Origin: Prochlorococcus sp. AG-355-A18
Lineage (GTDB): Bacteria; Cyanobacteriota; Cyanobacteriia; PCC-6307; Cyanobiaceae
DNA: 47,864 nucleotides
Direction of reading: 5' to 3'
Assembly (NCBI GenBank): GCA_003280985.1
Contig: QCDH01000009.1
Span: forward strand, 1 to 47,864
Translations under genes and position numbers: made by a program
In this document: positions 1 through 47,864 of the stretch, piece by piece
How the letters are laid out: the number at the start of each line of letters is the position of its first letter
Position numbering within the stretch: position 1 is the first letter of the stretch
Notes under the pieces: model-generated
Seen by the model: only the letters and a program-made list of their open reading frames with translations
What the model was told of the DNA's origin: nothing
The model's database searches: none

Positions 1-1
1 C

Positions 2-1558
2 CAGTTAGCGATAGTTTTACATGCTCATTTACCATATGTCAGAAAAAATGAAAAAAACTCCTTAGAAGAGGATTGGTTATTTCAGGCGATTTTGGAATGT
101 TACATACCACTACTTCAATCAATAGAATCTTCCAAAAATGAAAATCCATCAAATACCAAACTTACTATTAGTTTGTCTCCAACATTATTATCGCTTCTAA
201 ATAATAAAAAAATTAAAGAAACATTCCCAAGCTGGATTGAAACAAGAAATGATTTCTTAAACGAACTGCCAAAAGAAGAAAAAAATGCCTCTGCATTTTT
301 AATGAAAAATCTTAATGACAAATACCTGTATTGGCAAAAATGTTCTGGAAATTTAATTGAGAAGTTTAGAGTTTTAAATGACTCTGGAAACTTGGATATC
401 CTGACTTGTGCTGCTACGCACGGATATTTGCCAATTTTAAGGGAGAATCCAGAAACTGTTAAAGGACAAATCAATACAGCCATCAGGAGTCATGAAAATA
501 TTTTTGGAACTAAGCCTTTAGGTATTTGGTTACCTGAATGTGCATATTATGAGAATTTAGATGAAATGCTATTTAATTCTGGAATTAGATACGCAATCCT
601 AGATGGTCACGGTATTCTGAACGCTATACCAAGGCCTAGGTATGGTGTGTACGCCCCAATATGCTCGAAAAAAGGAGTTGCCTTCTTTGGTAGAGATAGT
701 GAGTCAACTTTACCTGTTTGGTCTGCAAAGGAAGGGTTCCCGGGAGACAAAGTTTATAGGGAATTTCATAAAGATTTAGGATGGGAATTACCTATCTCCA
801 AACTCCAAAAGAAAGGTATTTCAACAAAAAGACCTTTAGGCTTGAAGTTTCATAAGATTACACATGATAAGGTGCCATTAGGGGAAAAGGAGTTTTACTT
901 AGAAAATGAAGCCAAAAAGAAGGTTGCAGAACATGCTGATTCCTATCTTCTCGCGAGATCCAAACAATTGGAAAAATTAACATTATCCTCTTCCTTTAAG
1001 CCTTTATTGGTGGCTCCATTTGATGCAGAGTTATTTGGTCATTGGTGGTATGAGGGACCTTTTTTCATTGAAAATATTTTAAAAAACTCAAGTAAATATT
1101 CAATTAAGCTTACAAATTTAAAAGAATTCTTAATTCAAAAGCCAAATCTTCAGATTTGCGATCCGTCGCCATCAAGTTGGGGACAAGGTGGTTACCATAA
1201 TTACTGGATTAATGATGCAAATGCGTGGATTGTTCCCGAAATCACTAAAGCAGGCTCAACTTTTGTTGATTTGTGTTCGAAAAAATTTTATGATGACTTA
1301 TCTTCAAGACTTTTCAAGCAAGCAGCAAGAGAATTACTTCTCTCTGAGTCCTCTGATTGGAGTTTCATACTAAGGGCTGGAACTACAACTGAACTAGCAA
1401 AAGAGAGGATAGAAAAACATTTGTTCAGGTTCTGGAAAATAGTAGAAATGCTCAACAATCATTCTAAAATTAATTTAAAATTTCTTGAAGATATTGAGGA
1501 AGAAGATAATGTTTTTCAAGATATTAATATAGATGATTGGCGAAAAAAAAAATACTAA
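2..1558 (+). CDS. GH57 1,4-alpha-glucan branching enzyme (DUF1957 type), 5' partial
   Basis: Glycoside hydrolase family 57 protein, most likely an alpha-1,4-glucan branching enzyme acting on glycogen. The frame is open from the left edge (codon at 2-4), so the start lies outside the window. The first visible residues include the family's N-terminal His motif, LHAHLPYVR. The motif GIWLPEC carries the probable nucleophile Glu at 536-538, and FDAELFGHWW carries the probable acid/base Asp at 1022-1024. The C-terminal part (WGQGGYHNYW onward) fits the helical DUF1957 region. A TTG at 92 could be taken for a start but lies inside the conserved domain. The stop shares the tetranucleotide CTAA with the convergent lycopene cyclase stop. 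Substrate is inferred from the family; amylase or glucanotransferase activity is possible. Confidence 0.88.
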   Translation, partial: QLAIVLHAHLPYVRKNEKNSLEEDWLFQAILECYIPLLQSIESSKNENPSNTKLTISLSPTLLSLLNNKKIKETFPSWIETRNDFLNELPKEEKNASAFLMKNLNDKYLYWQKCSGNLIEKFRVLNDSGNLDILTCAATHGYLPILRENPETVKGQINTAIRSHENIFGTKPLGIWLPECAYYENLDEMLFNSGIRYAILDGHGILNAIPRPRYGVYAPICSKKGVAFFGRDSESTLPVWSAKEGFPGDKVYREFHKDLGWELPISKLQKKGISTKRPLGLKFHKITHDKVPLGEKEFYLENEAKKKVAEHADSYLLARSKQLEKLTLSSSFKPLLVAPFDAELFGHWWYEGPFFIENILKNSSKYSIKLTNLKEFLIQKPNLQICDPSPSSWGQGGYHNYWINDANAWIVPEITKAGSTFVDLCSKKFYDDLSSRLFKQAARELLLSESSDWSFILRAGTTTELAKERIEKHLFRFWKIVEMLNNHSKINLKFLEDIEEEDNVFQDINIDDWRKKKY

Positions 1559-2766
1559 TTTAACTTAAGCATTCCTAGTTTTACTTTTAGAGGTGAATTT
1601 ATAAACATCTTACTCATCACGTAAATTAGTTTTGGAAGAGGAAGAGTATTTGTAAGAAAACCCACCCATTCATTGGTAGATAATCTAAAGAAATTTGAGA
1701 AAAAGCTTCTTAATCTACTTTCGTCAAAACTCATTAATCTTTTTAGACCATACTGGTAAAGTTTATGCCTTTGTGTTAACTCGTAAGGCCATAGGATCTC
1801 CCAACCTTTTGTTGCTAGTTCAAGAGAACTTAGATGAGGTTCTTTTAAAAAGGTTGCTAATTTTTCTGCAAGAAGTGGAGCTCTTCTTAATAAAGATCCG
1901 ATCATATATCCTGATGCAGGATGCACCATGCTTGCAGATCCTCCAAAACCAAGTACAAATTGTTTTTTAAATGGGAGGGGCAAATTCATTGGGAAAAGGC
2001 AATTCTCTTCATGAAAAATTTCATTTACCTTAATATCCTTACTTTTCAGTCTTTTAAAAAGTCTTTTTTTAAGATTTTCTTGAGATAATGCAGGATAACT
2101 AGCTAATGATGTTTCTTCAACAAAATAAGTTTCATTTCCAAGATCCATTGCGTAAAGAAAGGAAGGAGATGATAACTTTTCTTCTTTGTTTAAATGATTT
2201 GGACGAAAATCCATTAATACAAACTGTTCTTTATTGACCGGTGGAGATGAAAATTTACCGACAATTCCATATGCAGCTTGTTGAGCGATTTCATTTTGAA
2301 CTGGTCTTTTTATAAAATTACTTTTATGACCACTTGCGTCAATGACTAACCTTGCCTTGATCCTTAGACCTGAAAAACATATTACCTCAGATAGTTTATT
2401 TTCCTCTTTAATATCTTTTGCTGTTTCATTCAACCATTCAATCCCTTTACACTTTTTTAAAAGTTCATTTTGAAAAGCTTCTTGGTTTATTAGACCATAA
2501 TCGTAATTATGTTTTGTTGGGTTATCTCCCTTTTTATTTTCCCCATTCCCAAAAAAACTAACTGTTTTACACCATCGATGAGATAACAAAGATTCTAATC
2601 CTAATTCCTCCAATTCAGAAGCCCAAATACCATATGTATTCTCCCATTTTTCATTTGGAGATTTAGTTGATATTCCTTTTATATTTAGATTTTGCTTAGC
2701 CAATTCAGAAGCTAAGCATAATGCTGCAGGACCGGAACCTAAAATTAAAATATCAAGTATTTCCAT
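1555..2766 (-). CDS. crtL: Lycopene cyclase (CrtL type)
   Basis: FAD-dependent lycopene cyclase of 403 aa that closes the ionone rings of lycopene on the way to beta- or alpha-carotene and zeaxanthin. The N-terminus has a dinucleotide-binding GSGPAA at residues 10-15, then TYGIWASEL (44-52), VIDASG (141-146) and the family's C-terminal FGGSASMVHPASGYM (274-288). Prochlorococcus carries two CrtL paralogues, beta and epsilon. From the gyrA neighbourhood I lean to the beta type, but the sequence alone does not settle this. It lies 23 bp downstream of gyrA on the same strand and may be read through from it. Length is normal. Confidence 0.88.
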   Translation of the reverse strand: MEILDILILGSGPAALCLASELAKQNLNIKGISTKSPNEKWENTYGIWASELEELGLESLLSHRWCKTVSFFGNGENKKGDNPTKHNYDYGLINQEAFQNELLKKCKGIEWLNETAKDIKEENKLSEVICFSGLRIKARLVIDASGHKSNFIKRPVQNEIAQQAAYGIVGKFSSPPVNKEQFVLMDFRPNHLNKEEKLSSPSFLYAMDLGNETYFVEETSLASYPALSQENLKKRLFKRLKSKDIKVNEIFHEENCLFPMNLPLPFKKQFVLGFGGSASMVHPASGYMIGSLLRRAPLLAEKLATFLKEPHLSSLELATKGWEILWPYELTQRHKLYQYGLKRLMSFDESRLRSFFSNFFRLSTNEWVGFLTNTLPLPKLIYVMSKMFINSPLKVKLGMLKLN

Positions 2767-2789
2767 ATTATCTAGTGAATCATCTTCTC

Positions 2790-5388
2790 TTAATTTTCTT
2801 CGCTTGAGTTTAATTGGTCCATTTCTTCTGTTTGTTCATGTGGAACTAAAACAACTTCTGATAAATGATCTCCTTCATCCAATCTTTGTAGTTTTACTCC
2901 AGTAGCGGCTCTAGATTGTTGGGAAATTTTATCCGCGTTTGTTCTAACTATCACACCTTTTTCGGTCACAAATAGTAATTCTTCCCCTTCTCCTAGGACC
3001 TTCAAGCATACTAATACATCATCTTTAATTCTGAATTTTATAGCTTTCAAACCCATTCCTGCTCTTTTTTGTAATCTAAACTGAGTTACAGGTACTCTTT
3101 TACCAAGTCCAAATGCACTGGCTATTAGTACCCAAGGACCTTCTGAAGAATTAACTTCAAGATTCTCATCAATTTCATTATCAAGGTCCTCATTTTTTGC
3201 CAATTGATCAACTAAATCCGATGTCAATACATCCATAGATACAAGATTGTCTCCTTTTCTCAAGTTCATAGATTTAACCCCCCCTTGCCGTCCTGCCAAG
3301 TGGCCTTAATTCGTTAATATCTAATCTGAAATGAATTGCCATTCCTGTTCTTGAACCAATCAAAACACTATCACCTTCTTTTGATAATCTAACCCAAGTT
3401 AAAGCATCTCCATCCTCAAGATTAATCGCTATTAACCCATTTGATCGAATTTTTGAGAAAGCAGAAAGTGAAGTTCTTTTAATAAATCCAGCCTTGGTTA
3501 GCATTAATAGATAACAATTGTTATCAAAAGAATCTACACCAACCAGCGAAGTTATCTTTTCTTCTCTAGGGATTGGAAGAAGTTGAACCGATGGAGTCCC
3601 TTTAGCAGTTCTGCTACTCATAGGAACTCTATATGCTGGGAGAGCATAAGATACCCCTCTATCACTGAAAAGTAAAAGAGTATCATGATCATTACAGCTT
3701 ATAAATAGTTTTACTTCATCATCTTCTTGAGTCTTTGTTCCAGCTTTGCCTCTTGAGCCTCGACTTGTAGATTCGAATTCATTAACAGGCATTCTTTTTA
3801 AATAACCTGCTTCAGTTAATAAAACTACAGATCTGTCATTAGCGATAAGATCAATATCATCTAGACCACCGCCTAAATCAAGTATTTCTGTTTTCCTTGG
3901 AGAAGAAAATCTCTCATTGATTTTATTAAGTTCTTCAAGAATAATTTCAAAAATTCTTTCTTTACTATTTAATATTTGAAGATATTCGTTGATTTTTCGT
4001 GTTAATTCATTATGTTCGCTTTTGATTTTATCTGCCTCTAGTGCTGTTAGTCTTCTTAATTGCATTTGTAAAATTGCATCTGCCTGTGTGGAAGATAACT
4101 CATGATCAGTTTGTAATTTTTCTCTAGCTGAAACTGTATCTTTTGCTGATCTTATTAGATTGATAATCTCATCCATAGCCCCCAGTGCTAATAAAAGACC
4201 TTTTACGATATGATCTCTTTCTTCCGCCTTTTTTAATAAAAATCCTGTTCTCCGCCTTATTGTCTCCTCTCTGAAATCTAGAAATACATCTAACATTTTT
4301 CTTAGTGAAAGTGTTGTCGGCTCTCCTTTTACTAAAGCTAGGATATTCGCGCTAAAGTTATTTTGTAGAGGTGTTAACTTAAATAAATTATTTAAAACTA
4401 CTTGTGGGTAGGCATCCCTTTTTAATTCAATAACAATCCTCATTCCATCTCGATCACTCTCATCTCTAATATCAGAAATACCTTCTAATTTTTTTTCATT
4501 AACCAAGTCAGCAATTCTCTCTATCAATGCCGCTTTATTAGTTTGAAATGGAAGCTCTGTAATTATTACTGCATCTTTCTCTGCCCTGCCAGGAGATTTA
4601 ATTTGCTCAATATTTGCTACACCTCTCATGGTTATTGAACCCCTTCCTGTTTTGAAAGTTTCTCTGATACCATCTCGGCCTAATATTTGACCACCTGTTG
4701 GGAAATCAGGCCCCTTAATTATTTCAAAAAGTTCTCTATCCTCAATCGAAGGGTTTTTGATTATTGACTTAAGACCATTAATTAATTCCCCTAAGTTATG
4801 AGGTGGAATATTAGTTGCCATTCCTACTGCTATTCCAGATGATCCATTTAGTAGTAGTTGAGGAATCCTAGCAGGTAAAACTGTTGGTTCTTGCTGAGAA
4901 CCGTCAAAATTATCGGCAAAATCCACAGTTTCAGATTCAATATCTTCTAATAAACTTTCATCTGTGAGAGATTGTAAACGAGATTCTGTATATCTCATTG
5001 CTGCTGGGGGGTCGTTATCAACAGAACCAAAGTTTCCATGGCCATCTATGAGTGGCATCCTCATAGAGAAGTCCTGAGCCATCCTAACCAAAGCATCATA
5101 AACAGCAGTATCGCCATGAGGGTGGTATTTACCTAGTACTTCTCCAACAACTCTTGCACATTTTCTGTATGGTCTACCGCTAGTTAAACCAAGTTCATAC
5201 ATTGCATAAAGAATTCTTCTATGAACAGGTTTTAATCCATCTCTTGCATCTGGAAGAGCACGACCAACTATAACGCTCATTGCATACTCAAGATATGAGC
5301 GAGACATCTCGTTTCTTAGGTCAGTCTGAATAATTCGGTCGTTATCTTCGCTTAATCCTGAGTTATCAGAATCTAAAATATCAGACAT
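2790..5388 (-). pseudogene. gyrA: DNA gyrase/topoisomerase IV subunit A, interrupted by a +1 frameshift
   Basis: Type IIA topoisomerase A subunit in two overlapping frames: 5388-3274 (704 codons) and a remainder running on to 2790. The N-terminal part has the winged-helix region (residues ~30-140) with active-site Tyr133 in MRYTESR. A degenerate GyrA-box-like motif (SRGSRGKAG) lies in the beta-pinwheel region. Reading breaks at a run of seven Cs on the plus strand (3278-3284), just after [10 protein letters not shown]. With six Cs the frame continues as [16 protein letters not shown], which is the expected last-blade sequence. Restored length is about 860 aa, normal for the family. The protein is essential, so an assembly or sequencing error in the homopolymer, or slippage during expression, is likelier than true loss. 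It is divergent from guaB3. Confidence 0.85.
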
Positions 5389-5555
5389 ATAAAAATCCTT
5401 TTTTTAATAATAATCGCTGATTGTCATAATGAATAAAAAAAAATATTTATTTAATTCCCAAATACTCACAATTACACACAAATCAAAAAAAAACCTGTTT
5501 TTTTTGAATAAATCTTGGCTTATTACCCCATTAGTTGTTAATTTATTCAAAATAA

Positions 5556-6731
5556 ATGGAAAATTTCGTGAATATTGAACTTGGTTTAAATAAAAAAGTA
5601 AGAAGGGCTTATGGCATTGATGAGATAGCTTTAGTTCCTGGTAATAGAACACTTGATTACGATTTGACTGATCCTTCTTGGTCAATAGGTGATATCAAAA
5701 GAGAAGTTCCGATCGTTGCTAGTGCCATGGACAGTGTTGTTGATGTCAATACGGCTATAGAACTCACAAAATTAGGTTCCATAGGGGTTATTAATATGGA
5801 GGGCATACAAACAAGATATGAAAATCCTGATGAAATTTTGAACCAAATAGCATCAGTCGGAAAGAAGGATTTCGTTCCGTTAATGCAGAAGATATACAGT
5901 GAACCGGTTAAGGAGGGATTGATTTTACAAAGAATCAATGAGGTCAAGCAAGGAGGAGGGATCGCTGCTTTTAGTGGGACTCCTCAAGCTGCTATTAAGT
6001 TTAAAGAAACACTTAATAATTCCAAAATAGATTTATTTTTTCTTCAAGGAACAGTTGTATCAACTGAACATCTTGGTATGGAAGGTAGGGAAACCTTAAA
6101 TATTAAAGAACTCTGCGAATCTATGAATGCCCCAGTTGTAGCAGGAAATTGTGTTACTTACGAAGTTGCTAAACTTCTCATGAATGCTGGAGTCGCAGGA
6201 CTAATGGTTGGGATAGGACCTGGAGCGGCATGTACATCAAGAGGAGTATTGGGAATTGGAATCCCTCAAGCAACTGCAATTGCTGATTGTAGTGCGGCAA
6301 GAAATGATTATTTTAAAGAAAGTGGTCGTTATATCCCCATTATTGGTGATGGAGGAATTGTAACAGGAGGAGATATCTGTAAATGTTTAGCATGTGGAGC
6401 AGATGCAGTAATGATTGGATCTCCAATAGCTAAATCCTCAAAAGCTCCAGGTAAAGGATTCCACTGGGGTATGGCTACTCCAAGTCCAGTATTGCCAAGG
6501 GGCACAAGAATTGAAGTTGGTTCTACAGGATCCTTAGAAAGAATAATTAAAGGACCCGCCTTACTTGATGATGGGACACATAACTTATTAGGAGCCATAA
6601 GAACCTCGATGAGTACTCTTGGGGTAAAAAATATTAAAGAAATGCAAAAAGTTGAAATAGTTATAGCACCATCGCTTCTTACAGAGGGTAAAGTTTATCA
6701 AAAGGCTCAGCAGCTTGGGATGGGTAAATAG
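5556..6731 (+). CDS. guaB3: GuaB3-family IMP dehydrogenase-like protein
   Basis: 391-aa TIM-barrel protein of the IMP dehydrogenase/GMP reductase superfamily, of the CBS-less GuaB3 type found in cyanobacteria and actinobacteria. Visible motifs are AYGIDEIALVPG (18-29), PIVASAMDSVVD (52-63), the catalytic-loop GPGAACTSRG with Cys226, and DGGIVTGGDI followed by CGADAVMIGSP. The usual CBS pair between barrel strands is missing, which matches the short length. It probably converts IMP to XMP in guanine nucleotide synthesis, although the activity of this subfamily was long uncertain. The ATG at 5556 is used; GTG at 5571 is an alternative. The next element downstream is the Yfr1 RNA. Confidence 0.88.
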   Translation: MENFVNIELGLNKKVRRAYGIDEIALVPGNRTLDYDLTDPSWSIGDIKREVPIVASAMDSVVDVNTAIELTKLGSIGVINMEGIQTRYENPDEILNQIASVGKKDFVPLMQKIYSEPVKEGLILQRINEVKQGGGIAAFSGTPQAAIKFKETLNNSKIDLFFLQGTVVSTEHLGMEGRETLNIKELCESMNAPVVAGNCVTYEVAKLLMNAGVAGLMVGIGPGAACTSRGVLGIGIPQATAIADCSAARNDYFKESGRYIPIIGDGGIVTGGDICKCLACGADAVMIGSPIAKSSKAPGKGFHWGMATPSPVLPRGTRIEVGSTGSLERIIKGPALLDDGTHNLLGAIRTSMSTLGVKNIKEMQKVEIVIAPSLLTEGKVYQKAQQLGMGK

Positions 6732-6801
6732 TTAAATTAGAGCAAAATCATAAAACCATAGTGAATTAAGTATTAAATTGAAAATTTTTCTAATTAGGAG
6801 T

Positions 6802-6807
6802 TATTAT
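6802..6807 (+). promoter_or_regulatory. -10 element for Yfr1
   Basis: TATTAT placed eight bases upstream of the GGGGG that begins the Yfr1 RNA. The spacing fits a sigma-70-type -10 box. No convincing -35 is seen, which is common in Prochlorococcus. Confidence 0.6.
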
Positions 6808-6815
6808 GAAATGAT

Positions 6816-6870
6816 GGGGGAAACCCCATACTCCTCACACACTAAATCGCCCGATTAATCGGGCTTTTTT
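6816..6870 (+). ncRNA. yfr1: Yfr1 small regulatory RNA
   Basis: A 55-nt RNA with the classical Yfr1 layout: a 5' hairpin (GGGG-GAAA-CCCC), an unpaired stretch holding the invariant 11-mer ACTCCTCACAC (6830-6840), and a terminator hairpin GCCCGATTAATCGGGC followed by six Ts. The guaB-trxA location is the known conserved position in Prochlorococcus and marine Synechococcus. Yfr1 is an abundant trans-acting sRNA whose exposed 11-mer pairs with target mRNAs. The 3' hairpin also serves as terminator. Confidence 0.95.
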
Positions 6871-6961
6871 AGATATTTTGTTACTTATATTATTTTATCT
6901 GTAATGAAATCATCACTTAAAAGAATTGCCTGCTAAATTTTCAAAAAGGAATACTTAAATT

Positions 6962-7285
6962 ATGTCATCAGCTCCAGCCGTAACTGATTCTTCATTTGAC
7001 AAGGATGTACTGCAAAGTGATCTACCAGTATTGGTTGATTTTTGGGCACCATGGTGCGGTCCTTGTAGGATGGTCGCTCCAGTTGTAGAAGAAATCTCAA
7101 AAGACTTTGAAGGGAAAATTAAAGTTTTTAAATTAAACACAGATGAGAATCCCAATGTAGCCAGTCAATACGGAATTAGAAGTATTCCTACATTAATGAT
7201 CTTTAAGGGAGGTCAAAAGGTTGATACCGTTGTTGGTGCTGTGCCAAAGGCAACTCTTTCAAGCACTTTAACTAAGCATTTATAA
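6962..7285 (+). CDS. trxA: Thioredoxin (TrxA)
   Basis: 107-aa classical thioredoxin that reduces disulfides in cytosolic target enzymes. The active site WCGPC is at residues 31-35, preceded by VDFWAP, and the cis-proline motif SIPTLMIF follows in the second half. Length is exactly that of m-type thioredoxins. There is no signal peptide or membrane segment. It follows Yfr1 and is separated by 11 bp from hisH, so the two are probably co-transcribed. Confidence 0.96.
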
Positions 7286-7296
7286 ATTTAAAAGGT

Positions 7297-7914
7297 TTGC
7301 ACAAAATTGGACTTATAGATTATGGGATGGGAAACATTCATTCTGTAACAAAATCTCTAGAAAGTCTTGGAGAAGAAATAATATTAATAAAAAACTTTAA
7401 TGATTCTAAGCTTTGTAAGGCAATAATACTTCCTGGGGTTGGAGCCTTCGATCCAGCAATGAATAATCTTATAAATACGGATTTGACAAATGATTTGAAA
7501 AATTGGATTAAAAGTGGGAAGTCTTTTTTGGGGATATGTTTAGGTCTGCAACTCCTTTTTGAATCTAGCGATGAAGGAAAAGTTCAAGGGCTGGGAATTT
7601 TGAAAGGAAAAATACAAAAAATACCTAATATTGTTAATCAAAAAATCCCTCATATGGGATGGTGCGAACTTTTACCTACAAAACCAAATACTTTATTAGA
7701 GCTTGAAGAATTAAATAATTGGGTATATTTTGTACATTCCTATCATGCAATCCCAAATGACTTCAATATTGTTGCAGCTCAGGTTAATTATGGTTCTAAA
7801 AAATTAACTGCAATGATTGAGAAGGATAATTTATTGGCCTGTCAATTTCACCCAGAAAAATCTGGTAAAACTGGAGAAAAACTTTTGAGAAGATGGCTTA
7901 GTAATATTCAATAA
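7297..7914 (+). CDS. hisH: Imidazole glycerol phosphate synthase glutaminase subunit HisH
   Basis: 205-aa class I glutamine amidotransferase that supplies ammonia to HisF in histidine synthesis. The N-terminus IGLIDYGMGNIHSV is diagnostic. The nucleophile is Cys81 in LGICLGLQLL, and the partner His and Glu are in CQFHPEKSG near the C-terminus. The gene must start at the TTG at 7297, because the frame's first conserved residues follow immediately and no ATG or GTG precedes them. It lies 11 bp after trxA and 13 bp before rsmD. Confidence 0.94.
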   Translation: MHKIGLIDYGMGNIHSVTKSLESLGEEIILIKNFNDSKLCKAIILPGVGAFDPAMNNLINTDLTNDLKNWIKSGKSFLGICLGLQLLFESSDEGKVQGLGILKGKIQKIPNIVNQKIPHMGWCELLPTKPNTLLELEELNNWVYFVHSYHAIPNDFNIVAAQVNYGSKKLTAMIEKDNLLACQFHPEKSGKTGEKLLRRWLSNIQ

Positions 7915-7927
7915 CAGATGATTACAG

Positions 7928-8527
7928 ATGAAGACTAATTTAAGATTAATTGGGGGTAAAAAACTCCAAAGTCCAAATAATATTTATACGAGGCCTACAA
8001 CTTTGAGAGTTAGAGAGGCAGTATTTAATATTTTGAATAACAGAGTTGAAAATAGTAATTGGTTAGATTTATTTAGTGGAACAGGAGCGATATCTTGTGA
8101 AGCATATAATCATGGTGCAAGAAAAATAATTGCAATTGAAAAAAACAAAATCAACTCAAAAATTTGTTTAGAAAATTTACTTTCGTTGGAAAATATAGAA
8201 AATAGGAGAAATGATATTGATGTTATTTGTAAAGACGTTTTGAAATGGACTAAACCAAATTATGAGAGAAACTTATCATCAAGAAATATGGAATTAAACA
8301 AATTAAAATTTGATTTTGTATATCTAGATCCTCCATATGATGTGAATTTCCATGAATTAGTTTTAAATCAATTATTTAACTGTAATTTTTTAAAACAAAA
8401 TTCAATAGTTATTTGTGAACATTCTCCTGAGCTATTTATTAAAAAAAGTACTTTATGGGAAACTATAGATGTAAGAAATTATGGGCAGTCAAGATTAACA
8501 TTTTTAATCAATGTCAAGCATCCCTGA
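7928..8527 (+). CDS. rsmD: 16S rRNA (guanine966-N2)-methyltransferase RsmD
   Basis: 199-aa SAM-dependent methyltransferase that modifies G966 of 16S rRNA. It shows the RsmD N-terminus (LRLIGGKKL, then [15 protein letters not shown]), the SAM-binding motif [14 protein letters not shown] and the catalytic N-methyltransferase motif DPPY within [10 protein letters not shown]. Length is typical. The last 24 bp overlap the 3' end of petG on the opposite strand. Confidence 0.9.
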
Positions 8528-8623
8528 ACCTCTTCTGTATTGATTCCATGCACTTACGAATAATCCTAGAAGAGTTATTGGGACTAAACCTAAAACAATT
8601 CCACATAGAAGAGGCTCGATCAT
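8504..8623 (-). CDS. petG: Cytochrome b6f complex subunit PetG
   Basis: A 39-codon gene on the minus strand, start ATG at 8623. The product begins [20 protein letters not shown] and ends SGMLDID, an almost exact match to PetG as I know it. It is a single-span thylakoid protein (hydrophobic residues ~4-23) needed for assembly and stability of the cytochrome b6f complex. Its 3' end overlaps the end of rsmD by 24 bp. It is divergent from the cytochrome cM gene 56 bp away, so two electron-transport genes share one promoter region. Confidence 0.95.
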
Positions 8624-8679
8624 TTTTTTTGCCTTTTTAGTATTTCTTATTCACAATTGTTACATAGAGACTATTTTTT

Positions 8680-9066
8680 GTGTCAACATCTTCATCAACT
8701 GCAGCAGAACGAGACTTTAAAAGAGAATTCCTAAAAATTGTTTTTATTGTTTTTGGAGTTTCTTTGATTTGCTTTTCAATATTTTTCGTAAATCATAATG
8801 AAAATAACAAATATATTATTGAAACTCTTGATCTTAATGGTTCTGTTGAGGAAGGAGATGCTCTTTTTAAGGTAAATTGTGTTGGATGTCATGGAATTAC
8901 AGCAAGAGGATTGGTGGGACCAGACTTACACTCAATAACTCAACGTTTGAATGATAAAGAGATAATAAAACAAGTTACTGGAGGCCTGACTCCTCCTATG
9001 CCAAGTTTCGAAATTGATCCTGTAAATATGTCCAATTTATTAAAATATCTTCATAGCCTTGAATGA
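8680..9066 (+). CDS. cytM: Membrane-anchored c-type cytochrome, CytM-like
   Basis: 128-aa monohaem cytochrome c. An uncleaved-looking N-terminal membrane anchor (residues ~18-37) is followed by the haem motif CVGCH at 67-71 and a probable axial Met in PPMPSF (Met107). The short length and retained anchor fit cyanobacterial cytochrome cM, a low-abundance thylakoid or cytoplasmic-membrane cytochrome implicated in tuning photosynthetic and respiratory electron flow. Start is GTG at 8680. Its stop overlaps the following methyltransferase start (ATGA). The cM assignment rests on size and context. Confidence 0.8.
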   Translation: MSTSSSTAAERDFKREFLKIVFIVFGVSLICFSIFFVNHNENNKYIIETLDLNGSVEEGDALFKVNCVGCHGITARGLVGPDLHSITQRLNDKEIIKQVTGGLTPPMPSFEIDPVNMSNLLKYLHSLE

Positions 9067-9812
9067 TTTTGGGAAAAAATTTTTCTAAATTAAAAGTAAT
9101 ATTAGTTGAACCAAATGGTCCTTTAAATGTAGGGAGCGTTGCTAGATTATGCAGTAATTTTGAAGTTGATGAATTAAGAATTGTTTCTCCGAAATGCGAT
9201 ATATTTTCTTTAGAAGCAAAAAAAATGGCCCTTAAAGGGCAAAAATTTCTTGAAAATTGTAAGATTTTTGATAATCTTCAAAAAGCAATTTTTGATTGTG
9301 ATTTAGTTCTCGCATCTTGTGGAAGGATTGATTTAAGTAAAGATTCATTATTTGGATCTTCTGAAGATATATTCGATTGGACTTTATCATTTAAAAAGAT
9401 TAATAATTTAGCAATTATATTTGGAAGAGAAGATAGAGGTTTAACTAACAGTGAATTGCTTCAAGCAAATAAAACTTTTAATATCCCAACCTCTCAGAAT
9501 AATCCTTCATTAAATCTTTCTCACGCTGTATCAATAGTTTTGTATGAATTAAATAAGTCTTCTAAAAAGAATTTAAATAATGAATTAAAAGTTTTTAACT
9601 TAGCATCATCGAGAGAAGTACATGATACATTTGTGGAAATAGAGGAAATGCTTTTGCGAGTAGGATATCTCTTAAAACATACTTCTAAGGTAAAAATCAG
9701 TAAATTCAAGAATTTTATTTTGAGGGCAAATACATCAATGCACGAGATAAATGTTTTAAGAGGAATTGTCCATCAAATAAACTGGTTTTTGAACAATTCA
9801 AAAAAAAAATAA
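9063..9812 (+). CDS. TrmH/SpoU-family RNA 2'-O-methyltransferase (TrmJ-like)
   Basis: 249-aa SPOUT-fold RNA ribose methyltransferase. The N-terminal signature VEPNGPLNVGSVARLCSNF is the motif 1 of the TrmJ/LasT branch. IIFGREDRGLTNSE is motif 2, and IPTSQNNPSLNLSHAVSIVLYE is motif 3, whose Asn/Ser loop binds SAM in the trefoil knot. The C-terminal ~80 residues are charged and helical as in TrmJ. The probable role is methylation of tRNA position 32, inferred from the subfamily. It is translationally coupled to cytM by a 4-bp ATGA overlap. Confidence 0.82.
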   Translation: MILGKNFSKLKVILVEPNGPLNVGSVARLCSNFEVDELRIVSPKCDIFSLEAKKMALKGQKFLENCKIFDNLQKAIFDCDLVLASCGRIDLSKDSLFGSSEDIFDWTLSFKKINNLAIIFGREDRGLTNSELLQANKTFNIPTSQNNPSLNLSHAVSIVLYELNKSSKKNLNNELKVFNLASSREVHDTFVEIEEMLLRVGYLLKHTSKVKISKFKNFILRANTSMHEINVLRGIVHQINWFLNNSKKK

Positions 9813-9934
9813 GTAAGTATAAATTTGATTAGTTTTTATCCTCTTCTTGTTTTAATTTGATAGGGGATATTTACTAAAAACATTTTCTGAAGTAACATCT
9901 ATTGATTATTTGAATATTTAAGAAAACTAAAACT

Positions 9935-11023
9935 GTGCCAACAACAAAGAAAAGAAGAGTTTTTCCTTTTACAGCAGTAATTGGTCAAGAAGAAATGAAA
10001 TTGGCTCTTTTGTTAAATGTTATTGATCCAAGAATTGGAGGAGTGATGATAATGGGTGATAGAGGTACTGGAAAGTCTACTACAATAAGAGCCTTAGCTG
10101 ATTTGTTGCCTGCAATCGATGTTGTTAAAGACGATCCCTATAATAGTTCACTAGTCGATCCTGATTTACAAAGTAAAGAAGTTTTGGAAAAAATTACTCA
10201 AGGAGAAAATTTAGAGAGTATCCAAAAACAAGTACCTATGGTTGACTTACCTTTAGGGGCTACTGAAGACAGGCTTTGTGGAACCATTGATATAGAGAAG
10301 GCTTTGAGTGAAGGCGTTAAAGCATTCGAACCTGGATTGTTGGCCAAAGCTAATAGGGGTTTACTTTACGTTGATGAAGTAAATTTACTTGATGATCATT
10401 TAGTAGATGTACTTTTAGATTCGGCCGCTTCCGGATGGAATACAGTTGAGAGGGAGGGAGTCTCAGTTCGACATCCTGCGAGGTTTGTCCTTATTGGCTC
10501 AGGGAATCCAGAAGAAGGTGAATTAAGGCCTCAACTATTGGATAGGTTTGGAATGAGTGTTGAAGTTAAAACAGTTAGAGATGCTGAATTAAGAGTTCAA
10601 GTAGTTGATCAAAGAACTTCCTTTGATGATAATCCTGATGAGTTTTCATTGAGTGTTGAGAAACAACAGGATGAACTTCAACAAAAAGTTATTAAAGCAC
10701 AAGAAATATTAAATTCTGTTCAAATGGACGATGACTTAAGATTGAATATTTCTGCAATCTGCGGAGAACTAGATGTGGATGGTTTACGTGGAGATATAGT
10801 TACAAATAGATCTGCAAGGGCAATTGCAGCATTTGAGGGCAGAACTGAAGTGCAAGAAGATGACATCGCAAGGGTTATTTCTTGTTCTTTAAGACATAGA
10901 CTTAGAAAAGATCCCTTGGAACAAGTTGATTCAGGTGAAAAAGTTATTCAAGCTTTTTGTAAAGTATTTGATTTAGATGAAAAAGAAAATCTTTCAAAAT
11001 TTCAATTGTCTGCTGAAGCTTAA
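9935..11023 (+). CDS. chlI: Magnesium chelatase ATPase subunit I
   Basis: 362-aa AAA+ ATPase, the I subunit of the ChlH/D/I complex that inserts Mg into protoporphyrin IX, the first committed step to (divinyl) chlorophyll. It shows the N-terminal [19 protein letters not shown], Walker [10 protein letters not shown] (41-49), the ChlI insert with [15 protein letters not shown], Walker [12 protein letters not shown] and sensor 1 [11 protein letters not shown]. The start is GTG at 9935. The 122-bp spacer before it is AT-rich and probably holds the promoter. ruvC follows after 5 bp. Confidence 0.95.
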
Positions 11024-11028
11024 TAACA

Positions 11029-11502
11029 GTGAGAATAATTGGGATTGACCCTGGATTAGCTAAAGTTGGTTATGGAATAATTGAGATAGAAAATGAAAGA
11101 AAGATATTATTAGATTGTGGTGTTATTGAGACAGGTAAAGATAAAAAAGAAGAAGATAGACTTTATGAGATTTTCCAAGATCTTAATGAATTATTAAATC
11201 ATTGGAACCCCACTGCAGCGGCAGTAGAAAAATTCTTCTTTTACAGATCAAGCACTACCATAAGTGTGGTGCAGGCCAGAGGGGTTATTATGATGGTATT
11301 GGCCTCTAAAAAAATTCATGTTAGTGAGTATTCACCTGCTCAGATAAAATTAACAATTGCTGGGTCTGGAAGGGCATCTAAGAAAGATATTCTTGATGCT
11401 GTTATGTATAACTTAGATCTTAACAAACCTCCAAAACCTGATGATTCAGCAGATGCATTGGCCATAGCACTCACAAGACTAAATGAGGATGGGTTTAACT
11501 GA
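11029..11502 (+). CDS. ruvC: Holliday junction endonuclease RuvC
   Basis: 157-aa resolvase that nicks four-way junctions with RuvAB. Catalytic acids are visible: Asp7 in [12 protein letters not shown], Glu67 in AAVEKFFF, and the Asp cluster in [13 protein letters not shown] (138-142). Length is typical. The start is GTG at 11029, 5 bp after chlI and presumably in the same transcript. The next gene begins 9 bp after the stop. Confidence 0.94.
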
Positions 11503-11511
11503 AAATTTAAT

Positions 11512-12069
11512 ATGACGATCTTTGAAAATAAGAAATCGGAGAGGGATACTTTTAGAAAACTAAGAGAAGGGATTTCTCACAATCAAAGAGAAAATGTAGA
11601 AAAGAATGTAAGATTATATATTGATTCATTTGTCAAGGGATATAAAAATATAGGTTTTATAGCCATATATTGGCCTCTAAAAAATGAAGTTGATATAAGG
11701 AGTCTCAAGAAAAAATTTACTTTAGCTTTGCCTAGATGTAAAGATAAAAAAGAGTTGTTATTTTATCCATGGGACGAAAAACCTCTTACCAAAGATTCTG
11801 AGGGGATACTAAGTCCAAATAACTCTTCCCCATTAAGTCATTTGCAGATAAGCATGATATTTGTACCATGTCTTTCCGTGGATAAAAACTTAATAAGATT
11901 AGGTTATGGAGGAGGTTATTTTGATAAATTAAGGAGAGATAATGATTGGAGAAATATTCCATGCATTGGAGTATTAACCTCTAATTGTGTAAGTAGGATT
12001 CCATTAACAAGAGCTGAGTGGGATATTCCTTTATCAGGATTTATCACAGAAAAAGAAATATTTGTATAA
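11512..12069 (+). CDS. 5-formyltetrahydrofolate cyclo-ligase
   Basis: 185-aa enzyme of the 5-FTHF cyclo-ligase (MTHFS) family, which uses ATP to convert 5-formyl-THF to 5,10-methenyl-THF and so keeps folate cofactors available. The C-terminal signature RLGYGGGYFDKL holds the phosphate-binding glycine loop, and the N-terminal helix ERDTFRKLREG fits the family. It follows ruvC by 9 bp in an operon-like row that continues to sufE. Confidence 0.88.
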   Translation: MTIFENKKSERDTFRKLREGISHNQRENVEKNVRLYIDSFVKGYKNIGFIAIYWPLKNEVDIRSLKKKFTLALPRCKDKKELLFYPWDEKPLTKDSEGILSPNNSSPLSHLQISMIFVPCLSVDKNLIRLGYGGGYFDKLRRDNDWRNIPCIGVLTSNCVSRIPLTRAEWDIPLSGFITEKEIFV

Positions 12070-12106
12070 TAGAAGACTCATAAAGTGATTAATTTATAGT
12101 TATAAA

Positions 12107-12535
12107 ATGGAAAATCAGGAAAAATTCAATAATTTATCAAAATTAGTAGAAAAGTTGAAGAAATCAGAAGATCCTAAAAGAAAATATGAATACATTTTGT
12201 GGTTAGGCAAAAAATTGAAACAACCAGAAAGTGAAATCCTTGTTGAAGAAAATAAAGTTAAGGGATGCGTTTCAGAAGTTTTTGTTAAGGCAAATATAAA
12301 AGGGGGTAAATTATTTTGGGAAGGATATTCTGATGCACTAATTACAAAGGGTTTATTAGCATTCTTAATTACTGGTTTAAATGAATTAACACCAAGTGAG
12401 GTTGTTAAAATAGATAAGAGATTTATTGAAGATACTGGTTTGAAAGCAAGCTTAACACCATCACGATCAAATGGTTTTTTAAACATTTTGTTGAAAATGC
12501 AGTCTCAAGCAAATGAATTTTTGTTGGCCTCATAA
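12107..12535 (+). CDS. sufE: SufE-family sulfur acceptor protein
   Basis: 142-aa SufE protein that takes persulfide sulfur from the cysteine desulfurase SufS for iron-sulfur cluster assembly. The catalytic Cys54 lies in KVKGCVSEVFV, the family signature, after the helical YEYILWLGKKL. Length matches bacterial SufE. It stands 36 bp before homoserine dehydrogenase on the same strand. Confidence 0.92.
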   Translation: MENQEKFNNLSKLVEKLKKSEDPKRKYEYILWLGKKLKQPESEILVEENKVKGCVSEVFVKANIKGGKLFWEGYSDALITKGLLAFLITGLNELTPSEVVKIDKRFIEDTGLKASLTPSRSNGFLNILLKMQSQANEFLLAS

Positions 12536-12570
12536 TATAAAATTAAACTCAAAGTTAAAAGAAATAAAAA

Positions 12571-13872
12571 ATGAGAAAATGCAAAATTGGGATTGTAGGT
12601 TTTGGAACTGTAGGTTCAGGAATTTATAAAATATTAAGTTCTGAAGTTGATACACATCCAATTCTAAAAGAAATAGAAATTGTAAAAATAGCAGTTAAAG
12701 ACCTTAATAAAAAAAGGGATATTGAGATAGATAATAAATTATTGACTAATGATCCATTTAAATTAATTAATGATCCTCATATAGATGTAATTGTTGAAGT
12801 AATGGGTGGGGTTGACTTAGCGAAGGATATTATTCTGCAATCATTAAAATTAGGTAAATCTGTTGTTACGGCAAATAAAGCAGTCATTGCAAGATATGGA
12901 GAAGAAATATATAAAACTGCTTCTAAAGAGGGAGTTTACTTATTGTCAGAGGCATCAGTTTGTGGGGGCATTCCTATTATTGAACCATTAAAAAGATCAT
13001 TAAAAAGTAACAGGATAAAAAAAATGGTTGGGATAATAAATGGCACAACAAATTTTATTCTTTCAAAGATGACAAATGAAAAAGCTGATTACAATGAAAC
13101 TTTAAAATTGGCCCAAAGCCTTGGGTATGCAGAATTTGATCCAACTGCAGATGTTGAGGGTCATGATGCTGCAGATAAAATTTCAATTCTAAGTGAACTT
13201 GCATTTGGAGGGAAAATCAAAAGGGAGGATATACATACTGAGGGCATTAGTAAAATTAATCTCAAGGATATCGAATATGCCAATAAATTGGGATTTGAAA
13301 TAAAACTTTTAGCATTCTCCGAAAGGAGAGAAACTAATAATAATGATTCACTTGCTTTGAATATTTGGGTAGGACCTTCTTTGATTCCAAAATCTCATCC
13401 ATTAGCAACAGTTAAAGGGGTTAACAATGCCTTATTGATAGAGGCTGATCCTCTTGGAGAGATAATGTTATATGGTCCAGGTGCAGGGAGTGGCCCAACT
13501 GCTGCATCAGTAGTATCAGATATATTAAATCTGCATGCCGCCTCAGCAAAAAATAATAATTTAATCGATCCACTATTATCTTTTGATTTTTGGAGGAACT
13601 GTCATATAATAAAATCTACACAAATAAATAAAAAAAATTACCTTAGGATTATTTGTCTTGATAGTCCTGGGGTAATAGGAAAGATTGGAGATATTTTTGG
13701 AAAGAATAATGTATCAATCGAATCAATTGTTCAATTAGATGCAAGTGAGGACAAAGCTGAAATTGTCGTTATTACTCATGAGGTGAATAATGGAGATTTT
13801 GAGAAATCGAAAGATGAAATAAATTCGCTTAATGAAGTCAAAATTATTGCAAGTCAATTAAGTTGTATTTAA
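12571..13872 (+). CDS. hom: Homoserine dehydrogenase
   Basis: 433-aa enzyme reducing aspartate semialdehyde to homoserine for threonine and methionine synthesis. The NAD(P)-binding GFGTVGSG is at residues 10-17. The catalytic domain has IINGTTNFILSKM and AEFDPTADVEGHDAADK. A C-terminal ACT domain starts near IICLDSPGVIGKIGDIFG (~residue 355), indicating feedback control, probably by threonine. There is no aspartokinase fusion. Confidence 0.93.
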   Translation: MRKCKIGIVGFGTVGSGIYKILSSEVDTHPILKEIEIVKIAVKDLNKKRDIEIDNKLLTNDPFKLINDPHIDVIVEVMGGVDLAKDIILQSLKLGKSVVTANKAVIARYGEEIYKTASKEGVYLLSEASVCGGIPIIEPLKRSLKSNRIKKMVGIINGTTNFILSKMTNEKADYNETLKLAQSLGYAEFDPTADVEGHDAADKISILSELAFGGKIKREDIHTEGISKINLKDIEYANKLGFEIKLLAFSERRETNNNDSLALNIWVGPSLIPKSHPLATVKGVNNALLIEADPLGEIMLYGPGAGSGPTAASVVSDILNLHAASAKNNNLIDPLLSFDFWRNCHIIKSTQINKKNYLRIICLDSPGVIGKIGDIFGKNNVSIESIVQLDASEDKAEIVVITHEVNNGDFEKSKDEINSLNEVKIIASQLSCI

Positions 13873-13943
13873 AAAAATAGTTTGCAAATTTCTTTATAGC
13901 TTGGTAAACCGAAGAAAGTAACTGTTTGGTTTTTAGCACCTTA

Positions 13944-14189
13944 ATGATTCATTCAAAACTATTAGACAATAAAAATAATAATTTAATTTGTTCTGAAAAC
14001 CTTTATAAAGGTGCTTGTGTAAAAATTAAAAATAGTAATAAGACTTTTCAAATAATTGGTATAAATATATGTAAAGAAATTTGTTGGGTGAGAGAGTGGC
14101 CTTTTGCCTATAATTCTAAAAAAACATTTGCTTTAGAAATAAGTCAAATAACCTTACAAATTTTTTGCCCAAATAATTCTTCAGAATAA
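13944..14189 (+). CDS. Small conserved-type hypothetical protein
   Basis: 81-aa protein of unknown function starting at ATG 13944; an in-frame TTG at 13926 would add six residues. It has five Cys and ends in an SSE tail. The middle (GACVKIKNSNKTFQIIGIN) looks like a small beta-rich domain, but I cannot assign a family. It lies between homoserine dehydrogenase and an ABC transporter lipoprotein, 17 bp before the latter, so it may be transcribed with the transporter. Confidence 0.6.
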   Translation: MIHSKLLDNKNNNLICSENLYKGACVKIKNSNKTFQIIGINICKEICWVREWPFAYNSKKTFALEISQITLQIFCPNNSSE

Positions 14190-14206
14190 ATAAGTACTAA
14201 AGAAAT

Positions 14207-15778
14207 ATGAAAAAAAATTTTTTTTTATCATTATTAATTATTTTAATTTCTTTTTTACAGAATTCTTGTGGCTCAAAAAGAATATCTAAAAAAATCATAG
14301 TAGCAAGTTCAGGGAAAATTGAATCTTTAGATCCAGCTAGAGCTAATACTCTTAAAGCAATTCAACTAATCAGTTCTCTAGGAGACACGTTATATGAATT
14401 AAATTCTAACGGTGAATTAATACCTGAATTGGCCTCGGGGATGCCAATTATTTCAAAGGATAGACTTCAAATAACTATCAATTTAAGAAAAAATGTCTTT
14501 TTTCACGATGGAACTTCATTTAACTCAAATGCAATAAAGTTTACTTTTGATAGATTCAAAAGAATTGGAACGATGAATTATATTTTAGGAAATAAGATTA
14601 AATCAATAGAAACGCCAAGTGCATATTCAGTAAAAATAAATTTGAATAAACCATCAAGTTCTTTAAATGGTTTACTTACATCAGTAAATTTAACTCCAAT
14701 ATCTCCCACGTTTTACAAAGATTATACTGATAAGTTTCTAAATGACAAATTCGTTGGTACTGGCAAGTATGTGCTGACCAGCTTTTCTAATGAAGTCCAA
14801 TCAATTGCTCCAAATTTGAATTATTGGGGTGAAAACCCCTTAAATAAGGGCATTAATTTTGTGGGATATTCAAATTCATCTTCTCTTTTTGGAGCTTTAA
14901 AAAGTAAACAAATTGACGTGCTTTTATCAAATTCAATTGATGATAGTCAGAGAAAAAGTCTTAATATTTTAAGTAAAAATAAACAGTTTAAAGAAGGTAA
15001 TAGCCCTTTCACTGAATTAAGTTTTATAAGCCTTAAAACTAGTTCTTATCCCTTAAGTAATCTTAATTTAAGACTGGCTTTGGCAAAAAGTCTTAATAGA
15101 AAATTGATTAGTGAGAAAGTAAGTTATGGATTAAGGAAGCCATCTAGATCAATTATTCCACCGATATTAAAAAAAGATAATCAAGCACTGTGGCCTAAAT
15201 ATAATTATTTAGAAGCGAGAAGCTTATTAGAAAAGGAAAATTATTGTAATGGAAATATTCTTAAAATACCTCTTACTTATAGATCCAATGTACCAGCTGA
15301 CAAGCTTATTGCTCTGACATGGCAGGAAGAAATTAAAAATTCTTTGAATGATTGTATTGCAATTCAACTCAATGGGGTTGAATCTACAACAATTTATAAG
15401 AATCTAAGTTTAGGAATTTATACAGCAGTTATTCTCGATTGGACTGGAGCTTATTCAGATCCAGAAGCCTATCTCACGCCTCTTTTAAGTTGCAATGAAA
15501 TAAGTGATGGTATCTGTAAAAAAGGAGAATCAGTTTACAGCGGTAGTTTTTGGGGATCTAATAACGTGGAAAGTTTATTTCTTGAGAGTGAAAAAACAAG
15601 TGGAATTAACAGATTAGAAAAACTTGTTGAAATTGAAAAAATAGCAGCAAATTCAATCCCTTATATCCCTATTTGGATATCCTCTCAAAAAGCATGGTCT
15701 CAAAATAAAATATCAAAACCAATTTTTAATGGTGCAGGAATAATTTCATTGAGTGATCTTAAGTTAATTGATGAGTAG
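14207..15778 (+). CDS. ABC transporter substrate-binding lipoprotein (SBP family 5: peptide/nickel type)
   Basis: 523-aa solute-binding protein of the DppA/OppA/NikA family. A lipoprotein signal ends at Cys21 (SFLQNSCGS). Family motifs follow: SLDPARANTLKA, LASGMP, LRKNVFFHDGTSFNS and VGTGKYVLTSF. It should sit on the periplasmic face of the inner membrane and deliver ligand to the permease encoded next. The ligand cannot be told from sequence. The stop overlaps the permease start (ATGAGTAG), showing tight coupling. Confidence 0.88.
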   Translation: MKKNFFLSLLIILISFLQNSCGSKRISKKIIVASSGKIESLDPARANTLKAIQLISSLGDTLYELNSNGELIPELASGMPIISKDRLQITINLRKNVFFHDGTSFNSNAIKFTFDRFKRIGTMNYILGNKIKSIETPSAYSVKINLNKPSSSLNGLLTSVNLTPISPTFYKDYTDKFLNDKFVGTGKYVLTSFSNEVQSIAPNLNYWGENPLNKGINFVGYSNSSSLFGALKSKQIDVLLSNSIDDSQRKSLNILSKNKQFKEGNSPFTELSFISLKTSSYPLSNLNLRLALAKSLNRKLISEKVSYGLRKPSRSIIPPILKKDNQALWPKYNYLEARSLLEKENYCNGNILKIPLTYRSNVPADKLIALTWQEEIKNSLNDCIAIQLNGVESTTIYKNLSLGIYTAVILDWTGAYSDPEAYLTPLLSCNEISDGICKKGESVYSGSFWGSNNVESLFLESEKTSGINRLEKLVEIEKIAANSIPYIPIWISSQKAWSQNKISKPIFNGAGIISLSDLKLIDE

Positions 15779-16793
15779 AAATTTCAATAAAATAATAAAT
15801 TATTCGTTATTAAAAATTTCATTAATACCAATAATGTTATGGATAATTTCTTCATTAGTATTTATTTTGTTGAGAGTTGCTCCCGGCGATCCTGTAGATG
15901 CCATACTTGGATCTGGTGCCGATGAGGTTTCAAGGGAATTTCTAAGAAATAAATTGGGGCTAAATAAACCTTTAATAAGTCAATATTTTTCATATATTAA
16001 AAATATATTGCACTTTGATTTTGGCCAATCTCTTAGTACCCAAGAGCCAGTCCTAAATATTATTCTTAGGTCATTGCCTGCAAGTCTTGAGCTTGGATTC
16101 TTTTCAATATTGAGTGCCATACTAATAGGCTTCCCATTGGGATTACTTGGCTTGAGAAATAGAGGTAAAAAAACAGATTATATTGCGAGAATTTTAGGTA
16201 TTGCCACATATGCTATCCCTCCTTTTTGGGGTGCTATGTTAGCGCAATTATTGTTTTCTGTATTTTTTAATATTTCCCCAATTGGAGGTAGATTTCCAAT
16301 ATTTCAGCAACAACCTCAAATTACAGGTTTTCTAATTTTAGATAGTATTCTTTCAAATAATATTATTGCTTTGAAAGATAGTCTTTATCATCTCGCACTT
16401 CCTTCGATTACCCTTGGCTTTTTGTTAAGTGGTATATTCAGCCGCTCATTAAGAGTAAATTTGGATAAGACATTAAAAAGTGATTATGTAAATGCTGCTA
16501 TATGTAGAGGAATATCGAGGAAACAAATATTTTTAAACCATGCATTGCCTAATGCTCTATTGCCAATTGTCACTATTTCTGGCTTAACTATGGCCTCTTT
16601 AGCAGGAGGTGCTCTGTTGTTCGAGGTGACTTTCTCATGGCCAGGTATAGCTTTAAGATTACATGAAGCTATTTCTCAAAGAGACTATACCTTAGTTCAA
16701 GGTATTGTAATTTTTACCTCTATGCTTATAGTCTCTCTAAATCTCTTCGTGGATATTTTAATCGCATATTTAGATCCACGAATAGAGTACTAA
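15771..16793 (+). CDS. ABC transporter permease, DppB/OppB type
   Basis: 340-aa inner-membrane permease with six predicted spans. It has the DppB-type N-terminus (FILLRVAPGDPVDAILG, then LGLNKPLISQYFSYIKNI) and the cytoplasmic EAA-like loop (ICRGISRKQIFLNHALPNAL) that contacts the ATPase. ATG 15771 is chosen over TTG 15768; it overlaps the lipoprotein stop. No DppC-type permease or ATPase follows: the next gene is convergent. The complex must recruit partners from elsewhere. The stop shares CTAA with the opposite gene. Confidence 0.88.
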   Translation: MSRNFNKIINYSLLKISLIPIMLWIISSLVFILLRVAPGDPVDAILGSGADEVSREFLRNKLGLNKPLISQYFSYIKNILHFDFGQSLSTQEPVLNIILRSLPASLELGFFSILSAILIGFPLGLLGLRNRGKKTDYIARILGIATYAIPPFWGAMLAQLLFSVFFNISPIGGRFPIFQQQPQITGFLILDSILSNNIIALKDSLYHLALPSITLGFLLSGIFSRSLRVNLDKTLKSDYVNAAICRGISRKQIFLNHALPNALLPIVTISGLTMASLAGGALLFEVTFSWPGIALRLHEAISQRDYTLVQGIVIFTSMLIVSLNLFVDILIAYLDPRIEY

Positions 16794-18340
16794 TTTTCTG
16801 AAATTTCTTTTATCGTTTCAAGATCTAAAAGATGGAAGTTAAGTCCCAAATCTCTTTGGTTTTTAACTACATTAGGGATCTTTTGGTCTTTAATATTTTT
16901 TAAAAATTCAACTATAAATTTAATAGATAAATCTTGTACTAATATTGGCTCTGAACCAATAAAAGATTCACTTATTTTGAAGAGGTCATTATTTTCTTCA
17001 TAGCTTTTATTAATTCTAATTGGAGAGAAATGACTTGCTCCTTCAATAATTAGAAATCTATTTGATGGATTATCTAAAGCATAAAAAACTCTAAATTGTT
17101 CATTTATTAACGGTGTAATAAGGTCATAAGTACCACCTATTAGAAGAGTTGGTGCTTTAATGCCCGTACTATTTTCTTTTGGCCATACTAGACTTCCAAA
17201 TGAATTAAAACCTACTATGGCACTGGCCTTATTAGTATTATTTTTCTTGGGGAATGGTATTTCACTCAACTGACATTGAAGTAATTTTGATAAATTTGTT
17301 ACCGCAAAGTCTTTTAATGCCGAATCACATTTTTCCTCTAGTTGATTAGTAGGGTTCTTGCCTTCATATAAAAGTGCTATTAAAGCACCAAGTGAATGCC
17401 CCATTAAAATATAAGAATTATTAGGTAAACCAAATTCGCCATTTTCATGAGCTTTCAATACAGCCTCTAAATCTTTAATTCTATATAAGAAAAAGTCTGC
17501 ACTTCCTGGTATTGTTTCCTTACCATCGAGTACTTCTATGAATGATTCTAAATTACTTCCTCTATGGTCTATAAATAATATTGCCCAGCCTCTTCTAGCC
17601 AATTCGTTACCTATCCATTTGAAATTATTAATTTCGCCTCCAAGTCCTGGCATAAATATTATCAATTCTTTATCAAAATTTGTTTTATTGCTTTTCCATA
17701 TTTCAATTTCAAAAGGTTTCACACGGTGAGGAGCATAAATTTTTTTTTCAATTTTTATTAGATCTTTAGTTGATTTTTTTTCACTATTTTTAAAGGCATT
17801 TTGTTTAGTTCTTTCAAGTTTATTTAATTTCGACAACAGTTCTTGTTGCATTGATAATTCATTTTTCCATGATGAAATTATTAAAATTAGATTATCAATA
17901 TCTAGTGAAATTTCTTCTGATGGTAATGCCTTTATGATGTCTAAAGTTGAAACTTCTTTTTTTTGATCTAATAAATTTTCTATAGTGTTATATATTTCTG
18001 TTCCATTATTGTCATTTGGAACTTTAATGCTTTTGCTTAATTCTGTAAGAATTTTACGCCCTATCCAACTTCTTAATATTTCTCTATTTAATCCCTCTTC
18101 TTTGAAAACTGGAAATTCTAAAAATTTTGATAATTCAAAAACTCTTATAAATCCAATTTTTTTTAACCAATCTATTAATTCAGTTGAATCATCTTTGTAT
18201 TTTTCTAATTTTGATAATTGTTCTATAGTAAGAGGGATTTCCATCTCTTCAAACTTAATATTTATCTTTTCAGCAGCCTTTAAACCATTATTAAAAAATA
18301 AACCACAAAAACTAAAAAAAATTATAAAAATGTATTTCAC
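16790..18340 (-). CDS. Exported alpha/beta hydrolase with N-terminal DUF1400-like region
   Basis: 516-aa protein with a signal peptide (residues 1-23, ending LKAAEK). An N-terminal helical region (~25-190) resembles the DUF1400 domain that precedes hydrolases in cyanobacteria. The alpha/beta hydrolase domain has the oxyanion strand FMPGLGG, the nucleophile elbow GHSLG with Ser316, a late GGTYDLITP Asp and a C-terminal EGASHFSPI His. It probably acts in the periplasm or lumen as an esterase, lipase or dienelactone-hydrolase-like enzyme; the substrate is unknown. Start codons of this gene and the divergent MFS gene are only 2 bp apart. Confidence 0.82.
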   Translation of the reverse strand: MKYIFIIFFSFCGLFFNNGLKAAEKINIKFEEMEIPLTIEQLSKLEKYKDDSTELIDWLKKIGFIRVFELSKFLEFPVFKEEGLNREILRSWIGRKILTELSKSIKVPNDNNGTEIYNTIENLLDQKKEVSTLDIIKALPSEEISLDIDNLILIISSWKNELSMQQELLSKLNKLERTKQNAFKNSEKKSTKDLIKIEKKIYAPHRVKPFEIEIWKSNKTNFDKELIIFMPGLGGEINNFKWIGNELARRGWAILFIDHRGSNLESFIEVLDGKETIPGSADFFLYRIKDLEAVLKAHENGEFGLPNNSYILMGHSLGALIALLYEGKNPTNQLEEKCDSALKDFAVTNLSKLLQCQLSEIPFPKKNNTNKASAIVGFNSFGSLVWPKENSTGIKAPTLLIGGTYDLITPLINEQFRVFYALDNPSNRFLIIEGASHFSPIRINKSYEENNDLFKISESFIGSEPILVQDLSIKFIVEFLKNIKDQKIPNVVKNQRDLGLNFHLLDLETIKEISEN

Positions 18341-18342
18341 TA

Positions 18343-19572
18343 GTGATTAGTCCAAATAGTTTACAAATTAGCAAAAGATGGTGGATTCAATTTCCTTATC
18401 ATTTGAGGTTAATAACCAAGATAAGATTTTTCGCTGCATTTGGAGCAGGAGGTGTTATTTATTTAACATCACTTATTTTTAATAACCTAGGATTATCGGC
18501 GACAGATATTGGCTTGGGATTTACCATTTCAGCAATAATTGGAACCGTAACAAGACTCTTTACAGGTAATTATCTTAATAAAACGGGAAAAATACAATTT
18601 CCGATAATTACTTCTTCAATACTAAGTATTGCTGCTAGCTTATGCCTCATTTTTTCAAGAGATACTTTTTTGTACATAATTGGACAAACATTTGTTGGGG
18701 CTGCTGCAGGAATATATTGGCCTGCTGCCGAGTTTGGGGTGCCCTATTTTTGTCATCCTATCGAAACACGTAAAGCTTATGCCCTTGTTAGAAGTTCGGA
18801 AGCTTTAGGAATATTTCTAGGGGTATTCTTAGGGGGGTATATGACGAATTTTTTTTATTCTAAATCAATATTTATAAATGATATATTTTGCATGTTAGTT
18901 ATCACGTATTTAATATCTAGAGATAGTTCTTCTATAAAAAGAAACTTAGAAAATTTTCAAAAAAAATTAGTAGATCCAATTAATCAGGGACAATTGAAAT
19001 GGAATAAAAATTCAACAATAATAATTTTATCTATTTTATTGATAACCACCTCTTTAGCCTTGATACAAGTAACTTTGCCTTTGGATCTTGTTAAAGGTGG
19101 AGTATATCGCAATGCATTAAGCAAAGAAATTATTAGTCTTATAATTTCTATTCAGTTAATTTTATTGTTATTTTTACAATGGCCTGTCGGTTCTTGGATA
19201 TCTAAGAAAGAAAGATTATTTGGCTTGAAATTTAGTTTAATAAATTTCTCTTTAGCTTCATTTTTATTATTTATTTCTAGTTATTCAAATATCCCAGCGT
19301 TTTATTTAATTTCTTTGGCGTTGATTTTAGTAAGTTTAGGGACTGCTTCATTTCTTCCAACATCAACAGATGTCGTTTTCAGAATAGCTCCTTCAAATAA
19401 AAAAGGTTTTGCACTTGCTCTACTATCACAATGTTTCGCTATGGGTTATTTTTTTGGACCATTTATTTCAGGACGCATACTAGATTTATTTGGTTATGCT
19501 TCAATAATCTGGCTTTCAATTTCTTGTTGTTGCTTTATTGCATTTACAATTCTATTTAAGAGATTATTTTAA
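18343..19572 (+). CDS. Major facilitator superfamily transporter
   Basis: 409-aa membrane protein with about 12 hydrophobic spans in two halves split by a charged loop near residues 195-225. The MFS motif-A-like loop (GNYLNKTGKIQFP) follows span 2, and a SWISKKERLFG loop occurs in the second half. The substrate is not evident; drug/metabolite exporter families fit best. GTG at 18343 is the only early start in frame, and it leaves just 2 bp to the start of the divergent hydrolase. The true start could lie downstream. The stop shares TTAA with the convergent gene. Confidence 0.82.
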   Translation: MISPNSLQISKRWWIQFPYHLRLITKIRFFAAFGAGGVIYLTSLIFNNLGLSATDIGLGFTISAIIGTVTRLFTGNYLNKTGKIQFPIITSSILSIAASLCLIFSRDTFLYIIGQTFVGAAAGIYWPAAEFGVPYFCHPIETRKAYALVRSSEALGIFLGVFLGGYMTNFFYSKSIFINDIFCMLVITYLISRDSSSIKRNLENFQKKLVDPINQGQLKWNKNSTIIILSILLITTSLALIQVTLPLDLVKGGVYRNALSKEIISLIISIQLILLLFLQWPVGSWISKKERLFGLKFSLINFSLASFLLFISSYSNIPAFYLISLALILVSLGTASFLPTSTDVVFRIAPSNKKGFALALLSQCFAMGYFFGPFISGRILDLFGYASIIWLSISCCCFIAFTILFKRLF

Positions 19573-19940
19573 TTAATCTTTTCTAATTCAATAATTCTTC
19601 TCTCTCTTAGAAATAAGAAAAAAGGTGCAGAGAATGCGAATGCTATAAGAAAAGTTCCAATGTATACAACCCACATATTCTTCATGTTTAGTTTTTTTGA
19701 TTCATTTACTATCCATATAAAAATAGCGCTTGCACCTACTAATAAGTCTCTAGAAATTGACTGAGCTGCAGGGTTTGCATTCGCTAAAGAAATGAAATTA
19801 TTTATATCAAAGCTGTTTCCATATTCCCTAGCAAATTCGAAATTTGCCAACATTGGCAGAACAGCCCCCAAAATTGATAGAAAAAGGTAAAGAAAAGATA
19901 GTATCTGTTTATTATCTTTTAAAATGTTAAATGAATTCAC
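19569..19940 (-). CDS. DUF2834-type membrane protein
   Basis: 123-aa protein with about three hydrophobic spans (~15-35, ~67-80, ~87-110). The stretch ANANPAAQSISRDLLVGASAIFIWIVNE followed by a basic loop and MWVVYIGTFLIAFAFSAPFFLFLRER fits the DUF2834 family of small membrane proteins of unknown function. It is convergent with the MFS gene, the two stops sharing TTAA, and divergent from the PfkB kinase gene 41 bp away. Confidence 0.7.
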   Translation of the reverse strand: MNSFNILKDNKQILSFLYLFLSILGAVLPMLANFEFAREYGNSFDINNFISLANANPAAQSISRDLLVGASAIFIWIVNESKKLNMKNMWVVYIGTFLIAFAFSAPFFLFLRERRIIELEKIN

Positions 19941-19981
19941 TTGTCAAAAATATTTCTTTTAATAATAGTATTTAAAAGCTT

Positions 19982-20851
19982 ATGGTTGTTGAAAAGAATA
20001 ATAAATTTGAAGGCTATAAATTTAAAAAAGGAAATTTAAATTTTGCCGTTGTTGGTCATGTTGAGTGGATAAATTTTTTAAAGGTTGATCAATTACCAAA
20101 ACCCGGAGTCATTTCTCATTCTGAACAGTCCCTTGAGTATCCAGCTGGTGGTGGATCTATTATCGCGAAAATACTTTCTGATTTAACTTTAAACCAAATT
20201 CATTTTTTTACGTCATTGGGTAATGATGATTATGGAGATAAGTGTTTCAAGATTCTCTCAAATATGGGAATAAAGTTGCATGTAGCTTGGCGTGATAGAC
20301 CAACTAGAAGAGGATTCAGTTTAATTGACTCTCAGGGTGAAAGAGCAATAACAGTTATTGGAGAAAGGTTAGCTCCAACTCATAAAGACAATTTAGAATG
20401 GAACATTTTAAAAAAAATGGACGGAATTTTTATAACTGCATCTGATTCAGAGATTTTTAAAATGGCTAGATCAGCTTCAATACTGTGTACAACACCAAGG
20501 GTAGGATTAAATACAATTAATAATTCAAATGTTCTTTTAGATGGATTAATAGGCAGTAATCTTGATCCCGGAGAAGTTTTTTCTTTTTCTGAATTATCTT
20601 TAAAACCCAAATATACTATTAAAACCGAGGGAGAGAAGGGAGGCATAATATTCCCAGGAGGAAGATATAAGGCTCTTAAAAACAAAAAATTAAAGGTTGA
20701 TTCTTATGGATGTGGTGATTCTTTTGCTGCAGGTATTCTTTATGGAATGGCATCTAAATGGGATATAGATAAAAGTTTAAATCTTGCTAAAGTAATGGGA
20801 AGAGACGCTAGTGAATTTTTCGGACCATATGCAAATAATGATGAAAAATAA
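19982..20851 (+). CDS. PfkB-family carbohydrate/nucleoside kinase
   Basis: 289-aa ribokinase-fold kinase. PfkB signature 1 is seen as YPAGGGSIIAKIL near residue 58, and signature 2 as VDSYGCGDSFAAGI with the catalytic Asp in the GCGD anion hole. ITVIGERLAPT lies between them. It phosphorylates a sugar or nucleoside hydroxyl with ATP; the substrate cannot be told here. The protein is slightly shorter than ribokinase. Confidence 0.85.
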   Translation: MVVEKNNKFEGYKFKKGNLNFAVVGHVEWINFLKVDQLPKPGVISHSEQSLEYPAGGGSIIAKILSDLTLNQIHFFTSLGNDDYGDKCFKILSNMGIKLHVAWRDRPTRRGFSLIDSQGERAITVIGERLAPTHKDNLEWNILKKMDGIFITASDSEIFKMARSASILCTTPRVGLNTINNSNVLLDGLIGSNLDPGEVFSFSELSLKPKYTIKTEGEKGGIIFPGGRYKALKNKKLKVDSYGCGDSFAAGILYGMASKWDIDKSLNLAKVMGRDASEFFGPYANNDEK

Positions 20852-20867
20852 TTGAATTAACAATTAC

Positions 20868-21059
20868 ATGAGCAATCTAGATAATAAAAATAAAAATATT
20901 CTTGTAGAAAATATTATTGTTTTCTTTTTATTTACTGTTTTTTTGGTTTTTAAATCTTTGAAAACTTTATCTAGAATTTTTACTTATGGAATCTTAAGAA
21001 AAGAAATATTAACTACTAAAAGTAACTTAGGCGTAGATATTAAAATAAAAATTAAATAG
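20868..21059 (+). CDS. Small single-span membrane protein
   Basis: 63-aa hypothetical protein with one hydrophobic stretch (NIIVFFLFTVFLVFKSL, ~15-31) flanked by a polar N-terminus and a basic C-terminus. It lies 16 bp after the PfkB kinase and 3 bp before the next gene, so all three are probably co-transcribed. No family recognised. Confidence 0.55.
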   Translation: MSNLDNKNKNILVENIIVFFLFTVFLVFKSLKTLSRIFTYGILRKEILTTKSNLGVDIKIKIK

Positions 21060-21062
21060 TTA

Positions 21063-21416
21063 ATGAATATATTTTTATTTTTTCTAATTTTAGGACTTAT
21101 TTTTTTAATCTACAAAAAAATTAAATCTAAAAAACCAAAGAACTTAAAATTAAACAAATTTAAAAATAAACTTCAAAGCACGCAAACAAATATTGAAAGA
21201 ATTTTTTTAAGAGAGGAAGAAAAAACCTTTTCAAACCCTAATATAAATATCTATATTGGGAGTTATGATAACGAAGAAAATATTAATAGAAAATCTAATA
21301 TTCACCGAGCAAGGCTTTCAAAATTTAACAAATCCAAATTAAATGGTGAAATGATATTTCAAGATGATGAACAAAGGATTTATAAATTTAATAATGGTAA
21401 GAAAGTTTATTTATAA
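21063..21416 (+). CDS. Hypothetical protein with N-terminal membrane anchor
   Basis: 117-aa protein with an N-terminal hydrophobic anchor (residues 2-17) followed by a very basic region (KKIKSKKPKNLKLNKFKNK) and a polar C-terminal half ending MIFQDDEQRIYKFNNGKKVYL. The topology suggests a cytoplasmic domain tethered to a membrane. No family recognised. It is convergent with the pentapeptide-repeat gene 23 bp away. Confidence 0.6.
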   Translation: MNIFLFFLILGLIFLIYKKIKSKKPKNLKLNKFKNKLQSTQTNIERIFLREEEKTFSNPNINIYIGSYDNEENINRKSNIHRARLSKFNKSKLNGEMIFQDDEQRIYKFNNGKKVYL

Positions 21417-21439
21417 AAAGTTTACTTATAGTTTTTGTT

Positions 21440-21958
21440 CTAACTACACTCAAGACTTTCTCTGGTTGAAACGCCTGTTGTTGGATTGATACCATCTGCA
21501 ATTTCACAAAGATTTCTTTGATCTTCGCTGTCAAGGATAGCGTAAGAAAAATCTGCTCCTTCTATTTGAGCTCCTGCAAAACTGCTACCTGATGCGATCA
21601 TATTTATTAAAACAGCATTTCTAAGATCTGTTTTTTGGAAATTAACTCGATCAGAAAGAGTATCGGTCAGGTCGATTCCATTTAAATTAGAACCTTTTAA
21701 ATCAGATAGGGTTAAGGTTGTTCCATGTAAATCAACGTCACTAAAATCTGCATCTCTTGCTACTGCTCCAGCTATAGATGACAAATGAAGATCCTCTCCA
21801 TGGAAATCAAATCCTGTAATATTAGATCTTACATAACTTGGAACTTCATCTCCCTCGCCCTTAACAGCTACATTTGCCCCAGCAAAAACTGGAGAGGATA
21901 AAACTAAGAAAGAAAAAGTAATGCATAAAAGATATTTTATAAATCTAAAAAATTTCAT
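21440..21958 (-). CDS. Exported pentapeptide-repeat protein
   Basis: 172-aa protein with a signal peptide cut near SPVFA-GA (residue 27). About residues 50-140 are pentapeptide repeats of the A(D/N)LXX type, seen in [26 protein letters not shown] and [16 protein letters not shown], expected to form a quadrilateral beta-helix. The C-terminus has two Cys. It is likely lumenal or periplasmic; many cyanobacterial relatives are thylakoid-lumen proteins of unknown role. Confidence 0.82.
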
Positions 21959-22041
21959 ACTAGAGAATTCGGATATTATTATTTTATAACAATTAGATAA
22001 TTTTTTAAATCGATGAATAAATTTAGAATCCCTTTTTAAGA

Positions 22042-22563
22042 TTATTTAACACTATAAATTTTGAATCTAGGCTCTAAATTAGTTATACAATCTAGAAGTT
22101 TTTTATTATCTTTGCTATTGGTAACTTTGAATTCAGATTCAACCGTACCACTTTTATCTCTAATGGCTTGATTTAAAACTATGGAACCGTTTTCGTCAGA
22201 TACCGATCTATGAAAAGTTCCTCTAGGTATCCTTAAAATATATCCGCAAGATTCTAATCTAACTTTATAAAAAGGATAATCCCAACCAAAATTTACAAGA
22301 AAAAATGTTCTACCCCCAGAGATGGCTAATAGATTATCTTCTTGATTGTGATGTATGTAAAATTGCCAATTGTTAAAATCTTCATCATTTGGAGGACTAA
22401 CTGCAGGACCACTGTGAATAACTAGATCTCTATAATTTGATTCATTAACACTAATATCAAAAAATCTTACATCTTTTGTATCGCGAAATTTTTCATAACT
22501 TATCAATTCAAACATTTTTGATTTATTTGATTTGATAACTGGAATTTCTAAACTTGAGTTCAA
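22042..22563 (-). CDS. Cupin-like hypothetical protein
   Basis: 173-aa soluble protein. [25 protein letters not shown] with two His and a Glu, then [22 protein letters not shown] with a further His, matches the two-motif layout of a metal-binding cupin barrel. The spacing suggests the fold but not an activity. It lies upstream of nothing on its own strand within 80 bp and is separated from the transglutaminase gene by 124 bp. Confidence 0.6.
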
Positions 22564-22687
22564 TTTTCTTTAAAGATTAAACAAATGAAAACAGATATAT
22601 TCATCTAAGAACGTATCAATTAACACTAAAAAAGAAACATATTATTATTTATATTTTTCGTCATTTAAAAGATTAAAAATTTAATCT

Positions 22688-23545
22688 TTATTTAATCTCA
22701 AGAGGTTTAATTTCCCAGGATAAAGTATTTTCTAGATTATTTTTTCCTATAAAGTTTCCTGAAATTACAGAGGTTAAATTAGATTTTGAAGATGATACCA
22801 ATGTTAAATATCTATCATCTATTAATCCTTTCCCGCTTGGATCAAAACCCCTCCAACCAGCACCTGGAATATATAATTCAGCCCAAGCGTGTAAATCCAA
22901 CTCAGATGGTAACGGATCTTCAAAATGATAACCACTTACAAACCTACTTGGGATACCTATAGACCTGCAAGCTTCAACCATGAGCATTGCTAAGTCTCTG
23001 CATGAACCTATACGTTCTCTAAGTGTTCTGCTAGCCGGCCATGCTGGACCTGTATGCCTTTTGGTATATTTAACCCGATCTTGAATAATCTCTATTAACT
23101 GGTAAGTAAATGATAATGCGTTATTAATGCTTCCTGCTAAGGCTTCTTGGGCAAGTTCTACAGCAGAGGGGTCGTGTTGTCCATTAGGCATCCATCCCTC
23201 TAATGCTCCCTGCAAATCTCTGTTAATAATACTTCTACAAAAAGGTAATGTTAAATCTCTATTTTTAACTCCATCAATAATGTTTGGATGTTTAATAGTT
23301 TCAACTTCACTGATTGATTCAATAATTAAATTATCTGTTAATCCATTGAATCTGATTCTATTAATCTCTTCTCCGCTGGCAGCAAGTAATGGATAAATAA
23401 TTTCTGGTTCTGGGGTTATTTTTAATTCAAAATTCTTTAGCTTTTGGAATCCATTTGACCTTGGCTTTATACATAATCTATGCTCGCCTAATTGAACAGG
23501 GTCTTCGTATTTATATTCAAGTTTGTGAATGTATTTAATTCTCAT
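22688..23545 (-). CDS. Transglutaminase-like cysteine protease/amidase
   Basis: 285-aa protein with the N-terminal beta region typical of bacterial transglutaminase-like proteins (residues 1-85) and a papain-fold core. The catalytic triad is visible: Cys182 in GSCRDLAMLM, His219 in LHAWAEL and Asp235 in WRGFDPS. Such proteins cleave or form amide bonds. It is the last gene of a three-gene unit with alpha-E and circularly permuted ATP-grasp proteins, 11 bp after alpha-E. The combination suggests it trims or remodels the product of the ATP-grasp enzyme. Confidence 0.86.
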   Translation of the reverse strand: MRIKYIHKLEYKYEDPVQLGEHRLCIKPRSNGFQKLKNFELKITPEPEIIYPLLAASGEEINRIRFNGLTDNLIIESISEVETIKHPNIIDGVKNRDLTLPFCRSIINRDLQGALEGWMPNGQHDPSAVELAQEALAGSINNALSFTYQLIEIIQDRVKYTKRHTGPAWPASRTLRERIGSCRDLAMLMVEACRSIGIPSRFVSGYHFEDPLPSELDLHAWAELYIPGAGWRGFDPSGKGLIDDRYLTLVSSSKSNLTSVISGNFIGKNNLENTLSWEIKPLEIK

Positions 23546-23556
23546 TAATAGACTTA

Positions 23557-24498
23557 TTAATTAATAAAATATTTCTCTTGAATGAGATCATTTAATTTAT
23601 TTAAATCCATTTGCAATGAATCGATTGCCTCATGTAAACCATCATTAATTATATCTTCAATTCTGATATAACTCCACTTTGCTTTAAGCAAACCTCTCAT
23701 GCATTCTAATTCTGAAGGATTTTCAGTTCTTGGAGAGGTATCTATTGTTTTAAGAGTATTGCTTATCCCATCAAGACAATATCTTACTGATCTAGGGAAA
23801 ATTGGATCAAGTAAAAGAAATCTCGCAACTGAATTAGGCTTTATAGAATTTTGCACTGCTTTCCTAAACATTTGATAAGCTCCAGCTGAACGTAAAAGTG
23901 CAATCCATTGCAGCTCATCAAGAACTCCTCCAAGTTCATCTAAGCTTGGTAGGAGTAAATAATATTTAACATCTAAAATTCTGGATGTTTTGTCAGCTCT
24001 TTCGATTAATCTACCAAGAATGCTGAATCTCCAGGCAAGATCTTTGCTAAGAGTCGCATCTGTAATTCCATAAAAAAGCTGACATTCCCTCCTTATTTCA
24101 CTTAATTGTTCTTGTCTTGGTTTATTCCATATTGCCTCTCCTTCTTGCATATTCCAATATAAAATATTAATCTGTTCCCACATTTCTGTGGTCATGACAT
24201 CTCTGATTTGTCTTGCATTTTCTCTTGCCATTTGAATGCAAGAAATTATGCTATTTGGATTTAAACGATCTCTTATTAAAAAATTAATAACGTCATCAGG
24301 TTTTTTCTCTGGGAATCTTTTATCAAAAGATTCTCTGTCACTAGAAGCGTCAATTAACGGTAGCCAGGGTTCTGCACTTCCTGGGGGACAATCTAATGAC
24401 ATTGCTTCGCTTACTTCCACGAAACGAGATATGTTTTCAGCACGTTCTAAATAACGATTGATCCAATAAAGAGATTCTGCTACACGACTTAAAAGCAT
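23557..24498 (-). CDS. Alpha-E domain protein (DUF403)
   Basis: 313-aa all-helical protein of the bacterial alpha-E family. The start MLLSRVAESLYWINRYLERAENISR is characteristic; conserved Arg/Glu pairs recur, as in RLIERADKTSRILD. No catalytic residues are known. The family almost always occurs beside or fused to circularly permuted ATP-grasp proteins and transglutaminases, as here: 2 bp after the ATP-grasp gene and 11 bp before the transglutaminase gene. Confidence 0.9.
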   Translation of the reverse strand: MLLSRVAESLYWINRYLERAENISRFVEVSEAMSLDCPPGSAEPWLPLIDASSDRESFDKRFPEKKPDDVINFLIRDRLNPNSIISCIQMARENARQIRDVMTTEMWEQINILYWNMQEGEAIWNKPRQEQLSEIRRECQLFYGITDATLSKDLAWRFSILGRLIERADKTSRILDVKYYLLLPSLDELGGVLDELQWIALLRSAGAYQMFRKAVQNSIKPNSVARFLLLDPIFPRSVRYCLDGISNTLKTIDTSPRTENPSELECMRGLLKAKWSYIRIEDIINDGLHEAIDSLQMDLNKLNDLIQEKYFIN

Positions 24499-24500
24499 AA

Positions 24501-25943
24501 TTATTTACCTACAACCCATGTATCTTTGCATCCTCCACCTTGAGAAGAATTAACGACTAATGATCCTTTTTTTAATGCTACTCTCGTTAGCCCGCCTGGA
24601 CTAACCCATGAATCTTTTCCTCTTAAGATATATGGTCTTAAATCAACATGACATGGATATAGTTCTCCATCACATAACGATGGCACGGTAGATAATTCTA
24701 ATGTTGGTTGTGCTATGAAATTTCTAGGATTATTTTTAATTTTATTGGCGAATTCTTCTATCTCACTCGTTGTTGAGTGAGGGCCAATTAACATTCCATA
24801 ACCCCCAGCTTCTGCGACAGACTTAACAACAAGTTTTGATAAATTATCTAGAACATATTCACGATCCTTTTGATAATGACAAATATACGTTTCTACATTT
24901 TTAATAATAATATCTTCATCAAGATAATATTTAATCATTTTGGGAACAAAAGAATAAATCATTTTGTCATCTGCTATTCCAGTGCCTGGTGCATTTGCTA
25001 AAGCAACATGACCTGCTTTAAAAACATCAAGTAATCCGCTAACACCAAGGCAGGAATCTTTTCTGAAATTAAGAGGATCTAAGAAATCATCATCAATTCG
25101 CCTGTAAATGACATCTACTCTTTTTAATCCAGAGGTAGTTTTTAAATATACATAATCATCATTACAAACTAAGTCATGACCTTGAACTAGTTGGATGCCC
25201 ATTTCTTGCGCTAGATAACTATGTTCGAAATAAGCACTATTAAAAATTCCTGGAGTTAGTAGAACAATTTTGGGAGTGTCAGTCCAAACTGCAAGTTCTT
25301 GAAGCGTTTTTAAAAGATATGATGGATATTCATCAATTGGTTTTACTATTCTTCCTGAGAAAAGATTAGGAAAAATATTTTTCATAACTAATCTATTTTC
25401 TAAAAAATAAGCAACCCCAGAAGGGCACCTTAAATTATCTTCTAAAACATGCCAATCTCCTTTCCTATCCCTTATTAAATCAAGTCCTGAAATTTGACAC
25501 CATTTATTTAGTGGAGGTTTGAAACCTATCATTTGAGGTCTCCAACCTTCTGAACTCTCTATTAATTCTCTTGGAATTATTCCATCATTTATTATTTTTT
25601 GAGAATTATAAATATCATCTAGAAATAAATCTATTGCCTCAAGCCTTTGTTTTAGGCCTTTTTCTAACGTTACCCAATCATCTTTACTAATTATTCTGGG
25701 AAGTGGATCAAAAGGTAATATTCTCTCAGTACCTTTTAAACCAGTATCGTTTAATCTAAAAGTTGCACCATGTCTTAGTAATAATTTTTTTGCGGCAGAG
25801 TGATTCCTGTTTAATTCTTCAAGTCCCATATTATCTAAAGATGAAAGAAGTGGAATCAATATTTCTCTAGCAGAGTTAACATTGTCCTTAAAGTATTCAT
25901 CAAAACTATTTTTAGGCTGATAACTTGAAAACATATATTTCAT
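24501..25943 (-). CDS. Circularly permuted ATP-grasp protein (DUF404/DUF407)
   Basis: 480-aa protein of the type-2 circularly permuted ATP-grasp family. It has LPFDPLPRIISKDDWVTLEKGL, a GDWHVLEDNLRCPSG motif with likely Mg/ATP-binding acidic residues, VIYRRIDDDFLDP, ANAPGTGIADDK and VVKSVAEAGGYGMLIGP. Family members are predicted to ligate an amine to a carboxylate with ATP, making a short peptide or amide; the substrate is unknown. It is first gene of the operon, with only 2 bp to alpha-E. Start ATG at 25943 is used; ATG at 25934 is equally possible. Confidence 0.9.
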   Translation of the reverse strand: MKYMFSSYQPKNSFDEYFKDNVNSAREILIPLLSSLDNMGLEELNRNHSAAKKLLLRHGATFRLNDTGLKGTERILPFDPLPRIISKDDWVTLEKGLKQRLEAIDLFLDDIYNSQKIINDGIIPRELIESSEGWRPQMIGFKPPLNKWCQISGLDLIRDRKGDWHVLEDNLRCPSGVAYFLENRLVMKNIFPNLFSGRIVKPIDEYPSYLLKTLQELAVWTDTPKIVLLTPGIFNSAYFEHSYLAQEMGIQLVQGHDLVCNDDYVYLKTTSGLKRVDVIYRRIDDDFLDPLNFRKDSCLGVSGLLDVFKAGHVALANAPGTGIADDKMIYSFVPKMIKYYLDEDIIIKNVETYICHYQKDREYVLDNLSKLVVKSVAEAGGYGMLIGPHSTTSEIEEFANKIKNNPRNFIAQPTLELSTVPSLCDGELYPCHVDLRPYILRGKDSWVSPGGLTRVALKKGSLVVNSSQGGGCKDTWVVGK

Positions 25944-26071
25944 CGTTTAGTAACTTTTACTTTAGCTTTATATCTTTATTCGTATTTATGGCTACCAAAA
26001 ATAATATCTCTTGACTAGATCTATATCATTATTTTGATCATTGAAGTATATTTCTTAAAAATCTAAAATGC

Positions 26072-26308
26072 ATGAGTTCTAGTAATTGGCAATTTGTTTT
26101 TTTTAGATATTTCGCAAGCTTTCTCTTTATCCTCTCTCATAGTTTGTTGGTTCTTAATCATCTACCAGTAGGGGCGGCACTTCACGGACTTGGGGAAGTT
26201 TTTATTGCGCCTTGGGCTTTTAAGGAAAGAGCATGGGATCTTGTTATTATTGCAGTTTTATTTTTCTTCTTCGATATCTGGGGACTTATAAACACTCCTT
26301 GGAATTAA
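26072..26308 (+). CDS. Small membrane protein
   Basis: 78-aa protein with two or three hydrophobic segments: FFRYFASFLFILSHSLLVL, a middle GAALHGLGEVFIAPWAF and LVIIAVLFFFFDIWGLI. The Gly/His/Trp-rich middle is unusually well defined and looks conserved rather than random. No function known to me. It is divergent from the ATP-grasp operon, 128 bp away. Confidence 0.65.
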   Translation: MSSSNWQFVFFRYFASFLFILSHSLLVLNHLPVGAALHGLGEVFIAPWAFKERAWDLVIIAVLFFFFDIWGLINTPWN

Positions 26309-26353
26309 CTGATATTATTTATTTACTAATTCTGGGGAAAATCATAACAAAAC

Positions 26354-26575
26354 ATGAATTCTTATTTTAATCAAATTTATAAAATAATTTTTCTTATATT
26401 ACTTACGAATAGTTCCAGTTTATATGCACATAATTTATTTAATGGTGGTTGCAAAGAACATTGTGGGCATAAAGTTAAAGTAATAAGTAATAAAAACAAA
26501 TTAAAAAATATTGATGATCAAATAAATATTGAAAGTAAAAATTCTTGTTTAAATAAATCACTTTGTAGAGGTTGA
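26354..26575 (+). CDS. Small exported Cys-rich hypothetical protein
   Basis: 73-aa protein with a signal peptide (residues 1-25, ending SLYAHN). The mature part has GGCKEHCGHKVKV and two more Cys near the end. The closely spaced Cys and His residues could bind a metal or form disulfides. Function unknown. Confidence 0.55.
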   Translation: MNSYFNQIYKIIFLILLTNSSSLYAHNLFNGGCKEHCGHKVKVISNKNKLKNIDDQINIESKNSCLNKSLCRG

Positions 26576-26608
26576 CCTCTTGAGATTTTTTTAATTGTTT
26601 TATGAGGT

Positions 26609-26875
26609 TTATTCTTTGATAATTATCATTAAATTACCATTTGCTTGATAATTTTTATTAGGAGGATTTATTTGATTTTTAATTAAAAAAATAAAAGTAT
26701 AAATCAACGGTAGAAGTAATGATGAAGCAGCAACTAAAGCGATTATCTGGTTTAACCTAATATATGGTTTTTTTACGAGATCCTCTCCGCATAATCCACA
26801 AATCAAATTCCCTTTTAAGGATTGTTTTTGAAATTGATATTTAGGATTGCAATATGGGCAATAATATCGAACCAT
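26609..26875 (-). CDS. Zinc-ribbon membrane protein
   Basis: 88-aa protein with an N-terminal zinc-ribbon-like pair, CPYC (6-9) and CGLC (26-29 region), followed by one membrane span (~47-66, ALVAASSLLLPLIYTFIFLI) and a short polar tail. Such ribbon-plus-span proteins are common and uncharacterised. It is convergent with the exported Cys-rich protein gene. Confidence 0.6.
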   Translation of the reverse strand: MVRYYCPYCNPKYQFQKQSLKGNLICGLCGEDLVKKPYIRLNQIIALVAASSLLLPLIYTFIFLIKNQINPPNKNYQANGNLMIIIKE

Positions 26876-26935
26876 TTTTAAATTTTCTTGTTTTAATCAT
26901 TATCTATAAAACTAGAAGAAAGTCATCTTATTAAA

Positions 26936-26963
26936 AAAGAGGGCTAATTTAAGCCCTCTTTTA
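26936..26963. terminator. Bidirectional intrinsic terminator
   Basis: A 10-bp perfect stem AAAGAGGGCT/AGCCCTCTTT with loop AATTTA. The run of Ts is better on the minus strand (six) than on the plus strand (four), so it may mainly stop leftward transcription coming from the gene-poor region to the right. Confidence 0.75.
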
Positions 26964-27433
26964 TCTCTTACTTAATTTTTTTTACTGAAGTTATTAACGC
27001 ACCTAAATCATGGATCCTTGTTGCTAACCTCTTTTAAGCTAATGCTCACCAAAATTAACTAATTGTCTTTAACTGGGGCAAAAACTCTAGAATTAAGCTT
27101 GTTTCTTAAAGGGCACCTAAACGATGCAGAAGAAGGAAGCTTAGACATTAATAAAAAATAATTGGAGCAGTTAATTAAATTAGTTCGGTTTATTCCGAAA
27201 TTTCAGGCAGGCTATCGATCATTTTGAAAGACCTCCTAGAACTCAACAATTTAAAATTAGGAAAATATTTCTCTAAAGACAATCCGTTTTTATACGCATT
27301 GCTTTTTAAATAAAAATGTCCGAGAGTAGTAATCAATCGTGCTAATTTTTTGAGATATTTTTAGTAAGTTTTGCTTATTTCATTTGATATTTAATTCGTC
27401 TATCTTAATTTTAAATAATTGAGGAATTCTTTT
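26964..27433. other. 470-bp spacer without a convincing gene
   Basis: No ORF above about 35 codons is persuasive here. The plus frame through 27063-27161 reads TTG then 31 codons (LTGAKTLELSLFLKGHLNDA), bounded by stops, and the same frame continues for 21 more sense codons to a stop at 27227. On the minus strand a strong AGGAGG precedes a 10-codon ORF. This could be a decayed gene or hold an unannotated RNA. A weak hairpin TTCGG/CCGAA occurs near 27183. Confidence 0.4.
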
Positions 27434-27589
27434 ATGAATCATTCGAAAGAAGTAAGTAAAACTGATAAATCAAATCCCATAGACGAATATTTTCAATGTC
27501 TCTCTTATTGCGATATTCTCCCAAAAGGGATAGATAATGACTGTGAGGTCATTTGTATGGAAAGACATTTAAAAGCTAACTATTGGTAA
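27434..27589 (+). CDS. Small four-Cys hypothetical protein
   Basis: A 51-aa protein preceded by a good ribosome-binding site (GAGGAATT, ending 7 bases before ATG 27434). After a polar N-terminus comes IDEYFQCLSYCDILPKGI and DNDCEVICMERHLK. The paired CxxxC spacings could hold a metal or form a disulfide hairpin. The pattern resembles small conserved proteins seen in marine picocyanobacteria. It is convergent with the WD40 gene. Confidence 0.7.
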   Translation: MNHSKEVSKTDKSNPIDEYFQCLSYCDILPKGIDNDCEVICMERHLKANYW

Positions 27590-27607
27590 TTAATAAATTT
27601 CTAATTT

Positions 27608-28681
27608 TTACTTAAACCCCTTAGAGAAAAGGTTAGTACGAACTTTAAATTTCCATACATTTACAACACCTTTTGCATTAACTGCTGCAAGTGCACAATC
27701 ATCAGGTCTCCATGATATTGCCCCTACCAAATCTCCGGCGAATGCAGCCCCAACTGGGTCTCCATTGCCGTCATTTTTTAGGAAACTTGCGACAACAGAA
27801 CCATCCCTAGATCCTGAGGCTACAAGCATACCTTTATTTGAAAAGGCTAAGCTCGAAATAGGTTCTGTATGGTGACATAGCTCTCCTGGCATAGTCCCTT
27901 CTGGACCATTGCCTATAAAGCTCCATACCGTAATTCTTTCACTGCCGCTAGTCGCTAGTAATTTTCCGCTGTCATCAAAAGAAAGGTGACTTGGTTTTCC
28001 AGGGTATCCAGTCATTTCAGCATCCATTCCTGTTGATCTTCTCCAAAAATGAACTGAATTGTCTTGACTCCCACAGGCGACTATATCTCCATCAGGGCTT
28101 AATTCCATAGAGACCAATGATCCTTGCCACTCCAGTTTTTGATTCGTTTTATTATTAACAATGTCAAAGAATGTCACTCTGCCGTAGCATGCAGTTGCGA
28201 GCTCATTTTTATTTGACCATGTTATTGCACTTACTGTGCTTGGATGGTCTTCTGAGATCCATTTCTCTTCCCCAATTTCATTAAAAACATATACTTTTTT
28301 TGAGGAAGCTATCGCTAGAAATAAACCGTCATTAGACCACTTGAGATGTTCTACCCAACCCTTACCAAGATTAAGTGTTTTAATTACTTTACCTTCGTGG
28401 CAATTACAAATTTGAACATTCCCATCCTGACCTGATGTTGCAAAAATCTCACCCTCTGGATGAATGGCCATTGCTAATAGACCACCGGAGTGTGTATTTT
28501 CTTTTTTCCAAATAATTTTTCCAGTATCTCCTTCGAATGCAAAAATACCACCCGCAACGTCGCCAACAATAAATTGTTTCCCTTTAAGAGCCCAGCCACA
28601 TGCTATGGCATAATCGCTAACTTCAGCAGTCCATCCTTCATGGAACATGCCTCTTGGGCTAAATGGTTCTATATCAGGCAT
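27608..28681 (-). CDS. WD40-repeat beta-propeller protein
   Basis: 357-aa protein made of WD40-like repeats (about seven blades), with blade ends such as GKIIWKK, GNVQICNCHEG, NSVHFWRRSTG, ERITVWSFIG and GVVNVWKFK. There is no signal peptide or extra catalytic domain, so it is probably a cytosolic scaffold. Its ATG (28681) lies inside the end of the CobW-type GTPase gene, a 13-bp overlap, so the two are translationally coupled. This implies a joint role in metal handling, possibly as partner of the GTPase. Confidence 0.85.
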   Translation of the reverse strand: MPDIEPFSPRGMFHEGWTAEVSDYAIACGWALKGKQFIVGDVAGGIFAFEGDTGKIIWKKENTHSGGLLAMAIHPEGEIFATSGQDGNVQICNCHEGKVIKTLNLGKGWVEHLKWSNDGLFLAIASSKKVYVFNEIGEEKWISEDHPSTVSAITWSNKNELATACYGRVTFFDIVNNKTNQKLEWQGSLVSMELSPDGDIVACGSQDNSVHFWRRSTGMDAEMTGYPGKPSHLSFDDSGKLLATSGSERITVWSFIGNGPEGTMPGELCHHTEPISSLAFSNKGMLVASGSRDGSVVASFLKNDGNGDPVGAAFAGDLVGAISWRPDDCALAAVNAKGVVNVWKFKVRTNLFSKGFK

Positions 28682-30018
28682 TTATCAAAGCCTTCTTGCA
28701 TCTCTTTCTCATTTAAATTTCTACCGATAAAAACAAGTTGATTTCTACGAGGTTCGTTACCCCATTCTTTGTCAGGTTGTGCAGTAAATAACATGTGTAC
28801 CCCCTGGAAAACTATTCGCCTTGGGTTGCCTGAGTAACTTATGAAACCTTTAGTTCTGAATATATCCACCCCTTTTTCTGAGAGAAGCCTTCCCATCCAA
28901 GTATTTAGTTTTTCTGGGTCAACATCTCCAAAACGCTCTATAGCAATTGAGCCTACTTCATCATCATGTTCATGCTCTGCTTGCCAGAACCTTTCAGTAT
29001 TAAATGGAATCTCTTTATTTTCGTCACTTTTAATGACTTTCATATTAAATTCTTCAGCAGTGTGCTGTGTAAACAAACCTATTTTTGATGGCTTTTCTAT
29101 GTTAAGGATGAAGGATTTATTTCCTTTATTCTCCAATTTTAGATTTACATGTTCTCCATATGGGACAGTATTTCCAGGCTCCAAAGTATTAGCATTTTCT
29201 GCATAAAGTCTTACGGAGGATTCAGCACCATCTTTAAGTTCTTCCTCACTCTCACCTTGGTTAACGAGAGCTACTAGGGACATTTCTGGATCGGGTCCTT
29301 CTTCTAGCATTAATTCATATTTACCTGGATCTAGATCGTAAACACCCGTCCATTCAAAAGGATATTCTGGTTCAAGAAATGTTGGTCTGCGTTTAAGGAT
29401 CTGATCGAGATCAAATGCACTTAGATTTAAGACTGTTTCAATTGGTACTTTGGCATTCTCGGCTCTAATAATGCGAGTCATTCGATTCATATCTCTCAAT
29501 CTTGATTCAAGGGTATCTAATGCATCATCAGAGACTAAATCAGTTTTATTTAGGACAAGAACATCTGCAAATGCCACTTGTTCTGAACTTTCGTCACTCC
29601 TGCCTAGCTGTTGATCAATATGTGCAGCATCAACTAAAGTCACAATTCCATCAAGAGTAAATTCAGAACTAATCTCTTCATCCATGAAAAAAGTCTGAGC
29701 AACTGGACCTGGATCTGCTAATCCTGTAGTTTCTACTAAAACATAGTCAAACTTATCTCTTCTTTTCATAAGGTTGCCAAGGACTCTTATTAAATCACCG
29801 CGAACAGTACAACAAATGCACCCGTTTGACATCTCAAATACTTCTTCATCGGCATTAATTACGAGACCTTGATCTATACCTACTTCACCGTATTCATTCT
29901 CAATTACGGCTATTCTTTTCCCGTGCTCTTCACTTAAAATTCTATTAAGCAAAGTAGTCTTCCCTGAACCTAAGAATCCAGTGAGGATGGTTACGGGAAC
30001 TTTATCTTTGATGCTCAT
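28669..30018 (-). CDS. COG0523/CobW-type metallochaperone GTPase with inserted domain
   Basis: 449-aa G3E GTPase. Walker A GFLGSGKT is at 14-21, the metal-binding CICC motif at 67-70, LVETTGLADP near 95-103 and the guanine motif NKTD at 157-160. A C-terminal CobW_C region starts near residue 356, after a HEHDDE stretch. Residues ~221-330 (FEWTGVYDLDPGKYEL ... FTQHTAEEFNM) are not part of the standard fold and resemble a segment of the nearby ZnuA. COG0523 proteins in Zur regulons act as zinc metallochaperones; the location beside znuABC and zur supports zinc rather than cobalt. A Zur-like palindrome lies at 30071. Confidence 0.87.
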   Translation of the reverse strand: MSIKDKVPVTILTGFLGSGKTTLLNRILSEEHGKRIAVIENEYGEVGIDQGLVINADEEVFEMSNGCICCTVRGDLIRVLGNLMKRRDKFDYVLVETTGLADPGPVAQTFFMDEEISSEFTLDGIVTLVDAAHIDQQLGRSDESSEQVAFADVLVLNKTDLVSDDALDTLESRLRDMNRMTRIIRAENAKVPIETVLNLSAFDLDQILKRRPTFLEPEYPFEWTGVYDLDPGKYELMLEEGPDPEMSLVALVNQGESEEELKDGAESSVRLYAENANTLEPGNTVPYGEHVNLKLENKGNKSFILNIEKPSKIGLFTQHTAEEFNMKVIKSDENKEIPFNTERFWQAEHEHDDEVGSIAIERFGDVDPEKLNTWMGRLLSEKGVDIFRTKGFISYSGNPRRIVFQGVHMLFTAQPDKEWGNEPRRNQLVFIGRNLNEKEMQEGFDKCLI

Positions 30019-30070
30019 TTACTGATTTTTACTAAATAAACAATAGTTTAATAATAGTAATAATAAGAAA

Positions 30071-30085
30071 TGAAAACCGTTTTTA
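30071..30085. promoter_or_regulatory. Possible Zur operator upstream of the CobW-type GTPase
   Basis: TGAAAACCGTTTTTA is a 7-1-7 imperfect inverted repeat with one mismatch, similar in form to cyanobacterial Zur boxes. It lies 53 bp upstream of the GTPase start and 11 bp after the znuA stop. The match is weaker than the site at 31662 and AT-richness raises the chance of coincidence. Confidence 0.4.
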
Positions 30086-30095
30086 TTAGAAAAAT

Positions 30096-31637
30096 TTAAT
30101 CTGAAAGTTTGTACCATTCAGACTCAAGATTGGAGCCAGATTCTTTATCACAGCTTCCACCTAATGAATCAACAATTGTACAAGTATTGTGAACAGCTAC
30201 TGAAACCGTATTACCATCCATCATTAATCCATCAACGAATATTTGATTAGAAGCTAAAGGAACTGAACTTTGTCTACTTAAGTTCCTTAATAACTTAGAT
30301 GCTGGAATTTGTTCAGGAAATATTGCCTGAACTTTCTCTTCATCTAACATTTTTAAAGTAGAACTTATGTTGTCTGGCCTTAAGCTTGAGGAGTCTCCAA
30401 GAAAGTCAAGTAAACTAATGGTTTCCAAACCAAATGCGTCCCCGTAGTATTCCATCGCTTTGTGTTTAGAGACAATTACTCTGTTTTCCTCAGGAATAGA
30501 ACTTACTTGTTCGACGATCCAACTATCTAAGCCTTCTAAGAGAGAATCAGCTTTTTCGAATCTTTCATTAATTAGTTTTCTGTCACCTCTATTAAAAACT
30601 GAAATATCTTTCTTTAAACTTTTGCTTATAAGATCTCCCATTTTTATGATGTTATGCGGATCATGCCATACATGTGGATCTAGACGTCCATGGTCATGAT
30701 GATGATGCCCCTCACCTTCGTCTGGAACTTGTGCTATTGGTTCTACATCACTATTTGAAACGTCTTTAAAAAAGTGTTGAGTTGCTTCAAACTCAAAAGG
30801 CATGTGTTCAGTAAAAAATATATATTGACCATCTTCTTTGATATCCACGTTAAAAACAGTACTTTCTTTTCTTTGATCAAAGTTAAGAACAAAAGCTTTA
30901 TTACTTGCTATCAAAGTACCATCATTTTTTCTGCTTATTGAGTCTTTAGATCCTAATAATTCTTTAGCTAAATCTTCAGACCCTTCTATGTCATTAGATT
31001 TGAGAATCACCATCTTCATTGCAGGATCTGCATATTCTCCATCGACTTTTTCAAATGACCATTTGTAAGAACCCTTAGAAAGTTGAAATTTGCCTGCCCA
31101 TTCGAAAGCACCTTCAGCATGATCATCATGTCCTCCATGGTCTGAATGATCATCATGTCCTCCATGATCAGAATGATCATCTACTTTAGCTGAATGTTCA
31201 GAATGATCGTCATGTCCACCATGGTCTGAGTGATCATCATGACCTCCATGATCAGAATGATCATTTACGTCTATTGCACTAACACCTACAACAACAGTAT
31301 TCTTTTTATTTTCCCAATTTCTCATACTTGGAGTCATTTCTTTACCAAGAGTAAATACTTTATCTGCGCTATTTAGTAATTGAGCTTGCCTTGGATTGAT
31401 CTTTAAGTCATGAACATCTTGTTTTCTATCTACTAAGCATGTAACTTCGTCAGATGGTAATGCAATTGATTTAACTAAATCACAAACTAGTGGCTCTACT
31501 GCTACATATGACTTTCCTTTAGCCATAACATCCTGCCCAAAACCAGAAAATATAATTGTTCCTGCGATTACGGAATTTTTAATAATTGACTTACTCGAAC
31601 CTTTTTTATTTGTTAAAAGTCTTTTAAAAATTGACAT
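30096..31637 (-). CDS. znuA: Zinc ABC transporter substrate-binding protein ZnuA with His-rich and inserted domains
   Basis: 513-aa cluster A-I metal-binding protein of a zinc importer (manganese cannot be excluded). An N-terminal signal-like segment (20-40) is followed by the first lobe (VEPLVCDLVKSIALP, DVHDLKINPRQAQLL). A His/Asp/Gly repeat block spans residues ~126-172, an extra domain ~177-300 starts FEWAGKFQL, and a second HHHHDH is at ~311-316. The core then resumes with LDPHVWHDPHN and a normal C-terminal lobe. It is far longer than the usual ~300 aa because of the insertion, which resembles residues 221-330 of the neighbouring GTPase. It is divergent from znuC across a Zur box. Confidence 0.92.
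   Translation of the reverse strand: MSIFKRLLTNKKGSSKSIIKNSVIAGTIIFSGFGQDVMAKGKSYVAVEPLVCDLVKSIALPSDEVTCLVDRKQDVHDLKINPRQAQLLNSADKVFTLGKEMTPSMRNWENKKNTVVVGVSAIDVNDHSDHGGHDDHSDHGGHDDHSEHSAKVDDHSDHGGHDDHSDHGGHDDHAEGAFEWAGKFQLSKGSYKWSFEKVDGEYADPAMKMVILKSNDIEGSEDLAKELLGSKDSISRKNDGTLIASNKAFVLNFDQRKESTVFNVDIKEDGQYIFFTEHMPFEFEATQHFFKDVSNSDVEPIAQVPDEGEGHHHHDHGRLDPHVWHDPHNIIKMGDLISKSLKKDISVFNRGDRKLINERFEKADSLLEGLDSWIVEQVSSIPEENRVIVSKHKAMEYYGDAFGLETISLLDFLGDSSSLRPDNISSTLKMLDEEKVQAIFPEQIPASKLLRNLSRQSSVPLASNQIFVDGLMMDGNTVSVAVHNTCTIVDSLGGSCDKESGSNLESEWYKLSD
31122..31262 (-). repeat. Tandem 27-bp repeats encoding DHSDHGGHD in znuA
   Basis: Four near-identical 9-residue units DHSDHGGHD, in two pairs separated by a divergent unit (DHSEHSAKVD). 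The DNA copies are highly similar, so the block could expand or shrink by recombination. The His/Asp content indicates low-affinity zinc capture in the periplasm. Confidence 0.85.
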
Positions 31638-31661
31638 GAAAAATAATTAAATACTTAAAAA

Positions 31662-31676
31662 TGATAATCATTTTCA
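31662..31676. promoter_or_regulatory. Zur box in the znuA-znuC divergent promoter
   Basis: TGATAATCATTTTCA is a 7-1-7 inverted repeat with one mismatch, close to the cyanobacterial Zur consensus TGATAATNATTATCA. It lies 25 bp upstream of znuA and 98 bp upstream of znuC, so it can control both arms. A zur-like gene is 0.9 kb away. The role is inferred from match and context. Confidence 0.82.
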
Positions 31677-31773
31677 TTATCTCTGGCAAGTGAAGGTATC
31701 AAATGTTATGAAAATAATACGCAACTTGTATTATTGGTAAGCTTGTAAAGTGACTTTTTTAAAAGATTAATTA

Positions 31774-32544
31774 ATGACTACTTTAGTCGCTGAAAATTTA
31801 ACCTTTGCATACGCAAAAAAAAGTAAGCCAGTTTTGAATAAGGTATCAGTTGAGATTAAACCTGGAACTCTAACAGCGTTAGTTGGCCCAAATGGCGCAG
31901 GTAAATCAACTCTTTTGAGAATTTTGCAAGGACAAAATACTCCAGATAAAGGCGAAATAAAAATTGATGGTGAAAATTTATATAGATCTAGAGCTCTTGT
32001 GGCACTTATGCCTCAAAGAAGTTCTATGAATTGGAAGTTCCCCATTACAGTTGAAAAGTTGGTATCTCTTGGTCAAATAAAGTATTCAAAATCAAGAAGT
32101 AATAACCCATTTCAAATTAAGACTCTTCTAGCATATCCTAATTCTTGGATAAATAAATGTTGTGAATTAGAGGCGACAATGCAGAGAGTAGGCATTGCAA
32201 GTTTGGCGAATAGAAGACTCGATTCTCTTTCAGGAGGACAGCAGCAAAGAGCTCTATTAGCAAAAACTCTTATGTCCCCGGCAAAAATATTTCTTTTAGA
32301 TGAACCTTGTGCAGCTTTGGACCCACCTGCAAAGGAGGATTTTCTTAAAATTGTTCGTCAACTTGCCGATGCCGGACTTTCTTTGCTCGTAAGTAGCCAT
32401 GATTGGGGCGATTCTTTAAATAACTATGATCAAGTAATCGTTCTTGATAAAAGTGTTTTGGCAGTTGGTAGTCCTGACCAAATACAAGATAAATTAGAGT
32501 CAATAAACATTAGCTCTATAAACGAAAATAATTTCTGTGATTAG
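31774..32544 (+). CDS. znuC: Zinc ABC transporter ATP-binding protein ZnuC
   Basis: 256-aa ABC ATPase with Walker A GPNGAGKS (38-45), signature LSGGQQQRALLAKTL, Walker B IFLLDEPCAALDPP and switch His in LVSSHDWGD. It energises zinc uptake with ZnuA and the ZnuB permease. The convergent zur gene lies between znuC and znuB, so the permease is in a separate transcript or read through. Confidence 0.92.
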   Translation: MTTLVAENLTFAYAKKSKPVLNKVSVEIKPGTLTALVGPNGAGKSTLLRILQGQNTPDKGEIKIDGENLYRSRALVALMPQRSSMNWKFPITVEKLVSLGQIKYSKSRSNNPFQIKTLLAYPNSWINKCCELEATMQRVGIASLANRRLDSLSGGQQQRALLAKTLMSPAKIFLLDEPCAALDPPAKEDFLKIVRQLADAGLSLLVSSHDWGDSLNNYDQVIVLDKSVLAVGSPDQIQDKLESINISSINENNFCD

Positions 32545-32557
32545 AGAATGTTCCTTT

Positions 32558-32992
32558 TTAATTCTGAGCTTGATAACAGTTTTGGCAAAGCCCGAAATAC
32601 TCGAGGGTATGAAACAACAATTGGAATTTCTTTGGATTTGTTTTGGGTGTATGAATATCTTTTACCGGGCATCCTTCCATTTTTGATGTCTCACCACATT
32701 GAACACAGGTCAAATGATGAATATCTCTGTCTACGGGAGTGTAAAGAACCTCTCCAGTTGGGAGATGTCTAGAACGTATTAAGCCATGCTTTATCAGAAC
32801 TTGAAGATTCCTGTAAACAGTCGTCAGTCCCATAGCCTTTCCGCTTTCTATCAATTGTCTATGCAACTCTTGACCAGTCAATTCATCCTCACATTTATTA
32901 AGTTCTTCAAGAAGTTGTTCTTGTCTTTTGGTAATGTCAGACTTAGTTACCATTGTTTCCGAAATCTTTTTTTGTCCCGTATTTTTGATCAT
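32558..32992 (-). CDS. zur: Fur-family regulator, probably Zur
   Basis: 144-aa Fur-family repressor. The N-terminal winged helix contains ELHRQLIESGKAMGLTTVYRNLQVL (DNA-recognition helix AMGLTTVYRNL). The C-terminal dimer and metal domain has HHLTCVQCG and GLCQNC, the two CxxC pairs of the structural zinc site. Position inside the znu cluster makes zinc the likely effector. It is divergent from znuB with only 17 bp between start codons. Confidence 0.87.
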   Translation of the reverse strand: MIKNTGQKKISETMVTKSDITKRQEQLLEELNKCEDELTGQELHRQLIESGKAMGLTTVYRNLQVLIKHGLIRSRHLPTGEVLYTPVDRDIHHLTCVQCGETSKMEGCPVKDIHTPKTNPKKFQLLFHTLEYFGLCQNCYQAQN

Positions 32993-33007
32993 ACCGAATC
33001 ATTCGAA
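32993..33007. promoter_or_regulatory. Palindrome between zur and znuB starts
   Basis: The 17-bp gap between the two divergent start codons holds CGAATCATTCG, a perfect 5-1-5 inverted repeat with the same AAT-C-ATT centre as the Zur box. It could be an autoregulatory operator covering both starts, but the outer bases do not match the consensus. Confidence 0.35.
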
Positions 33008-33009
33008 TA

Positions 33010-33795
33010 ATGTCTTTTATTAATAACAACTGGTGGCTGGTTCCATTAATAATAACTATATTCTCCGGGATTTTATGCCCAGCTATGGGAACTGTATTAA
33101 TCACTCATAAGAGATTATTACAAGTTAATTTAATCTCTCATTGTGTGTTGCCTGGACTTGCTCTCGCATTAGCGCTTGGAATTCACCCCTCAATTGGTGG
33201 TGTTATAAGTGGTCTTCTGGGCTCAGTAATTGCGGAAAGTTTAACTAATAGAAAAAGTGAAAATTATGAAGCAGTTATGAATACTATTCTCGCTGGAATG
33301 CTTGGATTTGGGGTCCTTATAATCCCTTTACTCGGAATAAGGATTGATTTGGAGGCAGTATTATTTGGCGATTTATTGACTGCAAATTTTGGAGATTTAC
33401 TTAGAACAATAATTGCTTTTTTAGTTTTTATACTTTTAATGACTTTTGGATATGAAAAGGTTGTTTATGTTGGATTAGATCCAGAAGGTGCATCCGCGAG
33501 TGGTATAAACGTTTCTTTATTAAATCTTGCTTTGAGTTTTACAACGGCATTAGTAATTGTTAGTTCAATGTCAGCAGTGGGAGTAATTCTTGTAATTGCA
33601 CTTCTTTCTACGCCAACTTTGTTAGGGCTAAATAAGGCTCATAGTTTAAGAATTGCAATGATGAGGTCTTCATTTTTTGGATTATGTATCTCACTTCTTG
33701 GATTTATTCTCTCTATAGTCTTTAATCTTTCGCCTGGGCCTGCAATTAGCGTTATTTGTGTTGCGTCCCTTTTAATTCCTAAACTTCGTAAATAA
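33010..33795 (+). CDS. znuB: Zinc ABC transporter permease ZnuB
   Basis: 261-aa ABC-3 family permease with about eight hydrophobic spans. Family landmarks are MGTVLITHKRLLQVNLISHCVLPGLALALALG and the late VGVILVIALLSTPT and SPGPAISVICVA segments. It forms the membrane channel for ZnuA-delivered zinc. The next gene, on the other strand, ends immediately after its stop codon. Confidence 0.92.
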   Translation: MSFINNNWWLVPLIITIFSGILCPAMGTVLITHKRLLQVNLISHCVLPGLALALALGIHPSIGGVISGLLGSVIAESLTNRKSENYEAVMNTILAGMLGFGVLIIPLLGIRIDLEAVLFGDLLTANFGDLLRTIIAFLVFILLMTFGYEKVVYVGLDPEGASASGINVSLLNLALSFTTALVIVSSMSAVGVILVIALLSTPTLLGLNKAHSLRIAMMRSSFFGLCISLLGFILSIVFNLSPGPAISVICVASLLIPKLRK

Positions 33796-33942
33796 TTAAA
33801 TCTTAAATGTCCAATCAGAATTTAATGCTTGAGCTTCTGGATTGTTTTTTAAAGCTACTTCCATAGCTTCTTTTTTATTATTAGCTATAACAACTTCATC
33901 AAATTCCTTTCCATTTTTTTTGAGACTTACTTTGAAACGCAT
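33796..33942 (-). CDS. Small conserved-type protein (48 aa)
   Basis: A 48-aa soluble protein, ATG at 33942: MRFKVSLKKNGKEFDEVVIA, then a helix KKEAMEVALKNNPEA and the ending NSDWTFKI. It looks like a small beta-alpha-beta unit (strand, helix, strand) of the kind found in many picocyanobacteria. Its stop directly abuts the znuB stop. It may be the last gene of a row of tiny minus-strand genes beginning at 34638. Confidence 0.7.
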   Translation of the reverse strand: MRFKVSLKKNGKEFDEVVIANNKKEAMEVALKNNPEAQALNSDWTFKI

Positions 33943-34025
33943 AAAAATTATTTAATTAATCAAAAGTTAACCACTAGGCAACTAGATTTAAATACTTTTA
34001 AAAGTTAATTGATGAAATAGAAACT

Positions 34026-34274
34026 TTAGTTATTCTGAAGTTTCTCTACTACAGATTCTTTCTCAATCTTAGCTACATCCTGTAATCCATTAGCATCAAA
34101 CCAAGGAGCGTTTTCCCAATTAAATCCTTCCCCAAAAGTATTATCGGGAGCAGCTACGTACCAGTGACATGACGAATCGGGAACATCTACAGCACATTTT
34201 GACCAGTCAGCTTCCCACTGTGGAACTTGTACCCACATTACAGATGCTAATAAAAAAGAAAAAATAAAATTCAT
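34026..34274 (-). CDS. Small exported Trp-rich hypothetical protein
   Basis: 82-aa protein with a short hydrophobic N-terminus (MNFIFSFLLASVMWVQVP) that may be a signal peptide, then a Trp-rich acidic body (WEADWSKCAVDVPDSSCHWYVAAPD) with two Cys. No family recognised. It starts 10 bp after the stop of the preceding tiny ORF. Confidence 0.55.
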   Translation of the reverse strand: MNFIFSFLLASVMWVQVPQWEADWSKCAVDVPDSSCHWYVAAPDNTFGEGFNWENAPWFDANGLQDVAKIEKESVVEKLQNN

Positions 34275-34283
34275 ATTTATCGG

Positions 34284-34427
34284 TTAGCAAAATTTTGAAA
34301 GATTTTTTTCACATTCTTTCTTTCTTTTCTTCCAGTAATTCTCAAGTATTTGGTATTTATGTTTATTTTTGAATTGACTTAAATAAATATTATTCTGATT
34401 AAGAACTGAAGTATTTTTGATTTTCAT
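34284..34427 (-). CDS. Small basic hypothetical protein (47 aa)
   Basis: ATG at 34427 opens 47 codons giving a lysine-rich protein ending ENYWKKRKKECEKNLSKFC. It lies 10 bp upstream of the next co-oriented gene. It is short and compositionally biased, so real coding is probable but not certain. Confidence 0.45.
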   Translation of the reverse strand: MKIKNTSVLNQNNIYLSQFKNKHKYQILENYWKKRKKECEKNLSKFC

Positions 34428-34503
34428 GACTCAAGCTGTCTATGTGGAACATATTTAAGACACTTTATAGATTTTTTGAAGTGAATTTATACTTAATTTT
34501 GTC

Positions 34504-34638
34504 TTACTTTTGTGTAGGTAAGTATTTTTCGGGATTATTTTCAATATAAGTAAGCGAATATTTGACAATACCGACTATTACTGAAAAAAGAGCAATTGCC
34601 GAAATAAGAAAAATGATTTTTTTGTAAATGCTTTTCAT
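34504..34638 (-). CDS. Small single-span membrane protein (44 aa)
   Basis: ATG at 34638 opens 44 codons: a basic start MKSIYKKI, a membrane span of about 18 residues (IFLISAIALFSVIVGIV) and a polar end ENNPEKYLPTQK. The basic start and clean span favour a genuine small membrane protein. No function is known. Confidence 0.5.
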   Translation of the reverse strand: MKSIYKKIIFLISAIALFSVIVGIVKYSLTYIENNPEKYLPTQK

Positions 34639-34725
34639 GAATTTTTTATGTTTTTGATTATTTTTTTCATCAACGCCCAATTTTTCTGAAAGACTTAAAT
34701 AATTAGTAATTTATACTGTAGCCTT

Positions 34726-34825
34726 TAAAATAACCTACGGAGTAGATTAAATACATCAGAAACTCCTCACACACTTTTTTCTGATAACTTTAAAAGTACT
34801 CGAACGCAATGTTTGAGTACTTTTT
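34726..34825 (+). ncRNA. Putative Yfr1-like small RNA carrying the Yfr1 11-mer
   Basis: The exact 11-mer ACTCCTCACAC that defines Yfr1 recurs at 34762-34772 in a spacer. It is preceded by a small hairpin (CTAC-GGA-GTAG, 34735-34745), lies in a loop closed by ATCAG/CTGAT, and is followed by a strong terminator (34792-34825). This repeats the Yfr1 order: 5' hairpin, 11-mer, terminator. Possible -10 boxes are TATACT (34712) and TAAAAT (34726), so the 5' end is uncertain. GGAGT at 34739-34743 could pair with ACTCC and hide the motif. Confidence 0.65.
34792..34825 (+). terminator. Strong intrinsic terminator of the Yfr1-like RNA
   Basis: Stem AAAAGTACTC/GAGTACTTTT of 10 bp continues through a G-T pair into AAC/GTT around the loop GCAAT, and merges with a T run. 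It is one of the strongest terminators in the window, yet no plus-strand gene precedes it, which supports a small RNA upstream. Confidence 0.85.
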
Positions 34826-34903
34826 GTATTTTTTGCCATGTGACAGTTAAGATAGAGGTCTATTAGGCATTACATATTTTGAAATTAAGTGTGATATTTA
34901 ATT

Positions 34904-35000
34904 TGTGTGTAGGAGGAATTGATTTATTTCAGTGGAAACAAGGAAACACTTGATATAAGTCAATTTTAAAAAGATCTCTCTCTGAGGGGTCTTTTTTTTT
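34904..35000 (+). ncRNA. Putative Yfr2-family small RNA
   Basis: About 97 nt ending in a terminator. The core CAGTGGAAACAAGGAAACACT (about 34930-34950) forms a short AGTG/CACT stem exposing a purine loop with two GGAAAC copies, which I recognise as the signature of the Yfr2-5/Yfr10 family. The 5' region GTGTGTAGGAGG could pair with the Yfr1 11-mer (ten pairs, one bulge). A likely -10 is TGATAT at 34892. The 5' end is an estimate. Confidence 0.72.
34972..35000 (+). terminator. Terminator of the Yfr2-like RNA
   Basis: Eight-pair stem AGATCTCT/AGGGGTCT (with G-U pairs) and loop CTCTG, followed by nine or more Ts. Confidence 0.8.
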
Positions 35001-35129
35001 GGATTTTTAGCAATACATATTAAATTCTGAATATAAAAACATATATGCTTTCTTCCAAAATAATTAGATACGTCATTATAAATTAATAATTTAATTCGTT
35101 AGATTATGGTTTGTTAAATACTTCTGTAA

Positions 35130-35513
35130 ATGAAAATACTTTTTTTAGCAATTTTAATTTGTTCAAGCTTTTTATTTCCTTCTTCATCATTTGCCTCTCA
35201 TGTAGAACTAAAACCTTGTGTAGAGATTGCTCATTGTGTACGAGAAGAATGGGAGGTTAACAATATTGAGAGCCCTTTTGAAGAAATTAAAACATTTATC
35301 GAAAACACTCCAAGAACTGAGATTGTAGAAATTGATGGCGATTATCTTCATGCTGAGGCAACCAGTAAATGGATGAAGTATGTAGACGACTTAGAAGTAT
35401 CCTTTCTACCCGAATCAAGCATTTTATCAATAAGATCAGAATCAAGAGTTGGGGAAAGTGATTTAGGAGTTAATCAAAAAAGAGTTGATTTACTAAAATC
35501 GAAAATGTTTTAA
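35130..35513 (+). CDS. Exported DUF1499 protein
   Basis: 127-aa protein with a signal peptide (residues 1-23, ending SSFASH). The mature part fits DUF1499: NTPRTEIVEIDGDYLHAE, KYVDDLEVSF, then SESRVGESDLGVNQKRVDLL near the C-terminus, which is the family's most conserved stretch. It is thought to be periplasmic or lumenal; the function is unknown. Confidence 0.8.
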   Translation: MKILFLAILICSSFLFPSSSFASHVELKPCVEIAHCVREEWEVNNIESPFEEIKTFIENTPRTEIVEIDGDYLHAEATSKWMKYVDDLEVSFLPESSILSIRSESRVGESDLGVNQKRVDLLKSKMF

Positions 35514-35650
35514 GATAAAAGTAAAAAAATAATTTGTTTTTATTGTTTTTTGTATAACTTTTCCATTTAAAAAAAAAATTAGCAGATAAAAAAGTGATAA
35601 TTGTCATCATGCCTTGATAATGGCAAATTTATTAGATTTTCTCTGAAAAG

Positions 35651-35935
35651 ATGATCATAAATTTTATATATTTATTTTTATCTAGTTTTGTTTTTTTCTG
35701 GTTTTATATAAACATTAAAAAATATGGACTTAAATGGATAATCAAAGGTCTTTTTCAAATTGGAATATTGGTATTATTCATTGGAGGGTTTTTCAAAATA
35801 TTTTTCACCTTACCCCCTAATTTATTTATAAAAATATTTTTTCTTATTATTTATACATGGTGCACTGTTGGAATAAATGTAAATTTCATGATCCCTTTGA
35901 TTAGTTTGATTGACCAAAAAATAGTGAAAAAATAA
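35651..35935 (+). CDS. Small polytopic membrane protein
   Basis: 94-aa protein with three hydrophobic segments (~4-20, ~31-53, ~58-82) and short basic loops. It is rich in Phe and Ile. No family recognised. The spacer before it contains a short hairpin (TGCC/GGCA) but no clear promoter. Confidence 0.55.
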   Translation: MIINFIYLFLSSFVFFWFYINIKKYGLKWIIKGLFQIGILVLFIGGFFKIFFTLPPNLFIKIFFLIIYTWCTVGINVNFMIPLISLIDQKIVKK

Positions 35936-36010
35936 AACTAAAATAAGTCTTTATTGTCAGTATAAAAATAAATTTATTTGCTTAATCTGCATCATTAAAA
36001 TTTATAAGAT

Positions 36011-36121
36011 TTATTTTTTCCCTTTTGAAAGTCTTTTTCTTGTATACCTAGTCTTTAATGCCAAGTCTGTCATTATGTATATTCCAAATAAAACAAGGAC
36101 TATTCCAATAAAGTATTTCAT
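36011..36121 (-). CDS. Tiny single-span membrane protein (36 aa)
   Basis: ATG at 36121 opens 36 codons: a membrane span (YFIGIVLVLFGIYIMTDLAL) followed by a strongly basic tail (KTRYTRKRLSKGKK). The positive-inside tail puts the C-terminus in the cytoplasm. It lies 17 bp after the OsmC gene on the same strand. Confidence 0.55.
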   Translation of the reverse strand: MKYFIGIVLVLFGIYIMTDLALKTRYTRKRLSKGKK

Positions 36122-36138
36122 TATTTTTTATGTAATTA

Positions 36139-36558
36139 CTATGTTTGAGATTTATCATTATGCCAACTAATTTTAATATCTATTTCTTGAGATAAATTTC
36201 TTGTAACTGGACATTCTTTGGAAGCTTTTTTCAAAAAATCAATAGTTTCATTTGAAGTGTTCTCTGGTATAAAAATATCTATTATTAGTTCTTTTATCTT
36301 CCTCTCGCTATTTTGTGTCATTACTTTTTCAATATTTAAATATATACCTTTCAAATCAAATCCTTTCGATTTAGTTTTGATTGCCATAATGGTTAGCAGG
36401 CAAGTACCTAGAGATGTTGCTAATAAATCAGTTGGAGAAAAACTTTCACCTTTACCGCAGTGATCTAAAGGTGCATCAGTTCTAATAAGACTTCCAGATT
36501 GTAGATGAATAGCCTCGCAGTTTAAATTTCCTAAATAAGAACATTTAACTTTAGTCAT
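36139..36558 (-). CDS. OsmC-family protein
   Basis: 139-aa OsmC/Ohr-fold protein. The two redox Cys are visible: Cys53 in SLGTCLLTIM and Cys116 in SKECPVTRNL. SFSPTDLLATSLG is the family's dimer helix. OsmC proteins reduce organic hydroperoxides with the Cys pair, which fits a phototroph's oxidative load. The exact subfamily (YhfA/OsmC-like versus Ohr) is not resolved. Confidence 0.87.
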   Translation of the reverse strand: MTKVKCSYLGNLNCEAIHLQSGSLIRTDAPLDHCGKGESFSPTDLLATSLGTCLLTIMAIKTKSKGFDLKGIYLNIEKVMTQNSERKIKELIIDIFIPENTSNETIDFLKKASKECPVTRNLSQEIDIKISWHNDKSQT

Positions 36559-36685
36559 TTTAAAAAATTAAATTAGGAAAATATTATTAGTAAAAAATTA
36601 TGGAACATAACAAGATTATTAATGAGAAATTTTTTATTTGTATATTAGTTGAGTATTAAGGAAATTCATCATTCAAGTTTTGAAA

Positions 36686-36928
36686 TCAGTTTTTATATCC
36701 ATATTCCTCTAAGCAATACTCAATTAATTCAATTGATTTATTGAGAGTTCTTTTATTTTTATTTTCTAGATCGAAACATTCATTTAAAAAACGTATAGAT
36801 TCATTTAAAAATGATTCTTCTTTATTTTTTATATTTTTAACTTGATTTATATAAATTAATTTTTTAATTCCAATTAGGGAAAATATGATTATTGATATTG
36901 TAAAAATTGCTATTTTGAATTTATTCAT
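36686..36928 (-). CDS. Membrane-anchored hypothetical protein
   Basis: 80-aa protein with an N-terminal anchor (IAIFTISIIIFSLIGI, ~6-21) and a charged helical tail with near-repeats: FLNESIRFLNECFD and LNKSIELIEYCLEEYG. The tail may form a short helical hairpin. Function unknown. Confidence 0.55.
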   Translation of the reverse strand: MNKFKIAIFTISIIIFSLIGIKKLIYINQVKNIKNKEESFLNESIRFLNECFDLENKNKRTLNKSIELIEYCLEEYGYKN

Positions 36929-36992
36929 ACAATTAGTTACTACAAATATTTAAATTTATTTAATATCTAAAAACTTTACATAGCTTATAGAA

Positions 36993-37094
36993 CTAAGCAA
37001 TTATATATGTAGCTGCTGTTATTGATATGGCAGTAATTGAAATTAAGATGTATGGAACAACCTTTAAAGGTATATATAGATTATTTTTAGACAT
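36993..37094 (-). CDS. Possible tiny membrane protein (33 aa)
   Basis: ATG at 37094 opens 33 codons, MSKNNLYIPLKVVPYILISI followed by a hydrophobic end. One membrane span is predicted. It is short enough that chance is possible; the hydrophobic pattern is the only support. Confidence 0.35.
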   Translation of the reverse strand: MSKNNLYIPLKVVPYILISITAISITAATYIIA

Positions 37095-37209
37095 AAATAG
37101 AACCTTTATACAAATAATTACATCCTCTTTAAACTTTATAAGTCTTCAAATATACAAATTAATTTTCTTTGCATAAATTCAATCCTTTTAAAGATTAACA
37201 AATTTATAT

Positions 37210-37416
37210 TCATTGAATTTTCATTAAATAAAGTATCTCTAAATCTTGTCTTGAGTCCGATATTTTTCTTTTTAAAAAGATTAATTCTTCTTGGCTCATT
37301 TTTGATTCTTTTATCATCAATTCTGCTTGTTCAATAGCATGTTCTATATTTCTAATTTTAATTTCTCTTATTGAGGGATCATCTTTACATGCTTTTTTAG
37401 TGTTTGCATCTAACAT
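37210..37416 (-). CDS. Small helical hypothetical protein
   Basis: 68-aa protein from ATG 37416 (an earlier in-frame start at 37434 would add MIFFVH). It is highly charged and probably a coiled-coil hairpin: IREIKIRNIEHAIEQAELMI and SQEELIFLKRKISDSRQDLE. No family recognised. Confidence 0.5.
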   Translation of the reverse strand: MLDANTKKACKDDPSIREIKIRNIEHAIEQAELMIKESKMSQEELIFLKRKISDSRQDLEILYLMKIQ

Positions 37417-37527
37417 GTGTACGAAAAAAATCACCTTGAATATAATCTAAATTAAAACTTCATTATGCTACAACCGCAAATTTAATTAAAATAAATTATT
37501 ATCAAAATAAGAACTTTAACCTTAGCT

Positions 37528-37561
37528 AACCCTCTCTTCAATTGATCGAGTGGGTTTTTTT
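37528..37561 (+). terminator. Terminator-like hairpin
   Basis: AACCC-T-CTC/GAG-T-GGGTT around the loop TTCAATTGATC, followed by seven Ts. No plus-strand gene ends upstream. TATTAT lies at about 37498-37503, so a ~50-nt transcript is possible, or this is an attenuator before the next gene. Confidence 0.5.
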
Positions 37562-37595
37562 ATGGTGTAATATACTCCTAGCATTTACTATTAAT

Positions 37596-37970
37596 TTGGA
37601 AGATTCAAAACTTAATCCTGAGGAAAATAATTCAATCGAATCGTCCCCCAGTTTGAATGAAGACAATAAAGATCTTAATGAGGGGAATAAAAAAGAAGAA
37701 AATGTTAAGGCATTTACAGAATTTCTAGAGAAAGCAAGTAATCAAGATTCTTCAGAAGAAAAAGTAAAACTTGATTCTGAGCAACAAAAACTAAAAATTG
37801 ACAAATCACTTTTTAAAAGATTTCTTAATAATGGATTTGATGGCATTTCAACTAATCCAAACTATAAAATGTTGACATTGTTAATAGTCCTTTTAATTAA
37901 TCTGTCTCTATTTTTTGTAATTGGCAATATGGGTAAAGCGTTTTTAAAAAATGCAGGAATTATGAGTTAA
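37596..37970 (+). CDS. Acidic protein with C-terminal membrane span
   Basis: 124-aa protein from a probable TTG start at 37596. The frame is open back to 37542, but that part overlaps the terminator-like hairpin. A long acidic, Asn/Ser/Glu-rich disordered region (PEENNSIESSPSLNEDNKDL) precedes a helix and a C-terminal membrane span (MLTLLIVLLINLSLFFVIGN). The topology resembles a tail-anchored protein. Function unknown; start uncertain. Confidence 0.5.
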   Translation: MEDSKLNPEENNSIESSPSLNEDNKDLNEGNKKEENVKAFTEFLEKASNQDSSEEKVKLDSEQQKLKIDKSLFKRFLNNGFDGISTNPNYKMLTLLIVLLINLSLFFVIGNMGKAFLKNAGIMS

Positions 37971-38066
37971 AAATTATTTATTTCTTTTTGGATATTCTTC
38001 TTTACAATTTTGAATCTTCAAATGAAACTGTGATATTTTCTTGTCAAATTAATATTTAAATAAAAT

Positions 38067-38228
38067 TTGGATAATAAAGAGCCAGAAAATCCAGTAGTTT
38101 ATCTTTCTAATTTAGTCAAGAAATTAGATGTAAAAAACAGAAATGGTTTAGTAGCCTTAGCAATAGTAAACCTTTTAGTGATTCTTTTATTTAAATTTTA
38201 TTTGAAAGGATCTGGATTATTATCTTGA
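38067..38228 (+). CDS. Small tail-anchored membrane protein (53 aa)
   Basis: TTG at 38067 opens 53 codons. A polar N-terminal half (ENPVVYLSNLVKKLDVKNRN) precedes a membrane span (GLVALAIVNLLVILLFKFYL). It resembles the end of the preceding protein in topology. Lack of ATG lowers confidence. Confidence 0.45.
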   Translation: MDNKEPENPVVYLSNLVKKLDVKNRNGLVALAIVNLLVILLFKFYLKGSGLLS

Positions 38229-38261
38229 ATTTAACTGCTGGTTGTATTTTCAGTGTTTTAA

Positions 38262-39032
38262 TTAATCATTAGAGATTGAATTTGAATTCAATAAGGAAAT
38301 TGAAGGCCTTATATAAATAAAAATAGACCCATACATATCCTGCATAATTCTCATTTCATCGTCTAAATATACAATTGATACCTGGCAATTTGGCGATTCT
38401 TTATTCCAAGGTAACTTATTCCACACCTCTTTAACTGGATACCATCTATCCATAAGTAATTCACTAAATAATGGAATCTTATTAAGCCCATCAACTTTGG
38501 AAACTTTTGTCTTTTGTAAGTTCATATCAAGTAAATTATTTCTTAAAACTAAATCACTTGCTAGGGTTATTACTCTTCCACCAAAAGTAGGCAATAATTT
38601 GAACCACCCTAAGATAGGAATAGTTGTAAGCCCAAATATTGTAGTGTCAAATGTAGATATAAATTCTTTTTTTTCAAAATCAATCTTTTGAGCAATTCTC
38701 CCAATAGTTGATATGCCAAAGGATCCCACTTGCAATTGATGTAATTTAAAAAAAAGATTACTTTTAAATTCATCATTTAATGCCTTTTCAATAGAAAGGA
38801 AGAAAGGAGAACTTCGAAATAATTCAACATTAGAAAAAATCAATTCCCACTCTCCAGACAATAATTTTTCTGATATTTCAAAACTTAAGTCTTTAAGACC
38901 ATCAATCAATTTATCCATTTCATTAGCTTTTTCCTCATACATAGGAGAAATTAATTTATTTAATCTTTGCCCTCTATCTGTAACAGCAGCTATTTTATAT
39001 ATATTTGCCTTTATCTCTCCAATTTCTTTCAT
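38262..39032 (-). CDS. PAP/fibrillin family protein
   Basis: 256-aa plastid-lipid-associated (fibrillin/plastoglobulin) protein, a lipocalin-like family in thylakoids and plastoglobules. LLSGEWELIFSNVELFRSSPFF is the conserved first strand. A long middle (VGSFGISTIGRIAQKIDF, FDTTIFGLTTIPILGWFKLLPTFGGRVITLASDL) and DEMRIMQDMYGSIFIYIR form the rest of the barrel. It probably binds thylakoid lipids or prenylquinones. A shorter relative lies at 41463. Confidence 0.8.
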   Translation of the reverse strand: MKEIGEIKANIYKIAAVTDRGQRLNKLISPMYEEKANEMDKLIDGLKDLSFEISEKLLSGEWELIFSNVELFRSSPFFLSIEKALNDEFKSNLFFKLHQLQVGSFGISTIGRIAQKIDFEKKEFISTFDTTIFGLTTIPILGWFKLLPTFGGRVITLASDLVLRNNLLDMNLQKTKVSKVDGLNKIPLFSELLMDRWYPVKEVWNKLPWNKESPNCQVSIVYLDDEMRIMQDMYGSIFIYIRPSISLLNSNSISND

Positions 39033-39117
39033 AACTCCAATACAAGAAATACTAATTAATCTTAGGAATTTAATTTGATGTTGATGGCAATTTTAATAAT
39101 GCTGGTAATAAAATCAA

Positions 39118-39300
39118 TTAATATTCCCCCCACCTTTTACCGATATCAAAACCCCATTCAGTGGTTAATTTAATTACTTCATTATGATTCTTGCATTTTG
39201 AAAGGGATAACTTTTTACTAGGATTATTTTTTATTAGCTCAGCAATTTGATTAAGTTGCTCTATTTTTTTTAGAAAATTACTTAGATCTTTATCTGACAT
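39118..39300 (-). CDS. Nif11-like leader-peptide-type protein
   Basis: 60-aa protein resembling the Nif11/NHLP leader family: MSDKDLSNFLKKIEQLNQIA opens the helical leader, and NHNEVIKLTTEWGFDIGKRWG matches the family's 'IAKxxGF' part. Such domains act as leaders of ribosomally made, modified peptides or stand alone. There is no GG/GA cleavage site with a Cys-rich core, and no modifying enzyme nearby, so a stand-alone role is likelier. It starts 4 bp after a 35-aa membrane ORF on the same strand. Confidence 0.65.
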   Translation of the reverse strand: MSDKDLSNFLKKIEQLNQIAELIKNNPSKKLSLSKCKNHNEVIKLTTEWGFDIGKRWGEY

Positions 39301-39304
39301 TTAT

Positions 39305-39412
39305 CTAGGAAGTAAATTTTTGATCATAAGTAAATATGTAATAAAGAATCCAGGCAACACCAATAATAAGAATTGCAATCATTATATTTACTGACCAAAC
39401 TACTTCTATCAT
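39305..39412 (-). CDS. Tiny membrane protein upstream of the Nif11-like gene
   Basis: ATG at 39412 opens 35 codons with one membrane span (VNIMIAILIIGVAWILYYIF) and the polar end TYDQKFTS. It is 4 bp from the Nif11-like gene, so they are likely one transcript. Function unknown. Confidence 0.5.
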   Translation of the reverse strand: MIEVVWSVNIMIAILIIGVAWILYYIFTYDQKFTS

Positions 39413-39538
39413 GTAATTTTTTTTATATATTTTTAATATATCCAAAATTTAAACTAAATTAACCGTTAATAATTTAAATCTAGAACAATACACTACTTCT
39501 ACTAGGTATATAGAATAGTCATAAATAGTTTAAAAATT

Positions 39539-39718
39539 ATGGGAGAAGCTAAGAGAAGGGAAGAGTTAGGCTTACCACCTAGAGAAAAGAAAAAGGAAAA
39601 ACAAACATCGAAAAATCAACTAAACAAAACTTTAAATAAATATCCTTATTTACCTTTCATTTTAGGTTTTTCATTACTAGCAATATTAATTATCGATTTA
39701 GTTAACTACTACAAATAG
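39539..39718 (+). CDS. Small membrane protein of the MGEAKRR family (DUF2839-like)
   Basis: 59-aa protein opening MGEAKRREELGLPPREKKK, a start I recognise from a conserved cyanobacterial family (I believe DUF2839), followed by a membrane span (LPFILGFSLLAILIIDLV). The basic N-terminus should face the cytoplasm. Function unknown. Confidence 0.72.
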   Translation: MGEAKRREELGLPPREKKKEKQTSKNQLNKTLNKYPYLPFILGFSLLAILIIDLVNYYK

Positions 39719-39760
39719 ATATATAAAAAGGGGATACTTTTAGCAGAAGAGAAGATTATC

Positions 39761-39783
39761 TTCGCAATTGCGAAATTATTTTT
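39761..39783 (+). terminator. Weak terminator-like palindrome
   Basis: The perfect palindrome TTCGCAATTGCGAA (39761-39774) can fold into a five-pair stem with loop AATT and is followed by a short T run. It could end transcription of the DUF2839-like gene. Confidence 0.4.
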
Positions 39784-39802
39784 CCATAATAAAATAAAAC
39801 TC

Positions 39803-39988
39803 ATGAAACCGATTAACACCTCATGTGCCTTAATTTTAGGGGTACTAACTTTGTTTTCAATATCTAATGCAAATGCAGGTGGCTGCAGTTCTCATACTGA
39901 GAAGAAGGCAGAAATTGAATGCTTGCCTTATGATAAAAAATGTATAGAAGCGAAAGAAAAAGAATCACTATATAAAGTTGAGGCCTAA
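39803..39988 (+). CDS. Small exported Cys-containing protein
   Basis: 61-aa protein with a signal peptide (residues 1-25, ending NANAGG) and a short mature part with GGCSSH, ECLPYDKKC and a charged end. Mature length is about 36 aa. Its stop directly abuts the ATG of the next gene, so translation is probably coupled. Confidence 0.6.
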   Translation: MKPINTSCALILGVLTLFSISNANAGGCSSHTEKKAEIECLPYDKKCIEAKEKESLYKVEA

Positions 39989-40291
39989 ATGTTTGATAAT
40001 CTTGGAACTGCTCTAGTACAGGCATTAGGCTTCTTTGCTGTTTTTGGTTTTTTTGTATATCAAACTTTATTTGCAGATAGCAAACCCAAAAATTCAAAAT
40101 CAAATCCTAAAAAAACAAAGATTTCCGACAAAAAAGAATCAATTAAAAAAGAACCTAAAAAAGGCTTATTTAACAGAAAATCTAAACCTGTTGAAGAGGA
40201 TTTAAAAGTCCAAAAAAAGGGATTATTTGGGAGAAAAAAAGAAGTTATTAAAGAAGAGATTAAACCAAAGAAAAAAGGTTGGTTTAAATAA
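39989..40291 (+). CDS. Membrane-anchored Lys-rich protein with KKGLF repeats
   Basis: 100-aa protein with one N-terminal membrane span (ALGFFAVFGFFVYQTLFA, ~12-29) and a very basic tail. The tail holds three copies of a KKG(L/W)F motif: KKGLFNRK, KKGLFGRKK and a final KKGWFK, spaced by acidic/basic linkers. It looks like a disordered cytoplasmic tail for binding nucleic acid, membrane lipid or a partner. The repeat pattern and regular spacing suggest selection. No family recognised. Confidence 0.65.
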   Translation: MFDNLGTALVQALGFFAVFGFFVYQTLFADSKPKNSKSNPKKTKISDKKESIKKEPKKGLFNRKSKPVEEDLKVQKKGLFGRKKEVIKEEIKPKKKGWFK

Positions 40292-40377
40292 GTAAAGGTA
40301 CTTAAACTCTTTTTTGATATCTTTTATACAAAAACTTTTTTTAGTAACTTTATAATTTATAAAAGATAATACCTAAA

Positions 40378-40512
40378 ATGAATCATAGAGAAATCACAAA
40401 AAAATATAGCGAGTTACTTAACAAGGCTGAGTTTGCTACTGGCCGTAAGGAAGTTGTAGGTCTTTTAAAAAAAGCTGCCAAATTGAAATCTCAGATTGAA
40501 ATCAATTATTAG
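40378..40512 (+). CDS. Small helical protein (44 aa)
   Basis: ATG at 40378 opens 44 codons: REITKKYSELLNKAEFATGR, then KEVVGLLKKAAKLKSQIE. It reads as two amphipathic helices forming a hairpin. Composition is protein-like and there is no membrane segment. Function unknown. Confidence 0.6.
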   Translation: MNHREITKKYSELLNKAEFATGRKEVVGLLKKAAKLKSQIEINY

Positions 40513-40597
40513 ATCTTAAAATTAGTATAATTCTAAATGTAAAAAATTTTTTTAAATAAGTTTTTACATGAGATAATCTGCATAGATTATTTTGCTT

Positions 40598-40777
40598 ATG
40601 AATAAAAAAGGTTATACAACCGAAAGCGGTGGTAGACAAAATGGTTTTGCAATTGAACCAGAAATTAACCCAATATCAGAAGGCGAATCAAAAAAATCCA
40701 TATTTTTATTTATTGGAATATTATTACCTTTTCTAATAGGCGGTTTTTATTATTTAAGGGCTCTGAATATATTCTGA
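40598..40777 (+). CDS. Small membrane protein with HLIP-like N-terminus
   Basis: 59-aa protein from ATG 40598 (a TTG at 40592 is possible). The N-terminus YTTESGGRQNGFAIEPE resembles the leader region of high-light-inducible proteins, but the chlorophyll-binding ExxNGRxAM helix is absent. One membrane span (SIFLFIGILLPFLIGGFYYL) follows. It may associate with photosynthetic membranes; this is inference only. Confidence 0.6.
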   Translation: MNKKGYTTESGGRQNGFAIEPEINPISEGESKKSIFLFIGILLPFLIGGFYYLRALNIF

Positions 40778-40781
40778 TATT

Positions 40782-40961
40782 TTATAAGCCATTTTTAGCA
40801 ATATATTCTTCTGAGCTAATTATATCTTGCATTAAGGTCTCTGATGAAGGATTAAATCCATTTTGCTCTAAAAAAGATTTAACCTTTTCAAATTTTTGCT
40901 GAATTTTCTTTGTATATGGAGTTGTCATCAAATAATCATCTTTTTCTGTTGAATAGTTCAT
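40782..40961 (-). CDS. Small soluble hypothetical protein (59 aa)
   Basis: ATG at 40961 opens 59 codons giving an acidic/basic helical protein: PYTKKIQQKFEKVKSFLEQN and ETLMQDIISSEEYIAKNGL. It stops 4 bp from the end of the convergent membrane protein gene. Function unknown. Confidence 0.55.
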   Translation of the reverse strand: MNYSTEKDDYLMTTPYTKKIQQKFEKVKSFLEQNGFNPSSETLMQDIISSEEYIAKNGL

Positions 40962-41098
40962 TTGATTAACGGATTACTTTTACAATTAAATTTTGCAAAA
41001 TATGCTATTGCTAGTGAAGTTATAAATATTACATAAATAATTTAATAGTAATAAATACTTATAAGTCGTTTGTGTGAGTTCGGTATTGGTTGATTTTT

Positions 41099-41383
41099 TT
41101 AAAGAGTAATTATAGTAACTAATTCCATTAAATCTCTGGACTGCAGATATTTTTGAAATACTTCAGAATAAAATGCTTTTTTAGCAGCAAATTTTGATTC
41201 AAATTCAATTACTAATCCAAGCTGTCCTCCATCCCATTCATTTGAGGTTGATTCTTGTATTAAATCTCTTTTTACTATTACGCCTCCAACAGATTTAATC
41301 CAAGGCAATACTGTCCTTATATATTCCAGAAATAAATCAGCATTTGGAATTGAAATTTTCTTAAGCCAATAGCTCTTTGTCAT
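41099..41383 (-). CDS. DUF1330-like protein
   Basis: 94-aa protein from ATG 41383. It fits the dimeric ferredoxin-like DUF1330 pattern: YIRTVLPWIKSVGGVIVKRD, then WDGGQLGLVIEFESKFAAKKAFYSE and an Arg near the end. The family's catalytic role, if any, is not established. Soluble. Confidence 0.65.
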   Translation of the reverse strand: MTKSYWLKKISIPNADLFLEYIRTVLPWIKSVGGVIVKRDLIQESTSNEWDGGQLGLVIEFESKFAAKKAFYSEVFQKYLQSRDLMELVTIITL

Positions 41384-41462
41384 CAAATCAACATATTCTG
41401 GGTAGAATATAGCACATGAAGGTAAGTATTTATCCTTAGCTATTTACTCCAGCGTTTAATAA

Positions 41463-42005
41463 ATGGAAATCGAAAATGATTTATTAAATTTACTTATTAA
41501 ATCTCCAAATTCAGAGAGTATACGTAATTTTGCCGAACAACTTGAAATTGATCATAATTTTTCCTTTAGCAAAGATAGAAATGATTTACAGGGTGTTTGG
41601 GAGCTTAGGTGGAGTAGTTCTAATAGTCCTTTTTTAAAATATTCTCCTTTTATTGATAACCTTCAAATTCTTGATTCCTTTAATTTAAATGGTCTTAACA
41701 TACTTAAACCTAGAGGGATAAAATCAATTATTGGTACTGGTATTTTAATAAGACTTTGTTACATAAATGAGAAAAAAATTGGAGTTAAATTTACACATGC
41801 TGGTGTTATAGGTCCTAAATTTGGAAAAAAAAATATAAAAGCTATGAAAGAAATAAATAATGAACAAATAGGGTGGTTAGAGATAACTTATTTAAGTAAT
41901 AAGCTTAGAATCTGCAGAGGTGATAAAGGAACTTTATTTGTTTTAAGAAAAATTAATTCACCGACTTTATTCAAGAATTTTAAGGAATTTATTAAAATCT
42001 ATTAA
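41463..42005 (+). CDS. Short PAP/fibrillin family protein
   Basis: 180-aa fibrillin/plastoglobulin-like protein. The conserved strand DLQGVWELRWSSSNSPFLKY and the C-terminal WLEITYLSNKLRICRGDKGTLFVL match the ends of the family's barrel. It has no signal peptide. It probably binds thylakoid lipids or quinones. The longer paralogue at 38262 shares only these landmarks, so the two are not recent duplicates. Confidence 0.75.
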   Translation: MEIENDLLNLLIKSPNSESIRNFAEQLEIDHNFSFSKDRNDLQGVWELRWSSSNSPFLKYSPFIDNLQILDSFNLNGLNILKPRGIKSIIGTGILIRLCYINEKKIGVKFTHAGVIGPKFGKKNIKAMKEINNEQIGWLEITYLSNKLRICRGDKGTLFVLRKINSPTLFKNFKEFIKIY

Positions 42006-42014
42006 AAATATAAA

Positions 42015-42308
42015 TTAATTCTTTATCCAAATAGACTTTAAAACGAAATAAATTGGTAAGTATTTAAAAGATTCTTTAGGGATTTCATAACTTAAGAATT
42101 TTAGTGCTTCTTCTAACCAGTAACCAATATCAAATCCTAAAAGAATTTTTTCTACAACAAACCAAAATTCTTTATCAAATAAAATTCTGAAGTTTAAATA
42201 AATATATTCCCAATGAAAGGTATTCCAATATTGGGTTAAAAATGAGGATAAAATAAGCCAAAGTGAAATAAATAGAAGACTTTTAAGAAATTTATAAAAT
42301 TTTTTCAT
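42015..42308 (-). CDS. Hypothetical membrane-associated protein
   Basis: 97-aa Trp/Phe/Leu-rich protein with an N-terminal membrane span (FLKSLLFISLWLILSSFL, ~7-24) and an amphipathic remainder (WFVVEKILLGFDIGYWLEEAL). No family recognised. It is convergent with the fibrillin gene, 9 bp between stops. Confidence 0.55.
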   Translation of the reverse strand: MKKFYKFLKSLLFISLWLILSSFLTQYWNTFHWEYIYLNFRILFDKEFWFVVEKILLGFDIGYWLEEALKFLSYEIPKESFKYLPIYFVLKSIWIKN

Positions 42309-42439
42309 ATATCTACAATTGTCTTATTTAATTTCAAATATCCCTTATTATTATTTGAATCAAATTTTATTTCCATGAAATATATTCAAAAAGATATAAA
42401 AATATTGAGAAAATAGCGAATTTTCCCGGCATTAATAAT

Positions 42440-42565
42440 CTATTCTTCTTTTTTCAGATTCTGTGCCTTTAGATTTTTATTCTTAAGAAAAAATCCTAAA
42501 AACAGAAAAGCAAAATATATTACTAAACTTAAGCCAAAAATTAAAACTATCTTTGAAATATCCAT
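42440..42565 (-). CDS. Tiny single-span membrane protein (41 aa)
   Basis: ATG at 42565 opens 41 codons with a span (IVLIFGLSLVIYFAFLFLGF) followed by a basic and acidic tail (LKNKNLKAQNLKKEE). It is the only coding candidate in the 374-bp gap between 42309 and 42682; the remainder holds no other signal that I see. Confidence 0.5.
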   Translation of the reverse strand: MDISKIVLIFGLSLVIYFAFLFLGFFLKNKNLKAQNLKKEE

Positions 42566-42682
42566 AAAATGATTTTTTTATAAATTACAGCATTTTTTCC
42601 GAAGTTTTATCTATGGTAATGATTTTTCATTTATCACGATAAAGGCCTTCAATTATTAAGCTAATAATAATATTTAAATCAT

Positions 42683-43087
42683 ATGCAAGTAGCTTTTGCC
42701 TGGAGCCTTTGTCTATCAGTTGGTGTTGTTTTATTATCAATTATTCCATTAACTATAGGGAGAGTTAAAGCGGGGTATTCTGTTGAAAATATGTCTGCTC
42801 CAAGGGCTTTATTCGATGAATTACCTTCTTTTGGAAAAAGAGCAGTTTGGTGTCATCAAAATTGTTGGGAAAGTATTTCCCTTCATGCACCCGCATGTCT
42901 TCTTTGTTTGATAACTTTAACTGACTCTAATATTGCAATAATTGCAGCATTGATTCATCCTATTTTTCGTTTTTTATATATTGGTGCATATGTATTTAAT
43001 ATCCCCACAGCTAGAGGTTTAATGTGGGCGTCAGGAATTTTTACAACACTTTTGCTTTACAAAGAGGGCTTAACTCAATTGATATAA
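42683..43087 (+). CDS. MAPEG-family membrane protein
   Basis: 134-aa protein with four predicted spans. It fits the MAPEG family (eicosanoid/glutathione-type enzymes): SAPRALFDELPSFGKRAVWCHQNCWES with the conserved Arg, His and Asn-Glu positions, and a late HPIFRFLYIGAYVFN. Bacterial members are mostly uncharacterised; some conjugate glutathione. Located in a cell membrane. Confidence 0.75.
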   Translation: MQVAFAWSLCLSVGVVLLSIIPLTIGRVKAGYSVENMSAPRALFDELPSFGKRAVWCHQNCWESISLHAPACLLCLITLTDSNIAIIAALIHPIFRFLYIGAYVFNIPTARGLMWASGIFTTLLLYKEGLTQLI

Positions 43088-43092
43088 AATAT

Positions 43093-43962
43093 TTAAAAAA
43101 TAAAATTTTCTAAATCTTTTAATTGATATTCATTGATTAGTTCCACTTTATTTGATTTTGCTAGTTGATGAGCAGACTTTGTAAAGCCAGATTTTGAGAC
43201 TATTATTGCATGTGTACCTTTCCAAAATAATTTACCCGCTGAAATTTCCTGAACTGCCTTATTTCCAATGGCTTTTTCATGATCTTTGCATTGTATACAT
43301 ATTCTCAAATCATTTATTGACGCAATTAAGTCAACCCCTTGATCTCCTGTATTAGGGGTTTCTTTTACTTCCCAGCCATTTTTTTTGAGAATTTGCATAC
43401 AATGATTTTCAAATCTAATACCTTTTTTGTAGTTTCCCTTGTTTTTACTTGAGTAGTTTTTTTCTATTAGGTTTAAGCATGATTTCTCTATTTGACTTGC
43501 TATGAAAACAAACCAATCTTCAATCTCGAGCTTTCTAATAGATCCAACTATCTCATCATCAATAGTAGGATTTTCATTACAATAAGATCTCCACTTTTCG
43601 AAAAATAATTCCATACTTCCAAATTTTTTTAAAATTACTTTTTTCCAGAAGTATGGTATACCCTCTTTAAATCGCTTAGATCCATTAAATATATTTTTCT
43701 CAATGGCTTTTTCATCAAGAGGTGGATTGCCAATCCATTTTTTATAATCTTCGTTACCGTAAGCATCTATTTCCCTTAACCTCATCCTCTCCTCTAACAA
43801 ATTGTATTTGTTCTCGTCTATTAAATTATTAATTGTTTGAATAAAGAAATTGGAATTTAAGGCATTATTTAATTTTAACTTTTTCTTTTTAATTTGATAA
43901 TCTCTTACAATTATAAAAATTAAAAAAATGATAAAAATAATTAAAATAAAAAAAATTTTCAT
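43093..43962 (-). CDS. Membrane-anchored Mrr-type restriction endonuclease-like protein
   Basis: 289-aa protein with an N-terminal membrane anchor (residues 2-19), a basic charged middle and a C-terminal Mrr_cat-like nuclease domain (~180-289). Catalytic PD-(D/E)XK elements are visible: Glu185 in GIRFENHCMQIL, Asp211 in NTGDQGVDLIA and the QxK motif Gln224/Lys226 in RICIQCKDH. Mrr-type domains cut modified or foreign DNA. The stop is 5 bp from the MAPEG gene stop, and the start is 20 bp after a small ORF. No methyltransferase is near, so it acts alone if at all. Confidence 0.78.
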   Translation of the reverse strand: MKIFFILIIFIIFLIFIIVRDYQIKKKKLKLNNALNSNFFIQTINNLIDENKYNLLEERMRLREIDAYGNEDYKKWIGNPPLDEKAIEKNIFNGSKRFKEGIPYFWKKVILKKFGSMELFFEKWRSYCNENPTIDDEIVGSIRKLEIEDWFVFIASQIEKSCLNLIEKNYSSKNKGNYKKGIRFENHCMQILKKNGWEVKETPNTGDQGVDLIASINDLRICIQCKDHEKAIGNKAVQEISAGKLFWKGTHAIIVSKSGFTKSAHQLAKSNKVELINEYQLKDLENFIF

Positions 43963-43982
43963 TAAAGATTTTTATTTTCTAT

Positions 43983-44234
43983 CTAAAAAGTTTTTGTTTT
44001 TCTAATTACAAAATTATTTTTTGTTATTACTGAAGATTCATTTACTTCAAACCCATTAATTGCTGATATTTCTCCTTTTATGCCTTCTAATGTTAATTGC
44101 TCGATAATGCCTTTTATTACTTCATCCTCGACCAATTTTCTATCAATTCTTTCAGGTGTAATATCTGTAAGCCATTTTGAGGTCTTTTTTTTTACAACCT
44201 CTGTAGGGTTAGTTATTTTTAAGTAGATAGCCAT
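43983..44234 (-). CDS. Small soluble hypothetical protein
   Basis: 83-aa protein with MAIYLKITNPTEVVKKKTSK, then a helical KLVEDEVIKGIIEQLTLEGI and a beta-rich end INGFEVNESSVITKNN. It lies directly upstream of the Mrr-type gene (20 bp gap) on the same strand, so the two may be co-transcribed. No family recognised. Confidence 0.55.
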   Translation of the reverse strand: MAIYLKITNPTEVVKKKTSKWLTDITPERIDRKLVEDEVIKGIIEQLTLEGIKGEISAINGFEVNESSVITKNNFVIRKTKTF

Positions 44235-44274
44235 TTTTTAAATCATTCAGTTGAATTATAAGCAATAAACCTTC

Positions 44275-44472
44275 TTAACTTTTATTATTGTCATTACTTT
44301 CCCACTCAAAAAATTGAAAAACAAAAATTGCAAAGATAGAGAAAAATACTATAAACAACCCTAACCATCCTATAAATTTGTGCTCTGTAAAAAGATTTGT
44401 GAGCATTGATTTTTCTTGATATCTTGATTCCATTTCATATTGATAAGAATCAATAACTTGAAATATATTCAT
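44275..44472 (-). CDS. Small single-span membrane protein
   Basis: 65-aa protein with a polar N-terminus (SYQYEMESRYQEKSML) and one membrane span (FIGWLGLFIVFFSIFAIFVF, ~33-52), ending in an acidic tail. No function known. It lies between the thioesterase gene and the small ORF at 43983, all co-oriented. Confidence 0.55.
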   Translation of the reverse strand: MNIFQVIDSYQYEMESRYQEKSMLTNLFTEHKFIGWLGLFIVFFSIFAIFVFQFFEWESNDNNKS

Positions 44473-44514
44473 AATTAATAAATTAATAATTCGTTCAGTT
44501 GGCGGATAATAATT

Positions 44515-44934
44515 TCAACCGTTTAATTTACTAAAGGCTTCCGATAGGAAATCTGGCCTTTTTCTTATTATAGAAAAATTCAGTCTATTTATTAAGACTA
44601 AATTGACTTCAGCAATCGTTAAGATTTCATTTTTCTTGTTATTAAATTTTGAAATTACGTTAATCCTAGGACATTTATTAATATTGAATTCGCTCTCGAT
44701 TGTTATTTTTTCACCAAGAAATAAAGGAGATTTATATTTTATTGAAGTATTGATTAAAGGTAAATCAATATCATTTTTAGTTAGTTCGAAATAACTTATA
44801 CCTACTTCTGAAAGTGCACTTATTCGGCTTTCTTCAAGCCAATTAAAATATTTACCATGCCACATTACGCCTGCATGATCTACATGTTGAGGTAAAACAA
44901 TTTTTTCTATTTTCCAAACTGGCTTTGAGTTCAT
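44515..44934 (-). CDS. Hotdog-fold acyl-CoA thioesterase (4HBT / DHNA-CoA type)
   Basis: 139-aa thioesterase of the 4-hydroxybenzoyl-CoA family. The catalytic helix region VDHAGVMWHGKYFNWLEESR shows Asp19, the Gly-Val turn, His26 and Glu34/35, followed by LPLINTSIKYKSPLFLGEK. In cyanobacteria this family includes the 1,4-dihydroxy-2-naphthoyl-CoA thioesterase of phylloquinone synthesis; that role is plausible here but not proven. Confidence 0.8.
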   Translation of the reverse strand: MNSKPVWKIEKIVLPQHVDHAGVMWHGKYFNWLEESRISALSEVGISYFELTKNDIDLPLINTSIKYKSPLFLGEKITIESEFNINKCPRINVISKFNNKKNEILTIAEVNLVLINRLNFSIIRKRPDFLSEAFSKLNG

Positions 44935-45038
44935 CTTTTATTTAAAAAATATTTTTATTCAATGAAAAACTTATTTTGATATTGTAGATTAATTTTGTTT
45001 ATTAATATAAGAATCATCAAAACTATATTTATAAAGTT

Positions 45039-45275
45039 ATGTTTAATCGTAAAAATAGAAGTAGAAAAATGAAGAAGATTTTTCAATGGGAAGAATATTT
45101 AAATTGGAAAAATATGTCAAATCAACAGAAATTAAATTTCAAGAGGGCGTCCTTATTCCCCTTTCTCGTCTATATGGTTTATGTTTTTCTTAATCAGTAC
45201 TCCTTAGCAATTCTTTTGTTATTAGTACTTTATTTTTTAATTAGATTTAAAAATAGAAATAAGCTGGGAAGATAA
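45039..45275 (+). CDS. Small basic membrane protein
   Basis: 78-aa protein with a very basic N-terminus (NRKNRSRKMKKIF), a polar region (WEEYLNWKNMSNQQKLNFK) and a membrane hairpin (SLFPFLVYMVYVFL, SLAILLLLVLYFLI) ending in Arg/Lys. An internal ATG at 45069 is an alternative start. Function unknown. Confidence 0.5.
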   Translation: MFNRKNRSRKMKKIFQWEEYLNWKNMSNQQKLNFKRASLFPFLVYMVYVFLNQYSLAILLLLVLYFLIRFKNRNKLGR

Positions 45276-45373
45276 ATAATTGATTTTGATTTATATAGAT
45301 TTGTTTTAAAATTATCTAGTCTTTCTAAATAACTCATTTGGCATAAGACAATAGTAATAGATGAATTTTTTTT

Positions 45374-45610
45374 ATGAAAAGAATTGTTTTGTTTTTATTT
45401 GTTTTAGTTTTTTCAATATTTTCTAATTCGAATAATTTATTAGCAAAAGAAATTGAAAACAACATTAAAGATAATATTTCTAATGAAATTGAAGAAATTA
45501 AGCCTGATAATAAAAAAACTAATATTTCTAATTCTTCGGTAGAAGATATATTTGGTGATGAACAAACTTTTCCATTCGTTGCGGGCTTAGGGAAAAATGC
45601 AGCCCATTGA
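45374..45610 (+). CDS. Small exported hypothetical protein
   Basis: 78-aa protein with a signal peptide (residues 1-24, ending NNLLAKE), an acidic low-complexity middle (ENNIKDNISNEIEEIKPDNK) and a distinctive end EQTFPFVAGLGKNAAH. The C-terminal motif looks conserved rather than random. Likely periplasmic or lumenal. Confidence 0.55.
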   Translation: MKRIVLFLFVLVFSIFSNSNNLLAKEIENNIKDNISNEIEEIKPDNKKTNISNSSVEDIFGDEQTFPFVAGLGKNAAH

Positions 45611-45651
45611 TTTTAATGTTCTCGATAATGTAGAAAAGATTTTTAATACTA

Positions 45652-45816
45652 ATGAAAGGTCTTAGGGTTCTAGAACTATCTGAAGCACTTAATGTTGATA
45701 GCGCTGATTTATTAGCTGTTTGTGCAATTCTAAAAATAAATGTCACATCTAGGTTAAGCATGCTTTCATTTGAAGAATGTAAAAAGATAACTGATTACTA
45801 TGAAAATAAAAACTAG
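45652..45816 (+). CDS. Stand-alone IF2_N-like domain protein (54 aa)
   Basis: ATG at 45652 opens 54 codons: GLRVLELSEALNVDSADLLA, then ILKINVTSRLSMLSFEECKKI. The pattern (R-V-x-E-L-x-x-x-L-N-V-x-S-x-x-L-x-x...S-x-L-S-x-E-E) matches the small N-terminal domain of translation initiation factor IF-2. Here nothing follows, so the domain stands alone. It may bind ribosome or RNA. The gene is 41 bp after the exported protein gene. Confidence 0.62.
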   Translation: MKGLRVLELSEALNVDSADLLAVCAILKINVTSRLSMLSFEECKKITDYYENKN

Positions 45817-45835
45817 AATTTTTTTATAAATTATT

Positions 45836-46093
45836 TTATTTTTTAATGTCTTTAATCATTGATACTAAAGTTGAATGAATTTCTTCTTCAGATATTTCAT
45901 TTTTAAAATTGATAATTGCTGATTGGCCATCGTAATTGATTTTTATATAACTATTATTAATTTCTTCCATATATGCATTCTCAAATATTGATATCTTCCC
46001 ATAATGAATAAGATATTTGTGCACTGAATCTATGTGATCATTGTTCATGTGATCACAAACTCTTTTACTTGTTTCTTTACTAATAATTTTCAT
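45836..46093 (-). CDS. DUF2470 domain protein
   Basis: 85-aa protein matching DUF2470: RVCDHMNNDHIDSVHKYLIHYG has the conserved HMNxDH signature (residues 15-20), followed by a beta sheet (YIKINYDGQSAIINF) and a helix. The domain occurs alone or at the end of haem-utilisation (HugZ-like) and pyridoxamine-oxidase-like proteins; a haem link is possible. It lies 18 bp after dus on the same strand. Confidence 0.8.
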   Translation of the reverse strand: MKIISKETSKRVCDHMNNDHIDSVHKYLIHYGKISIFENAYMEEINNSYIKINYDGQSAIINFKNEISEEEIHSTLVSMIKDIKK

Positions 46094-46111
46094 TTAAAAA
46101 ATAAATTTGTT

Positions 46112-47119
46112 TTAAGTTAATCTATTTTTTTCATTATTCAAAGTTTTAATCATTTTAATTATTAAATTTTTAACTTCATTTTTATCAACAGCTCTAACCA
46201 AGTTATTTCTCAAATTTGATGCTCCTTTAAAGTCTTTGCATGTCCATGAGATATGTTTCCTTGCAATTAGCAGTCCGTGATCTCCTTTTTCTTTTATTAA
46301 TTCATCAAGATGCTCAATAATTAAATATAGTTTTTCTTCTGTGTTTGGTTCTTTAAAATTTTTATTTTCTCTAAGGGCATAATCTATTTCTCCTATTTTC
46401 CATGGGGATCCTAAAATTCCTCGTCCAATCATTACACCATCAGCATTTGTTTTTTTTAAACAATTAAGAGCGTCATCTGGATTTTTGATATCTCCATTAG
46501 CGATTACTGGAATTTCCAACAACTTTTTAAGTCTCCCTATCATTTCCCAATCTGACTTGCCTGAAAAACCCTGTTTTCTAGTTCTTCCATGAAGTGTGAT
46601 CATCGTTGCTCCCGCATCTTGAAGTTTAAATAAGAAATCCTCTATATTTTCTTCTTTACTATCCCATCCGAGTCGTGTTTTTACTGTTACTGGAACCCTA
46701 ACAGCTTTTACAACATTTTTGACTAATTCCATAGCAAGTTTTCGGTCTTTAATTAAAGCACTGCCTCCACCTTTCTTTGCAATTTTTTTTACTGGACATC
46801 CCATATTTATATCAATTAAGAAAGCTCCAGAGTCCTCAGCTTGTTTAGCAGCTTCAGAAACAGCATATGGCCTATTATCGAATATTTGTACTCCAATTGG
46901 ACCTTCTTCTAAATCTATTTGATTGATTTTTTGTGTGCCATATCCTTTTTTAAGACTTGTGGCATTTATCATTTCTGTAAAAAGTAAAGAGTTTGGAGCC
47001 CATTTACGTACAAGTCGTCTAAAAATGTTATCCGTAACTCCTGCCAATGGCGATAGCATGACCTTACTTGTAATTATCCTGTTAACTCCCCTTCCTTTTA
47101 GCTTTATATTTGGAGACAT
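46112..47119 (-). CDS. dus: tRNA-dihydrouridine synthase
   Basis: 335-aa FMN-dependent enzyme (DusB/NifR3 type) that reduces uridines in the D-loop of tRNA. The N-terminal VMLSPLAGVTDNIFRRLVR binds FMN, Cys108 in INMGCPVKKIAKKGGG is the active site, and VTVKTRLGWD, TLHGRTRKQGFSGKSDWE and ADGVMIGRGILGSPW follow in order. The helical C-terminal domain has RKHISWTCK. Length is normal. Confidence 0.93.
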   Translation of the reverse strand: MSPNIKLKGRGVNRIITSKVMLSPLAGVTDNIFRRLVRKWAPNSLLFTEMINATSLKKGYGTQKINQIDLEEGPIGVQIFDNRPYAVSEAAKQAEDSGAFLIDINMGCPVKKIAKKGGGSALIKDRKLAMELVKNVVKAVRVPVTVKTRLGWDSKEENIEDFLFKLQDAGATMITLHGRTRKQGFSGKSDWEMIGRLKKLLEIPVIANGDIKNPDDALNCLKKTNADGVMIGRGILGSPWKIGEIDYALRENKNFKEPNTEEKLYLIIEHLDELIKEKGDHGLLIARKHISWTCKDFKGASNLRNNLVRAVDKNEVKNLIIKMIKTLNNEKNRLT

Positions 47120-47290
47120 ATAATTTTAAATTTATTTAATCTTTCTTTATTATAAATTCAGATTTGGAGCTGATTTTATGTTTTCTATTTATTTCTTAAT
47201 TTATAATAAGTGCTTTTACTTAAACAGGCCTAATTGATTACTTTTTTTGCTAGTTTATGTTGAGTTGAAATTTAAAAAGGAAATTTTTTC

Positions 47291-47683
47291 TTGTTTATAT
47301 TATTATCTATTTTTCTTCCAATAATTATTTTTATTGCACCAATAAATGTAAATGCTATGCAAGTTAATTTAGATTTATCAAGTGCTCAAACTTCTGTAGG
47401 CAAAAGATTTGCTAAGGTTTTTTGTGATGCTAAGAGGGAAGGTTTAGATTCTGATTTTGCTAGTGAATATGCTTTGAATAATACATATTTGAAATTTGTA
47501 GCTTTTCCAGATGATGACGAATATTTGGCTGATTTATGGAATTTCACCCATAATAATATATTAGATAATTGTGGTGAATTTGTAGATATAAATGATCTAA
47601 AAGACCTAGAGATATTTTTTAAAGAAGAAGGTTTAATTGCATCAAATAGGGAACTATATTTACCAACTTTTGAGAATAATTAG
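47291..47683 (+). CDS. Exported hypothetical protein
   Basis: 130-aa protein from TTG 47291, preceded by an AAGGAAA ribosome-binding site. A signal peptide covers residues ~1-22 (ending NVNAMQ). The mature part is acidic and helical, with GKRFAKVFCDAKREGLDSD and a late NCGEFVDIND, giving two Cys. The acidic body suggests a lumenal or periplasmic location. No family recognised. Confidence 0.6.
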   Translation: MFILLSIFLPIIIFIAPINVNAMQVNLDLSSAQTSVGKRFAKVFCDAKREGLDSDFASEYALNNTYLKFVAFPDDDEYLADLWNFTHNNILDNCGEFVDINDLKDLEIFFKEEGLIASNRELYLPTFENN

Positions 47684-47730
47684 ATTAAATTTTTAGCATG
47701 TACTAAAATATAAATAGAATATGAAATTTT

Positions 47731-47864
47731 ATGAAACTATTAGGTTTAAATTCACCTGAAATATTCATAATATTAGTAATTTTGCTTTCAATTTTAGGTC
47801 CAAAAAGAGTTGAAAAAGGTTTCTTATTATTCAAAAAACTATTAAAGTTCCTCTTAAGTAAGGA
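47731..47864 (+). CDS. TatA/B-like small membrane protein, 3' partial
   Basis: ATG at 47731 opens a frame that runs off the right edge after 44 codons. SPEIFIILVILLSILGPKRVEKG resembles the N-terminal span and hinge of TatA/TatB twin-arginine translocase subunits (x-P-E-I/L...x-G-P-K-x). The amphipathic helix appears to follow (LFKKLLKFLL). The family call rests on this short stretch. Confidence 0.6.
   Translation, partial: MKLLGLNSPEIFIILVILLSILGPKRVEKGFLLFKKLLKFLLSK

Follow-up and report, generated by a model that had tools for sequence, protein, structure and literature searches.

The second copy of the Yfr1 11-mer in the window (the whole stretch of 47,864 nucleotides which was analysed) belongs to a small RNA which is already known: it is Yfr18, a member of the Yfr10 family, described in MED4 in 2008 on Northern and 5'RACE evidence (PMC2518516). 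The initial annotation had seen rightly that a second RNA bears the Yfr1 seed, as both the Rfam match (RF02362) and the published Yfr18 show, but its suggestion that this RNA might be new does not hold: Yfr18 was published with the same 11-mer (PMC2518516) and its family is in Rfam. This means that the second 11-mer of the window is now settled as part of a described sRNA.

We searched both strands of the window for the 11-mer ACTCCTCACAC. It is found exactly at 6830-6840 (+), in Yfr1 (RF01116, 6814-6867, strand +, 58.0 bits for a gathering score of 38), and, as had been claimed, exactly once more, at 34762-34772 (+), the two loci being 27.9 kb apart. There is no further exact copy on either strand, and the 11-mer is absent from all of 100 dinucleotide shuffles of the window. 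The assembly (1.18 Mb, 70% complete) holds these two exact copies only. The second one lies in a spacer free of plus-strand genes, again as claimed: between 33795 and 35130 there is no plus-strand open reading frame of at least 50 aa. Upstream of this locus, at 31774-33792, genes for an ABC transporter ATPase, a Fur-family regulator (minus strand) and an ABC-3 family permease form what looks like a metal-uptake cluster.

The RNA itself was identified in the following way. The covariance model of the Yfr10 family, RF02362, matches positions 34755-34836 (+) over its full length (1-78 of 78) with 59.9 bits, for a gathering score of 43. The motif ACUCCUCACAC lies within a stem loop made of 8 bp and 15 loop nucleotides, the first A of the 11-mer forming part of the final base pair of that stem. 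On the same strand, 66 bases after the end of this match, a second RNA begins at 34903-34970 (RF01701, Cyano-1, 79.9 bits for a gathering score of 41). Cyano-1 is taken here, from sequence and position, as the Yfr2 family; this fits the RF01701 match of MED4 at 346826-346893, which directly follows yfr10, the published place of Yfr2. We took one of the 151 genomes of the genus, G015, as MED4, since its RF02362 match at 346661-346738 falls exactly on the published coordinates of yfr10. Around 34.8 kb, colinear blastn matches join the window to the yfr18-yfr5 region of this genome (G015:C1:968000-976500), with a DNA identity of 78% over the 3.15 kb flanking the RNAs and of 76% over the 219 bp spanning them, and there are additional colinear matches. 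The three 11-mers of G015, the same number as published for MED4 (PMC2518516), are at 346668-346678, at 972304-972314 (minus), inside the published Yfr18 interval, and at 1000771-1000781 (minus), inside Yfr1. The Yfr18 of MED4 is given as complement(972284..972388) and listed between Yfr5 and PMED4_11681 (PMC2518516). Hence, from the colinearity with MED4 and from the position of the 11-mer inside the published Yfr18, we concluded that the RNA of the window is the ortholog of Yfr18, and we call its neighbor the Yfr5-type RNA.

The likeness to the plan of Yfr1, which had been stressed initially, is only partly right. In Yfr1 the motif is unpaired, in the linker between two hairpins; here it is inside a hairpin loop. 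The small upstream hairpin, said to be as in Yfr1, is just a 4-bp CUAC/GUAG stem of the predicted fold and is missing from the MED4 sequence. That the flanking sequences are unrelated to Yfr1 agrees with the Rfam search, the one comparison made on this point: RF01116 has no match at 34500-35100 for E values up to 1. The loop was said to be closed by ATCAG/CTGAT, and these letters do sit inside the 8-bp stem AUCAGAAA/UUUCUGAU (34755-34762 with 34778-34785, the whole seed hairpin being 34755-34785, strand +). The hairpin at 34792-34824 (+), followed by a T-rich tail, deserves its place among the strongest terminators: its 15 base pairs are the largest number among the 26 terminator-like sites of the window (11 + 12 + 3), even though only 4 of these pairs are G-C.

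The 76 nucleotides at 34755-34830 are predicted to fold with -22.0 kcal/mol (mean of the shuffled sequences -7.75, z -6.3) into the 8-bp stem, the 15-nt seed loop and a 14-bp terminator stem. The seed hairpin and the terminator stem are retained in the fold of the longer stretch 34724-34830, and over 100 loci the mean probability that the 11-mer is unpaired is 0.89 for the longer form and 0.92 for the shorter one. Each of the eight pairs of the seed stem forms in 96 to 99 of the 99 distinct sequences. The changes in this stem are almost all one-sided, so that the stem shows conservation rather than covariation, and the support from covariation is weak.

Taken together, we hold it very probable that this RNA, the ortholog of the MED4 Yfr18 directly upstream of Yfr5, offers its seed in a loop, pairs with mRNAs and is titrated by Yfr2-type RNAs. 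The 8-bp stem with the 11-mer in an open loop, the terminator and the complementary start of the Yfr5-type RNA are all conserved across the loci examined. The stem would present the 11-mer in the open loop and the intrinsic terminator would end the RNA. The published part of this picture comes from the other copies. The 11-mer is common to Yfr1, Yfr10 and Yfr18, and Yfr10, Yfr12 and Yfr18 adjoin Yfr2, Yfr4 and Yfr5, for which mutual pairing was suggested (PMC2518516). In the 2019 study (PMC6778093), where the Yfr10 motif sits in a stem-borne loop and where Yfr10 homologs are placed upstream of Yfr2 homologs in high-light Prochlorococcus, Yfr2 enriched Yfr1 and Yfr10; Yfr10 enriched Yfr3, Yfr4 and Yfr5, and Yfr2 itself only slightly. 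Yfr10 also enriched 253 mRNAs, and its in vitro binding to ppa was lost upon a change of UCCU; its targets are overlapping with but distinct from those of Yfr1 (PMC6778093). As Yfr10 is the copy tested there and the main text of that study does not contain the name Yfr18, the function is carried over from Yfr10. By analogy with the published work on Yfr10, Yfr1 and Yfr2, the UCCU of the loop would pair with target mRNAs, as it does with ppa in Yfr10, and Yfr18 would itself be titrated by Yfr5 and other Yfr2-type RNAs. The Yfr18-Yfr5 pair could then set the level of free Yfr1-type seed in the cell. The word "competitor" used initially fits this network, in which the targets of Yfr1 and Yfr10 are partly common and both RNAs are titrated by Yfr2 (PMC6778093).

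Yfr18 might also be a decoy paralogue which chiefly soaks up Yfr2-type RNAs, thereby freeing Yfr1, rather than binding mRNAs. Its gene adjoins that of a Yfr2-type RNA, and the titration of Yfr1 and Yfr10 against Yfr2 is central to the published model (PMC6778093). Moreover, the predicted duplex with Yfr5 is slightly stronger for Yfr18 (-19.4 kcal/mol) than for Yfr1 (-16.9), that of Yfr18 with Yfr1 being at -7.4. The value of -19.4 is strong, although the 2000 sequences obtained by mononucleotide shuffling of the Yfr5 start (mean -9.5) reach a minimum of -20.3. Yfr10, however, has the same loop sequence at the seed, and it is the RNA for which the 253 enriched mRNAs and the ppa binding were reported. 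We consider a pure decoy rather unlikely, and keep the reading in which Yfr18 pairs with mRNAs and is itself titrated.

The ends of the transcript bear on another proposal. A -10-like block at 34702-34731 has a mean column conservation of about 0.95 over the 100 loci and contains TATACT (34712-34717, +), a candidate yfr18 promoter element which reads TAATAC in MED4. Anywhere within 75 nt upstream, TATACT is found in 87 of the 99 distinct sequences and TAATAC in 13. Judged from this conserved block, the start of Yfr18 would be near 34724. The published 5' end of MED4 (972388) precedes the 11-mer by 74 nt and would map near 34688, further upstream than the block points to. The published MED4 interval also stops before the terminator seen here, and the two lengths given for Yfr18, 29 and 76 nt (PMC2518516), sum to that interval. 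The mature ends drawn for Yfr18 from either source are thus provisional. The initial annotation had proposed that GGAGT (34739-34743, +) hides ACTCC; in a switch of this kind, the leader of a full-length transcript would mask the seed until processing frees it. The two published lengths hint at some processing (PMC2518516) and GGAGT is present in 70 of the 99 distinct sequences. The pairing has, however, a predicted probability of 0.002 in the window sequence and exceeds 0.5 in 4 of 71 GGAGT loci; GGAGT is absent from MED4 and has several single changes elsewhere while ACTCC is unchanged. On folding and on conservation we rejected the mask, and such a switch is in our opinion very improbable.

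We measured the conservation of the locus without selecting on the motif, taking as an anchor the gene at 34029-34274 (minus), which encodes a small protein. Its 104 strong matches define 104 loci in 103 genomes, the window and MED4 included, and 100 of them reach the spacer; L118, L142, L149 and L150, which are cut by contig ends, are outside the 100, and in two of the four genomes so affected, G088 and G143, the RNA is on another contig (L084 and L067), with the exact 11-mer, and is outside the count as well. Of the 100 readable spacers, 96 carry the 11-mer without any change and 4 with a single one. Spacers of relatives in which the 11-mer varies freely had been named initially as speaking against a second RNA; the contrary is observed. 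A chance 11-mer in an untranscribed spacer has nothing for it except the shortness of the motif and can be dismissed, given its absence from the 100 shuffles, the 96 exact copies, the Rfam match and the transcript published for MED4 (PMC2518516).

The start of the Yfr5-type RNA, the likely antagonist, reads GTGTGTAGGAG (34905-34915, +) and is complementary to the seed except for one bulge. It is kept in 99 of 99 readable cases: a script counted it in all 92 loci whose Yfr2 loop string is exact, and of the 8 loci left, which were read by eye, 7 have it, the eighth being cut by a contig end. Column conservation over the 100 loci peaks at 34762-34771 (rounded mean 1.0) and in the Yfr5 loop at 34932-34951 (0.98-0.99); several blocks near 0.95 come next, the one at 34702-34731 among them. 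The terminator of the Yfr5-type RNA is at 34968-34996 (+). Between the two RNAs lies ATGTGACAGTTAAG (34838-34851), with a conservation of 0.94 for 34842-34851; a near copy stands between the RNAs of MED4 yfr10-yfr2 and of a second pair of the source genome. A regulator of the GntR type has been reported for yfr2 promoters, and this sequence could be its site; the letters of the CGRE1 motif were not found in our literature search. The 82-aa protein of the anchor gene has no Pfam match. Among its 104 strong matches, 45 are 100% identical, that of the window included, and a second relative with 72% identity is encoded elsewhere in the source genome (G000:C3:55161-55394).

For comparison, we took the 57 RF01701 loci other than Yfr18 among the matches listed, of which 56 are readable (L203 is without loop match), and looked for the 11-mer before the loop. 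Among these matches listed, it is exact at 23 of the 56 loci, where it precedes the loop by about 95-270 nt, has one change at 12 and two or more at 21. As far as the sequences tell, the Yfr18 copy is better kept than this mixed set (96/100 against 23/56 among the matches listed), a modest addition to be read as a comparison and not as a rate, for the 23/56 mixes non-orthologous loci and seeds which are changed with seeds which are absent (some of these loci, L212 of MED4 for example, are without any Yfr10-type hairpin). The contrast agrees with the 2008 table, in which Yfr18 is listed in five further strains and Yfr10 and Yfr12 in two each (PMC2518516). In the source genome, the second Yfr10-type/Yfr2-type tandem (L036, G000:C11:29881-30109, minus) has a seed changed to ACTCTTCACAC. 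From these two observations, we tentatively suggest, with slightly more doubt than belief, that Yfr18 and Yfr5, not Yfr10 and Yfr2, may be the selectively maintained pair of seed and antagonist in this group of Prochlorococcus. If this is true, the functional results obtained with the Yfr10 of MED4 would describe Yfr18 in most strains. For specialists, it is useful that the place of Yfr18 is fixed by its neighbor genes and its seed almost unchanged, while the other Yfr2-type loci examined often have an altered seed or none; pull-downs or knock-downs in such strains should therefore aim at Yfr18. In this second tandem ACTCTTCACAC goes with GTGTGAAGGAG, and these apparently compensatory changes had suggested insulated cognate pairs; the idea was dropped on inspection, since GTGTGAAGGAG elsewhere also accompanies the unchanged ACTCCTCACAC, so that no co-variation was seen.

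In the 151 genomes, many of which are incomplete and which were searched with strict filters, RF02362 is found in 123 (49 of the 51 which are at least 90% complete), RF01701 in 131, RF01116 in 118, the 11-mer in 138 and the 13-mer ACTCCTCACACAC in 133. A rule by which no genome would be without an intact Yfr10-type copy did not hold when these 51 genomes were read by hand: in G025, G055, G090 and G140 the neighbor gene is represented only by its weaker relative, and three of these genomes (G025, G090 and G140) contain a single 11-mer. The incomplete genomes G031 and G124 have six RF02362 matches each, with six and four RF01701 matches respectively among the matches listed, an apparent expansion of tandem pairs. 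Phage-borne copies were also sought and rejected: none of the 47 viral-contig stretches containing AAACTCCTCACACAC has a flanking hairpin by a five-base stem test, and neither of the two viral stretches with the Yfr2 loop string has an Rfam match at gathering scores. We took these matches as chance ones, in a viral collection which possibly lacks records of the source genome or of close ones.

Finally, the locus can be set beside the known systems. The Yfr18 of MED4 (PMC2518516) has the same 11-mer at the same site beside a Yfr5-type RNA, with colinear neighbors; at 76-78% DNA identity it differs from the window by the lack of GGAGT and of the CUAC/GUAG mini-hairpin and by the loop of its terminator. 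Yfr10 (RF02362) likewise has its seed in a hairpin loop, a terminator and a position upstream of a Yfr2-type gene, but at another locus and with another terminator sequence. Yfr1 (RF01116) has the identical 11-mer, with an AC extension in both RNAs, but its motif is single-stranded between two hairpins, at a different locus. The Yfr2 family (RF01701) provides the adjacent partner, a separate RNA whose own start is complementary to the seed.
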